From contig JAPDRO010000025.1 of the NCBI GenBank assembly GCA_030247885.1, positions 462,702 through 526,701 of the forward strand: 64,000 bases of DNA, read 5' to 3'. Every line of letters begins with the position of its first letter. Position 1 is the stretch's first letter. Origin of the DNA: Taxawa tesnikishii (nom. ined.). Taxonomy: Eukaryota > Ascomycota > Dothideomycetes > Dothideales. This document shows, piece by piece, positions 1 to 64,000 of this stretch. The position numbers were made by a program, and so were the translations under genes. Below the pieces are notes generated by a model. The model made no database searches. It was given only the letters and a program-made list of their open reading frames with translations, and was not told the DNA's origin.

Positions 1-543
1 TCGACAAAATGGCGCGACGACGTGCACGGATCAGGGCGGAAGATCCGCCCTCAAAAAGGCACAGGATCCGCACGTCTGGGTGACAAGAAGAGTCCGATGT
101 TGAAGGGAGGCGGTGTTGCGTTCGGACCCAAACCCAGAGACTTCAGCACAGGGCTGCCGAAGAAGATGTATGATTTGGCGTGGCGCACCGCTCTTTCGTA
201 CCGGTACAGGCGGGGGCAATTAGTTGTGGTTGATGGAGAGGCGGAGGTCGAGGAGATGGTGAGGGGACCCGGGGCTGCGAGGTGGGTGAGGGAGATGCTG
301 GGGTGGCATGGGTGGGGGAAGGCGGGAGGGAGGAGTTTGTTCGTTACGTTAGGGAGGAGGGAAAGGTTGTTTGAGGCGTTGGACAAAGAAGGAATGGGAA
401 AGGAGGCTAGAGCGATCACTGTTGAGGACGTGGATGTGAAGGACTTGCTCGAAACAGGAAGAGTTGTTGTGGAGAAGGAGGCCTTGGATCTGCTGTTTAG
501 GGATCATGTAAGTGACTTGAGGACGAACGTTAAGGCGGTATAA
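1..543 (+). CDS. YML6: Mitochondrial ribosomal protein uL4m (5' partial)
   Basis: Large-subunit protein uL4 of the mitochondrial ribosome. The frame is open from base 1 and the first in-frame residues already align with the family, so the gene starts to the left of the window. The diagnostic uL4 block is intact: a GRK..RPQKGTGSARLGDKKSP stretch followed by GGG.AFGPKPRDFS and LPKK, which is the loop that reaches into the peptide exit tunnel. About 180 residues are present, ending at TAA 541-543. The C-terminal part is shorter and more diverged than in bacteria, as expected for a fungal mitochondrial form. The start codon, upstream exons and presequence are not visible. Assignment to the mitochondrial rather than cytosolic L4 rests on the bacterial-like motif. 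Confidence 0.9.
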   Translation, partial: STKWRDDVHGSGRKIRPQKGTGSARLGDKKSPMLKGGGVAFGPKPRDFSTGLPKKMYDLAWRTALSYRYRRGQLVVVDGEAEVEEMVRGPGAARWVREMLGWHGWGKAGGRSLFVTLGRRERLFEALDKEGMGKEARAITVEDVDVKDLLETGRVVVEKEALDLLFRDHVSDLRTNVKAV

Positions 544-2064
544 GGATTCTGGATAGGCTGTAGGGATTGTAAAAATAATTGTACAGGTACTTGCAGCATC
601 GGAAAAGGATTGAGAGAAGTTCTCATGGATTTACTCAAGATTACCGACCAGGCTATAGTGCGAGTCAATACGGGCACCAGGTCGATAGCACGGGGTCCAA
701 ATATCTGATGCTTGGCTTACAACACCTTCACCGTCTGTTGTTTTTCACACGCTTCGTCATCAACCAAGCATCAACTCGCACTCCTTGACCATCGATTGTT
801 TTGCTGTATCCGTGCCAATCTCCTTTTGAAGACCATCTATGAACTATGGAGCCGATGCATGCAATGGGGCACCGCATCGCATTTGTGTGTGCGTGTATGT
901 GTCATGCATATACTCTGAGCATACTAGGCTAGTAAGAGCGGTAAGGTGGCATGATCAAACGTGCTTCATGTGAAGCTCGAGTGTTTACAAGGCCGCCCAT
1001 CCGCCACTTGCGGCTGAACAGAACAACCTTCAACTGGCGAATTAAAGTAGGCAGTTTGAGAGCTGGCGAAGACTTACCGAGTGAGGTCATACAGACACCC
1101 GAGTTTCGGTCGTTGCATGGTGCAAGGATGCAGTGCAGAAGGGAAACTATCTTCTTCTGAGGGTTGCAACCGAGGTTCGGCGGTTGAAACTTCTGGAGTG
1201 GTGTCCTCAATACGATGGTAAAAAGAGACGTTAACAGGGTATGAAGAGACTACATGCCTACAGTATGAGCAGCAAGGGATATGGACGGAAGAAGACGCTG
1301 GTCCTTCAGCCACTCCGGAGATGGTAGAGGTTGAGTAACGACGTGCTGACGCTACTGTCCTGCATGCTTGCCATAGCCGGCGCTGTACGTTTCGCCATGA
1401 GGCCATTGCACAGTATAACGTTCAGCAGATAATGAAGCAGGGTGCCGTCCCTCTGGCTGCCCGGACACAGAAGGGGTCAACGATTGCATCCGACAAATGC
1501 GGATGCAATGCTGGCTTAGTGAATGGGAGGCAATGTATTGAAGGTGTCACCGACTGTGATTCGAGAACTCTCGACACAGCATCGTGTAATTTGCAGGACC
1601 TGCTAATAGAGACTGAATTTGATTAGTGACTCAGGGTGAAAGGAGAAGACACGAGACAAGAGAAGAGAGCGCAATGCCAGCCCAAAGTGAAGGCTGTGGC
1701 CGCCGGGCAACAGCAAGGCGTAGCGAACTGCCGATCCCACGGTGATGTGTGCGTCCATTAAGCTACTACCGATTGGGGATATCGAGCCACGTCCAGACGT
1801 TCACAGGAGTCTTGAACTAGTCGCTTCTGGTATGTACGTTGTGTATTGGGGGCAGGGGAAGAAGATGATAGCATGCCCGGTATGTTGTGCTTCAGGAGCA
1901 TCGTCGTATTCACGTCCGAACCACGGCATAGTCAGTCCCTAGTATATACTTGTACTAGGGGTTGTTTCCCAAGCGAGACCCTGAAAATGGACTCCTCGGA
2001 TGGAGGTTTATGAGATGGAATAAACGGTTCAGTCGCAAAGACTCATCGCTTCAAGGATCTGTGC
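544..2064. other. Intergenic stretch without a supported gene
   Basis: About 1.5 kb follows the uL4m stop. Several short frames are open on both strands but none shows a recognisable domain. The best of them, minus-strand 1406 to 1074, starts with an arginine-rich, mitochondrial-presequence-like stretch and ends next to a good donor (GTAAGT), but splicing it gives an immediate stop, so I do not call it. A short GT-rich microsatellite-like run lies at 885-905. Confidence 0.4.
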
Positions 2065-2241
2065 TCATGAGTTCCGGATGTAGCCTCTTCTGATGTCTAG
2101 ATGTTGCAAGAAGATTAGATGGCGGACACGCCCACTCGACGACGAGAGGCACGTACCGTCTCGCGAGTGCCCAAAGAGCTTCCAGATGGCCACGGTGCAG
2201 CTCAGAGTGATGGCGATGAACAAGACATAGATTCCCCACAT
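2065..2241 (-). CDS. Candidate spliced 38-residue single-pass membrane microprotein
   Basis: Read on the minus strand, ATG at 2241-2239 opens a peptide whose first 20 or so residues are one strongly hydrophobic helix (MWGIYVLFIAITLS...), followed by a short charged tail rich in Arg and Asp. Exon 1 is 2241-2157. A donor GTACGT and an acceptor CATCTAG bound a 60-base intron (2097-2156). Exon 2 (2096-2065) continues in frame to TGA. The layout resembles small tail-anchored or organelle-complex subunits, but I recognise no family. The gene would be divergent from the dihydroxyacetone kinase gene, about 540 bases apart. Chance occurrence of a short spliced frame cannot be excluded. Confidence 0.35.
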   Translation of the reverse strand: MWGIYVLFIAITLSCTVAIWKLFGHSRDGTCLSSSSGRVRHLIFLQHLDIRRGYIRNS

Positions 2242-2780
2242 TGTCCGTCTGGTGGTTGGAAAGGCTGGTTGGGTGAGGGTCAGGTCCTAGCGTGGGGGTT
2301 GGAAGAAACGGTCTGGATGCTGGTAAGCGGATGGTCTCCGGCGTTGACAAGGCTTGGGCTAGAGTCAGCAACAGAGAGATGAAGAGGAGGGGTGTTGTCC
2401 TGGATGATGTGGAGCAGCCAAAGGAGCTCTCAGGGTTGCCGTCGTGGTTGTATGTGCGGTCACAATTCCGGGCTCTGCCGCTGTTCTCCCCGCATGTTTC
2501 CCCGATGGGCGATGGCCGTTCGCATGTGCCAAACATCGGCTCCGACCCCGCTGCAAACACCCCGCAATGCCCCTCGTGCTCGGACGAAGGAACCGTATGT
2601 TGCATGATGGGACAAGATCCAGATGCCGCCGCTCAAGCGTGTGTTGTGCGTTGTGCGTTGTGCGTTGTGTGTATATATATCTATGCCATTGCCGTCTAGC
2701 CCTGGCGCTCCCTCCACGACCGGACCTCGTCCTTGTACCCTACCCCTACCCACTGTAACTGTATCCCCGCACCCGCAAAC

Positions 2781-4753
2781 ATGTCAGGTAAACACTTCTC
2801 CGAGCACTCAAGCTTGCCGCATCGCGCTCACTCCGCTCAGCCAAGCACTTCATCAACGATCCCACCCACCTCGTCCTTTCCGCCCTCAAGTCCATAACCC
2901 TGACTAACCCTTCCTGCGCCCTCGATGCCGAGAACAAGATCGTCTACCGCCGACCAGGCGGCTCTCCACAGGTCTCCATCATCTCTGGTGGAGGCAGCGG
3001 ACACGAACCCTCTTTTGCCGCTTTCGTGGGCCAGGGACTGCTCTCTGGCGCTGTCGCAGGAACCATCTTTGCGTCGCCGTCCGCAGAGCAGATCAGGAGA
3101 TGCATCCTCAAGAGAGTGGAAGCCGAGAAGGGCGTGCTGGTCATCGTGATGAACTACACCGGCGACGTTCTCAACTTCGGTATGGCGGTTGAGAAGGCAA
3201 AGGCGAGTGGGTTGGATGTGGAAATGGTGGTTGTGGGGGACGATGCTGGCGTTGGAAGGGCAAAAGGTGGAAAGGTGGGTAGGCGAGGTATTGCGGGCAC
3301 CGTGCTGGTACAGAAGATTGCTGGTGCGCTTGCTGCGACAGGGTAAGACTCTCGGTTTTAGTCTGCGAACGGTTCGCACTGACACGGACGCAGGGCTTCT
3401 CTTAAGGATGTCCACAAAATCGCGCAGCTCACGGCGGACAACACTGTCTCCATCGGATCGTCTCTCTCCCATGTCCACGTTCCAGGCAGGAGCACTGCCG
3501 AGGATGGTGACGCTGAGCTGAAAGCGGACGAGGTTGAGATTGGAATGGGTGCGTTATACCTGTCACGCAGCGCGTGTCCCGACTGACGGCCCGCTAGGTA
3601 TTCACAACGAACCCGGCTCCGAACGGACGACTTCCGATCTACCAGGAACCGTCAAGACCATGCTCAAGTACATGCTAGATCCCTCAGACAAGGACCGCGC
3701 GTTCCTCTCAGTCAGTAAATCCGACGAGACCGTACTGCTCGTGAACAACCTCGGCGGCGTCAGCGTGCTCGAGATGGGCGGCATCACCACCGAAGTGCTG
3801 TCGCAGCTCGAAAGCGACTACGGCATCCAGCCCGTCAGGGTGCTTAGCGGAACGTACATGACAAGTTTGAACGGCCTCGGCTTTAGCATCTCTCTCCTCA
3901 AGACCGCAGATACGGGCGTGGGCAAGAGCATGCTGGAGCTGCTTGACGCGCCGGCGGAAGCGACTGGCTGGTCGGCGGCTGTGAGCACAAAGACCTGGCA
4001 GGAGCGGTCCAGCGCTGAGCTGCAGAGGAGTGAGACGAGTGCCGGTGATGCCAAACCTAGTAATCTGACTAGTAAGCATATCCACACTATCCGATACCAA
4101 ACAATTCATCAACTTACAATCTCACAGTGGACCCCTCCTTCGCCTCTTCCGCTCTCATGACCGCCCTCGACCGCCTCGTAGCCGCTGAGCCTCAAGTGAC
4201 AAACTACGACACCATCGTCGGCGATGGCGACTGCGGCATCGGTCTCAAGCGAGGCGCCGAGGCCATCCTCTCGCTCCTCTCCTCTGCCACTCCCTCCTCG
4301 GACGCAGCGACCTTCCTCGACTCCATCATCTCCGTCGTCGAAACCTCCATGGACGGCACCAGCGGCGCCCTGTACGCCATCTACCTGAACGCACTAGCCA
4401 CGGGTCTGCGCTCTCAGTCGGCCGGCTCGAGAGAACCCGTGACGCCTAAGATCTGGGCCCAGGCAGCGCAGGATGCGATGGCGAGCATGGCGAAGTACAC
4501 GCCTGCAAAGCCGGGCGATCGTACGTTGGTTGATGCGCTAGCGCCGTTTGTGGAAGAGTTGAGCAAGAGTGGTGACGTGCAGGCCGCGGCTAAGGCGGCG
4601 GATGAAGGTGCGAAGAAGACGAAGGGGATGAAGGCGAGTTTGGGTAGGACAGTGTATGTGGGTGGTGAAGGGTGGGAAAATGTGCCTGATCCTGGCGCGC
4701 ATGGGTTGGCGGAGTTTTTGGTCGGGTTGGCGGAGGGTGTTAAGGGGTCGTGA
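2781..4753 (+). CDS. DAK1: Dihydroxyacetone kinase (DhaK-DhaL fusion)
   Basis: ATP-dependent kinase that turns dihydroxyacetone (or glyceraldehyde) into the triose phosphate, detoxifying DHA in the cytosol. My model has five exons: 2781-2787, 2841-3342, 3394-3548, 3598-4071 and 4128-4753, giving 587 residues, the usual length. All four introns are GT-AG and 49-56 bases. The first exon is only seven bases (ATGTCAG); splicing yields MSAKHFINDPTHLV, the typical fungal N terminus. The N-terminal DhaK domain has GGGSGHEPS (about residue 55) and GMGIHNEPG, whose His (about 224) is the residue that binds substrate covalently in this family. The C-terminal DhaL domain has the Mg-ATP motif GDGDCG near residue 400. 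No frame breaks were found. Confidence 0.95.
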
Positions 4754-5641
4754 ACCGGAACATTTGGGTAGTAGGGAGGAGTATAGATGGGGGATGATGA
4801 ACCTAGGCGATAGTAGTTACTTGTTCAGTACCCGCACCTTATATACCTTGTTGTGGTCTCTACGCGGAGCTTCCTTTCCTGTCGATAAGATCCAGTCACG
4901 CTACCCTCACCACTCTCGTTAGCATAACCTGTTGGAATATAAATACAACCTGCTCGATCACGTCTTACTGTACCTCCCTTAACGACAGAGTGTTGCCCGA
5001 CATCGAGCCGGAACCATATTTCTGAGACCCTGGTCCCATTCTTATGGTCCCATTGTACGCATCAGCCTTGTGGCTGGCCCCCAAAGGGGCGAACTTGGAT
5101 GTGGCGTGTCGGTCGTGAATGTGGTTTTGCCAGGCATCCAAAACGCTGTTTTGAACCGTAGGTGACCGTCGAAAGTAGATATAGCGCATGGCATCCGTTA
5201 GTCAGTGAACGGTCGCAGCTCGTCGTCATCGGCGCACCTTTGCGCTTCTCCCGATCTTCGGCGCGTCTCACGACTAAGAAAACATGAACTGCTCGACAAG
5301 GAAACGGTCATGGACGACTGACTGAGAACGGGAAGGGGATGCATGAGTATGGGAGTTTTGTGAGAATTTTCTTGGAATATGAAATTTCCTTTTGCGTGCG
5401 TTCTTTCGCATCACCGGTAGCTGTGCGCTTCCAATGGTTACGTTGGTCGTAATAAGTTTGCCTTTGGCCTGACCTCCCCAAACGCCAGTTTCCCATGCTC
5501 GACCGTTGCTGGATTGGTACGGCGCCTGTTATTCATCGAAAGTTCGCTCGTGGGCCCCCTCCTCGGCGTCCTTGTCCGTCGCGCTTCGCAGCTCATCTCC
5601 TCACTCTGAGTCCATCGTCATGATCCCGACCAAGCTCCCGC
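4754..5641. other. Intergenic region, convergent 3' ends
   Basis: This 0.9-kb stretch separates the 3' ends of the DHA kinase gene (plus) and the SmD2 gene (minus). Short open frames exist, but none has coding-like conservation that I can recognise. It probably holds both 3' untranslated regions. I see no repeat or RNA gene. Confidence 0.5.
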
Positions 5642-6129
5642 TCAACTCAACAGAACCAGGATGACCGAGTCACCGCGCAAAAACATCTTGCTCACGAAGC
5701 GATCCTTGTTGACAGGCCTGCTCTTCTTTCCCTGCGCATTTCTCGGTGTTTCCGTCCACATCTCCTTGACGTTCTCTAGCACCATGTTGCAGTGTCGGTC
5801 AAATGCCTTGACGCGTGCCAGGAGCTTGCGGTTGTTGCGGCAGGAGATCAAGACCTGAGTGTGCGAGCGCACGGCGGTTTGCAGGATGGAGAGAGGACCG
5901 GATGTAAATTCATGGGTTTCGAGAAGGGAGACTTCGTATTCGCTATAGTAGAGACGTGAGCAAAGGCACAACTTGCATCATGTTGGATGAGTCGCGACAG
6001 AATTTGGACGTACGTGAGCTCGCTGCGCGGCTTGTTCAGGAGCTCTCTGTAGGGTCGTGTTAGCGTCCTAGCTCGGTGTCTTCGGAGATTGCGCGCATGT
6101 GCTTACTGGATCTTTGCGGTCTCGGCCAT
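5642..6129 (-). CDS. SMD2: Small nuclear ribonucleoprotein Sm D2
   Basis: Core Sm-ring protein of the U1, U2, U4 and U5 spliceosomal snRNPs, nuclear. Three exons on the minus strand: 6129-6107, 6046-6014 and 5942-5642, with GT-AG introns of 60 and 71 bases. The 118-residue product begins [18 protein letters not shown] and contains both Sm motifs: the Sm1 region around GPLSIL...[19 protein letters not shown] with the RNA-contacting CRNN, and Sm2 around [13 protein letters not shown]. The long loop between them ([11 protein letters not shown]...) is characteristic of D2. The protein ends three residues after Sm2. It is divergently arranged with the GATA-factor gene. No anomalies. Confidence 0.95.
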
Positions 6130-6706
6130 GGTTGCGGCTGTATTGTTGAGTGTACAGTGTAATGCGTAGAGCGGTATGGAGGCCGGTGGTAGTCGCTAAT
6201 ATGGCGCAGTACAGACTTGTGCAAGTCGCATGCAATGGAACCTTGCGAACTACTTGGACGTGATGTTGGAATTTGCCGTTTCTGGGGAAGAGCGCCCAGC
6301 GGCATTCCGTTAAGCCACGCTTGCGAAAGGCTGCCGGACGCCGCGGTAATTCCGCAAGCGAGAGTCGCGATCGCGGCTCTAACACGAAAGTGCGTCACGC
6401 TTCAACGCGTTCTTAGCAACGAAGCGCGCATCGAACGCAACGCAACGCAACGCAACGACCATGCCAGCCAGCCCAACTTCTCTTAGACAGACGACACGAC
6501 GCCTTCGACAACTCAGGACAAGGACTCTTTTGGATGTTTCCTTCAACGACCACCACCACTACCACCACCACCAACCTCTGAAACTAACACGTCTCGCTTG
6601 CACGACCATGCTGTGACACCTCGATCAACAGGGCATGACACTTGATATTCGCTCATACACACTTTCTCCGGCCTCGACACCGCTTCGGAACAACTGAGAG
6701 GCTATC
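6130..6706. promoter_or_regulatory. Shared upstream region of SMD2 and the GATA-factor gene
   Basis: This 577-base gap lies between divergently transcribed genes and so must hold both promoters. It carries a CA-rich run (CCACCACCACTACCACCACC) at 6550-6572 and an ACGCA-type short tandem run at 6438-6458. I see no convincing TATA box. No coding frame is supported. Confidence 0.5.
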
Positions 6707-9700
6707 ATGTCCTCTCCAGCTCCCTTCATGTCCGACGTGGACGTCTCACAGTCGGCTTCCAATCCATTTGTGGACATTCCGGCGCGTCCCATGCGAGGTA
6801 CGGCTTGTTGTATACTACGTCTAACCCGCCACACATCGAGGCTCACACACGTGCACAACAACAGTCAAGGTCCTCTACACGTTCGACAACGAAAACAAGA
6901 CCAATTGCCTCGCTCGCTTCCCAGAAGTTCTCTCTATACCTACCGTTCCAATAGACGACAACACGCAGATTGGAGTGATTGAACTTCGCCAATGTATACG
7001 CGCCGTTGTTGCTGCAAGCCCGGAACTGGTTGCCAGGCTAAGCCAGGGGACTTTACTATCTACGCGTACGACTACTCCGAATACGAGGCCCCTCTTGTCG
7101 GTCAAGGCATGCTTTCCAGTATCCTTGCTGCTGCTTCTCCAACCCCGTCGGCACCCGCCCACCAGTCCAAGACAATGATCACTGGGCGCGTCTGCAAGAA
7201 CATACTGGGCCTGTTCTCCAATGGTGTGAGCGAGACTTTGGAAGTAAAGCTACGACTGGTACCGGTACCCAAGCCGGTACAAAATGATTATCTTAAGAGC
7301 ATGGAAATGTATAGAAATCTTAGCCCTGCAATGTCTGCTGGTTTCGATCCCAACGCTTGGTCTGCTTCGATCCAGTCGACTCAGCTTTTCGGACTTGGGG
7401 CGCCGTTCGAGCATGCAACTTCACCCCCACAACGATGAGCATGATGGACTATGATCCCCAACAACTCCAACGGCAGATGTCGGTTTCGAGCCACCAGGAC
7501 CAAGGATCGTTTTCCATGCCAGGTCAAGGGCCCAATGCTCCAATCAGTCGTGTCGCAAGCCCAGCACAAAACGGAACCCCGCATTACTCGCGCCCCTCAT
7601 CCAGGGCTTCTGTCAGGAGCAACCACTCCCGCGCCCGGCAGGATTCTTACAGCACTGCAGCCATGAATGAGTCATTCCAGGAGGATGGTCCCGCCAGAAA
7701 GCGTGCAAAGATAACCCAGAGCGAATGGCGCGGCAAATCTTCGTTTGGCACCAACTCAGCCGATCTTCGGGTGACGGCTAGCACTGCTGCCTCGATACGT
7801 ATCCACAAGCCTGTTGCCACTAGACCAGGCATAGCGAGCAGCTCATTGGAGCCCCCTCCGCGGGTGCCTACTCCTGTCCCTCAGAAGACCGGCCAGGCAA
7901 TGGGCAGATCGAGATCGCAAGCAGGCAACTTCCTTCGTCGTGAATCATCCCTAGCCAACGTTCAGTCTTACTCTTCACGATACGAGCCAGGTCAGCACAC
8001 GAACAACAACCCGGAAGTTGTCATGAGTTCTCCGGAAGAAGATCAGATGGACGAAACAACGCCTCCAGAGCTCCCCTCTTCCCCGCCTGCAATGCCGGCA
8101 ACCTCTAGTCCAGGTCTGCCAACAATCAACAGCCATATGGATTCCGGTTACATGAGCGGATCACTTCTGGAGTGTCAGAATGACGATGAAGACAGGTCGC
8201 CAGACGCTGAGGACCTGGAGCTCATGGTTCAATACAGTGCAAGGTCACAAGTGCTACACCCAGATATTTCCTTCAACACCATAAACAACATCCATGCCGA
8301 TAAGACAATGAAGCACCGCACGCCCGGCCCACCGGAGAACTTGCCGACCAGGATGGACATGGCCGGAGCCCACAAGGACAAAAATGGTTCCAATCAAGCT
8401 GAGTTATCTAGACAAAAAGCGACGTCTGCCGTCACCAGACGCGGCTCTCTTGCCTTGCCGCAAAAGCCATCCGTAAGTCAGACAACAGCACAGAGTCAGT
8501 CAACATCGCAGGACCAGCAGACGTCCGGCAGCTTCCACAAGCCGACTCTGAACAAATCTTCTTCTACTGCCACGGCCAGGTCCGAAGCTGCTTCCCCGGC
8601 ACCCAGTGAGGGGCCGGAAGCAGGTACGCAACGTAGTGGTTCTGGTGCAAAGAGGAGGAAGTACGTCGAGAGTCAGCTCAAGCAGGCCATCGAGTCGGGA
8701 GAGATGCCTACATACTGTGCGCACTGCGGCGCCATCGAGACACCTACTTGGCGAAACATCTTTGTCAAGACCATGGAGGGTAACCCACAGGATCATGTCA
8801 TCCGTGAAGTCGAGGGAATCACGCTCGCTGTTGAGTACATTGACACCGACCCAGAGACCAACATGGTCACGAAATTCCGGATCATCAAATCTAGTAAAAA
8901 GGCGAGGAACCTTGTCGAAACCGAGGGCTTCGATATGCTGTTTGTTTGCAATCCCTGCGGATTATGGTTCAACAAATACAAGACTATGCGTCCGCCGGAG
9001 AAGTGGAACAAGCAGTCGAAGCCTAGAAAGTGGAAGAGAAACAACACAGGTACGGGTCTTTCGGAACCCCAATCAGACATCTACACCGACCAGCCCGATC
9101 ACCTTGACCAGCCGTCGCTCGATACCGATAGTGCACAAGCTCAGGATTGCAACGGGGGTCACAACAAGACGCCGATGAGCACACTGAGGCAGCACCGGCT
9201 CGCACCGACCGCCCACGAGCGACTAGCATGCAGCCTGAGAAGCGGCCGACTGACACGCAGAACCGGTGGACCGGAGCCGATCTCGATGCTGCCCTGCATC
9301 GGGCAATTCAGTCCAGCCCAGCTCGGTTCCTGGGGACGCAGGAGAGCCCGATTGAGCTCGACACCGATCTCACGCCTAGACCAACTCGTCGCATACTCTT
9401 CCCCTCACCACGCAAAGAAGGCGAGGTCAGGACCCTTGATGACTCCGCTTTGCCAACCTTGAAAGAAGCACTAAACAAAGGGAACGCCGGTGCAGTGCAC
9501 TGCACCTCCACCTTCAACGACGAGGACAATCTTGACAAGGAGAATCTCCCTCCACCAGTCGACGCCGATGACGATCTCGCCCACCTCTTCGAAGGGTCGC
9601 CTAACGGCCTCCTCTTCAAAACCCCTGCTAAAGTCACGCCGACAAAACGCACGCCCCGCTCGCAGCAGAACCAATTCGACGACCTTCTCAAAACCCCCAC

Positions 9701-10082
9701 GCCCTCACACACCCGTGCGTCGCTCCTCTGCAGTCCCAATGCCAACGCTTTCCTGCCTACCTTCTCGCCTGCAGAGACCAGGAACCTCCCCATGACGCCC
9801 TCGCGTAACACAGTAGGGAGCAGCCCGAGGGGCCAGATGACGCCGTTCACACGCCACCTGACGCAGCTGCTCAGTGATACGAACGAGAACGCCTTGCTTA
9901 GTAGTCCTGGTCGGCCGTTCGACTTTAGCGATTTACCGACGTTTTTGACGCCCGGAAGAACGCTGGATTTTGACTTTGGCGACGCGGAGGCAATGGGCAT
10001 CTTTAGTGATGTGGTCGAGGGTGTCAAGGAGGACGAGAAGGTGGTGGGAGAAGGGGGTGGGGTTGAGGGTGAGAGGGTGTAA
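6707..10082 (+). CDS. Ams2/Spt21-like GATA zinc-finger regulator (two 1-base frame breaks)
   Basis: Nuclear regulator related to fission-yeast Ams2 and budding-yeast Spt21, which control histone gene transcription and centromere or silencing functions. Exons: 6707-6797, 6865-9049 and 9145-10082. The N-terminal Ams2/Spt21 domain (about residues 30-200) opens VKVLYTFDNENKTNCLARFP. A long disordered, Ser/Pro-rich middle follows. A variant GATA finger has CAHCGAIETPTWR and, after an unusually long loop, CNPCGLWFNKY. The C terminus has a conserved AIQSSPARFLGTQESPIELD-type block and LFPSPRKEGEVR. Two single-base losses break the frame, one in the GGGG run 7046-7049 and one near the CCCCC run 7424-7428. 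With one base added at each, the exons sum to 1,071 residues. I regard them as sequence errors. Confidence 0.85.
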
Positions 10083-11077
10083 GCTGTTGAGCAAAGCAGT
10101 GGTTGATCGGGAAAGAGATGGTTGATGATGAACGATGACTGGTCTGGCTCCATATACGTTCTTTCGCCTTGCTCTGGTCGGTGCTGTTGCTTGGTGTGCA
10201 TGGTGCTGTTGCTGCTTTAGCTGTTGGAGGATTTTGGATTTGTAGGATACCCAGTATGATCGAGTAACCAGACTCGACTGAGTTTATCGCGGTTACCAAA
10301 ATTCCATCCCTTTCCAGTGCGCTTGCGCTGTCGCCATTACGACACATAAACAGTGCCCATCTCGCTAACTACCTCACCGCTCCTGCTAGCGCGGTTCATC
10401 GTATGTATCTGCGGTTCCCTTGTCTTTCCCGCTCTGCTTCTGAACGCAAACCTTGACCACATCACGGAAACGATGAATGGGGAATCCCTTCGGTGGTCAG
10501 CGGTGAGCTAACAGCAGTCAATCGGGGACAGCATGCTTGCTGATGTGTAGGCAAGGGAAAACTGACGACAGTCGCCAACTTCGCGCCGTTGAGGCCATCT
10601 TCTTCGGGTGAGATACTCATGCTCGCAGCGCTACGCTAACGGAGGCGGTGAGATTAGTGTGCTGCAAGTTCACTGTCGGTGTACAGCCTGGAACGGAAGC
10701 GAAGCAATGCTATCGAGAAGCCTCTAGCTCGATAGTTGTTTACCAGTTGGATAGCCTGCTTGGGGCGGTATGGCAGACTTCTGGCACCCAACTATATCGA
10801 CCGCCCTTTTAGCTGGACGTTCTATCTGTCGTCCGGCGAACCCTACCCTCGCGGTGACTAACGTTTCAGTCCAGATAAGAGTACATCCTTGGCCACCTAG
10901 ATATGGAAGGCCCTGTCACGTTCGCAAGAAGATAGAGAGGCACGAATCTCAGACTTCCCTATCCTACAACAAAAGCCCCAACTTCCATCTCCCTTCCCTC
11001 CCCAAGTCCTCGAATGACTTCTAGTATTACAAGCGAAAACGTCACCTCCTCTCCTCTCACTCATGACACTCCTCAAA
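10083..11077. other. Intergenic region, convergent 3' ends
   Basis: About 1 kb between the 3' ends of the GATA-factor gene and the mitochondrial GluRS gene. One 84-codon frame (10770-11024, plus) is open but has no recognisable domain or splice context. I see no repeat or RNA gene here. Confidence 0.45.
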
Positions 11078-13251
11078 TCACGCCTCTAATCTCCTCAAAG
11101 CCTCTTTCCGTCCCAGTACCGCCAACGTAACCCCGGAACTCGGGCCCGGCATCCCAAACGCCAATTTCTCACGCATGTACGCATGGATCGCGCTATGCCA
11201 AGCCTTCTCCCACCCCTCGCGCTGCTTCTGGGGATCATCATCAACCCGCCAGCTTGGCTCAGGTGACGCCAAAGCAGCCTTTGTGGCCATACTCATCGTG
11301 TGACCTTTGAATTGGTCGGCGATGGAGGCCAGAAGTGCGAGTGAGACTTTGTTGGCGTCCTCGAGGGTTTGGGTGTTAGGACTGGAAGGTGACTTCAGGA
11401 CCTGATTCTTCCCGGGCTCGTTCCAAAACTTCATTTCGTCCCGGATCGCAGGAAGCATAATCTCGGACATCCGTTGCACTAGAGTTGCCCGGGGGATGGG
11501 ATAGGTCGAGGTGCCGAAAGTCTCGCGAGGCGTGATAGGAGAAGACGGAGTGGTGGAGAAGAAATAGCTGTTGCGCTTGATGTATGAGAGAGGGTTTTCG
11601 TAGTTGGACGGGTCGGCGGACAGGATGGCCGTGACATGGGTTTCGAGACTGCGGTTGCCGAGGACGGTATTCCTGCTCGTGGTTAACATGGGGCATGAGC
11701 TGATTGTCGATGAGTACTCACAATTGGTTGAGATCACAGGTCTTCCTCGCTGTATCGGATATCAGACAGACCAGTTCCGACACATCAGCCGGCAGCGAAT
11801 CTAGCTTGTCAATGTGGTCGTCTTTACCGATTTTGGCAATTCTCTTGGCGGCGTGGTTTCTCTGTAGAAACCAGAGCTTGTCCAGCGTAACCATCGTGTT
11901 TCCTTTCGTAAACTTCAAATCGAACTAGATTGCATTAGCAGCGACCGGCTGACGGGTAAGAACGACACTCACCGCATTGACTAGTTGTTCAAGTGACATA
12001 ACATCATCCCTGCCGGGATTTCGCCAGCCAAGCAAGGCCAGAAAATTCGTTAATGCTTCCGGGAGAATGCCATGCTTCTCCCGCAGGGCCCTGACGTCCG
12101 TATCGAAGTTCCGCTTGGAGAGTTTGTTTTGCTCCTCGTCGGTGAGCAGCCCTACATGGGCAAATTGGGGAGGAGTCCATTTGAAGGCGTCGTATAATGC
12201 TACGTGAAGAGGAGTTGATGACATCCACTCAGTGCCACGGACAACGTGTGTGATCTTCATGTAGTGGTCATCAACCACGTTCGCTAGGTGGTAAGTTGGG
12301 GTACCATCACCCTTTAACAATATGGCACCATCGATGGAGGCGAGCTGTGGAAGTTTCCTCTTGACGCTCTTGTCTCCCAGTGATATCTTTCCGTAAACGA
12401 GATCGGTCCATTTGGGCGCAAACGCGGGTTTGAGGAAGCGAACGGCGAACCGGCCGCCCCGTGTGCACGCTCATCGGACTGCTCCTTGGGAATACTGGCG
12501 CAATCCTGTTGGCACCCTCCTACATTGACCGCTATCTGCGAGGGATCAACCTCGACAGCGGTGGGCGGTTTTGTCGTGCAGAAGCAACGGTAGGCCGTTC
12601 CACTCTCGAGAAGTTTCTGTGCGTGTTCCTGGTATAGCGGCGTTCGCTCGGACTGTAGAACATCAGGGATGATTGTGGTCTATCGAGATAGAGTGCCATA
12701 CCTGCTTGTACGGTGAGTAAGGGCCGCCAACTTCAGGGCCTGGAACACAGTTAGAACCTAAAGTCCAGTTGGGTGAACTCTACAAACCTTCATCCCACTG
12801 GATACCGGCCCATCTGAGGTCATCGCAGAGTCGCTCTTCGGCATCAGGTACCAACCTTTTCTTCGTACGTTAGCACCACCCTGTCCTCAAATCTTTGGAG
12901 ACTCACCTGATCGGTATCCTCAATCCGCAGAAGGAACCGACCACCCGTCTTCCTGGCAAGGAGATAGTTGAACAAAGCAGTACGCAAAGACCCTAAATGA
13001 AGATATCCGGTAGGTGACGGGGCAAACCTCGTACGTGCTGGCTCAGATGGTACGAGTTGGCGAGCAACATTATCCTTTGCACACCTCGCTCGCGTGTTGC
13101 AGATGCCTCGCGAAGACTGCCATGATATGCGTCTATAATGGGAGACGGCGAAGGTTTGTAGACTTAATGGTGACTTGGGTGTAGACGGCGTCGCCGGCTG
13201 GACTGCGCATCGTCGGAGTACGCCTGATCCAAACGGCGTCCCTCTCGGCAT
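11078..13251 (-). CDS. MSE1: Mitochondrial glutamyl-tRNA synthetase (one 1-base frame break)
   Basis: Class I aminoacyl-tRNA synthetase charging mitochondrial tRNA-Glu (and often tRNA-Gln). Six exons: 13251-12907, 12860-12788, 12739-12702, 12652-11973, 11924-11722 and 11672-11078, with GT-AG introns of 46-49 bases. I chose the ATG at 13251 because an Arg/Ser-rich presequence-like tail follows it; an in-frame ATG at 13365 would add 38 residues. The HIGH-type motif is in [19 protein letters not shown], the KMSKS equivalent is NKLSKR, and the C-terminal part is the anticodon-binding domain. Exon 4 loses one base in the CCCC run 12457-12460, next to [11 protein letters not shown]. Restoring it makes the exons sum to 644 residues. 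The gene is divergent from the Hsp40 gene. Confidence 0.92.
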
Positions 13252-13577
13252 TGATTGTTTTGGTCGCTTGACTGCTATGCCTTTCTCATTGCTGATATCC
13301 TCAATGCACTCCCGATGGACCTTCCAATGAATTTGACTCCTGGAAGAGAGGACTGGCGCAGCCAATCGGACTTTCCTCGGCCTCCGTCCTCTTCATGTGA
13401 AGAAGATGAAGTTCGTCACTGGAAAGTCTGCAGTGACAGTGCCAGGCGAACATTCAGTCCATATATCCTCTACAGCTGTTTTTCTTGCAGACTCCATCTT
13501 TGTTTCGTACTTGTAGTCTGGGCTCCTTCTTCACTGGGCATCACTCTTGGGTCCCGTTTTTGCAGAACATAGCAATC
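13252..13577. promoter_or_regulatory. Shared upstream region of mtGluRS and Hsp40 genes
   Basis: 326 bases between divergent genes, so it should hold both promoters. It may also include part of the GluRS 5' leader, because an alternative in-frame start lies at 13365. I see no clear TATA box or heat-shock element array. Confidence 0.45.
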
Positions 13578-15090
13578 AGTAAGTCACCACATGTTAGAGA
13601 TACTTTCTCACCTGCTAATCAACACATAGTGAGCGCAGAAGAATTAGATCTCTACGGTAGGCCTCCTTCCCGACCTATTAACAACATATCAGCTAAGACT
13701 TGTAGAGGTCCTGGGCATCTCGCGCTCCGCTACCAAAGTCGAGATCAAAAAGGCATATCACAAAGTCCGTCCGCCCGTTCCTTCCGCACACGTCTATAAC
13801 CCGCTGACGTTGGGGAACAACAGGCCGCACTCTCCTCTCACCCCGACAAAGTCGCACCCGAAGAACGCGAAGAAGCCGAAGTCCGATTCAAATCCGTCTC
13901 CCAGGCCTACGAAATCCTTTCCGATGACCAGAACCGCGCGCTTTATGACGAGCATGGCATGGCGGCCTTCGAGAAGGGTGGTATGGGTGGTGGCGCCGGA
14001 CCCGACCTCGACGACATACTAGCGCAGATGTTCGGCGGCATGGGTGGCATGGGCGGGATGGGCGGAATGGGTGGGGGCTTTGAAGGCATGGGTGGGTTTG
14101 GCGGAGCTGGCGGGCCGAGGAAGGGAAGGCCTGAGGTGCAGGAGTATGAGGTCACTCTGGAAGAGCTGTACAAGGGCAAGACGACACGATTCGCGAGCAC
14201 CAAGAACGTGATCTGCTCTGTGTGTAATGGGAGCGGAGGGAAGGAGAAAGCGAAGGCGAGGAAGTGCGGGACCTGCGACGGAAAAGGTATGCTGTTCTTC
14301 GTATCATTACAGGAGATCAACAACACGAATACTAATGGCGCTGTCAGGCACCAAAGTTGCTCTGAGACCCATAGGTCCAGGCCTCGTCACGCAGGAACGT
14401 GTGCCCTGCTCAACTTGCAACGGCCGCGGCTCCTTCTTCGCCGACAAGGACAAGTGCAAGAAATGCAAAGGCGCGCGCACCGTCTCGCAAAAGAAGATTC
14501 TCGAACTCTACATCCCGCGCGGGTCGCGCGAAGGCGAGAAGATCGTGCTCGCAGGCGAAGCCGACCAAGTCCCCGACCAGGAACCCGGTGACATCGTCTT
14601 CGAGCTCGTCGAAACCGAGCACCCCGTCTTCCACCGCGCGGGCGCGGACCTGCGGGCGGATCTGCACATCACGCTGGCGGAGGCGCTGACAGGTTTCAAT
14701 CGGGTCGTGCTCACGCATTTGGATGGAAGGGGTATCTCCTTAAACGTCACGCAGCCCAAGGGACGCATTCTGAAGCCGGACCAGATCCTCAAGGTTCCGG
14801 GTGAGGGCATGCCACATAAGAAGTCTGATGCGAAAGGCGACCTGTACTTGGTCGTCAAGATCGACTTCCCAGAGGACGGATGGTTGACGGACGAAGCGAC
14901 GGCGCAGAAGATTCGCGATGTGCTGCCGAAACCAAAGCCGGAGATCAAGACCGAGACGATGGATGAGGTGGAGTGGGATGTTGTGCCCACTATGGACGAG
15001 TTCGGCGCCGGGTCGGGTGATCCGAGGGGTGGTGCCGAATGGGAGGATGATGAGGAAGAGGGTGAAACGGCGCAGTGTGCGCAGCAGTAG
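13578..15090 (+). CDS. Class A Hsp40/DnaJ co-chaperone, Xdj1/Ydj1-like, with split start codon
   Basis: Hsp70 co-chaperone that stimulates ATP hydrolysis and delivers clients. Exons: 13578 (the A of ATG only is coding), 13630-13656, 13706-13764, 13824-14286 and 14348-15090, giving 430 residues. The start codon appears to be interrupted by an intron: A at 13578, GTAAGT donor, and TG at 13630-13631, yielding MSAEELDLYEVLGIS. Domains: J domain with HPD near residue 36, a Gly/Met-rich linker with GGM repeats (about 90-115), a cysteine-rich domain with four CxxC units (CSVC, CGTC, CSTC, CKKC), the C-terminal substrate domain, and a terminal CAQQ, a possible farnesylation box as in Ydj1. The N terminus resembles Xdj1 more than Ydj1. 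I am sure of the class but less sure of the orthologue. Confidence 0.9.
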
Positions 15091-15890
15091 TGCACCTACT
15101 GTTGGATGTAGACTGCTGGCTGTTGACTGGCATCCTCCGCGCTGGCGCTTGCGCTGCTGTACTCTTGGACGTATGCGATGATGCTGCATGGCTCGGCGTT
15201 GGGAGGCTGGTCTTGATCTGGAGGCTGCCGGACGATTGAACGTAAGGGCTCCCGACTCAGTTTTGATACATAATATTACGAGACAGGTCCGTGTATTGCT
15301 TTCACATGTGTTCTGAAAATTTGTAGTGGACAGAACGTGAAGGGCCCGCTACCACTCCGGTCCGTTGGTATGGTTCGACCTGCAAGAGTTGTTCCAATGC
15401 GACCGTTCTACCAATCAAACGCTCGTCTTGCCATGCACATTTCTCTCTGTTGCCTGGTATCTCAATTTCTTCATAGACAACAGAACTTCGAGGGCCGTCT
15501 TGTATTCCGGGCCCGTCACTGCGACCTCGGTTTCTAGAACTACGTGGCTCAGCCGATGGTGTATTGTTGCAAGGCAAGGATGCTATTAGAACACCTTCGG
15601 GCGTGTCCTGGGCTTGGCGTTGAGCCATAGTCTGTTGTCCCCTACGTTATAGGGGCCTCGGCTACTAAACGATTGCTTGACAATGAAGCAAGCTAGACAC
15701 TGCGATGAGAGGGTGCTGATTTGCAGTAGTGGATTGTGGTCATCATAGCTAATGGTTGAAAACGAAGTTGTCAACAACAGTCTAATGCGCCCGTTCTGGT
15801 GCCTCCCATTGGTCGTCCTCGCCACGTACGCACAACCCACAGTCCGCGCAAAACCCGCCGCAGTAAACGCCTCGGAAAGGCAGTCATCTC
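15091..15890. other. Intergenic region, convergent 3' ends
   Basis: 0.8 kb between the Hsp40 gene and the minus-strand coiled-coil gene. Only short, unrecognised open frames occur. No repeats or RNA genes were seen. Confidence 0.45.
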
Positions 15891-16580
15891 CTAGTCAGAT
15901 GACGCCTGGGAGCCGTAAACATGGGCATACTCCCAGGCGTCATCCGACTCACACCCATTGCCCCACTCATCTATCACAACCTCGTCGTCCTGATCCCCTG
16001 AAACCATCGACTGCAGCTTCAAGCAGAGCTCCGTTGTCTCGCGCGCAAACGCGTCGCGCTCCGCGGTCATGGACGCCAACACCTTCTCCAACTTCTCTTT
16101 CTCCGCAAGCAGCTTAGCCTGCTGGGCCCTGCTTGCGGTCAGCTCCTTGGCCAGGCTCTCACTCTTGCCGAGCCACTCGTGACGCTGGGATCGGAGCTCG
16201 TCACACTCCGTGGCAGCATGATTGAACGCGTCTTTGAAGGCGTTGCGGGCAGCGCGGAGCCAGTACTTCTCCCCTTGGGAGATGCTGGCCTCGCTGTGCA
16301 GCAAGGCTTTCTCGTGGCGCAGCCTAGCGTTCTCGCACAAGAGGTGGTTGATGGAGGGGCTGTTGGAGGTAGGGCCCGCAGGCGTGGGTGAGAGCTTGTG
16401 CACCACGGCGGCGGTGGTTCTGGTGCAGGATCTACCTGCATTGCCATAGTTGCTTTTGCATGCCTCGTAGGTGTTGTTGGAGACGTCGAGGCGGGAGACG
16501 ATTGAAGGGCCGGAAGCGGAGGCCGGGAAGGCACCGGGCATGGTCAGGCCAGCGAGGAGATCGATGTTGCTGGTTGCCAT
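15891..16580 (-). CDS. Predicted coiled-coil protein, function unknown
   Basis: Intronless 229-codon frame on the minus strand. The first 80 residues are Ser/Thr/Ala-rich and look disordered. Residues of about 80-195 are strongly helical and charged with heptad character (LCENARLRHEKALLHSE..., then LAKELTASRAQQAKLLAEKEKLEKVLA), a probable coiled coil. The C-terminal 30 residues are acidic (DQDDEVVIDEW...). A TATAAAA-like element on the minus strand at 16723-16731 is compatible with a promoter about 145 bases upstream of the ATG. I recognise no family. The long uninterrupted frame and amphipathic pattern argue that it is real. Confidence 0.65.
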   Translation of the reverse strand: MATSNIDLLAGLTMPGAFPASASGPSIVSRLDVSNNTYEACKSNYGNAGRSCTRTTAAVVHKLSPTPAGPTSNSPSINHLLCENARLRHEKALLHSEASISQGEKYWLRAARNAFKDAFNHAATECDELRSQRHEWLGKSESLAKELTASRAQQAKLLAEKEKLEKVLASMTAERDAFARETTELCLKLQSMVSGDQDDEVVIDEWGNGCESDDAWEYAHVYGSQASSD

Positions 16581-17755
16581 TGTGTCGTTGATGGGTTGAG
16601 TGGTACTGTTAAGCGAAGGCGAAATGTGAAATGGGTTGAGAATAGTAGTTTGTATGGAGAGTTGATATTTTGCTGTTGTATGGTAAAGAGATGGAAGAGG
16701 ACAAGAGACGACAGACGCGCTGTTTTATAAAAGTGATGCACAACTAACTTTTTCCCTTACCTTGGGACTTCTGGCAGATTTTTCTCCTCTGGAGCTGCGC
16801 CTCTGAGGTCTCCACGGTTCCTGGTATAGATGTGCGGTAAGCTTTCGGGGGCAACCAGATTTTGAACCAGGCAGCACTCTCCACATGCGATACAGCTGCT
16901 CGATGGGTCCACTATCACGATCAAGCAGCATTTCCATACAAATGTTAGGGGACCAACGTGCTGACCCGTTCATGCTGTGGTGCTTGTCCCTGGCTGCTGA
17001 GGGCAAGCATCGCAGACCGCGCATCTGGACACGGTCCACACATACAGATGGGGCTAGCTTGTTGCTGCCTTGCAATAGCAGTTGGTGTGGCAATCGAACT
17101 GCTTGTCGGGAGCAGTGAAGCTGTCGTCGTCCATGGTCCGCCATGGTTATGTCCAATCGTCGCTTCTAGCTTTCCTGTTTCCGGTGCTTGGCGGAGTATG
17201 ATATATTCGGTGTAGTTCTTGAAGAAGGGTTTGCATACCGATTCGGTATAGCTTCGGCTATTTGTGACGTACCCGGCTCTACTTTACCGTCACCCACAAG
17301 CACGTCGCCCATGAGCACTCAAGCCTCATGTCCATACCTGTTCGAGTCAGATGTGCTCTGCTTGCAAAACCCTTGTCTCTTTTGACCGCACAAGTCAGGC
17401 TACGCGAACTACCGACACCTGGAAACACCAGACGTCCCGAAATCGCCGCGGGTCTTCTTCCGAACTCTCCGTGCCATGTGTAGTAATGACCTCAGCGTAC
17501 CCTGTCTCCATGTGTATATTAGGTTTGCACGCGCAGCTTGAGCATGAAATCCCCGCGACTGGACGGCTATACCGGCGCTGAGGCGTAGGTCACTCCCTGC
17601 AGCTTGACATAATGCTACCTCCTCTTGCTGTCTGGAGAGGTTTCAGGTAATATTATGTTCCAGTTCTTCCACGCGTCTCTTGATCTTTTCCTTTGCTAAA
17701 CTCTCTACCCATCCCCTCTTCCCTATTACTTACACATATACCTGTGAGAAACGAC
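16581..17755. other. Divergent intergenic region before P450nor
   Basis: 1.2 kb between the minus-strand coiled-coil gene and the plus-strand P450nor gene. On the minus strand, 17124-16860 contains scattered CxC/CxxC codons in two different frames (for example CHTNCYCK), but no continuous frame joins them, so I do not call a gene. The P450nor promoter must lie in its right half. I could not identify regulator sites with confidence. Confidence 0.4.
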
Positions 17756-19454
17756 ATGTCGAGCAACGCTGGTATGTGGCTGGCCCCTGTAAAGATGTTG
17801 CCGTAGCTCACTGCTCTGAAGACCTCCCACACTTTCCTTTCGCTCGGGAGAATGGTTATGAGCCTTCACCGGTGAACGCGCGGCTGCGCCATGACGCTCC
17901 TATTTCCAAGACCAAGCTCTTCGATGGAAGCGAAGCCTGGATGGTTATGAGGCACAAAGATATATGCACCGCCTTGGACAGCGACAAGCTCTCAGCAGTA
18001 CGTTGTCGCCGCCGCTCAACTGACCCGGGCTTGCTGACACATGTCAGGACCGTCGGGTCGATGGTTACCCGGAAATCCATCCTGGTGGAAGTAAAGCAAA
18101 GGAGTCGAATCCAACATTTGTCAACCTCGACGATCCGGAACATGCTAAGCAAAGGTGACTAGGCACCTGCGGCTGTGTCTCTATCATGCTAATACAGTAC
18201 CCTGCTCTACAGGGCGATGCTGCAATCCAGGTTTGATCCGGAAGCAGTGGAGAAGATGCGTCCCATGATGCAGGAAACGACCAACGAGATCCTCGACGAA
18301 CTTGTAAAGAAGGGAGGCAAGGACAAGCCGGTAGACTTGATAGAGGAGTTTGCCACGCCATTGCCGACTCAGGTAGGCACCGTGTCCGGATGTACGCCGT
18401 GTTTCAAGCAAAACTGACCCGAACCAAGATAATATACAAGATGCTCGGAGTACCCGAAAAGGATGTCGGAGAGCTATCGACAGATAGTGACGTCCGCACC
18501 GGCACCAGTCGTGATGCTGCCGAATCAGCCAACAAGTGAGCAGATGTTTCGATGCTTCTCCCAAGCAAGTCTGATGTACTGTTAGGCATCTGCAGGAATA
18601 CATGAGCAAGCTTGTAGACCAAAGAATAGAGAAGCCAGAAGACGATCTCATCAGCAAACTCGTCGTCGAGCAAGTGAGTTGATCGTTCATTCTACCACGG
18701 CTACTTCTGACATCCGCATGTAGTACAAACCTGGCAATCTCAAAAGGACGATATCACTACCCTCGCGTTCTTGGTGCTGACGGCTGGTAATGCCGCCCTA
18801 ATCAACTCGATCGGTCTGGTACGTACTGCCCGCTATGTTCTCCTTTACGCTAGCCAACAGGAATTTCCCCTAGGGCGTGCTTACTCTCCTGCAACATCCC
18901 GATCAGCTCGAGGAGCTCAAGAGAGACCCCAATCTCGCACCGGCTGTGGTCAACGAAGTTTTGCGATTCCACACTGCGTCCGCGCTGAACAGCCGGCGTG
19001 TCGCAAAGGAAGACATGACCATCGGGGGACAGGTAAGAAGAATTGTCCCGCGCTTATGGAGAGTCGGGTCGTGCTGACCTGTCTTTGCAGCACATCAAAA
19101 AGCACGAAGGAGTCATCTGCTCGGTGCAATCAGGCGACAGGGACGAGGAGAAGGCGCCAAATCCAGACGAGTTCGACATTCACCGCAAGGTTCCATACGA
19201 AGACATCCTCGGCTTCGGTCACGGCCCGCATCGCTGTCAGGGTGAGCATCTCTCGCGTGCGGAGCTCGAGATCGCTTTCGGTAAGTCGAACGAATCATGT
19301 CTCCCTGATAATTAGCACAAGCTGATCTTCCATCTCTGCAGGCACGTTGTTTCAGCGGGTGCCAAACCTGAAGCTCGCCGTCAAAGAGTCGGAGCTGGAG
19401 TGGACGCCGGCTACTCAGAATGTTGGTGTGAAGGAGCTTCCGGTTTACTTCTGA
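17756..19454 (+). CDS. Cytochrome P450 nitric-oxide reductase (P450nor, CYP55 family; one 1-base frame break)
   Basis: Soluble haem enzyme reducing 2 NO to N2O with electrons taken directly from NAD(P)H; it serves fungal denitrification and NO detoxification. Ten exons: 17756-17771, 17822-17997, 18048-18154, 18213-18372, 18429-18535, 18586-18673, 18724-18818, 18874-19032, 19091-19280 and 19342-19454. The product is 403 residues once one base is restored in the AAAA run 18742-18745, the length of the Fusarium enzyme. There is no N-terminal membrane anchor. The haem Cys sits in FGHGPHRCQGEHL. The I-helix reads LTAGNAALIN, lacking the usual acid-alcohol oxygen-activating pair, as in P450nor. VKLFDGS-type and RDEEKAPNPDEF blocks also match CYP55. 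Confidence 0.92.
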
Positions 19455-20240
19455 GTGGTGAAATTTTCCTAGACGAAGCAATGTCTATTCATTAGCCGCT
19501 ATCGATAAATGGCATGGCTGGCTCCAATTCCAACTTGCTTCGTTCTTGTCGTGCGGAACACGAACAAGGACGTGAACCGAACTGAACCGAATTGAACCGA
19601 GCTAAACCTAGCTGAACCGAACCGAACCGAACTGGACCGAACTCCGCTTCGGCTCCGGACCTGCCCATGAGGATGATAGATCGCTAGCGGCTTAGCATTA
19701 TTCGCTTAACCGATAAGATAACATTGATCAATGCATCGCCGAGTCCACTTCGTCGTGAGTAGAAGAGCGGCGCCTCCACATCTACTGCAGTCATATGAGA
19801 CGACGAATGGCTTATACGCCAACTGCTTATATGCTGCAGACCGCCTCTGCTAGACACGTGTCAGACAAGCACAAGGCATCCCAATGCATGTCACACATCT
19901 CTCTCCCTCTCTCCCTCTCTCTCTCTCTCTCGCGCGCGCGCAGTTTGCTCCGAAGCCGGCGGTCGTCAGCCCTACCGGGAAGCCGACATGATGTACAAGT
20001 ATCGTGTATGTAGGTTCCAGCTCCCATTCTGCATCCACGATAATTCCTCACCCTCACCCTCACCCTCACAGTCGGACTCTCTTACCGACACCGTCGCACC
20101 CTCTCACTGAAATCCCCTCGTTAGACCTGTCCTTCTCCTTGTGATATCATACTGTGCTTCTACCTGTGCGCGTCGCGAACCACCTCCGCGCCTGCTGTCC
20201 TCGGCCTATCCTGTACTCGACCACAGCTCCTTGACAAGCC
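19455..20240. other. Intergenic region with simple repeats
   Basis: 0.8 kb between P450nor and the mitochondrial carrier gene. It contains a GAACCGAACT-type repeat (listed separately), a CT microsatellite at 19902-19930 that runs into CG repeats to 19940, and a CCCTCA triple at 20050-20069. No gene is supported. Confidence 0.6.
19573..19643. repeat. Short tandem repeat, GAACCGAACT family
   Basis: About seven imperfect 5- to 10-base units (GAACCGAACT, GAACCGAATT, GAACCGAGCT, AAACCTAGCT, GAACCGAACC ...) lie in tandem 120 bases after the P450nor stop. The units differ by single substitutions, as expected for an ageing minisatellite. Confidence 0.8.
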
Positions 20241-21363
20241 ATGTCTACCACTATTGGGTACGGCCACAAGCCCGTCTCCTACTCTCCCAGCGCCTGATTG
20301 CCATTGCAGCTCGTTCATTGCTGGCGGCATAGCCGCATGCGGCGCCGTCACCGTCACCCATAGCTTCGAAACCATCAAGATTCGGTACGGCGCATCGTCA
20401 AGACTCGACATTATGATCCCTCTAAACCCACCGGCAGACTACAGTTACAGGGAGAGCTCCAATCCGCCAAAGATGCGCCGCGCTTGTACAAGGGCGTGCT
20501 GCACGGCATGTCCGTCGTATACAAGAACGAAGGCATGAAGGGTCTCCTGCGCGGATTGAACTGTGCCTACATCTACCAGATGACCCTCAACGGCTGCCGC
20601 CTCGGTTTCTACGAACCCATCCGCACCCACCTCAACTCCGCCCTCCTCACGCGTTCCCTCTCGCACGCCGACGATCCCGCCTCGAAATCACTCCAGAACC
20701 TGCCCATAAACATCTTCGCCGGCGCCACCTCCGGAATCATGGGCGCGGCGGCCGGATCTCCCTTCTTCCTCATCAAGACTCGCCTGCAGTCCTACTCCCC
20801 TTCCTGCCCGTCGGCACGCAGCACCACTACCGCAACGCCTGGGACGGCATGTCGCAAATCTACCGCAACGAGGGCATAAAGGGACTATACCGCGGCGTGC
20901 TGCCCGCCATGGTGCGCACCGGCTTCGGCTCGAGCGTGCAACTCCCCACCTATTTCTTCGCAAAGAGGAGGTTGGTGCGGCATTTCGACATGAGCGAGGG
21001 GCCCGCGCTGCACCTGCTCAGCTCGACGGCCAGCGGTTTCGTGGTGTGCTGTGTCATGCACCCGCCCGATACGGTCATGAGCCGCATGTACAACCAGACG
21101 GGGAACTTGTACAACGGCGCGTTCGATTGCTTGTTCAGGACGATCAAGACGGAGGGTGTTTTGGCCGTGTACAAGGGCTTCTTCGCGCATTTGGCGAGGA
21201 TATTGCCGCATACGGTGTGTTTTGTCGGATGTGTCGAGGACTGGGCTTGGAAGCTGACGATGGAATGCAGATCTTGACGCTGTCGCTTGCTGAGCAGACC
21301 AACAAACTGATGCGGAAGTTCGAGGACAGACTCCTGTCCAGAGAACTCAAGGAGAAGATCTGA
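20241..21363 (+). CDS. OAC1: Mitochondrial oxaloacetate/sulfate carrier, Oac1-like (one 1-base frame break)
   Basis: Inner-membrane SLC25 carrier, six helices in three repeats; yeast Oac1 carries oxaloacetate, sulfate and isopropylmalate. Exons: 20241-20257, 20310-20384, 20438-21214 and 21271-21363. One base is missing in the CCCC run 20797-20800, between RLQSYSP and FLPVG. With it the exons sum to 320 residues. Oac1-specific blocks include FIAGGIAACGAVTVTH, KIRLQLQGELQ, LNCAYIYQ, LGFYEPIR and GSSVQLP. The second repeat carries GSPFFLIKTR and the third MHPPDTVMSRMYNQ. The first repeat reads THSFETIKIR, so the Pro of the PxD/ExxK/R signature is replaced by Ser. That substitution could tune gating or be a sequence error. 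Confidence 0.85.
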
Positions 21364-21836
21364 GCGCAGAGGTCGGGCAACGACCAACAACAACCCAGTA
21401 CTGTACCGCGACTCCTTGCTAAACTGTGTCCGGAGCCGAGCGTGAGCCCCCTGTTCCACATATATGGGACTTTCTACAGACCAAACTTGCGTGTTGAGGC
21501 GTATCGAGTCTGGCTTGTGGCGCGCTGGAAGCGTACTGTGCGGAATGCTAGAGAAGCAGAGAGGGATGTCCAACGTGGGGAGAGGGGCCACTCTTTGACT
21601 AGGACGTGGAGCGAAAGTGTCACTGACACCCTTTGCAAGGCTGCGGGATCGTGCGGCGCGAGAACGAGCACTCGCACGAGCGGATTTGGACTTGGATTTA
21701 CATATACAAGAAATCTGAACCCGATCTTTGTTTACGCTGAGCATTGTCCTTTTTCCATACAAGGAGCCGAAAAGAGAAGAAGGGTGTGGGTATCATCAAT
21801 GGCAGGGGGGGCAATAACGAAAGAGCAGCGCAGGGT
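21364..21836. other. Intergenic region, convergent 3' ends
   Basis: About 470 bases between the carrier gene and the ADF-H gene on the other strand. Open frames here are antisense to or downstream of these genes and show no recognisable domain. Confidence 0.45.
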
Positions 21837-24800
21837 TTATGTGCCAGGGGTAGTCGTTGTGACGGCCGACCAGGCTTGTTGATAGGTGCGAAGCGCTGTG
21901 GGCGCGTTTAGCAATCTTGCGCTTTGTGGTCAAAGGGGAGGAAAGGATGCAACAGGGACACAAACAACAGGAAACTCACTTTTTAAGAGATGCGTCTGCA
22001 TGGCACCATCTTCACAGGCGCACTGCAGCGACGAGCCGTCCGGCAGATCGAGCACAACACCTGTGTTTATCCCGTCAGCACGCCGCCTCCCTCTTTCCTC
22101 CTTTTTTCTTCCTCCAATCGGAACTCACTATTGGGCAACTCCTGCCTCTCAATCTCCGGCACATAAACCTCTTTGAACTCCCTCAAGCTGAACCTCTGCA
22201 CAACACTCTTCTTGTAGTCGTTCCCTTTGGCAGGTGAGAAGACCAGATGTCCGTCTGCGTCAATGTCGAGGCAGCGTCGTCGCCAAAGCTGCCATGTTGT
22301 CAGTACGCGCGCGTCCCGCAGTCGAGTTCCGCCGTAGCTGTCCACCAGCGTCTGACGCACCAGGTTGTCGGGAAATTGAACGTTGAGGTCGCCGATGTGG
22401 ACCGCTGGCAACGTTATTGATGTAGAGGCGTTGGGAGGTTGTGTTTGCGATGTCACGCTGCTGATCGAGGGCATGTACGCAGCTGCGTTGGGTGGCATCA
22501 CTGAGCGTGGAGAGTGCGGAGGGGAGGGGTCCCTTTTCTTAGGGCTGGCGATGGCGCTGATCCGCCGGAGGAAGCGGCTTGTACGGCTGCTTGTGCTTTC
22601 GTCGGAGAGGATGGAGGAGGGCGAGAGGGCGCGCGAGGCTGATGCGGGGTTCTTGTTCTCTTTGTTGCGTCCGAACGACTTGCGCCAGCTGGTGCGGTGG
22701 CTGTCCATAGAGGCCCGGCTTTGGGTGGGCGACATGGCATCAGACACAGGCGAAAGCACGTCGTCTGTGAGGGTAGACCCAGCATTGGACTTTGTTCGCA
22801 GCGCGGCTGAGTCTGTGATCAGAGGGGCAAGTGGCTGGATGTTAGATTGCGACGCTGCTCCCCGTTTGTGGTTGATAATCAAGGGTGATTGTTGTAACTC
22901 TAATGGCGCCGCTTCGCCAGTAGAAGGATGTCCAGTTTGAGTGGAAGGGCGTCTGACGATTCGTGCCGTGACTGACACTGAATCACGTTTGCTGGTCGGA
23001 TCTTGTTGGACCGTGTATACTGTTTGGTTCTCGGACGGCGCCGGGGTAGGTCGCGTCGCTTGAACCGGCCACGGCGCAACTTTGGTAAAGCTGGCCATAG
23101 GCCTGCCGGTTTTCGGCGCCGACGGCTGGGGTTGCAAATCAGACGTGTCCCGAACAGAGGCCTTGCGCATGGCAAAGATGCCTGAGGGGATTGATTCCGT
23201 GGTAGCAACAGGAGGAGGACTGGTTTCCCTGACCGATTTTTCCGCGAGCGCTCGTATCCGGTCCGAGATCTTGGAAGAGACCTGTCCTTTGCGTGCAATA
23301 GCCATTGGATCCGCCTTCTCCGAGGCTGGCGTCCGGCCTGATGAACTTGACCGGGATCTGCTCTGCGATGAAAGAGCACCAGGTGACAAACGATCAGTCG
23401 CCGCTGCGAGCTTTTCCATCAGCGTCAATGGACTCGAGTTCGTCCTTGGGATCATGGGGTCGACAGAGGCTCCAGACTTGGCCGACTTGATGGAATAGAC
23501 AGAGTTGGAGCTGGGCCTTCTCGGGAAGAAAGGAGTTGCGGGCGATTTCGACACAGATATGAATTTCGCCTCCTGTACGGTTGCACTCTGCAGCTCTTCC
23601 ATGAGCTCATCGTCCGAGGAGAAGATGTCATCCGCATCGGTGCGCTCAGTGTTAATAGATAATGGCTCTATAAATCCGCGGCGCTTCTTTCGAAGGTCTG
23701 CGCTTTTCTGTGACTGGCGAATGGTCATCCCTGGGAATGTTTCTGATTCCTGGAGATCTGGAGGGAGTGCTTGGGGTTCCGTGGCAGTTACGGGTGGCTG
23801 CTGGTCAACCGCGCGGTCCTGGCTGGAGCACCTCGGCCGCGAACCGTCACCCATGACGATCGTAGGCAAAGGAGACATAGGCATGTTCGCTTGCTCCGGG
23901 ATTGTAGGCTCGACTAATTTGCCCAGAGTTGGACTGTCAACGAATGCCAGGTCCCCAGGCTTTGAGAACTCGTTCCCGGATGTGCCCGTCACTATACTTA
24001 GCCTTGCATCCTCAATCTGGTCATGCGCGCTGTCGTTCATGACGTCCTCCGTCTCTCTGGTCTCTTTGTGAGCGGCAAGTTGCATTAGGGGAACTGCCGG
24101 CTCTTCAGGTTCATCTAGTTTGGCAGGAAGATCTGGCGAAGCGTGAGCCGATTTCGGTGATTGATGGTCTGATATCTGAATCCCTGAGTCCACTTTGTTC
24201 GGCAATGCGTTGGACTCCGGAACGTTTGGCAATGTGTCGGGTTCCCATTGTTCTTGATTCTGCAGATTTGTCTTAGCACCCGATCGCGGAAGTTTAGGCG
24301 ATCCCAAGACCTCCTGAGACGGTGATGGAGTCGGATGCTGCTCAGTTGCTTGTGCCCGTTTCAGGTGCCTCCTGCGCATTTCCGCGGCTTTCATCAGTCG
24401 GAGCTTCTCAGGGGTCATTGCCGATTTCGATGTCACGTTTGATCCGCTCGTCTTTGCACTCCGCATAGAACGTGAACTACCTCTAGAGCTGGGACGTGCT
24501 GCTTCGAGATCCACAGCAACAGGTATGGGCGGTGGTGGAGGAAGTGGCGAAAATTCAAACAAACTCGGACTGGCGGCTGGGGCAGGTTCCTCTGTGTTAA
24601 TTGGGGTTGCATCAGCCTGTTTGGGCTTTATGTGCACTCCGGCAGGCAGGGCTGAGGTGGGCCTTCCGAATGATCCTGCACTTGACAGCGCTGGACGTTC
24701 AGATACGGCAATTGGACGAGGGCCGTGCTTGATCTTGGGCTTGAGTAGGTATTTCTCGAAATCGTAATAATCCGGAAGTTCCCCCTGCTTGGCCGGGTAG

Positions 24801-25721
24801 TATCTATGGGTTTTACTGCGGCCTCGTCACCGCATGGACCGCTTGCAGCGCTCGGACCGCTCTTGATAGACTCCGTATCTGGCGCGGAAGCCTCCGACGG
24901 CGCATACTCGGTGACAGAAGGAGGACTCAAACTGGTAATCGATTGCTGTCCGTGTTCTTCTCGTACCAAGAACTGCGACAGTGATGACTTCTGAGGCGAC
25001 GTGGAAAGCTTTTCGCTCGCTTCAAGAAGAGATGGAGCGGCATTCGCAAGTGCGACCAGCCGCTTGGAGCGCGAGGCAGGAATTCGTCGACCGGAAAGAG
25101 AGGAAACAGACGATGCCTCCCGCATCAGCGGTGGCGGTGCCCCTCCCTCTTCGGCATCCTCACTGATCTCGTTCAGCCTGGTGGTTGACACTGAAGGGAA
25201 GCTGTCGCGGTATGCAGAGGAAACGATGCGGCCAAGGATGTATCGCTCAGATTCTCCGCGGATGTGATCTCTAGCAGCATCTCATATGGCGTAAGCTTCT
25301 CGAGTACATCCTGAAAGTGTACGGATGTGCGGGCTGTGTGAGCTGTCAGAACAACGCCAATACAACCAAGAATCCTGACATGCCTTGCAACAGTCGAGAA
25401 GTTCCCTCGGGTATGTATTTTATGAGCACCTTCCTCCTTCTATACATCATCATTCCGTATACGGGAGAGAGCTCATCGTATTGCAGCATAGACGCTCTCG
25501 CTTCCGTAACCCCCGCCTTGCCTTGAGCCAGCACCTCGACAGTATCTCGCGACACATATTTGAGAAGGAACCTGCGCCAAAAGTCTCAGCTCCGCACGCA
25601 CTCTCCCAAGCAGGGCAGAGCTCGCCTGCCGTGTTCCAACGACCTACCATCCTCCTGCTTCAGCGAAAGCGGTGTTGTACGCTTCCTGAACTTCTGGAGC
25701 ATCCAAGCCGTTCAGCGACAT
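21837..25721 (-). CDS. Large fungal protein with N-terminal ADF-H domain (two 1-base frame breaks; one GC-AG intron)
   Basis: Probable actin-binding or cortical protein: an ADF/cofilin-homology domain at the N ter (about residues 1-140) is followed by about 900 disordered Ser/Pro/Thr-rich residues with repeated basic SRSRS and RRxS patches and a conserved C-terminal domain. Exons: 25721-25648, 25571-25384, 25333-22129, 22060-21980 and 21895-21837. The second intron uses a GC donor (AAG|GCATGT) with a normal AG. The start MSLNGLDAPEVQEAY and the YRRRKVLIKYIPEGTSRLLQARTSVHF block are typical of this uncharacterised fungal family. Frame breaks lie at CCCCC 24781-24785 and near 25190-25198. With both restored, the five exons give exactly 1,202 residues. 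The C-terminal exons encode VVLDLPDGSSLQCACED. Confidence 0.85.
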
Positions 25722-26751
25722 TGTTTTGCGCGCCGCGCCTTATCGCGTCGCGACAATGGTGGTCTCGGGTGTTTGAAGGGAAGGCCTGTCTCCCGTTTGC
25801 GAAATCAGGGGCCGTTACACGGCGGGGTATCCAAGATTACAGATACAGGTAGATAGGTGTGGTTGCGCGCTGCCGTCGGGTGTTAGGGTCGCGACTCGTC
25901 TCGTCATAGTTTCATGATTGCTCTCGGGCTGCTTGGATCAAGATGTAGGAAGGGCGATGAAGCGCATGTTTAGCAGACAAAAAGGAGTGTTTTGATCTCT
26001 AGCTGCAGGGCGCAGGCCAGCAAGGAGCAGGAAGCGGGCCTAATGCAACAAAGCCCTCGGAAGCCCGTTCACGGCGGAGAAGCCGATAGAGTTGTGGCCA
26101 ATGGGGAAGCCCATCACCGGTCTACTCCCGGCAGAAACAAAACCTAATCTACGATGACAATGTGGCCTGCTCTTTCGGTATACGCACGGCTCCTCCTCCT
26201 CTTCTTCTTGCGCAACTGTTGGCGCCACCCCTCCAGAGGCATCTTTGCCGTCGCAGTCACCGCTTCCCACTGTCTGCGGCAGCTCCTGTTAGTGATCCTG
26301 TTCGCTAGACATGTACACATTGTTCGCAGGCAAACCCCCGAACAAACCGCGGCCCCGTCGGAGTTCAAATAAGATATTGAACTGTCGTGCTCCCACGTGA
26401 TACAGGACCACTGGACCGAGGTGGTCCACAGCGAGTCCAATCAGCGGTCAAGCACCTCTACACGAGACCCATCGATGACTCGACCATCTTCGCAACTAGG
26501 CATCTCTCCATCAGCATCGCGTCGGAGATTTTGGTGTCCTGCGCAAGCCAGCCGAACCCCTGGTGGTTGTTGACGAGGGTTTGCTCGGCCCGCGCTGCGA
26601 ACTGCTTGTGCGTATGCGTATGCGAACTGAGTCAGGGCAACTCTAAGCGCGTCGGAGCAGCCCACCTGAAGTGGGATGCCTCGAACGATGAACGCAAACA
26701 CATTAACATCCAAAACAGTTGCCTGTATCATCGGTCAAACTGCTAGAGAGC
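25722..26751. promoter_or_regulatory. Divergent intergenic region of ADF-H and OHCU decarboxylase genes
   Basis: About 1 kb between divergently transcribed genes; both promoters should be here. Short open frames on both strands have no recognisable domain. No repeats were noted. Confidence 0.4.
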
Positions 26752-27336
26752 ATGTCTGCCACTACCCTTCCCCCAATCTCTGATCTCCCTACCCTCTCTA
26801 CCACAGAGCGAGCACACGTCCTCGACCTTTTATTCGAACCCAGTACTTCCCTGCACACGCTCTCCGTGTCGCTGCTGCACGACCAAACATTCGCATCATA
26901 CGATGATCTGATCGCAGCCATCGGTATCCAACTGACGGATCTTGCCGAGTCCAGTTCAACCAGTGACACCGAATGGCTACTTAGTATCTTGACGGCGCAC
27001 CCAAGGCTCGGTGCAAAAAGGTCGAAAGTGCACAGAGCCAGGCGGAGCAGGCCCAGTTGAACACGGGAGGTGCTGAGGAGGCGCAGGAGTTGCAAAGATT
27101 GAACGACGAGTACGAAAAGAAGCATGGGCTGATATATGTTGTGTTTGTCGATGGGAGGAGCAGACCGGTGATCATGGAGGACATGAAGAAGAGGATTGCC
27201 CAAGGCACTGTCGAGGGGAGAGGAAGGCTGCTATCAAGGTCAGTCGGTCACAAAGGTGAAGCATTGGCGGTGGCTCACACCACAACAGGCAATGTGCGAG
27301 ATAGCTGCCGATCGTGCGCGGAAGCTGCAGCAGTAG
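26752..27336 (+). CDS. OHCU decarboxylase, uric-acid degradation (two 1-base frame breaks)
   Basis: Converts 2-oxo-4-hydroxy-4-carboxy-5-ureidoimidazoline to S-allantoin, the last step from urate; often peroxisomal. Two exons: 26752-27238 and 27289-27336, with a 50-base intron. I chose the ATG at 26752, which gives MSATTLPPISDLP. The family motif TAHPRLG carries the catalytic His, followed by the SQAEQ segment with the catalytic Glu, and then YVVFVDGRSRPVIMEDMKKRI. Frame breaks sit in AAAAA 27015-27019 and GGGG 27215-27218. Restoring both gives 178 residues, normal for the family. The protein ends ADRARKLQQ, with no clear SKL-type signal. Confidence 0.9.
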
Positions 27337-28978
27337 TCCCTCACCGCGAACCTCATCATGCATCCACAACAGAATCTCAGCGCTTTGTTTCAACATGTCG
27401 CTTATATCACATGACAATGCACGAACTGTGCTATCTGGCTGGTAAGAGCGTATTTGACAAGTCAACAAACACCTAGCAGAGGGTCGGAAAGTGTAAGGGT
27501 CGGGAATTCCCCTGTTTGAACTTGACCTGCTCTACGTGCACTACCAAAGCGACCCCGTTGCTCTGAGCCTTGCAAGAATCCCAAGCGATTGAGTTGACTG
27601 AGGGCTGAAGCATGGTAGCTGCTGCAAAGACGGCCGCCCGGATCGTCACCCTTTGCTTCCCTCCGAAGACTAACTCTTAGCCAATCTGTTGGTGGGACCC
27701 CGTGTGATGACATCGTCGTCCAAGTGGGTTGATCCAGCTGTATCACCTGCGGTCTTGTCGCTCAGGATGCAAGGCGGACGTTGTCATACACATACTCTAT
27801 GGAACCAAGCTGGCGAGGGCGGCGAAGTTAGCGTGACTCCTTATTCGCACTGTGGCCACAGGTAATCAGTCTGTCTGTAGACCGAGCAAGAAGACGGGTT
27901 AGCTAGCCTGCATATACCCTCTCGCGTACGGATCAGCACAGTGGTAATCTGCTTGCACACTGTCTTCATCGCATATCCTAGTGCGGCGTGGTTACCTCGT
28001 TTTTATCTGATTTGTATGGGCTCCGGCTTGTACATGGCTGGCTGACGAACGTTGTTGCGAACGGCCAGGGGCAAGCCTGGACAGTGAAACAGTCCTAAGG
28101 CTTGTTGCCTTTGCTTCTCTATGAAACCGCATCATTGATGAGATATCAACGGTGCGTCAAAAGGGATGACTTGCGCGGCCTTCTCAGCGGCGCCTCGACA
28201 AGTAGCCACTATATTTGGAACCGCCTATTAGCTAGCTGAGAAGTCTCCACAGTGACAAGGCCTTTTGCGACGTCAAACTCTGCCGCAAACGTAACTGTTC
28301 TTGCATGGGATGGGTTGATAGATAATCAAAAGGTGGAGAAATTGGCATACGGGCTCGCGTCTTCCCCACAGAAACGAGAGCACGGAACCCTGCTGAGCAC
28401 CATTCGGTGTAACAGACGCAAAACCAGAACCTTATTTGCCATTCTCTAGCTGTATCTTGTCTGTTGTGCGAAGCCAAAAACGATCGTCTAACGAAGTATG
28501 CGTTCCAGCTGCGGTTCTCGCCCTGCTGCCGTTACGGGTCTCTGTCAGCAGCAGCTGCACCAAGCTCGCCACCTCATACCACAGGGCCCTGATGTTGGGT
28601 ATATTGCTCGAAACGGTACATGTAAACGGCTGCGTGCGTGGTCCAGCTGGTCGAGATCTCGTGTTATCGAAATGTGACTTGCATTCTTCGCCGTCTCCGT
28701 TGCGTTTTGTCGCTTCCACCTCAACGGTACTTGTTGCACGTAGCGATGGCTAGTTAAGACGAGGCAGACACACAGCTGTCGGGCATGCAGATTGTCTCTT
28801 CTCCTTCCCCCACTGTGTTCCTTGTACACTGTTTCCCTGATTCCTTCTGTTTCTGCATATGCTGCCTTTGTCCTCGGTCTGTCCCTTCCTTCCTTTCGAG
28901 ATACCCACCTGAAAGCTATTTGTTTATGTTTTTCCGTTTCTCTTAAGAATTCCGGTTGGGCAGCTGAGGGACACCGCC
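27337..28978. other. 1.6-kb intergenic region without a supported gene
   Basis: Open frames up to about 95 codons occur on both strands, but none shows a family motif, a splice pattern or a coding-like composition that I trust. The last 200 bases are pyrimidine-rich (TTCTCCTTCCCCC..., TTCCTTCCTTTC) and probably form the GT90 core promoter and leader. Confidence 0.4.
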
Positions 28979-31564
28979 ATGGCGCTCACTTGTCACAGGC
29001 CTGTTTTGGCTCTTGCTGGAGCGATTACGGCAGAAGCTCTCCTGTACAATCGACGCAACTCGGAGGACTCTGAGACCTGGACGGAATTGCTGGCCTTTGC
29101 CTTTCTTCTATCCGGACTGGTGATATCTGACGGCTACCGGATGCGGACATTAGGTAGCGTGTTGCACGTCAAGTCTGCAGGTATTGCACCCACGGTAATT
29201 GCTGGCGCAATCGTAGTGGGAGCAATATGCAGGTCATCTGCCAATGTCCTGTGGGTATCTGTGAGTAGATTCCTCCATCAACATTCTCCAACGACTACTG
29301 ACTGATCTGCGTAGCCATTGCTCACTCCATGCCTGCTGTTCATGCGCCCTGCCATGACCCACACTACACTCTCGGAGAAGATCACGGAGAATGCGACAAC
29401 TCGGCCATCCATATGGATTGAGGCTCTGGTAGCCTTCGCTTCAGCAGTCGCTCTGATCAGCCAGACGAACTCCTACACAATTGCCCTGGCTGTCTTCTTC
29501 CTCGGTAGTCAAGTCACGCTATATACCATGCTTGCACGTGTTGTGGAAAAAGAGACCAGCATTGCCAAGACGAATGCCTACCACAGACTGCTGTCGAATA
29601 CGGTTTTGCAGACGGTATTGTTCTTGCTCGGTACCGGCGCTGCGGATATGTATGTTCGGAACAATGTCCCAACATTGAGATTGATCGCAGTTCCGGCAAT
29701 ACTGAAGGCCATCCGTTGGTCCCTCCTCTTCTATGTCGTAAGTCTACACAGTTGCATCGGCTCGATTGTGGCTAAACCTCTCCAGACCGAGAAAGCACCC
29801 TGGGATATTGCAGCGACGGTGACGACTTTCGGTGTTGCATCCACCTCCGTGTCTGCTTTGTCGGTGTCGGCTATGCGCGCTTCCTCTCGGGCAGCAGCAG
29901 CGATCACAGCGCAAGCGCAGACTATCTTCTTCCTTCCTAATGGCCTAAAAGGACGGTTTTGGCTCTTCATCTTCATGGTATACCCGCTGGTGCTCCTTCT
30001 GCAGACGAATGTCACGGTACATGGCTTCCTGGAAGGCTTCTCTGGGAGTACTCTTGAGAGACATTACTCTCGTTCTCAGCATCCGATAGACCTGCTCATC
30101 CAGAAGTCATCGGCTGAATTCTCTGAAATGCTTTCCGGGCAATCCAAGACTCTTGATGAGGCCATTGGAGAATACCAGAAGCGATATCATCGTACGCCGC
30201 CCAAAGGATTCGATAAATGGTTCAAATACGCCAAGGCCAATCACGCTCAGATCATCGACGAGTACGACATGATAAACGAAGCCCTGGCCCCATTCTGGAA
30301 GGTGAAGCCGTCCACTATTCGTAGATACATTGATGAAGTCGCCGATTCCGAGGACGACTCTCTCTGGAAATTTCGGATCGTCAATGACAGCTTTGACATG
30401 GCCAAGGATGACTACATGAGCAACCAACTAAAGGCTATGCTTCACGAAGTCATCCATGATCTTCCTGAGATAAGCATAATTGTAAATTCTCTTGACGAGC
30501 CCAGAGTCATCCTCCCCAGTTGGGCAGCAGAGCAGGACGACCGGCAGGTCGAGTTCCACGACCTTGGTCGCACAGCTACATGGGAAGCAATCACTGGAAA
30601 TTGTACTCCACATTCCCGCTGGTCTTCTTTGGCACGCTCCGTGAGGCATCAAAAAGTCGACACTTACGGACTCTCGTTCATAAAGGATATCAGAGAGTCC
30701 AAAGATGTGTGCAGACATCCAGAATACGAAAACATGCACGGTCTCTTCATAGCACCGGATACTTTCAAATATACCACCCAACTGGTCCCAATGCTGTCAC
30801 AGTCTGCACCGTCGACCTTTGGCGACATACTCTATCCCAGCCCATACTACTTGGACATGTATGATGACGGGGTATACCAGGACGACAATGACCCAAGCTG
30901 GGAGCAGAAGAAAAGCACATTGTACTGGGCAGGATCTACCACCGGAAGTCATGGTTCGAATGCGTCCACCTGGCAGCACAACCACCGTCAACGATTTGTC
31001 ACTTTAGCAAACGGTCTGCTCAACAACACGTCCACTTTCTTGACCGAGACTAAGCCAGGCGTATGGAAGACATTCAAATCTCGTGAGATCTTCCGCGAAC
31101 TCTACGACGCCAAGTTCACCAACATCGTCCAATGTGAGGAGGAAGAATGTGCAACGCAGGACTCCTTCTTCCACGTCGGCGAACACGAAGACGCCAGCAC
31201 AGCCTACAGGTCTCGCTTCATCTTCGACCTTGACGGCAATTCATTCAGCGGCCGTTTCTACAATTTGCTCGGTTCGAGAAGTGTGGTGCTGAAGCAAACC
31301 GTCCTCCGCGAGTGGCACGATGAGCGCCTTTTCCCGTGGGTACACTATGTGCCCGTCAGCTTACAGATGGATGAATTGCCAGAAATCATGAGGTATCTTG
31401 CCCTGACCGAGCAAGGAAGCAAAAGGGCAAGGGAGATAGCGGATGTGGGTCGGGAGTGGAAAGAGAAGGCGCTGAGGAAGCAGGATGCTAGTGTGTTCCT
31501 CTACAGGTTGATACTGGAGTACGCAAGGGTGTTGGACGACGAACGGGACGAGACCAGGCTTTGA
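28979..31564 (+). CDS. GT90 (CAP10-type) multi-pass membrane glycosyltransferase
   Basis: Member of glycosyltransferase family 90, related to cryptococcal Cap10/Cxt1 xylosyltransferases and animal Rumi; likely Golgi, acting on cell-surface or wall glycans. Exons: 28979-29260, 29315-29737 and 29786-31564 (827 residues). The second intron (29738-29785, GTAAGT...CTAAAC...CCAG) is 48 bases and keeps the frame open if retained, so it is easily missed. The N-terminal 300 residues contain several hydrophobic helices. The luminal GT90 domain ends with the diagnostic RFIFDLDGNSFSGRFYNLLGS, VVLKQ and PWVHYVPV blocks. NxS/T sites (NNTS, NAST) suit a luminal face. The acceptor substrate is unknown. No frame breaks. 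Confidence 0.9.
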
Positions 31565-31956
31565 TGCTTGAATCGAGATGGATGGATTTTTGGTGCTTTG
31601 ATTCTTTGGGTTCGAGCAAGGCTTGTGGGCGTTAAGAGCGGAATTCTACGCAGATATTGGCGTCTCTTTCTTTTGTCAGCCCAGTTGATCTTATCGCGAC
31701 TGTGTTTTGTTTGGTTCAACGACCGAAGTCATATCTTTCGCCGGTACAATGTGTTTCTCACTCAGGCGCCCATCATGAGCTTCGATCTTCAATGATTATC
31801 AATCAAGCATGGCTGCCTGCTCCGAGCGTCGACAACGAGGGGTACATGTACGCCAAGGATGACATAATCAGAACCATATGATACATATATTCCACCTCTC
31901 ATGTTCTGCTCCCCATGTCAGTCTCTGTCCCGCCCAACAGGTTCGAAATCGAAACC
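31565..31956. other. Intergenic spacer, GT90 3' end to epoxide hydrolase promoter
   Basis: About 390 bases between two co-oriented genes. It must contain the GT90 3' untranslated region and the promoter of the next gene. No repeat or gene was seen. Confidence 0.45.
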
Positions 31957-33564
31957 ATGGCAGACTACGGCAAGGTGCCCTCCAACGCTCAGATCCAGCC
32001 TACACCTTTCAAGTCTGCGATTCCGGAAGAGAAGTTGGCCGAGTTCAAGCAACTCATCAAACTGTCTCCGATCGGACCAGCTACGTACGAAAATCAACAG
32101 GCTGACCGAAGATGGGGCATGAACCGACAGTGGCTGGTAGATGCAAAGAAGTACTGGGAAAGTGAATATGATTGGTAGGGACCTTTTATATGGTCATCTT
32201 CTCCTGTGGTGTTCTTCGTTGTTTTCGCGGCTCACCCCTGCCCATACTTGGTGTATATTCCGACCAATCTGGCGAAGCAACCGCTGACGTCTCCCGAACA
32301 GGAGACGTTGCGAAAAGCACATCAACTCATTTCCCAACTTCACGATACCTATCAAAGATGACGACGGCGAAGAGTTCAACGTCCACTTCATCGCGCTCTT
32401 CTCCGAGAAGCGAGACGCCGTTCCGTTAGCTCTGTTCCACGGTTGGCCAGGTATGTCCATCTGTCTGTCCTTCGAACCAGTGACGACACGCTCATACGCG
32501 AAAAGGCAGTATTATCGAGTTCCTCGGCGTACTCGGTTTGCTCAAGGACAAGTATTCGCCCGCAGAATTGCCATACCATGTTATCGTGCCGTCTCTTCCC
32601 GGCTATGCCTTCTCTTCCGGACCTCCGCTTTCACGAGACTTCACCGCGTCTGACCTCCCACGTATCATGAACAAGCTCTTGGTCGCGTTGGGCTTCGGCA
32701 GCGGCTATGTTGCCCAAGGAGGTGATATTGGAAGCTTTATCGCCCGGCAGTTGGGTGTGGATTATGAGGAATGCAAAGGTAAGCCTTCCAGCCGACATTG
32801 ACTTGCGGACACACAACGCTGACATTGCCGTAGCCGTGCACCGTAAGTGTGCTCGTGACTGAGTGCTCGAAAGTTGATGAACTAACAATGTCTCCAGAGA
32901 ACATGGCCATAATTAGCCAACCAGAGAACGTGGAGAAGCTGCATCAAGAGGAGATTGAGCAGAAGGCCATGCTGCGGCTCAAAGCCTTCAGAGATACCGG
33001 ATCGGCCTACATGCAGGAGCACGCCACCCGTACTGCGACCATCGGCCTGGCACTTTCAGCCAGTCCCATCGCCTTGCTTTCCTGGTAAGCTGTCTCACTT
33101 CCCCGTTCGGAACTGTCTGCTGAAACCGCTCAGGATTGGTGAGAAGTTCCTCGAATGGACCGACGAGGATCCGTCGCTCGACACCATCCTTGACGACGTA
33201 TCGCTCTACTGGCTCACAGAGACGTACGCGCGCTGCATCTACCCATACCGCGGCGTAAGTCCAGGCTCTCCTTCCCTTCAAACCAAACATTCTTCACCGG
33301 GGCCGCTAGTCACACATTGCTGATGCTTCACCAAAGCTCGTAGGCCGCAACCGCAGCGACAATTCTTATATCAAGAAACCGTTCGGCTTTTCCTGGTTCC
33401 CCAAGGAGATTACACCCATTCCAAAATCGTGGATTGAGTTGACTGGAGACTTGGTTTACTTCAAGAGACACGAGGCCGGTGGGCACTTCGCGGCTCTGGA
33501 GAAGCCGAAGGAGCTGCTGGAGGATGTGGAAGAGTTCGTCAAGCAGGTCTGGAAGAAAGAGTGA
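31957..33564 (+). CDS. Microsomal-type epoxide hydrolase (alpha/beta hydrolase) with a 9-base microexon
   Basis: Hydrolyses epoxides to diols, in detoxification or secondary metabolism. Seven exons: 31957-32174, 32302-32450, 32506-32778, 32834-32842, 32898-33084, 33134-33254 and 33337-33564 (394 residues). The fourth exon is nine bases (CCGTGCACC) between two 55-base introns. The N-terminal EHN domain is followed by the hydrolase fold: oxyanion motif HGWPGS, nucleophile Asp in QGGDIGS, and catalytic His in EAGGHFAALEKP near the C terminus. The first intron is long for this locus (127 bases). I started at the ATG in ACCATGG; an in-frame upstream ATG at 31915 exists. The last acceptor, at 33336 or a few bases later, is the least certain junction. 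Confidence 0.88.
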
Positions 33565-33898
33565 GTGGACCACGTTGGCTTTGGGGGTTGTATGCTGAGA
33601 GCGAAGTGTCTAGTGCGAATGCGAAGCTGTAGTGACGATGGTATTTCATCTATCGGACGGTAGAGGATAGCCGTCTCAGTTGTCCACGATCGATGAATCA
33701 TGACAAAATCCTCTAAAGATCAGTGTTGGACCAACGACACGTAATGGGAGCTGTTCTCGATGGCCAATTTGTTGGAGTCCTCCTTTGCTGTATCACGTTC
33801 TAGTTCTTGTTGTCCTTCACCTCTCTGCAAAGCTTTTGTATATCCTGACAGACGTCTCTACGTGGCGTAACATGGGGTGCACTTGCAGCTCGTGATCT
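33565..33898. other. Intergenic spacer, convergent 3' ends
   Basis: 334 bases between the epoxide hydrolase and the desaturase on the other strand, presumably both 3' untranslated regions. Nothing else was seen. Confidence 0.5.
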
Positions 33899-35468
33899 CT
33901 ACTCCTCCTTCACCCTCGCCCGCAGCACCCAAACCGGAAGCAAACCCGCTGCATCTTGCATCAATCTGCCAACCAGTCCAGACGTGGGCTTAGCAACACT
34001 CATCCTGCCCGCCTTCGTGTCCGGAAACTTTAGCCGGATGTCCTCCTCAGTGAAGCGCTTCGTTTTGGTGCGGAGCATATCGGCAATCTCTTGCTGAGTC
34101 ATGGCGATCTGATCACCAACGGGCACCAGGCAGTTGGCAAGGTACACGTAGTCTTTTTGCAGCAGCTTGACCGTCATCATGAGATAGTCGATGTTGTGGA
34201 AAACAAGAGCACGTCCACCGATGTAAGCATCTTTGGCCTGGAGGAAGTGGACTGGCTGATCACGCCAGTGACGACGCGGGTTCAGATGATGAGCGGTATG
34301 GTATCCGTCATTGAAACAGAATCGATTGCTCTGCAACGGAAGTTGTTAGCCAAGTGGAACGGACGCGTTTCAAAATATCTCTACCGGATTAAGAGAGAAT
34401 AAGAAAAACAACGAGTAACAAAAAAGAAAAAAAGGAAGAGAGTGGTGGATGAATGGTCCAGGGAGCACTTACGGGTACATCAATGAGCGTGATGCTGGAC
34501 CGGAAATCCGAATCAGGCTCGGTCTCATCGACGAGCGCATGTTGACCCCAATTCCCAATCATGAGCCCGAGCCTGAGCTGGCAGAAGGGAATGAGCAGCA
34601 CAAAAAGCGTCGCGTGGAAATTGTACTGAGCCATTGCGTAGAAGAAGGCGTAGTTCAGAAGCTCCGAAATCATGGCCTTCAGGGCAAGGCCTTTCTTTCC
34701 CTTGCGTAAGAAATAGAGAGGTAGCTCGAGCCATACGAAGAAGAGAAATCTTCCCACATAGCATGAGAAATCGAACAGATCGTCCCGCTGATAGCGTACT
34801 GTCGATGAGAGATCATCCGGCCCGTTCCCTTCCACGTGGTGATGCTTGACGTGATGGTAGTAGTACGAGTCCCATGTGTGGCCCATGAGAGGCTCGAGCA
34901 GGTATGGGAACGTGCGATCGAACCAGGCGTATGGCTTTCCCAACACACCGTTGTTATGAATATGGTTGTGCATCATCAACGTAAAGGCTCCTGCACACCA
35001 GAGCGTGTAGAGTGCATGCAACACGCCGTGTATCCATGTGAAGTGGTAGTACAGGTAGATGGCGCTGGGGAGGTTGGTTGTAAAGTAGAGCAGGATATGG
35101 GTCAAGAAGACTACATCGGTAGGGTGGCGCACAATCTTTTGAGCTAGCCGAGAATAAGGCTTGACCAGGTATTCATTGATGGCCGGGTGTATGTCTTTTT
35201 CATCCCAGGTTGTGAAGACGGTGGGTTGGAAATGCGGGCTTTTGTGGTCGTTGGCAGCGAGCAAGTGCCCAATGTCCTGCTCATCCTTGGTCTTCCCTGA
35301 CGAACTGGCGGTGGTGGGATTGTCGTGTTGGTTACGGATGTCGGTGAACAAGTTTGTGAGCACGACGCTGTCAGGTTCGGTGAGATACGGATGCGCGGTG
35401 AGAGCTGGCGTCGGTGTTGGAAGGGTTTGCTCGGTCTCTGTCGAAGGCGCGTCAGTTTGGGAAGGCAT
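33899..35468 (-). CDS. Membrane fatty-acid desaturase/hydroxylase-like protein
   Basis: Integral-membrane di-iron enzyme of the FA_desaturase superfamily. Exons: 35468-34473 and 34330-33899, joined by a 142-base intron that contains a long A/G-rich run (T/C on the minus strand); 475 residues. I chose MPSQTD as the start because the reading upstream of it is the translation of a GCAAGGCA repeat. Three histidine boxes are present: HNHIHNN, HHVKHHH and HTAHH, the last split from the others by the intron. Four or more hydrophobic segments surround them. The N-terminal 80 residues are hydrophilic. I cannot tell desaturation from hydroxylation, nor name the substrate. Confidence 0.85.
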
Positions 35469-35975
35469 CTCTGGAGTGTTTTGTACGAAGCAACCAACAA
35501 GCATACGAAAAGTAGCCAGCAAGGCAGCAAGGCAGCAAGGCAGCAAGGCAGCAAGGCAGCAAGGCACTAGACTACTTCCCAGCCTTTATGACAGGAACTA
35601 GAACACTTTAGGGGTCCGATCCGGCCGAGGCTGTGCGCACATACGCGCCTGCCCCACGCTCATGCTCATACTCCTACTCAACTGTGTACATGTACATGTC
35701 ACAGCAGCATCCTTCAGCCCAGGCGTTCTTCTGTCTGTTGCTCCTCTCTGCTTTATTCACTGAACCGCGTGCTTATAAACACTCGTGATTGAGCCGAGCC
35801 AATCAACTGATAGCGCCTCCCGCCCCCACGTTCCTTGGCACGGACTTCTTAGCTACTGCGACTTTCGCGACTGCAGCAGCAGCATCGTTGTACGAGTACT
35901 CGCTTCTTGCCCAACCATTCAAATCACCTTTCCCCCTCCCCCCACCAATTCGGTTGCAACCATACTGCTGCCGCA
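35469..35975. promoter_or_regulatory. Divergent promoter region of desaturase and MFAP1 genes
   Basis: 507 bases between divergent genes. It contains the GCAAGGCA repeat (listed separately), which lies within 100 bases of the desaturase start, and a TGTACATGTACATG palindromic run at 35684-35699. Confidence 0.5.
35519..35566. repeat. Six exact tandem copies of the 8-mer GCAAGGCA
   Basis: A perfect 48-base array upstream of the desaturase start. In one minus-strand frame it reads as a Cys/Leu/Ala-rich peptide, which makes a false N-terminal extension of the desaturase. Array length is likely to vary between strains. Confidence 0.9.
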
Positions 35976-37177
35976 ATGGCGATTAAGAAGATGACTGCCA
36001 ATCCGCTGGCGGCTCCCAGATATCGCCCTGGAAAGCCCGCCGCCGGCTACGAGTCGCCTTCCGAGTCCGAGGAATCTGAATCCGAAGATGAGCAACAGGT
36101 GGCCAAGGCGCCCGCGCCGAAAGCCTCCTCCTTCCCAAAGACTGCGCCAAGAAGCTCTGCGGCAGACGTCGAAGCCCGTCGCGTAGCAGCAGCCGCAGCA
36201 AGAGCGAAGGAAGAAGTAGCCAAAAGAAACGAGGAAGAAGGGTTTGTAACAGCATCAGAGGACGAAGAAGGGGAAGCCGAGGAGGAAGACGAGAGCGAAG
36301 AAGAGGAGAGTGAGGAAGAAAGCGAAGACGACGAGCAACCAAGGCGACAATGGACAGCTCCCGTCTTCGTGAGCAAAGCGCAGAGGAAAGCGCAAACAGC
36401 CGCACCCGGGCCGTCAGCTGAGCATCTCGCTGCGCAGGAGGAGCAACGACGGAAAGAGAAGGCCGACGAACTGCTCCAAGCACAGCTGGAGAAGGAAGCC
36501 GCCGAGCGTGCGGCGAGCAAGAAACAGTGGGACGACGACGACCAAGCCATTGCCGATGACGTCGACGATACGGACGACGTGGACCCCGAAGCCGAACGCG
36601 CAGCTTGGAAACTGCGCGAGCTGAAACGCATCAAGCGCGAACGGGAAGCGATCGAAGAAGCCGAGAAGGAGCGCGAGGAAGTGGAGCGGCGACGGAACCT
36701 TAGTGTTGCAGAGCGCGAAGCCGAAGACCGCGAGCACATCGAAAAACAAAAGGCGGAGCGCGAAGGCAAGGGTCAAATGGGCTTCATGCAGAAATACTAC
36801 CACAAGGGTGCCTTCTTCCAGGGTGAGGGCGGGGAGATCGAAGAGGCGGCCAAGAGGAGAGACATTATGGGCGCGCGGTATGCGGATGACGCAGCGAACC
36901 GGGAGTTGCTGCCTCAGTATATGCAGATCAGGGACATGACGAAGCTGGGCCGGAAGGGCAGGACGAAATACAAGGATATGAAGAGTGAGGATACGGGCCG
37001 CTGGGGTGATTACGGGGAGAAGAGAGGAGGGGGAGGGGAGGGCATGGCGGAGATGGGTACAGAGATGATCGTGAAGGTCCGACAGGCGCGAACGCGTCTA
37101 GTGTTGGGGAAAGGAGACGACGGGATGATGATCGAAGCGACGATAGGGATGGCAAGAGGGCACGTCATGATCGGTGA
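35976..37177 (+). CDS. MFAP1-type spliceosomal protein (one 1-base frame break)
   Basis: Orthologue of micro-fibrillar-associated protein 1, a B-complex spliceosome component, nuclear. Intronless, 400 residues after restoring one base in the G-rich run 37028-37045. Without it the frame reads on to 37511 with no homology. The N-terminal third is acidic (EEEDESEEEESEEESEDDE), the middle is a long charged helix (ERAAWKLRELKRIKREREAIEEAEKEREEVERR), and the C-terminal MFAP1 block has GFMQKYYHKGAFFQ, MGARYADDAANRELLP and KLGRKGRTKYKDMKSEDTGRWGD. The restored tail (GYRDDREGPTGANASS... RARHDR) is typical of the fungal family. Confidence 0.9.
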
Positions 37178-38329
37178 AATACTCAACAGACCAATTGCAT
37201 TGGACCAAGAGCTGGACCATCACAGAGTTCGGATTCAAAAGAAGCGGTTTCCCTGGATCAAACAACGGCAAATGCTCCTTGAGCGGACGACCACGATTGC
37301 GAAGGCGTTCTTCAAGGAGTGTCTATATCTGGACAACAGAACACCTTCCCGAGGACTTCGAAGTCAAGAAGAAACTTCCTCTTCAGACTTCGCTACAAGA
37401 AAAGCCCATCGACACCTTGGCTGGGACGCCGATGCAATCGAAATGCTGGGTTCGTTGCGGTTGACTATGCGAGCCCGCTCTGGCGAACCCATGCATTTTC
37501 GCTTAAGATGAAGCCTGACTTCGTTTTCTTTGAATCAGCTTCGGAATTATTCCCGACGTGTGACTTCGAACACCAGGGAGGAGGACATGATCCGTGTGTA
37601 CGCAGGGAGAGGACGAGGATGAGAGGAGAAGGTTGGAGGACAGAAGCAGAGATGGCATGTTCCACGAACATCCATATTGGGGCATTTAGCAAACGACTTC
37701 AGTGAATATATCTGATTCGCGAGCGTTTTCTCTCAGAACGTGGCCTTTTACCTCAGATGGAAACTACTTTGGGAGACGATGCCGTCTTCTCTTCCACCGT
37801 AAGGCAAGGGTATCTATCGCAGAGGCAGTTCCAGCCAACTTTTCAGGGCTGGAAGCAGGCCACTCGATGCGCTCAGGACTTGGCGCTGCTTGGAAGGCTG
37901 CGCACTACACCGCACCGTGTAGCTTAGACGCTGTGAATTGCAGGCTCTGGCTCCGCAGTTCGGACTTGGCTCCGCGATTTTCTCCCTCCATCAAGCAATG
38001 ATCGGCTAGGGCTCAAGCCCAGCGAGCTGCCGTTCTCCGTTGAAGTCCGTTCCCGAGCCACCAGTCTTTCGCCAACAGCATCACTCTGACGGAACAGAGG
38101 CCCGCCTCCGTTGGCGACGGGCATCATCACCGGGCAACTGCCCTTGATGCATGCAGCCCTCAGTTGCGAATTCATGCATTGCTGCTTTTGCTTCATCCAT
38201 CATGGCGCTGTCTTATGAACGTACACGACCCAGAAGTGGCTCGCAAGGCCTACAAAATTGCCCCATACGCTCCATTCTAACCTCAGAAGCAAGCTTGCCA
38301 AAGCCCAAATCCTTCCATACTTTTCGCCC
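37178..38329. other. Intergenic region without a supported gene
   Basis: 1.15 kb between two co-oriented genes. The first 330 bases are an artefactual read-through of the MFAP1 frame. No other frame shows conservation that I recognise and no repeats were seen. Confidence 0.45.
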
Positions 38330-39379
38330 ATGTCCTCATCAGCCCTCGCTACGCAAGAGGCGGCTCGTCGGAATGCTTCCAAGAGATTCCGCCACAACGT
38401 CGACCACGAATGCTCGACTAGTAGCGCCAACGAAAGCAACAAGCTCTGGGAAACAACACGGAGCCACATCTTCAGTCTCTCCCGCCGCTGGACGCAAGCA
38501 GATCACAGCCAACACGTTTCGGGATTTGAGATAGATTGCCACGACCTCTGGTACGCCTTCACCCAAGCGGCAAAGCACACAGACGCCGAAGATCCAGCCC
38601 AGCATCGCCTCGTAGATCAGGTCATCTACGCACGAGAACTAGGCAGACTATGCCGCCTTTGCGACGGCCGGATTGCGGAAACATCTGACGGCGTGATGTG
38701 GAAGGATCTGCCGTTCCTTGCGAAGGACCTGAAGGAGGCTTGGAGGGGCTCGTCGAGCTGGGACTTCGACCAGCGGAAGAATCTGGCCGCTTTCGTTGCG
38801 AGGCTGATCGGTCTTGGGGTATGCTCGGATCGGCTGTCCATCTGCGCGTTATGGACCTTTCGCGACGTGCTAGAGGGGACGATGGTCTGGCATGACGGAC
38901 TGGTACGACGATCACACGCAATGGATGGGCACGACGACCAGACTCGACGACCATGCGTGACGACCAGGCACGACAGCCGATCACCTCAGTCAGGCTCAGA
39001 CGGTTTGACAGACAAGCAAACCTCAGGGCTGCTCACACTGCTCATAATCTTTCTCCACCACGCGCGCCACAAGCTAGTACTGCAGCTAGAAAACTGGTCC
39101 GTCGGTCCACCCACCTTTAGGAACGATGGGCGTTACGACTTCGGTGAGCTTGCTGTGGAACCAGATTTAAAGGACGCGAACTTCGGTCGCTCACTCTGGA
39201 GGTTCTGGCGATCGGGGCTTCTATTGCTCGCAGACGCTGAGATCAGTCCCGACGGAGATCTCGACAGTGATGTGTGTGAGAAGGCAAAGCGGGCGGCGCA
39301 TTTGATGTGGACGGCTGGACTGGAAGTGCCGTCAGTGCTGCATGAAAAGGAGGATCCTGAATGCCCGTTTTTGAACTAG
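38330..39379 (+). CDS. DUF3632-family protein, function unknown
   Basis: A 349-residue protein of the fungal DUF3632 family (start at ATG 38330). Recognisable features are DLWYAFTQAAKHT near residue 70, VDQVIYARELGRL, LPFLAKDLKEAW, and NLAAFVARLIGLGV...DRLSICALWTFRDVLE, followed by FLHHARHKL and a C-terminal KAKRAAHLMWTAGLEVPS. The 38-residue hydrophilic insertion between VLEGTMVWHDG and LTLLIIFLHH may be unspliced intron or a species-specific loop; no strong GT-AG pair is evident. Members often occur in variable genomic regions. No biochemical role is known to me. Confidence 0.75.
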   Translation: MSSSALATQEAARRNASKRFRHNVDHECSTSSANESNKLWETTRSHIFSLSRRWTQADHSQHVSGFEIDCHDLWYAFTQAAKHTDAEDPAQHRLVDQVIYARELGRLCRLCDGRIAETSDGVMWKDLPFLAKDLKEAWRGSSSWDFDQRKNLAAFVARLIGLGVCSDRLSICALWTFRDVLEGTMVWHDGLVRRSHAMDGHDDQTRRPCVTTRHDSRSPQSGSDGLTDKQTSGLLTLLIIFLHHARHKLVLQLENWSVGPPTFRNDGRYDFGELAVEPDLKDANFGRSLWRFWRSGLLLLADAEISPDGDLDSDVCEKAKRAAHLMWTAGLEVPSVLHEKEDPECPFLN

Positions 39380-39828
39380 AGCCCGGAGCACCAAGGTAAG
39401 AACACGAAAAGGAAGACACATCAGAGGGGAGCGGCCATTGATCAGGATCTGAGTGTTGCTGGTCCGTGAAAAGGGCGTTGTTTGTCCGTCCCGAAACGCG
39501 CAATGACCGTTTCATTGGTATTCTATAGGTGTTGCTTGCTGTTGTGTGGCTTGAAGGCAGATTTTAACCAATCCTTCCGAAGACCAGCACTAGAGAGCTG
39601 ATCCAGTGAATGAGACCGTGTTTGTGTCGCATGAAGTGAGCGACGGAAATGTTGTTATCGCTTGATATGGCTCCAAGAGAGATGGGTAAGTGGTACGGAT
39701 ATATGTTCGTAGGTGATATGGTGACGAGGGCGGTGAAGCCGGCATGATCAAATGTTGCTGTTGTGACAGCGACTGCCTAGTGGGCGTCCGCGGCCTTTGG
39801 ACGCCTTCGAACGGCGTGGAGGGCGTGA
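39380..39828. other. Intergenic spacer
   Basis: About 450 bases between the DUF3632 gene and the small minus-strand gene, convergent. No gene or repeat is supported. Confidence 0.45.
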
Positions 39829-40356
39829 TCAGCTCGGCTGGAACATGAGGCACAGGTCTCTACCGATCATCTCCATGATCGCTCCAGCAACAGTGGCTGA
39901 TCCTCCCCTTCCCCGATTCGCTTGGTATGGTGATATGGAACTCTGCAACGTTCTGGTTAGCTACATCCGGACAACACATAAAGCCTAGTTATCCACTCAC
40001 GTAACGAAACCGACAAACTTGAGCAGATAGAAGGCTCCAGTGTACGTAAGTGTCCGAGTGCGGTGCTCATCGCAGCCGGTGATGAAGAGTGGACGCAGTT
40101 GGAATGCTTCTATATCGCTGATGACTGAGAGAAGTCAGAGTGTGTGCGGACAGGCTGCTTACTTTTGGCCCTTGAATCCGAGCCCGGATTCCACAAGTCT
40201 TCTGATGACCCTTGGAGGGGACAATCTATCCAGGTGTAAAACGGTCCTTGCGAACAAAACTGAGCGGAGGATCGAGGAAGGATTGAGGGGAGATTGAGGG
40301 AGGGAGAGATGGTGAAGGCCATTGGTCTCTGCAGAGGGGTGAAGATTGAGAGGCAT
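39829..40356 (-). CDS. Small three-exon gene, function unknown
   Basis: Minus-strand gene supported by a coherent splice pattern: exons 40356-40163, 40117-40001 and 39942-39829, with introns GTAAGC...CAG (45 bases) and GTGAGT...GCAG (58 bases) that keep phase. The product begins MPLNLHPSAETNG and continues SGLGFKGQNDIEAFQLRPLFI, TYTGAFYLLKFVGFVT and, if one base is added in the GGGGAAGGGG run (39903-39914 on the plus strand), ATVAGAIMEMIGRDLCLMFQ to a stop at 39829 (141 residues). Without the extra base it stops at 39867 (128 residues). I do not recognise the family. The hydrophobic stretches suggest a small membrane or mitochondrial protein. Confidence 0.5.
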
Positions 40357-41784
40357 GACTTACACGCCACGTATGGATTGCTTTGCAAAGGGTATATAAG
40401 TAGGCCGACCTTGAGCGAGCCAGTAAAGCAGCAGTATAGTAAGAGTAAAGAACCGTGCTATCGAAGCGACAAAGGGAAACAACCAAAGCCTCCGGAGCGG
40501 CAGAAATCTGACCATGGTGGCTTTTGGCTTTGCAAGAGCTGGACGGGTTGGGTTTGGGGCGACTGCGAAAGAGAAGACAACCGTGACGCTTGCTTCAAAG
40601 ACGCCAATATGGCTTGTCACCAGACAGCAATGGTGTGCGGCCTTAGCCGTAGTTGGGCCCGAAGATAGACTATCGTATCGTAGAGATCGATATGCGGCCC
40701 AATAGGTCGCATGACTCGAGGCAGCCAGATCGGAGGCCACAACGCTTGGCTATACCGAAGACTATCCAATATTGCATTGGTTGAGCAGCACTGTCCGAAC
40801 CGCCACTTCCAGAGGCGTTGATTGAAGAGTAACCGGACCCCTCGTTCGAGTCCCGTGTCGCTCAGTGCGGACAGGTCGATGGTGTCGCACAAAGCACCTG
40901 CATCGCCTTCCCCTTCGGTCGATACTGTACGTAGTTTTGCTGAAAGCGAACATCCTCAGCTCCGAGGGGGCTGACGCTCTGAAGACGGGATCAAGCCTGA
41001 CATGAGAGGACAGCACGACGGATACGCCATGTATGGCATTCCGAATTGTGATCACTGATGGGTTGACGTGTGTAGGTACAGAAGCGAAGGAAAAAGTCGA
41101 CGTTGATTGAGACCTGTGGGACAAGTCGCGTCCAAGACGCGCGTCACAGTTCAGGGTACCCTTGTTTGGCAGGTTCGGAAGCCAGGCCAAGACGTGGTGA
41201 GTCTGTGGGACGACCTCAATCACCCCTAAGAGCAGGTCTGCGACGGGACCCGACCGAGATGAGGAGCCGCCACCGAGTCTGATGTACAACGATGCAGGTG
41301 CGTTGAGGATGCCATGCTGTTCTCCGAAAAGGACGGCGGCGAGTTTTTTCGGTCCTTATCAACGGATTGCTCAACGTGTAGCTGGGTCGCAATGAAGGGC
41401 AAGCACAAACGAGACGAGATGAAACAAGTCACCTGGAGATCCGATGACGGAAACTTGAAAGCGCAATGGGAATGCTTACGGTTTCCCTTTCATATGTACA
41501 GAACTGCGTACAACAGGCCATCTCCTCTGTAGCGAAGTCTTTCTTGTTCCCTCTGCCGTCTTCCTGGAGCAAGGTGAAGCAGCCACACTCGCTCTGCTTT
41601 TCGACCTGCGTTTGGCAAGCGATCCGCCCGAGCTGACCATAAACCATGGACATCTTCCGTCATCCATCCTCCCTGAGTGATGAAACCCTCCACAAACGCC
41701 ATGCTCCGTTTTTCCTTTTCCCAACCGAATGGACAAGCTGCTTCCGGGAAGGTTGGCATGACCCTTTCCTTCCTTTCCTTCCTT
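40357..41784. other. 1.4-kb intergenic region without a supported gene
   Basis: A TATATAA element lies at 40390-40397. The longest frame is 175 codons on the minus strand (41289-40762). It lacks recognisable domains and is rich in Arg/Ser as antisense frames often are, so I do not call it. A pyrimidine run (TTCCTTCCTTTCCTTCC) at 41764-41785 borders the MRT4 stop codon. Confidence 0.4.
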
Positions 41785-42513
41785 TCAATCCGCCATCACG
41801 CCGTCAGCCCGCGGTGGCTGCTCAACCGGCGTGACCTCCTGACTACTCGCACTCCAGTACGCCAGTGGTTGGACCTTGAACTCAGCCATGGCGACACCAA
41901 ACAGCTTCAGTAAAGCTGCCTGGTGGCTGTTCAACACCTGTCCCTCCTTGGCGATTGTGTAGTCACCATCCAGTATGACCTTTCCCTTGTCCAATCTCGT
42001 TGGCATCCCCCACTTCCTGATCGTGACTTCGACGCTGTGCGGCAGCGGCACATCATCATCGACCGGCTGCTCGCCGCCTGTCGAATACACGACGCCAGCT
42101 GGTACAGTGAATGTGCGCGTGGCCGTCACGCCCGCGCGCGCAAAGTCTGTTTCGCTGTACGTCTCGAAGTAATCCAGCACCTCCCCGGGCTCGCGGCTAG
42201 TGAACAGCAACCCCACGGTCCCCACCAAATATTCGTTCAGACCGGCCAAGCCTGGCAGATATTCGTCTTCTTTAGAGGAGCCAAGGGCCTTGGCCATGAC
42301 TTTGGTCTTTCCGAAGAAGATGCGCGAGTCGGAGAACTCGGTGCGGACGTCTTTGAGGTAGGTGTTGCGCATGTTCTCAACGCTGAAGACGAAGACGCTG
42401 GTGTGCTTGTCGGCGGTTTCGCGGATGGCATCAAAGAGCGCGACGGAGTGTTCCTTGGTCTTCTTCTGGACGTTGGTCAGGTGTACGACCTTTGCGCGCT
42501 TCGACTTGGGCAT
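41785..42513 (-). CDS. MRT4: Ribosome assembly factor Mrt4
   Basis: uL10-like nucleolar factor that holds the place of the P0 stalk protein during 60S assembly. Intronless, 242 residues. It starts MPKSKRAKVVHLTNVQKKTKEHS and contains the family signatures FVFSVENMRNTYLKDVRTEF, RIFFGKTKVMAKALG, GLLFTSREPGEVLDYFE and ADFARAG-type sequence (here TDFARAG), followed by FTVPAGVV. As in Mrt4 and unlike P0, no acidic P-protein tail is present. No frame breaks. It is divergent from MDM10. Confidence 0.94.
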   Translation of the reverse strand: MPKSKRAKVVHLTNVQKKTKEHSVALFDAIRETADKHTSVFVFSVENMRNTYLKDVRTEFSDSRIFFGKTKVMAKALGSSKEDEYLPGLAGLNEYLVGTVGLLFTSREPGEVLDYFETYSETDFARAGVTATRTFTVPAGVVYSTGGEQPVDDDVPLPHSVEVTIRKWGMPTRLDKGKVILDGDYTIAKEGQVLNSHQAALLKLFGVAMAEFKVQPLAYWSASSQEVTPVEQPPRADGVMAD

Positions 42514-42623
42514 CTTGGCGGTGGTTGCGGATGTTCGTCGAGAGTAGGATGCGTTCTACAGAGACGTTCTCGGCGAAGTGGAACGCGCCTTGTGGTCGCG
42601 CAGGCAGAGAGGGTATCGGGGGC

Positions 42624-42666
42624 CGAGAGTCGAGAGTCGGGAGTCGAGAGTCGAGAGTCGAGAGTG
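42624..42666. repeat. GAGAGTC minisatellite
   Basis: Six roughly 7-base units (GAGAGTC / GGGAGTC) in tandem about 110 bases upstream of the MRT4 start codon, with one variant unit. Confidence 0.8.
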
Positions 42667-42791
42667 GCAGAAGTGGCTGTCGTGATGGCAGAATGAACGG
42701 CAAGCTTCTTGTTCAGAAATAATTATTTCAGGCCGCGGCAGCGAAACGCCGCATAGACGAGCGGGAGACGGACGTCTGGGGCACCAGGGCA

Positions 42792-42816
42792 TTAGGGAAT
42801 TAGGGAATTAGGGAAT
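42792..42816. repeat. Three copies of telomere-like TTAGGGAA
   Basis: TTAGGGAA is repeated three times without error. Each unit contains a complete TTAGGG telomere hexamer plus AA, so these are potential internal binding sites for telomere-repeat or Tbf1-type factors. The array lies between MRT4 and MDM10, 21 kb from the chromosome end. Confidence 0.8.
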
Positions 42817-42956
42817 CCTTTCCTATCTTATCTTATCTGATCGTAGTGGCAGTCGCTCCTCCCATTCTTGGCACGGGATGCTTCCGCGACAGTCTGTGAG
42901 CTGCGAGTGCCTATAGCTGAGGTGCCAAGTATACTAACAAAGCGTAGCATGCGAGA

Positions 42957-44247
42957 ATGCTCCAGTTCATGGACTATGTCCAGAATGCCTTCTACCAGGC
43001 CTCTCTATGGGACCATGACAACTCCTACAGCACCTTAACAGCAACCGCTCAAGGTACCTGCAACCCACCGCCTTGCTATATCAGAGCCTTCTCCGCTAAC
43101 CGCCAAAGCCCTCCTCGACTTCCAGACTCCTCATGGGCTCCGCCTGCACATCTCGTCTCTCTCAGCGCCCAGCTTTGCAACCTCTTACACCCTCGGTAGT
43201 CGTGGAGTCGTCGACGGCTCCGTCTCCTTCCTATACTCTTCCCTGCCTCTGCGCATCGCCTCCAAGAGCAGCGAGATCGATCTGCACCACCTCATACGCG
43301 GTTACAGACACCTCGCCGAGCTGAGGAAGCAGGACGATCCATGGTTCTGGCAGATCTGGCAGGGCGGAAAGAGGATCGACAAACGAGATGCCCTGTTATA
43401 CGGACGCCTGTATCTTCCGACTCAGACGCTGGAGGCTCTGTATCTGCGCCGCGTGTCTCCAAGCCGCCTGCTACGCCTGTCGTGCGTCTCGGACTCTACC
43501 CTGCCCAACGGTGGGACTATTCTGGCGCTGCTGCAAAACGATCATGGCAAGTATTCGACCGAGTACCTCTACAGCACCGACAGCGCACTCTTCGGTATCC
43601 GGGGACTGTACAACTTCGGTTTTGACCCGCGCAAGACTCCCACCTCCGGCCAGGTACCCACGTCTGTAACCTTTCCGTCCCCGGCAACAGCAGAACTCCA
43701 GCACGGCCGCCTCAGCGCAGGTGCAGAAGTCTATTTTTCCCCGCTCAACAAGTCGGGAGGCATGTCCACTGGCGTGCGCTTTACGACGCTGCCTTCACAC
43801 TCTGGTTTTCCGTACACAATGGCGCTGACGCTGAATCCCCTCATGGGCAATGTTTCGTCCAGTTACGCAGTCAAGGCGGGACCAAACCTTGCCTTTTCCT
43901 CCCGTTTCAATTTCAATTTCTACAGTTATGAATCCGACGTACAGATGGGCATGGAGTTATGGCGGGCTCGCAGTCCGAGCACCCACACGACCGCTCCGTT
44001 GACTGTTGAGGCCGAGGCCAAGACGAGAGATGATGAGAGTGGTGTGTACGGTGAGAAGGCGACCAGAGAAGGCGAGAATGACATCAACGGAGTGCTCAAA
44101 GTACGCGGTGATCAGAATTGGAAGATCGGTTTCTTGTGGGAGGGCAGTATCAAGGACCTGCTTGTCAGCATAGGTGCTGGCCTGGATCTAAAACGCAGAG
44201 ATCGCGTACTAGGAAGCGTGGGTGTCGAGGTCTCATACTCGTCATGA
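42957..44247 (+). CDS. MDM10: ERMES/SAM subunit Mdm10
   Basis: Mitochondrial outer-membrane beta-barrel protein that links ER and mitochondria in the ERMES complex and helps the SAM complex assemble TOM. Exons 42957-43053 and 43109-44247, with a 55-base intron; 411 residues. It starts [14 protein letters not shown] and has all the family blocks: [84 protein letters not shown] and GIRGLYNFG. The beta-signal region is at the C-terminal end ([16 protein letters not shown]). The gene is intact and its stop lies 76 bases from the convergent aldo/keto reductase stop. Confidence 0.95.
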
Positions 44248-44323
44248 CAACGACCACCACCCATCGGTCTGGGAGCTTGTGCTGTCCTTGAACGAATCAG
44301 GTAATGGGGGTCGGGTCTCGCCA

Positions 44324-45501
44324 TCACGGTCGAAGAAGCGCTCGAAAACTCCTCTCGACGCCCTGGGAAAGCTCCTGAAACTCCGACACGATGGCTTCCC
44401 ACCTCCCCTTGTTGGCCTCGCCCCATTCCTTAACGCGCACTATACCATTCAAGTCCTCCCTCATCCGTTCTCTCGACATAGTTCCGTTCAGCGGCACGAT
44501 ACCAAGCGACATGACGAGACTGTACAGTGCGACTTCCCTGGACACGCCCGCCGAATTCGCCAAGGAGGCTATCAGGCGCTGGTTGTTCAGCAGCTTCGGG
44601 TTTCCCGTCAGAGTCCAGAAAGACTCGTACACAATCTCCCTTTCCTTGCAGAACTTTCGTAGCGCGCCGTCATACCGCGTCGCAGCGTAGAACCTGTTCT
44701 GGACGACTTTGGGCTTAACGCTCGAATTGTTGTACAGCATCTCCAGCATCGGGAGCGATACATTCGAGATGCCCAGACTCCGGATTTGGACGGGGACGTA
44801 AGACTCAAGCACTTGCCAGGCTTGCAGCGTGGCCTGCGCCGTCCCGAGCGGCGAGTGCATGAGCAAGCAGTCGATGTACGATTCCTGTTCTGAGGAGGGG
44901 TCATCGCGGGGGCGAAGGTTACGGAGGGAAGAGGCGACGCTTGTGCGCACTTGTGTTGGTACGTCGGATGAGACGTCGTACGGCATGTCGTTGGGATCCT
45001 GACCTTGAGGGGCGGTGAATTTGGTTTGTAGCTGGTGAAGCATTGCGGGTGAGCACGTATTCGCCACATGGAGTCGAGACGCGTTGCATCACCTCCCGCC
45101 TCCCCTCATAGGCAAACCAAGGTGTTTCGAGAGCCGTGCAGGATACGTACGCAGATGTCTTCTCTCTTGATCTTGCCCTCCTTGAACGCTTCTCGCAGGG
45201 CTTGTCCCACGAGTTCTTCACGGTAGTGCCGCGGCTGCGCCGCTGTGTCGATTGCTGTGAAGCCTGCGGCCAGCGCTTCTCGCACCAGTCGGGCGGTCTG
45301 TTCTTTCTTCCATGCGGTACCATAGATGAAGGCGGGTTTGCCTACCGCTTTGATGACGGTGTGGGCGGTGCCGTTGAAGTTCATGCTTGGACTTGGCTGT
45401 ATTCGGGCAACGACGTCGGAGTCACAGAGCGTCTTGTCAGGGGTGAACGAAGCCGAAACAGGAACAGGCTTGGTTTTCTTTGGTGACAGAAGTCGGCTCA
45501 A
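44324..45501 (-). CDS. Aldo/keto reductase
   Basis: NAD(P)H-dependent oxidoreductase of the AKR superfamily. Exons 45501-45151 and 45031-44324, with a 119-base GT-AG intron; 352 residues from the first ATG, or 313 from the internal ATG at 45384 (MNFNGTAHTVIK), which may be the true start. The catalytic tetrad is present: Asp in FTAIDTAAQ, Tyr in RHYREELVG, Lys in QTKFTAP, and His in DCLLMHSPL. SLGISNVSLPMLEML and KPKVVQNRFYA are also typical. The product is soluble and the substrate is unknown. Confidence 0.88.
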
Positions 45502-46029
45502 TGTCAGCTTGGGCAGCTTGAGCTCGCTGTGTTACATGCTGCATGCTACAAGCTACAGCCAACATGCTCCATAATACAGCCGACACTGGTGTGGTGCGCT
45601 GTCTCCACACATTTCGTTTTCCGCTCAGAGAGGGCAATCGACTCCGTGCGGCGGGTTAGCGGGTTAGTTAGCGACTTAGCGGGTTAGCGGCTTAGCCTAA
45701 CCGCGGCTGATAGATTATCCGCTCCGCGCCGGTCTCGTCTCGAGCAGGAGCAGTCCTCGTCCTCGAGGAAGGTGGTCGCGGACTCGAGGAAAGTCTCTCC
45801 GAGACAACCACATCGCTGCAGGCAACCAACTCTCCGACAACACCGGAAAGACTTTGTCCGGACACCTTCAACAGCAGCTAATTAGATTCGCAGTGCAGTT
45901 CCACAATGGAGAGTCTGCACAGCGTATATATATCGGCAACAGTGCCTTAATACTCTCTCCATCCGCTCTCCTTCCACATCCGCCACACCTCCTCCTTGCC
46001 CTCCTTTTCTCGCACTTTCTCCTGGCATA
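45502..46029. promoter_or_regulatory. Divergent promoter region with GGGTTAGC repeats
   Basis: 528 bases between the aldo/keto reductase and the oxidoreductase. Short GC-rich palindromic runs (CTCGTCCTCGAGG, 45745-45760) and a GGGTTAGC repeat (listed separately) lie here. A TATATATAT run at 45924-45932 sits 100 bases before the ATG and may be the TATA box of the plus-strand gene. Confidence 0.5.
45651..45702. repeat. GGGTTAGC/GACTTAGC minisatellite
   Basis: Degenerate tandem units (GCGGGTTAGC, GGGTTAGTTAGC, GACTTAGC, GGGTTAGC, GGCTTAGC) that partly resemble telomere repeats, ending in a CCTAACC inverse motif. Probably an ordinary minisatellite. Confidence 0.65.
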
Positions 46030-47245
46030 ATGGCACCCCAAAGGCTCAAAATCGCTGCCGCCGGTCTTGGTCGCATGGGTAAACGACATGCTTTGAACTT
46101 CCTGAACCGGACTCCTCGCGCAGAGCTCGTCGCCGCCTTTTCTCCCGACCCGGCTGAGCTGGCATGGGCGAAGCAGCATCTGGAACCCTACGGCGTAACC
46201 CTGTACGACGACTACGTCAGGATGATCCAGCAGCCTGGGTTACAGGCCGTTGTGATCGGGACGGCAACCTCTGTGCACGCAGAGGAGGCAATCAAGGCGA
46301 TGGAGAATGATCTGCATGTGCTATGTGAGAAGCCGTTAAGCACGAGTATCGCGGTGGTGAGTTGTGCCTATCCGCTGGGCCATCTGGATTTGTGGAGGGG
46401 GAAAGTGGACCGCTGCATGTTAGGACTGACGAGTTGACGAGAGTGGCTTGTAGTGCAAACAAGTGGTTGATGAAGCAAAGAAGCGACCGCACCTCAAGGT
46501 CATGTGTGGCTTCTCCCGCCGTTTCGACGAGTCGTACCGTGATGCGTACAACAAGACGCAGCAAGGCCTGATCGGACGCCCGTCTATCCTGCGCAGCCAA
46601 ACCTGCGACAAGCACGACCCGTCCGGATTCTTTGTCGCCTACGCAGCCTGGTCCGGCGGCGTCTTCGTTGACATGGCAGTCCACGATATTGATCTGACCC
46701 TGTGGTTTTTCGGTGACGATGTGATCCCAAAAGCATTTCTGCGAGCGGTATAACTGCAGTCCAGCCTGGCTTGAAGAAGTACAACGACTACGACAATGCG
46801 GTCGGCATCGTCGAGTTTCACAACGGGAAGATCGCGTATTACTACTGCTCGCGCATGATGGCCCATGGCCAGGAGGATACCACCGAGATTATCGGAACCA
46901 AAGGAAAGCTGTCGGTCAATGCGAACCCTGCCCAAAACCACGTTCAGATGTATACGCCAAATGGTAAGCAACGTACACCTCCCTTCTTTCCGGACCATTT
47001 CCTAACATCTCCTAGGAATAACCAGGGAGATACCGGCGCACTACTACGGGCGGTTCGAGATGGCGTTCGTGAGAGAGTCCAACGAGTTCACCGACGCGTG
47101 TCTGGATGACACGCCGCTTCCAACCAAATTGACGAACGCGATCAAGGCGGTTGAGATCGGTGCTTATCTGCAGGAAGCATTGGTCAACGGGAAGCAGATT
47201 CATTTCGATGAGATTGGAAGGAGGATTGAGCAAGCGAAATTGTAA
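46030..47245 (+). CDS. Gfo/Idh/MocA oxidoreductase, inositol 2-dehydrogenase-like (one 1-base frame break)
   Basis: NAD(P)-dependent dehydrogenase of sugars or inositols. Exons 46030-46356, 46454-46963 and 47016-47245; 355 residues once a base is restored in the CCCAAAA run 46726-46732, which otherwise ends the frame at TAA shortly after. The N-terminal Rossmann fold has GLGRMGKRHALNF, and the catalytic Lys is in CEKPLS. The C-terminal domain has GGVFVDMAVHDIDLTLWF, matching the DxxxHxxD pattern of inositol dehydrogenases. It is the last clearly intact gene before the gene-poor subtelomere. The sugar specificity cannot be read from the sequence. Confidence 0.9.
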
Positions 47246-48585
47246 CTTGATGGCAAGGATGCGATGAGCAAAAAGTGGAAAGGCTTCACGTACCCCAAAG
47301 CCGCGATGCGCCAGCTGCTCTGGGTGTCACTGCATGAAAGCCACATGGGCACTGCGGTAAGCTTTCATGTGAGTCAAACACGACCATGACGACTGATTTC
47401 TATCGTTGCCCTAATCTTTCTTCGACTCATATAGACATTTCTGTACTTGCCATTCCTTTTCGGTTTCTCTCACAGATCCCGCACCATCATTCTCCGACCC
47501 CATGATTTGTCATAATCCCACCCAGGCCACTCCCCTACCATTACGGTCCCGAGATTGAAAACAATTTCAGTGGCTGCACTCCAGAACACCTACTACCGAA
47601 CCTATCAAAGCTACATTTGGAGAGAAGGGTAGCAGAGTCAAGCCCTTCACCGTTAACGCCAACAGCGTGAAACCTCTTTTCCCTTCCAATGCAAGGTTGG
47701 AGACGACCAAATATATATACGCTTTACATTGTGGGTCGCGATCTCGGTGCGGCCTCCGCTGCGTGCAGAAGACTATGCCACTAAGTTCTTGAGGCACGGA
47801 AGCAGAAACATCGCAGTACTATATATCCACACTCCTGACGATGCCCTATCTTACCCTTTGATTGTGCGTTGTCTCAACAGGGTTACAAAAACAGAAAAAC
47901 TGTCTTTGTGAGTTTGAACGTATTGAGAAAATCGTCTTTTGTTTCGTGTTGAGGTACTCTGCCTCGACGGGGAATTGATCGTGCAAAGTCACGTGTTAAA
48001 CCACGTGATGTTCACCCAGCGGCTCTCGTCATCGGAGGGACCACACCCGGATCTGTGCATGGTCCTTGTCTGGCTTTGTCCCACTCCGTATTGTCGTGGA
48101 TCAACTAGCTATCGATTTTAGGGATGAAGACGATGGACCAAGAGGCTCAAGGCGCTACTGATCTGCAACTGCGAGCTCTTGCAACCTTGTGCAGCGTAGC
48201 GGGCAGTTTTTCCACGAGATGTCGGTCCGGCGGTGAATTTTCCCTACGTAGCGAGCTTTGTGAATAGCGTTAGATTGCAAAGACGTGGCTGCAAGATGGT
48301 ACATGTAAAGTGGTACACGCGACATATGATTGTTCAGCGAACATGGAGGATGGTCATTCAACCGGAGAAGCGACGGCAATGTCAACGGGATACATAAAAC
48401 ACAAGGTAACGTACGTCGATGTGGGGCTGTCTCAATGAATGCAGTACGATTCATCTTACTCACCTTCATCAGTATCAATCTCTGGGAACCTATCTTTGAC
48501 TCTTGAGACTGACCATTCGAATGCGTATCCGGCTCTGGTCACAGATTGAAAAAGCAGTCCGGCACATTCCTAACAAAGCCATCCA
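47246..48585. other. Start of the gene-poor subtelomeric transition
   Basis: 1.3 kb with balanced base composition but no supported coding frame on either strand. Open frames are short and carry no motif. TATATATA runs occur at 47711-47718 and 47819-47826. Confidence 0.5.
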
Positions 48586-49171
48586 TGCGTACGAACTCAG
48601 CAAAAGCTGCACGATGGCCATTATTTCGGTCGCTCTACAACCGTTGCGATGCTGGCGATAGACGGCAACGTCAGCGATGTGGTCCTCACCCGCTTCTTGT
48701 ACAACACTTAGTCTGGTAAGGTTGGGCCCCGTTCAGTTCTTGTACAGAACCGCGCCGGCCAACGGCCCTTGCCGCTTCGCAGGTTAACTTCTAGGCTTCC
48801 TATTTCAGGCGATCAAGACCGAGATCTAGCGGAATCTCCTGATGAAGGGTACTTTCGAGCCGGAGCTTTTACGACATGCCGAGAAGGTTGGACAGACCAC
48901 GCCTTTGAGCGAGGTTGGCTTTGTCCTCTAGCAGCCGGCGGGAGCATTGACAGGTCCGATTTACTTCCTTATCAACGAAGTCAAGTATCTTCTCTGCCAC
49001 GGTGACTGCAAGAACACTTGTGACCCGCGGGCCCTGACGGCGCTATACGCTGCCGCCTCCGACTTGTCAGCCTATCTCCTCCCCGAGGACCGGCCATGAT
49101 TCGACAGGTTCCACGAATGGCACAGCAGGCTACTAAGGCTCGCTGTCATATCCGACACGCGTAGTTTCTGA
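48586..49171 (+). pseudogene. Decayed coding remnant with RIP-like stop codons
   Basis: One frame (48812-49171) reads as protein-like sequence for 120 codons but is cut by TAG at 48827, TAG at 48929 and TGA at 49097. Each stop is one C-to-T change from CAG or CGA. Readable pieces include MKGTFEPELLRHAEKVGQTT, LTGPIYFLINEVKYLLCHGD, DPRALTALYAAASDLSAYLL and FDRFHEWHSRLLRLAV. Upstream, TTTCAG at 48803-48808 looks like an intron acceptor and an earlier exon-like piece (48601-48714) ends TAG TCT G|GTAAGG. I do not recognise the family. The pattern fits a gene killed by RIP leaking from the neighbouring transposon island, but ordinary decay is possible. Confidence 0.45.
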
Positions 49172-51640
49172 GGACGCGAGGTGAGAACTGTAAGCTGTAC
49201 GGCCGTATTTTGGTAGCTGTCGCCTGCTAGAGAGGAACTGTGTTGTGCCATCCGGAGTTCACGGAGCCTTTGTGTTGATCTGTGTTTTCCACTTAGAAAC
49301 CTTCATTCCGCCAGCACAGTCCTTGCCAAACCGATTTTTCTTTCTTGCACAACCAAAGCAATCCGCGCCAGTCTCAACTCACATCTATCTGTTCAGCGAA
49401 GGTGAACGAAAGAAGGTCTAGCCAGCAGGCGGTTCAAGAGGGATTTCCTACTTCACCTACTTTGGTTCAGCGTCAAACCAATACCGCAGATTCTTGAGCT
49501 CTCCGAGACTCGAACGCGCATCATCAACAGTTTGAGCTAATCGGAATGCAGAAATTTATCCGATGGAGCCTGCGCTATATCTCTATAGGGAGACCGTAGG
49601 GTTTCGTAGAAGAAACACGGAAGCGATGGATTGCTGTGCCTCAAGAATCAACGCTCTATTGAGCACCGCGAAGTACAACTCGTAGTCTCGTTCGAGCCGT
49701 ATCGCGTTTTCCACTCTCGAACATCCAACTAACTCACCACCCGTGACGATGTGAAAGAGGGCCTGTGAAATTGTGTCCAAAGCGCGCAGAGCGCATCGTG
49801 GATCTCGAAGTGGCTATATAAGAAATGAGCAGCGCCGAACAAAGATGATTGCTCAACCACGCCGCATGCTTCCACGATCGCTTCCGTTGACATGGTCCGG
49901 TGTTGTGAAGCCAGTCTGCATTATATCAGATGCACCAGACAAGGTTTCCGCTGCCAATGTTCAAGAAGCCATCCTGGGCTCGCTGCCTAGGACGAAGCAC
50001 CCTTAGGGCTCCCATCACACCTGTCAGAATGTGGGCGTAACTCTCAAGGCCTCGACCCTCCCTAGTCTTGATGACTTGGACGCACTGTTGGAGCGACTCT
50101 CATCAGCCTCCAGCCATCCTTCGGTCCGTTGTCTCTATGATATTGCAGCGAGAGGGACACATGGACGCGAACGTGCGATCAACTAACACGTCCAATGTTA
50201 TCTAACTGGAATCTCTCAGTCGTTGTGTCACACATTCTGTCGGCGTTGTAGTTGTTCACAAAGATGATTCTTACGCCTGGGAGGTCGGCACACTCTCTTG
50301 CATTCCACAGCAGACCCTTGATGTGTACTCTCTTAGCTTTGACAGCCGCCCGGAGGTGTCACGACCTGACAGAGCAGCGCGGAGTGCGTTCGAAAGGGGC
50401 CAGTTCAATTGACATATCGTATGGCCGTGCAGAGAAACACTATCCACAGTCCATTCGCTTGATGAAAGCAAACATATCGAATGTCCAAACGCTGCAATCT
50501 TGTATTTTAGCCATTGCTGCTTCGGTGTTCATTGCCGGTATTGCTGCTTCTGCGTTCGTATCTGCTTCGCAGAGACAGCGATCGAATCGAAAATTTATTG
50601 AGCAAGTTCAATAGGAAAAATTCCAACTGCTGGGCTAGAAGTGAATCCATGGGCGTTCGAGGCCTAATTTCCATGTTTACAAAAGTCCTTATCTGCCAAG
50701 TTCTCCTAGCTCTATGTGGTTCCTGCAAAGCATCTTCGAGGGTTTCTCTTGCGCGTGCGTATGGTCTTGTGTCAAAAATTAGCGCATTCGTTGATTACGA
50801 TCATACTGCTAAACATTGTGTGGTGCGTTAGCTGGACTGGCGGCTGTGATTCGCAACGATTGATCTCACTCGAGCACGCCCTACCATTTGCAGGGTGTCC
50901 CGTCAGTATGAGCAGCGACCAGTGGCTGGAAAGCCTGTAAATAGCGCAGACAGAGATGCAGTTTATATCGTTCTAAGTCGTTGCAATTATAGAAGAAAAA
51001 CCAGGAACTTCAAGAAGAATACCTAGCAACGGTTTAGTCACACATATTGTATAACTGTTGTTATACGTTTTGTGTTGACCACGTGGAAGACGTATCTTGC
51101 TAACATAATCAGTGACCCGACGGACCGGCTTAGTTGCTCTGAGATCAACACATTAGTCTTGACCACCGAAGATTCCATACTGCGGACCGACTGACGTACG
51201 TTTGAGTCATATCGAGGATTCATGTGACGTGTAGTTGTCGGGACCACCAGAAGGCGAAAGCATGTATAATCATTTGCCGGGCGCCGAAGCATCATATAGT
51301 GATATCTGCCCAGACTTCTACCGCATAGCTTAAGGGCCATCGTTCATCGTCTCCGCAGCTTGCTCAACCTATAGAACACCAACACTACAGTGCGGCGACC
51401 CCACAAAGATGTAGAGCAAGGGACCCGTGCTCCAGAACAACATTTCACATTAGGCAGATATGATACACGAGTAATTACCTTCGTCGTATGTGCATCCAGA
51501 CGCACCCCTAGCTTCCTTAGCCTGAACTTGACACTTGCGCAAGACGTTGTGCTATGTTTTGACATTGAGCACTTAGTATGGAGTCAGACATGGTTATGAC
51601 TATTACCCAGAGGGTGGGTGTTCACGAGCTGAATCGTGAA
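49172..51640. other. Gene-free subtelomeric stretch, possible further remnants
   Basis: 2.5 kb without an intact gene. From 49843 to 50188 one plus-strand frame is protein-like (MIAQPRRMLPRS... VQEAILGSLPRTK) and, past a TAG at 50004, continues STLPSLDDLDALLERLSSAS to a TAA, so it may be another remnant. A 120-codon frame at 50252-50614 has no recognisable features. Base composition is still normal here and drops abruptly near 51,650. Confidence 0.4.
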
Positions 51641-51939
51641 CCGCTCCCGAGCTTCCAGTTAATTACTCGCTCATAACACGGGTACGTAGAGCGGTATGTA
51701 TTATACCCTTATCTGGCCAGATTTACTAAGATCATCTGCCGTGCTAGCGATCCTGCTACGGACTATGATACCTCGCTAAAAGTCTCGGAAGTCTCCGAAT
51801 CTAAATCTTACCCTTAGATATACTACCCTATGTTCTATACCTATAATACTAGTAATTTACTAGCAAATTAAGTATAGAATAATTCAAATAGTAGAGAGTT
51901 ATATAGCTACCTAGGAATATTAATTTTCTTTAGTATTTA

Positions 51940-52390
51940 ATATATTAGCTATTATTTTATAAGTAAGCCTAGATCTTATTTACTATACTTATAATATAGT
52001 TATATACTTTATTACTACTAATGTAATCCTATATATAAACTAAAGTATCCTTTATTTTCTTATATATAAAGTTATTACTATTATTTTATAAATTTATATT
52101 AGGATAACGCTAAAAAACTTCCTTCTTTAATATAGCTTATATATACTTAATAGAGTTTAAATCTAGTAAGTATAAAGGCTAGTCTTTTAGTAGTTTAATA
52201 CCTTTTTCTTTAAAGAAGACTACTATCTTTTTAGTTATATAAACTCTAGTACTATCTTATTAAAATAGTAGCTCTTTTTAATATATAAGAAGTAAGCCTA
52301 TAGTAAGAATATTAATATATAAGTTAGCTAAGTACCTTTACTTCTTTAACTTTATATCCTTATATATAATAATTAATTTAGTCTTCTAAT
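51940..52390 (-). mobile_element. Tc1/mariner transposase remnant (RIPped)
   Basis: On the minus strand, ignoring stop codons, a Tc1/mariner DDE domain can be read: TRVYITKKIVVFFKEKGIKL at about 52,250-52,190 corresponds to the D..R.H region, and LYLLDLNSIKYI at 52,185-52,145 to the conserved PYSPDLNPIE block, with His-to-Tyr and Pro-to-Leu changes expected from C-to-T mutation. It stops at the edge of the Fot1 element, so it may have been split by that insertion. Its other half was not found. Confidence 0.6.
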
Positions 52391-52392
52391 TA

Positions 52393-52469
52393 ACGTGTTT
52401 TATTACCGAGTAGTTTACTATTACTAAGTAGTTTACCCTTACTAATATCGCGACTATTATAAACTATTA
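52393..52469 (+). repeat. Left terminal inverted repeat of the Fot1-like element
   Basis: 77 bases beginning ACGTGTTTTATTACCGAGTA and ending TATTATAAACTATTA. It matches the reverse complement of 54161-54237 at 73 of 77 positions by my count, and the four differences are transitions, as expected after RIP. Confidence 0.9.
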
Positions 52470-54160
52470 TAATAATACCTTTATAACGTAACGCGTAATT
52501 AACTTATAATAAAGGTATATTATACCTTACTATTAAGGCTACTTAAGTAACTCTTCTTAATAGCTAAAGATATACGTTTAAGGTATTTAACGTCCTTTAA
52601 ATAACTCTAAAACGACGACGTAATAAAAAGCTCGTATAACGCGACTATAAGCAACTTAAAGAAGTTATAAAAGATAAAAGAGAAGGTAATAGTAGTACGT
52701 ATACTCGAGTTAGACTCGCAAGGAATAAATACTATAAAGACTATAATAAAAGAAATAACTAATAATCTACTAGCTACGCGTAGTAAAGGGCCTATTAGTA
52801 AGTACTAGGTAAATAGGTTTAAGATATATACTAAGGAAGTTAAGCTTCGACGTAATTATTTATATAATTATTAGTAAGCCTTAAACGAAGACGTACGCGT
52901 TATAATACTCTAGTTCGAGCTAGTTAAGAAGATAAAGGAAAAGTATAGTATCCTAGACGAAGATATATATAACTTTAATAAGATAGGCTTTATAATAAGT
53001 ATAATTAACGCTTAAATAGTCTTTATAGGCTCTAAGAAATAAAGTAATCTTAAAAGGTATAACTAAGTAACTAGGAGTAAGTTATAATTATCTAAGGTAT
53101 CTACGTTATTAAGTAAGTTATCTTACCCTTTATTATCTTTAATAGTAAGGTCCTTATATTAAGCTAGTACGTAGACTTACCTCGCGACTAAGTACTTAAG
53201 ACTAGCGCTAATAGCTAGATAATAAATAAGCTTACTCTAAAGTAGTTAAAGTACTTTAACGCGTATATAAAGGCGCGTTAAGTAGGTATATATCGCCTAC
53301 TAATTATAAATAGTTATAAGAGTTATAATAGTTATAACTTTTATAACTACTATAAAGAATAAAAGATTATTATTCTTTATATACTCTTATACTTATTATA
53401 CTTATTATAGCTACTTAACGTAAGCTATTTTGCCCCTTAAAGTAAGTATATAACGCGGAGATTAATAGCTAGTTATAGTACTCTACTACGTAAGTTAAGA
53501 AAGAGGCCTTCCTACTAGCCTTTTATATTACTTTTAATAAGGTAATTATAAAGAATAATATCTAGGTAAACTTTAGAGACGCTAGATTAGTTCCCTATAA
53601 CTTAGAGCAAGTACTATTAAAGCTTAACGTAGTACTTTATACGCCGATACTCGTACTATTAGAAGTTACCTTATAGGAGTCTAAAATACTAACTAATCTA
53701 AAGGAAATAAAGGCGTAAATAATACTAGTTTACGAGCGTATATAACTATATAGAAATTCGCTTATCTTACCTCTTTTATAAGCTATAAATTCGCTTACTA
53801 AAGGTATAGCTATTATAAGTTATAAATTAGAGTTATAAATAAGGGAAATTGTAAGTCTTTGAAAGTTAATTAAGGCGTTAATAAAGTAGCGTAGTCGCAA
53901 AAGAAAGTATATTTAAATAGAGGAAAGTCTTATAGTAAGTAACGTATAGGATTTAATAGTTAATAAGGACAATAGTAGTAACAAGGGTACTACTTAGCTT
54001 ATAAAGAGAGTACGTACGTAGAGGTACTATAAATATTATAATAAGACTAGTTATAATACGCGTACTTATACTATAGAAATAGTAGATCTAAATAATAGCG
54101 ATACTTCTAAATAGTATTATAAACTAGAGTATGTTTTTATATAGTATTATAGTACGGAGG

Positions 54161-54237
54161 TAATAGTTTATAATAGTCGCGATATTAGTAAGGGCGAACT
54201 ACTTAGTAATAGTAGACTACTCGGTAATAAAATACGT
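54161..54237 (-). repeat. Right terminal inverted repeat of the Fot1-like element
   Basis: Inverted partner of 52393-52469. It is followed by TA (54238-54239), the target-site duplication typical of the Tc1/mariner/pogo superfamily. Confidence 0.9.
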
Positions 54238-55311
54238 TAAGAGTAAATCCTCTAGGGTATAATAATACCTTATTACTTTTACTTTAACTCTTATAATTTT
54301 ATATATAAAGCTAATAGCCTTAAATAAACTACTCTTAAGCGTAACTTATATAGGCTTTATAGTTAGGATATAATAGTATCTTTTCTTATTGTTTTTACTC
54401 TTTATTTCTACGCTTTTAGTTTTAGCTTTATTTTCGTCCTTATTACTAGTACTACTAGTAGCTAAGCTAGTTATAACGCGACTTATATTAGAAGTTAATT
54501 TAGCGTTATTATAAGTAACTTTACGCTTATAACTACGTTACTTAAGGTTTACGTTAATCTAGTATATTAGCTTTTAAAACGACTCTTTTCTATTATTTAT
54601 TTATATAAATTATATAGTATCGCAAAATTAGTATATTATATTATATTACTTTAAAACTATAGTAAAGATCTTAACCTTAACGTAGTTTTATATTTCGATT
54701 ATTATAAAACTCTTTCTAGTAAGATATAACGCTATAAAGATTCTCTTAATAAAAGTATAAAAGTCGTAGTATTTCTAGTTACTTAGCTATAGGTTCTATT
54801 TGATAATCTACGTAACTAATCGACTATTATTTTTACTAGTATTCTTTAACTTATAAGTTAAAGTTATAGTTACATTAGAGGAGTATCTTTATAAGAGTAT
54901 ATATAAGTATTAAGTAAAAGCTTAGTTAGTCTTCTTTAACTTATAAGACCTTTAAGATTAGCTATATATACTATCTAGTTACTACTTATATATTCCTCTC
55001 GTTTAAATAGTAAATATTCCTTAATATCTTATTTATATTCTTTATACCTTTACGATTTAATTATCTTATTAGCTTCGTAGAAGATAGTCCTTATAGGCTA
55101 TACTAATATATATAGGAACTATTATTAGTACTTTACTTTAACCTTATCGATAGTATAGACTTAACTCTCTATTTACTTATATAAAAAGGCCTCTCTTATT
55201 ATATTAATTAGTAGTTTAATACTAGTAATTTCTATAGAGTAGTACTCTTCTCCTTTTCCTTTATTATATTATATATATAGTTAAGTAATAAAGTAAAGTA
55301 TAATTATAGTA

Positions 55312-55509
55312 GGCCTTTTTAATTTTTCCTTTATATCTTATATACTTATTCGTTTATATTTCCTTTTTACTTTTATACTCTAATAGACTTCCTAGTAGGA
55401 TTACTAGTAGGGCCTTATTAATCTTTCCTTTATATCTTATATACTCGTTCGTTTATATCTTTTCTCTACCTTTATACTCTAATAAATATCCTAGTAGAAT
55501 TACTAGTAG
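55312..55509. repeat. Two tandem copies of a ~99-bp unit in the RIPped island
   Basis: 55312-55410 and 55411-55509 are diverged copies of one unit (GGCC...CTTTATATCTTATATACT...CTCTAATA...CCTAGTAG.ATTACTAGTAG), with the first bases of a third copy after 55510. The differences are mostly transitions. Whether this is a transposon-internal repeat or a satellite is unclear. Confidence 0.7.
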
Positions 55510-56329
55510 GGCTTACTTATTCCCTCGTTTATACTTTATAAACTTATTTCTTTACTTTCGTTTTATATTTCCTTACTAATAAAGTCTTTTATCTAGTTAC
55601 TACCTTTCCTCCTTCTAGTTATATTTATATACTTATTCTTTACTATTACTTATCTTATTTACTTTACTCCTTTATTACTTTAGTACTTAATAGTTACTAC
55701 GTCTTATACTACGTTTTCTTAAGCCTTTCGAATTTATATTAGTATAAAGACTCTATTTATATTATACGTTATACGTTAGTTAATAACGTTATCTTTAACT
55801 ACTATTATAATATTACTTTCTTATCCTTTTATACTTATATAAATCGTCTCTATATATATACTAATTACTTCGTATTATTACCTTCTTATTACGCGTATTA
55901 TTATCTTTTATAATACGCGCGTTATTATCTTCTTATTACGCGCGTTACTACTTTTATAATACGCGTAATATAGACTTATACCTTACTACTAGTTCTTTTT
56001 ATTTCCTTATTTAGCGCTAAATTTAGTCGCTATCTTATATAGTCGTTCTTATAGACTTTCTTTTACTAGTCTAAGGTATTTCTTCCTTTTTACTTACTTA
56101 TATTATATTTTAACTTACTACGTAAAATAATTATTTATCTTAGTTATTATAGTAAGTTATTAAAATTACGCTCTTTCTTTTACTAATTTAAAGTATTTCT
56201 TCCTTTTACTTATAACGTATTTTATAAGTAAGTTAACTACTTAAGTAAGTCGGTTACCTTACGAAACTAAAACGCCTACGTAGTAATATTACGTAATACT
56301 ATAATACTTTATAGTAGTCTATAGAATAG

Positions 56330-57690
56330 TATATAATTATTTAGAAACATTGCTATCTTTTATATCCTCTATTTTTACTTTATAAGTATAGGAGTTATAC
56401 CTAGTCTTATTATAATAGTTATAACGTTACTTTACGCGTACTTTCTTCGTAGCCTTCTCGCCGTTATTACTACTATTACCCTCCTTAGTAGCGACTAAAT
56501 TAGTTACCTTACCTACTATTAGAGTCTCCTCTATTTGTACGTATTACCTTTTGCGACTCTTACGCTTTATAGTTACTTTAATTACGTCTCGTAAACGCGC
56601 TATTTCTTCGCGTATTAATACTATCTTATATACTATTTACTAAGTACTCTTAGTTAGCTACTTAACTTACTTATCTAAAGAACTTACTAGAGACCCCTAA
56701 TGTTTTTATATATAATTTCGAATTAGCGTTAACTACGCCTTTATTTCGCTAGTATTACGTAGTATTTTCGCCTCCTATTCGACTATACCTAGTATAAGTA
56801 GCGTTAGCGTACGTAGCCTTATATCTAGCTTCGATAATATAGCTTCTAAGTTATATAAGACTAGCCTAGCGCCTCGAAACTTTACGTAGATATTTTCTTA
56901 TATAAACGCCTTCTTAAAAGCTACTTTAAAGGTAGTTAAAAGGTTTCTTTCGTAATATAATAAACGCGACTATATATTAAGGCTAAGATCTTATTACTAT
57001 ATAGGTACTTTAGTAGTAAGTAGTAAATAACGTTAAGTAGCTATAGTAAGTATAAGGAGTATAAAAGTATATAAAAAGCTATAATATTATTTTCCTTATA
57101 GTAATCCTAAAATTCGACTAAGTAGTAGCTCTCGTAGTTATTAATAATAAGTAGCCTATATACTCTAATAGTATAAGCCTTTATATACGTATCGAAGTAC
57201 TTAAGCTACGTAAGCGCGAGCTTATTATTAGTCTAGCTAGTAGAGGAGACCTTAATAATCTAGTTATAAAGTAGATTATTAAACTAAGTTAAGATAAGGA
57301 CTTTACTTACGAAGATAATAAAGAGTAAGATAACGCGCCCTATAGCTTTAACGTCTTATATTAAGGTAACTTACTCGCGATCGCTAGGCTATAGTTTCTT
57401 CTATTTACTAGGTTTCTCTAAACATAATAACTAGCTAAGATAATATCTTACTTATTAAAAAGCTAGATTTATTAAAATTATAAGTGTCCTTATTTAAGAT
57501 ATTATACTTTACCTTTATTAACTAAATAAGCGCGAACTAGAGCTAGATAACTACTAGATCCTCGTAGGTAGCTTACTAGCGATCGTACGAATAGCTCTAT
57601 TACGTTCGTAGCTTAAGCGTACGCTTAATAAAGTTATTAACTTAGTTCTTACTAATAGGCTTCCTATTACGCTCTCTACTCGTAGAAGTC
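56330..57690 (-). mobile_element. Second Fot1/pogo transposase, RIPped and 5'-truncated
   Basis: On the minus strand, ignoring stops, a Fot1/pogo transposase runs from the RIP boundary at 57,690 to about 56,330: PISKN.VNNFIKRTLKLRT (CENP-B-type domain, its N-terminal part missing), TLIILINLAF (degraded YNFDETGF), the HSSHLLQPLDV region, then AFIQENIRKSFRGAGLVLYN, LSKLDIRLRTLTLL, RLRDVIKVTIKRKSRKRRYV and a zinc-knuckle remnant (RYNYYNKTRYNSYTYKVKIE). It is clearly a different copy from the first element and lies in the opposite orientation. The truncation point coincides with the edge of the un-RIPped helicase block. Confidence 0.8.
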
Positions 57691-57792
57691 AAACGAATGG
57701 CCACGATTCGTTTGCTTTTGCGTGGGCTATAACCCTAAGGGTTAGAGGAACGACCACGATTCGTTTGCACCTGTTGACCACGATTCGTTTGC
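57690..57792. repeat. Three copies of CCACGATTCGTTTGC with inverted copy and telomere-motif palindrome
   Basis: The 15-mer CCACGATTCGTTTGC occurs exactly at 57701-57715, 57754-57768 and 57778-57792. Just before the first copy, CAAACGAATGG (57690-57700) is a near inverted copy. Between copies one and two lies AACCCTAAGGGTT (57731-57743), a perfect inverted pair of telomere half-repeats. None of this is RIP-mutated, although the sequence immediately to the left is. It could be the end of a mobile unit carrying the helicase gene, a healed break, or a site bound by the encoded protein. Confidence 0.8.
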
Positions 57793-58132
57793 CTTCCCGA
57801 GCCCCAACCTTCTCGAAACCCACACACTATACTGTCATAAGGTTATTCTCTCTGCATGCCAAACACCACTCATATATATGCCATATACATGGAACATCAA
57901 GGGCGGCGGTCTTAAAAGGAAAAAGATGAGGCGCCTTGTGCATAGGCCACTCCCGCATTTTCGCAGGGCGGCCTCTCCAAACAAAGACCAGCCCTGTGTC
58001 TATGCGACGTGATCAGTACGCTCTAAACAATTGATCCTGAGCATCACATGGATCCTTTAAATCCTTAGAAAGGTAATATAGCTATGTCTGGCCTCGCAAG
58101 TATGGCAGCCGTGAAGGCAAGCCAAGACTCAG
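57793..58132. promoter_or_regulatory. Leader/promoter region of the telomere-linked helicase gene
   Basis: 340 bases of ordinary composition between the short repeats and the helicase ATG. It contains a CATATATATGCCATATACATGG stretch (57,870-57,892, given here in outline) that could act as a TATA element. No open frame of note. Confidence 0.4.
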
Positions 58133-61100
58133 ATGGATGATTTTCATCGTCTCTTCCAAGTAGTCGCCCAGCACCGCATCCTTGTTTGCATCCATTGTCA
58201 GTATGCAGTCGTACCTTCGCAGCTCGCCAAACATCTTCGTGTGCATCACAAGCGTCTCAGCTTACAACAACGGCGGGACATTATTGCCAAAGTCGGGTCT
58301 TTTACCGAACTTGCGCAAGTCGAGGCAGATGTCATCTATCCAGCAGCAACAGAGCCTCCCGTAACGGGACTTCCGGTGTACTTCGACGGCTTGAAGTGTG
58401 GCGGGAAAGATGGCGAAGGCAGGCTTTGTCCCTATATATGCCGCACTCCGCGTGGCATGCAAGATCATTGTGAGCGGCAACACGGCTGGGTCAACGGACA
58501 GAAGCGAGGCGGCGATGCTCGTTTGAAGCAGGTCCATACCCACAACAAGCTGTGGTCTTGCGACCGCGCCTGTCAGCGTTTCTTCAAGGTCGGAAGCTGG
58601 CAGAGGTACTTCGAGGTCCAAGTAGCGGACCTGGAGATTTGCGGTCGGAGGCGAGCCGGTCACCAGCGTGACTTCTTCCGGACGCAAGAAGAAGACATCC
58701 TTCAGGCAGAGCGCGACGCCGCATCTGCGGCCAACCGTGTCCGCGGATTCGACGAGCATCGTTCTACCGTGGTACCATGGCTCAGAGAGACCGGCATCGT
58801 CGACCATGTCTGCGGCTTGAAGAAAGACGAGATCCGAGCAGCGATCGCCGTGCCCTCGCGAGACGAAGGATGTCCTCTGCGGACGATCGTCGATGCGATG
58901 GAGGACGTGCTCAGGGAGGCGCACGGCTGGTGTTTCGACGGACCCGACTGTATGCTCACTTGGCCATGTCGCGTCGTTCTCAGTCGGTTCCAGTCGTCGC
59001 AGGTCGAGTCGATTGGGAAGGTTCGGCCGTTCGATCCTTACAAGGAGCCCGGCACGCTCAAGGTCTACTTCAAGCTGGCGTCACAGTTCCTGTCGTACCT
59101 GGAGCGAGTGGCGATCTGTGACGAGTACCACTTCAGTGCTGACTCGGAGGAGACGATCCGGCCAGAGGACGTGATCGAACCGACGGACAAGCAAAGGGTG
59201 GTGTGGCATAACCTCCGTCGGTTAGCAGAACGGGGAGCGACGGGCACGGGTGAAGGGATCAAGGGCCAACTGAGAGATGGGCTGGTTGAGTTATGGATGC
59301 TCGTTATCCGTCACACTACCGGAGCCCGACGGTACCGCTCGCCAATAGTGAGCTTCTGCGCGATGCTAAGCATCAAGCCGTCTACGCAAGGCTGGATGGA
59401 ACCCGGCAACTTCAACAGCAGTCTGTCTGCGATGATATGGGTCGCGCAGCTGCTGATCTTCTATGACTGTGCTCGCAAAGAGCGGCAGGGTGGGGAGAAA
59501 CGCTCGCGCTCGTCAAGGAATGCTGTGAGAGTTATCTGCAGCAGACGGCCGAGACGCCGATGGGGAGATACTCCGCTGGCGCCTGTTGCTGTTTCGCATC
59601 TCGAAGGACAGCGTGGGTGATCATGAGGCCTGTTGGGACGAAAGCGAACAGGTCCTGACATACGAAGATACAGAGCTGCGTATGGACCAGATCCCCACGC
59701 TACTGCTCTCCGAATACCGTGAGTGCGAACGGCTACTGTACGACGACTTGCTGCTGGGTCAGAAGGACCTACGCCGCATGCAGTCTTGGGCGCTTAGAGA
59801 TAGCGGCAACGTCGATACCGTCGGCTGGAGCTTGATCCAGCATCGTGACAACGCTCTCCTGCTGAGGGGGACGGACAAAGCTCTGTTGGCCGCCGTTGAG
59901 CGTTCCGAGCAACTGTGCCGCCTTTTCCTTCAGCAAGACCGTCGATCAGCGAGCGGCTTCGTTTGGAGGGACAGTGCGCTAGCCGGCTACGAGGCAACTG
60001 TGCAGGAGTTCTTGAAACGCTTGTGTGTCCTCGTTCACATCAGTGGCGGTCAGCCCATCCGCGAAAGCGAGTTCTTCTCCATGACCTGGCGGAACACGCA
60101 ACGACGACGATCCATCACACTCCGCCACGATCGTGTCATGATACATGTCAAATACCACAAAGGTCAGCAGCAGACGGGCAGGTACAAGGAAAACATCCGG
60201 TTTCTCGCCAATCCGGTGGGCGACCTGTTGCTGGATTACCTCGTCTATGTCGTGCCGCTACGACAGGTCTTTCTGCGGCAGCAATCACCAAAGGCACTGC
60301 TCTCCTCGTTCTTGTGGGAGAAAGACGGAAAGGTGTGGGGCGAAGGACGGTTGAGTCGTTGTCTGGAGGAAGCCAGTGCTCGGGCGTGCACACCCCGGCT
60401 TCACGTTTCCAACTGGCGCCAGATGAGCGTGGCCATCGTCAAGACCAAGTTTGCGAGCAACATAGGCTGCTTCGAAGTCAACGAAGACGACGAGGACGCC
60501 GAGGAGATGGAGGAGGATATCCGAGCGATGACGAGACAGCGCAACCACAAGACACGCACGGTCAACAGGGCGTATGCCAATCAGACGGGAGCGACCTTCG
60601 GCAACGTGTGGGACGGGCTGATCCGAATGGGACTTCGCGCGTCAACGTTGTGGCAGGACTTCTGGGGAGTGGAGACGATGCTAAAAGGCAAGAAGCGAAA
60701 GAGGGACGGAGAAGAGTGTCGACTGAAGGAACGACTTGCCAAGGGTGTCTATCGGCCCCGCAAACCGTGGTCGGCAGAGGCTCTGCTGGAAGGGCTCAGA
60801 AAGCTCTACGGCAACCAGAGAATGATGTGGAAATCGAGGGAGCAGGAACAGACCCTCACCACGATCATGTCGTGGACGGAGCAGGTGGTGGCCATCTTGC
60901 CAACCGGAGCCGGAAAGAGCCTGTCCTTCATGTTGCCGTGTACGCTGCCTGATGCCGGGATCACCATCCTCATCGTGCCGCTCGTATCCCTTCGGGCAGA
61001 CCTGCTTCGGCGGATACGGGAACTGAACATCGCTCACCTCGAATGGTTGCCGGGAGAAAGTCGAGAAGCATCGCTGATAATCGTCAGCGTTGAGGCTGCG

Positions 61101-62566
61101 GCCACAACACACTTCACGAAATACGCACGAAGCCTGATCGTCCAGCAGAAACTCGATCGAATCGTGATCGACGAATGCCACCTGACGGTGACTGCCGTTG
61201 ACTACCGATCGAGCATCGTCGACCTTACTGCGGTCCGCAATCTCAGGACGCAGTTTGTCTACCTGACAGCCACACTGCCTCCGTCCATGAAAGAGGAGTT
61301 TGAGGAGCGCAACTACCTCTACCGTCCGACAACCATCAGAGCATCGAGCAACCGACCCAACATATTCTACATGGTCCGCAGGGCAGACCCTCGCAAAGGC
61401 AGCCTTCTGGAGCAGAGTGCGGTCGAAGCGCAAGACGCGTGGCGCGACTCCGACCTGTTCGATCATTCCCGTGACAAGATCGTCCTATACGTCCGAACGT
61501 GTGAGGACGCGGACAGCCTGTGCCAACTGCTTGGTTGTGCTGCATACACCGCAAAGAGCGGAACGCCGGAACAGAAGAAGCTCATCGTTGATCGCTGGAT
61601 CCATACCTCCGACCGCCCGTATCTCGTTGCCACGACCGCTCTTGCCGAAGGCTTCGACCACGCTCATGTACGTCTGGTCATGAACGTAGGGGAGCCGGAC
61701 TCGTTGGTCACCTTCGCGCAGGAGTCGGGTCGGGCCGGCCGCGACGGGATGGAGGCGTACTCGATGGTTCTCCTGCCGGCGACGTGGCAGGCACAGCTCG
61801 AAGACGACGTCGACGTCGGTTCGGAGCAGACGGGCAGCTGCAGGGACGACGTGTCACTTCGCAAGCGACGGGACAAGCAGGCCGTGCACAAGTACTTACG
61901 AGGCGAGCAATGTTTCCGAACTTCGCTGAGCGAACACCTCGATCTCGCTCAGCACCGAAGGTGGTGCATGCCGGAAGACGTGGCTTGCGACGTCTGCAAA
62001 GCGGCTCACGAGGATCAATCGCAGCCTCGGACGCGACAAGACGGCAGACCGCCCACACCGGACTCGATCTCATCCAGCAAGAGCGGCTGCAGGCTCACTC
62101 CGAACTTGTCAACTACCGTCTGGACCTGGCCAGCGTGCGCGGGACATGCTTGCTCTGCCGTGCGATGGACGAGGAATGGAAGCACGAGTTCTCCAAGTGT
62201 GCCCGGCGGCATGAGGTGTTTCACGAGCGCAGTCGAGTACGGCAGCGGCACGAGACACGCGGACGAAAGTGGTTGCGTCCGTACACGAGCTGCTTCTGGT
62301 GCCTAAACCCTCAGTCCATCTGCCAAAGGGCTGAGCTCAGCAAGACCAGTAAGGAAGAAGCGTGTGAGCACGGAGACGTGGTCCTGCCGCTCTGTTACGG
62401 GATATTCGTGAGCGCCGGAGGAGCCAGATGGCTAGAGGACCACTTCCGGCGCAGATTCGCCGGGGTGGAGGATTTCTTTGACTGGTTGGGAGAGGAGACA
62501 AGATTTGGAGGCGGAATGGCGGTACAGGGAGTCAGAGTAGCGGCAAAGGCTTTATTGTCGTTCTAA
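58133..62566 (+). CDS. Telomere-linked OrsD / tyrosine-recombinase-like / RecQ helicase protein (three 1-base frame breaks)
   Basis: Intronless 4.4-kb gene encoding 1,478 residues once single bases are restored at GGGG 59492-59495, GGGG 59562-59565 and near 62045-62054. Domains: an N-terminal OrsD (DUF3505) zinc-finger region (CIHC...HLRVHH, residues about 19-39; a second Cys/His cluster about 90-125); a middle region (about 620-830) with tyrosine-recombinase features: R644 in GGQPIRESEFF, Lys near 677, R763 in HVSNWRQM, and H806/Y815 in NHKTRTVNRAYA with the canonical nine-residue spacing; then a RecQ-type ATPase (PTGAGKS with K929, DECH at 1014-1017, YLTATLPP, QESGRAGRDG near 1200) and a Cys-rich tail (CLLC, CFWC). 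It is transcribed toward the telomere and sits 1.35 kb from it. It is un-RIPped, so it is probably recent, single-copy or protected. Function is inferred: telomere or subtelomere maintenance or self-mobility. Confidence 0.85.
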
Positions 62567-62607
62567 GATAGCGAGGTCAGAGACAACTAATAGCAACGAC
62601 CTATAAG

Positions 62608-62703
62608 AAAAAACAGAAGAAGTAGTGAAGGAAAAAACAGAAGAAGTAGTGAAGGAAAAAACAGAAGAAGTAGTGAAGGAAAAAACAGAAGAAGTAGCGA
62701 AGG
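62608..62703. repeat. Four tandem copies of a 24-bp unit
   Basis: Units begin AAAAAACAGAAGAAGTAGTG and occupy 62608-62631, 62632-62655, 62656-62679 and 62680-62703. Only the last has a substitution (TAGC for TAGT). They start 42 bases after the helicase stop codon, so they may lie in its 3' untranslated region. Confidence 0.92.
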
Positions 62704-63880
62704 AAAAAAATAGATAATAGCTTAAGAGGTAAATACGTTAGGTCCTTACTAGCTCCGACAAGCAAGAAAGAGTCCTAACAAAAAGTAAACGCCTAATAAT
62801 AAGTTAGTTAGAGTAGTTAAGAAGAAGTCTAATAGATAAGGAAAGTAACTTAGTTAAATAGACTTAAGCTAAGTTATAAAGAAGTTAAGAAAGAATCCTA
62901 AAGTATAATAAAGTTCTTCTTAAACCTTAGGGATTATATAGGATAATATAGAACTAAGAGTTAGGGTTTAGATAAATAAGGGTAAAAAGTAAGTATATAA
63001 ATGAAGAAGACGATAATCATAGAAAAGCTAAGTTTTAAAGAAAGGAACAATATTTCTCTATATAGGATTTTCAAAAAAAAAGGTAATATTTCTCTCTATA
63101 ACAAGTATAATATTTTAAAGAGAAAAAGATATATCTCTTAAGATAAAAAAAGATAAAAGAAAGAAAAAGAAAAACTAATAGATTTAATAGTAAAGTAAAA
63201 GAAATTAAAGTAAAATAGTGGAATATAAAAAGAAAAAGGAGATTAGTTAAGAATAAGAGAAAAAAAGTAAAAAGGAAAGTAAAGTAAGGGAGGATAATAT
63301 AAAAGAAAAGAGAAGATAATAAAAAGAAAAGGTAATAAAAAGAGAAGGAATAAAATAAGTAAGTTAGAAAATAAGAGTTATAATAAGGAAGGAATAAAGA
63401 AAGAAAGTTTAAGTAATAGGGATATAATAATATAGAAATAGAATAAAAGTAAAAAATAGGAAAATAAGAAGAGATAAAATAAAAGAAAGAAAAGAAATAA
63501 AAGAAAAAAGTTAAAATAAGAGATTTATAGTAAAAGATAAGGAGTAAAGTAATAGAGATATAGTAATATAAGAATGGAATAATAAATTAGTAGAGTTAAA
63601 GTAATATTTAAAAAGAATAAGAAAGTAATAAAAATATAGTAATAAAGTAATAAAATAATAAAGTAGTAAAGTAGTAAAGTAATAAAATAATAGAGTAATA
63701 AATAGTAGAGTAATAGAATAGTAGAGTAATAGAGTAGTAAAGTAATAAAGTAGTAGAGTAATAAGATATAAGAAGAATAAAAGAAGTAGAGAGATAAAAT
63801 AGAAAGAAAGAAATAAAGTAGAAAGAGAAAAACATTGAAAAAGAGAGTGAGTGAGTGAGAGTAAGAATGAGTAAGAATAA
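62704..63880. other. C-poor polypurine subtelomeric tract
   Basis: About 1.2 kb in which the plus strand is A/G-rich, T is moderate and C is almost absent, with AAAAAGAAAG-type and (GTAATA)n-type runs, for example 63625-63775. The only long open frame is an antisense Tyr/Ser/Leu-rich translation of the simple sequence and is not a gene. Strand asymmetry increases toward the telomere. Confidence 0.8.
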
Positions 63881-63920
63881 GAGTGAGTGAGTGAGTGAGT
63901 GAGTGAGTGAGTGAGTGAGT
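63881..63920 (+). repeat. GTGA microsatellite abutting the telomere
   Basis: About ten GTGA units run directly into the first GGGTTAGGG. Scattered earlier units (63847-63860) are interrupted by GTAAGAAT variants. Confidence 0.9.
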
Positions 63921-64000
63921 GGGTTAGGGTTAGGGTTAGGGTTAGGGTTAGGGTTAGGGTTAGGGTTAGGGTTAGGGTTAGGTTAGGGTTAGGGTTAGGG
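63921..64000 (+). repeat. Telomere, TTAGGG repeats
   Basis: About 13 TTAGGG repeats reach the end of the window in the orientation expected for a right chromosome end (G-rich strand 5' to 3' outward). One unit is short (TTAGG, at 63979-63983). The repeats mark a true chromosome end and show the canonical vertebrate/filamentous-fungal telomere sequence. Confidence 0.97.

What the first reader, a model, noticed from the sequence alone, without database searches (positions are those of the whole stretch)
58133..62566. Telomere-adjacent protein joins an OrsD zinc-finger domain, a tyrosine-recombinase-like domain and a RecQ helicase
Seen: RecQ motifs (PTGAGKS, DECH, QESGRAGRDG) and an OrsD-type N terminus. 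Between them lies a region of about 200 residues with GGQPIRESEFF (box I-like Arg), a Lys-bearing beta-hairpin-like stretch, HVSNWRQM (second Arg, with Ser at the strict HxxR position) and NHKTRTVNRAYA, where His and Tyr are nine residues apart exactly as in XerD/Cre-type enzymes. Known: fungal subtelomeres carry telomere-linked RecQ helicases, and tyrosine recombinases move Cryptons and Starships. Inference: this fusion could be a helicase-plus-recombinase unit that copies or moves chromosome ends. I do not know of a description of the recombinase-like part, but it may exist.
Basis: partly seen in the sequence, partly recalled or inferred. Interest (0 to 1): 0.88.

Follow-up and report, generated by a model that had tools for sequence, protein, structure and literature searches.

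The report
Telomere cassette with recombinase-helicase gene
Most chromosome ends found in this fungus carry the same 6.3-kilobase unit, joined to different DNA at one exact nucleotide, and the unit's single large gene fuses a recombinase-like domain to a helicase, so a gene family known as telomere-linked helicases may be a mobile element that spreads by capping chromosomes.

Summary
The gene at 58133-62566 has an OrsD domain, a RecQ helicase and, between them, a tyrosine-recombinase (YR)-like domain. Across seven subfamilies of this genome, 8 of 211 well-covered columns are invariant, including the predicted Arg-I, Lys, Arg-II and Tyr; His is kept in 5 of 7. Profile alignments with XerD put Arg-I, Arg-II and His in register in 4 of 4 and Tyr in 3 of 4, at only 11-32% probability, yet above 593 of 593 scored shuffles. 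Structure prediction failed (pLDDT 32).

Beyond the finding: the gene lies in a 6.3-kb unit, window 57676 to the telomere. Its start occurs 51 times, always at a contig end, gene outward. All 51 copies begin at the same nucleotide (CTACTCGTAG...) after flanks that differ at the joint. In 15 uninterrupted flank copies the target has CT (9) or TT (5) there. I propose a one-ended YR-RecQ transposon whose other end is the telomere: the YR joins the 5' end, RecQ peels the strand outward. Activity is inferred; no full-length open frame was seen, perhaps through assembly error.

The parts
57676..64000 (+). the whole telomere cassette (about 6.3 kb): precise 5' end, one gene, AT-rich tail, telomere repeats
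   Evidence: 21 of 21 scored other copies share this proximal limit within 4 nt; 20 of them run into the telomere repeat, the 21st (C5 left) to its contig end just before it; 51 copies of the 5' end in the genome, all terminal
57676..57685 (+). 5' terminal sequence CTACTCGTAG; first two bases CT coincide with the target core
   Evidence: identical in 51 of 51 junctions, flanks differ at the joint; CT in 9 and TT in 5 of 15 empty sites
57688..57792 (+). cluster of three 15-16-bp sites (..CCACGATTCGTTTGC), the first part of a 9-7-9 inverted repeat (57690-57714); outer arms 57685-57698 / 57783-57796; presumed recombinase or OrsD binding sites
   Evidence: the repeat finder; 152 matches genome-wide, backward control 0; the 100 places listed all lie in cassettes, and 152 is what three per copy in 51 copies less the one missing at C13 right would give
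57731..57743 (.). AACCCTAAGGGTT, a head-to-head telomere-repeat palindrome inside the site cluster
   Evidence: sequence
58133..59499 (+). first frame piece of the gene; OrsD zinc-finger domain at 58151-58486
   Evidence: Pfam PF12013 E 1.5e-23
59529..62306 (+). 925-aa open frame holding the YR-like domain and the RecQ helicase (coding part about 59577-61990)
59952..60668 (+). tyrosine-recombinase-like catalytic domain: Arg-I codon 60060, Lys 60159, Arg-II 60417, His 60546, Tyr 60573
   Evidence: invariance over seven subfamilies; profile match to XerD, Arg-I, Arg-II and His in register in 4 of 4 alignments, Tyr in 3 of 4, above all scored shuffles
60840..61748 (+). RecQ-type helicase core (DEAD 60840-61292, Helicase_C 61461-61748)
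   Evidence: Pfam E 3.3e-13 and 4.4e-11; PDB RECQ5 E 8.7e-26
61992..62566 (+). C-terminal Cys-rich piece in a third frame
   Evidence: open frame to 62566; no significant Pfam match
62607..62709 (+). 4.3 copies of a 24-bp tandem repeat after the gene
   Evidence: TRF score 199
63921..64000 (+). TTAGGG telomere repeat, the cassette's distal end
   Evidence: TRF

Best explanation
The feature is a mobile telomere cassette. Shown: one 6.3-kb unit with a single sequence-defined end (CTACTCGTAG...) is joined to 51 flanks that differ at the joint, always at a contig end, with its gene pointing outward, and its start coincides with a CT/TT already present in the target in 14 of 15 cases where an uninterrupted target copy was found. 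Shown: the gene joins an OrsD zinc-finger domain, a YR-like domain with conserved Arg-I, Lys, Arg-II and Tyr, and a RecQ helicase. Inferred: the protein binds the repeated sites 12-120 bp inside the 5' end, its YR domain cleaves at the end's CT and joins it to a CT/TT in another chromosome, and its 3'-to-5' RecQ motor, loaded on the complementary strand, peels the cassette strand out to the telomere, so that the copy is completed by running off the chromosome end. One end is cut, the other is the telomere: a one-ended YR-RecQ DNA transposon that replaces whatever lay beyond the target with a fresh capped end. The polarity fits (YR and RecQ chemistry recalled): YR cleavage frees a 5'-OH on the cassette strand, and a 3'-to-5' helicase on the other strand moves toward the telomere.
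For: 51 of 51 junctions at the same nucleotide, longest shared flank suffix 6 nt over 1275 pairs. All copies terminal and in one orientation (contig lengths); the one seemingly internal copy abuts a 500-N gap between two telomeres. Empty sites: CT 9 of 15 (background 7%, P 1.3e-7), CT or TT 14 of 15 (background 18%, P 6e-10); at 85% identity or more, 8 CT and 10 CT/TT of 11; random draws 0 of 100000. Catalytic residues among 8 invariant of 211 columns. XerD profile scores 32.3 and 27.8 against shuffle maxima of 23.4 (296 scored) and 19.1 (297 scored), reversed XerD 15.4 and 12.9, helicase part of the same family 15.3. YR domain 47% identical between window and L039, as much as helicase part I (47%) and more than part II (33%), while fourfold sites agree at 12 of 42: protein-level constraint. 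Three-site cluster beside the end; L039 has an 18-nt inverted repeat and TTAGGGTTA a few hundred bp upstream of its gene, whose start is uncertain.
Against: No fold: both AlphaFold runs gave pLDDT 32. Profile probability only 11-32% against 97.95-99.9% for Cre, lambda Int and FimB; the window alone scores 23.3, and the family's N-terminal part, which is not the catalytic domain, 22.8. In the best-scoring shuffled-against alignment (A1 with Xer) Tyr is out of register by a gap, and Lys is in register in none. Against single Cre or lambda profiles the family is at noise, but so are Cre and lambda against each other. No PDB recombinase was hit. The HxxR histidine is missing and His-II varies. No full-length frame was seen: over the 62 and 85 matches listed the longest open frame is 1012 aa of about 1478 expected, so present activity is doubtful unless the breaks are assembly errors. 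The 29 other copies compared (picked as best matches) have no substitutions, so recent homologous exchange between ends, or assembly polishing, also acts. No movement was seen; nothing ties the junctions to this protein except that its gene is the only one recognised in the unit.
Confidence: 0.55

Rival explanations
1. Passive spread: ends are copied between chromosomes by homologous recombination or break-induced replication, and the gene is an ordinary telomere-linked helicase whose YR-like part is vestigial or structural.
For: No substitutions among 29 other copies means the units are being homogenised or spread very recently; homologous recombination between subtelomeres is proposed for S. 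pombe (passages of PMC7840980). Homogenisation alone would not move a boundary once it existed.
Against: Recombination needs shared sequence, but no two of the 51 flanks share more than 6 nt next to the joint; some flanks belong to the same repeat families, yet are cut at different points. Targets have CT/TT at the joint. It cannot explain how the first joints were made at one point of the unit.
Confidence: 0.15
2. The cassette end is cut by another enzyme in trans (a transposase, nuclease or retroelement enzyme elsewhere in the genome) and the YR-RecQ protein only maintains telomeres.
For: Copies look frame-broken, and nothing links the protein physically to the junction.
Against: No other gene was recognised in the unit; the site cluster lies next to the end, and the gene starts 457 bp from it, much as captain genes do in Starships (about 350 bp in Sanctuary, PMC12506042). 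The YR domain is as constrained as the helicase.
Confidence: 0.15
3. Conservative end exchange: the YR makes a two-strand crossover between the cassette end and a CT in another chromosome, swapping whole chromosome ends; copy number then rises by segregation and selection for capped ends, and RecQ has a separate role.
For: Same junction data; needs only ordinary YR chemistry (recalled).
Against: 51 of the 55 ends recognised by either subtelomere type carry the cassette, which is hard to reach without replication; it does not explain the helicase fusion.
Confidence: 0.12
4. Assembly or polishing artefact: a consensus end was written onto the contigs.
For: Zero substitutions in 29 other copies, and scaffold C2 wrongly joins two telomeres through 500 N.
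Against: An assembler would not pick CT/TT targets (14 of 15) or give 51 flanks a common start; four ends carry another subtelomere type instead.
Confidence: 0.03

Closest known systems
Fungal telomere-linked RecQ helicases (TLH; UTASa/UTASb of Ustilago, tlh of S. pombe, TLH of Magnaporthe and Fusarium)
   Same: RecQ core; an OrsD domain is reported for UTASb of Ustilago (passage of PMC10532341); position next to telomeres; many copies.
   Different: In the passages I read, no recombinase domain, exact 5' end or target site is described for them. Here the family is shown to lie in a unit with one exact end and a CT/TT target, and to hold a YR-like domain.
Starship transposons (DUF3435 captain tyrosine recombinases)
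   Same: YR gene first at the 5' edge and close to the end (457 bp here; about 350 bp in Sanctuary); short direct-repeat target (2-12 bp in A. fumigatus; 2 bp shared here).
   Different: No DUF3435 match, one gene and 6.3 kb instead of about 20-700 kb, a RecQ helicase in the same protein, and no second end: the distal limit is the telomere.
Crypton DNA transposons
   Same: Small YR-encoding units without terminal inverted repeats, short shared core at the joint (recalled).
   Different: Cryptons have two ends and no helicase (recalled); sequences not available here for comparison.
Telomeric retrotransposons (MoTeR, FoTeR, HeT-A)
   Same: Elements that add to or lie at chromosome ends.
   Different: No reverse transcriptase found in the gene's pieces; the exact end faces the chromosome and the gene points outward.

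Membership tests
Telomere-linked RecQ helicases (TLH) | RecQ helicase core | tested here: met
Telomere-linked RecQ helicases (TLH) | location next to telomeres, many copies | tested here: met
   51 copies, all terminal; 20 of the 21 copies scored over the whole length reach telomere repeats
Telomere-linked RecQ helicases (TLH) | sequence homology with named TLH proteins of other fungi | not testable with these tools
   no fungal protein collection held; OrsD plus RecQ architecture only
Tyrosine recombinase superfamily | catalytic Arg-I, Lys, Arg-II, Tyr | tested here: met
   invariant over the subfamilies that cover them; Lys is assigned by motif only, not by the profile alignments
Tyrosine recombinase superfamily | His/Trp nine residues before Tyr | tested here: met
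   His in 5 of 7, Arg and Tyr in the other two: met with exceptions
Tyrosine recombinase superfamily | His or Lys three residues before Arg-II (HxxR) | tested here: not met
   Ser in window and L039; other residues elsewhere. Less strictly conserved in known members (recalled)
Tyrosine recombinase superfamily | recognisable sequence or profile similarity | tested here: inconclusive
   no recombinase among Pfam, PHROG, NCBIfam or PDB hits; profile match to XerD at 11-32% probability, above all scored shuffles
Tyrosine recombinase superfamily | YR catalytic fold | tested here: inconclusive
   single-sequence AlphaFold pLDDT 32 in both runs
Starship | DUF3435 captain | tested here: not met
   no PF11917 match in the pieces tried; none in the genome, though that search's control rang nowhere
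Starship | two defined ends with direct repeats and large cargo | tested here: not met
   one defined end, 6.3 kb, distal limit is the telomere; no inverted copy of the first 14 nt in the unit
Crypton | YR of the Crypton clade, two ends | not testable with these tools
   no Crypton sequences at hand
Telomeric non-LTR retrotransposon | reverse transcriptase | tested here: not met
   no such domain in the three frame pieces of the gene (only a zf-RVT zinc-binding match at E 0.21, below cut-off)

The most novel reading that the evidence does not exclude
A new class of DNA transposon with only one sequence-defined end: a tyrosine-recombinase/RecQ fusion cuts and joins the proximal end at CT/TT dinucleotides and lets the chromosome terminus define the other, so the element lives as the chromosome's cap. 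Telomere-linked helicases across fungi, known since at least 1998 (Ustilago, cited), would be the transposases of such elements, and telomere replacement by them a way to heal broken chromosomes.
Probability: 0.45. Interest if true: 0.95.

Novelty: new variant of a known kind. Interest (0 to 1): 0.87.

Why it matters
Telomere-linked helicases are reported in many fungi, and one paper says that the function of the S. pombe Tlh protein is not yet clarified (passage of PMC7840980). If they are YR-RecQ transposases with one exact end, their telomeric home, copy number and strain-to-strain change could follow from one mechanism, and it can be tested by looking for exact 5' ends and dinucleotide targets in telomere-to-telomere fungal assemblies. 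It would also be a DNA-transposon counterpart of telomere-capping retrotransposons and a link between site-specific recombination and chromosome healing.

Tried and rejected
Single-sequence searches of Pfam, PHROGs and NCBIfam and a profile search of PDB for the YR part: no recombinase. AlphaFold without an alignment, two segments: pLDDT 32, so no fold search was run. Viral contigs hold no relative of the domain (14 pattern matches, none confirmed). Genome-wide Pfam search for phage integrase gave none in the genome (control rang in 14 of 14); DUF3435 gave none but its control rang in none, so that is not evidence of absence. N-terminal core-binding domain: the family profile aligns 26 columns with the matching part of XerD at score 22.8, probability 1.4%, which I do not count. 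An automatic fragment alignment misplaced two pieces and was replaced by block alignments; in A1 the L040 His/Tyr piece is gapped differently from the ungapped reading. The helicase rows (decoy) and 112 were partly out of frame and are not used; one search repeats them in frame. The open-frame scan at the end read one strand only and is not used; searches are. An intron as cause of the frame breaks near 59500-59575 was considered and rejected by eye: the third frame there reads on in similarity to L039.

Hits left out of the counts: one search listed 85 matches, of which the heavily decayed relics (for example at C6:836326, C9:712566, C29:699456) were not used in the catalytic-residue count; of L043-L047, L043 (a decayed near relative) and L045 (a copy of L040) gave alignments, L044, L046 and L047 none, and none of the five was used there. 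Of 80 XerD relatives listed I chose 48 for the profile; two with internal stops were dropped, leaving 46 plus XerD. Of 600 shuffles, 7 gave no score. The copies compared are those the tool returned as best matches, so they lean towards identity. One search also lists flank pairs that share repeat-family sequence away from the joint; these supplied many of the empty sites.
Full report
What was given. The window is the right end of contig C18 of an unnamed 29.4-Mb, 34-contig assembly, by its content fungal, and ends in TTAGGG repeats. Upstream of 52 kb lie ordinary genes (MFAP1, MDM10, glycosyl transferase 90); 52.0-57.7 kb is AT-rich (26% GC) and, from 57676, GC-rich DNA (58%) starts abruptly.

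The observation. All motifs are present at the stated places. The N terminus is an OrsD domain (E 1.5e-23) and the C-terminal half a RecQ helicase (RECQ5 E 8.7e-26). The gene is split over frames near 59500, 59575 and 61990. L039, a 46% relative, reads openly across the first two, so these are frame breaks and not introns (my reading).

Is the middle a tyrosine recombinase? No single-sequence search says so: Pfam, PHROGs and NCBIfam on the members of alignment A1 and a profile search of PDB found no recombinase. The genome, however, holds divergent relatives: L039 (46%), L042 (35%, with stops), L040 (34%), L041 (26%), L212 and L213. In block alignments of seven subfamilies, 211 columns are covered by six or more; eight are invariant, and these include Arg-I, Lys, Arg-II and Tyr. 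Profile-profile alignments of two versions of the family (A1 and the block alignment) with two Xer profiles (47 proteins, and the same plus lambda Int, FimB and FimE) put Arg-I on Arg-I, Arg-II on Arg-II and His on His in four of four, without being told, and Tyr on Tyr in three of four; in the A1-Xer alignment a gap shifts Tyr, and Lys is matched in none. Scores of 32.3 (A1) and 27.8 (block) exceed all 296 and 297 scored column shuffles (maxima 23.4, 19.1) and the reversed Xer profile (15.4, 12.9) and the family's own helicase part (15.3); the window alone scores 23.3 and the family's N-terminal part 22.8. The hhalign probabilities are low (11-32%), while Cre, lambda Int and FimB reach 97.95-99.9% against the same profile. 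Against single Cre and lambda profiles the family scores at noise, but so do Cre and lambda against each other. AlphaFold on the window's single sequence failed twice. I take the domain to be a diverged YR with about 85% confidence. It is kept by selection: between window and L039 it is 47% identical while fourfold-degenerate sites agree at 12 of 42.

A unit with one exact end. A DNA search with the last 10 kb scored 21 other copies, all starting within 4 nt of window 57676; 20 run into the telomere repeats and one (C5 left) to its contig end just before them, at 99-100% identity (292 candidates, 21 scored). The first 23 nt of the unit occur 51 times in the genome, all perfect though two mismatches were allowed: 27 left ends, 23 right ends and one place inside scaffold C2. 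That last copy abuts a 500-N gap with telomere repeats on both sides, so it too is an end. The cassette start lies 6.2-6.4 kb from the contig end in the 50 others, and the gene always points outward. I read the flank of all 51: the same first nucleotide, flanks that differ at the joint, longest common suffix between any two of 6 nt over 1275 pairs. Some flanks belong to the same repeat families, but are cut at different points. Twenty-nine other copies, those returned as best matches, compared over 4-4.8 kb have no substitution relative to the window, only 1-nt gaps at ten places (38 loci, of which eight are second fetches of the same places and one place is the window itself).

The target. 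For 15 of the 51 junctions, the loci already fetched or the window held a second copy of the flank that continues past the joint: an empty site. For the window it is L314...CCTATTACGCTCT, then CTTAG... in the empty copy, CTACTCG... in the window. The two bases at the joint are CT in nine, TT in five and TA in one of 15 (background 7% for CT and 18% for CT or TT; P 1.3e-7 and 6e-10); at 85% identity or more, 8 CT and 10 CT or TT of 11. The base before the joint is C in 20 of 51, more than expected. In the window, what followed the target is gone and the cassette with its telomere took its place.

Cis sites. Twelve bases inside the end begins a cluster of three 15-16-bp sites, one of them half of a 9-7-9 inverted repeat of the sort YRs bind (my comparison, recalled), around a head-to-head telomere palindrome. 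The site occurs 152 times in the genome and its backward control 0 times; the 100 places listed are all in cassettes. L039 has an 18-nt inverted repeat plus TTAGGGTTA a few hundred bp upstream of its gene. L212 is preceded by degenerate TTAGGG repeats, as if its unit had landed on an older telomere. L040 and its copy share a sharp 5' limit after different flanks, and their ends share a second subtelomere type found at four ends. So the pattern may not be confined to one subfamily.

Mechanism. Shown: exact 5' end, CT/TT target, telomere as other end, YR-RecQ gene as the only gene recognised. Inferred: the YR domain cuts and joins at CT; RecQ peels the strand to the terminus. The chemistry and polarity agree (YR leaves a 3'-phosphotyrosine and a free 5'-OH; RecQ moves 3' to 5'; both recalled). 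Not known: whether any copy is active; the longest open frame over the matches listed is 1012 aa, short of the about 1478 that 58133-62566 would hold. The lack of substitutions says the spread or homogenisation is recent, or that polishing hid variation.

Prior knowledge. I saw passages, not whole texts, of PMC10532341, PMC12857005, PMC10799480 (reference list only), PMC4522978, PMC7473861, PMC8381367, PMC7840980, PMC7593156, PMC12153272 and PMC12506042. They describe telomere-linked helicases in several fungi, the OrsD link in Ustilago and the layout of Starships; none of the passages mentions a recombinase domain or an exact end in telomere-linked helicases. Ten full-text searches listed no paper whose title or shown abstract joins the two; three of them listed only part of their hits (40 of 58, 15 of 16, 10 of 4,604). 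The library is open-access only; papers on Magnaporthe, Ustilago and Fusarium that I asked for are not held, and the Metarhizium paper cited was not asked for; they may hold part of this.

Verdict. Observation confirmed; interpretation supported and extended. The junction data are direct and strong; the enzyme assignment is good but not structural; the mechanism is a testable inference.

Noticed in passing
G000 C2:865181-865680 (L346, L311): Scaffold C2 joins two telomeres through 500 N, so it is probably two chromosome ends wrongly linked.
   Followed up: yes
C2:863600-865099, C2 right end, C15 right end, C16 left end: A second subtelomere type (89-97% alike) at four ends that lack the 6.3-kb cassette; at the two C2 ends the divergent relative L040 or its copy lies about 10 kb from the end.
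   Followed up: partly
L041 (C2:7500-12000): A decayed relative with OrsD-like zinc-finger sequence both before the YR-like part (by eye) and after it (weak Pfam match, E 0.035), ahead of helicase pieces, just inside the 6.3-kb cassette of that end.
   Followed up: no
L212:5000-5201 (contig C27): Degenerate TTAGGG repeats upstream of a divergent family member, as if its unit had inserted onto an older telomere.
   Followed up: no
window 52000-57675 and most flanks of the other ends: AT-rich flanks look RIP-mutated, whereas the cassettes beside them are GC-rich and alike (21 scored at 99-100%); either RIP has not acted since the spread or copies are renewed faster than they decay.
   Followed up: no
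C6:836326, C9:712566, C1:13201, C29:699456 and others: Decayed relatives of the gene, several of them a few kb inside the intact cassette: possibly older end units pushed inward.
   Followed up: no
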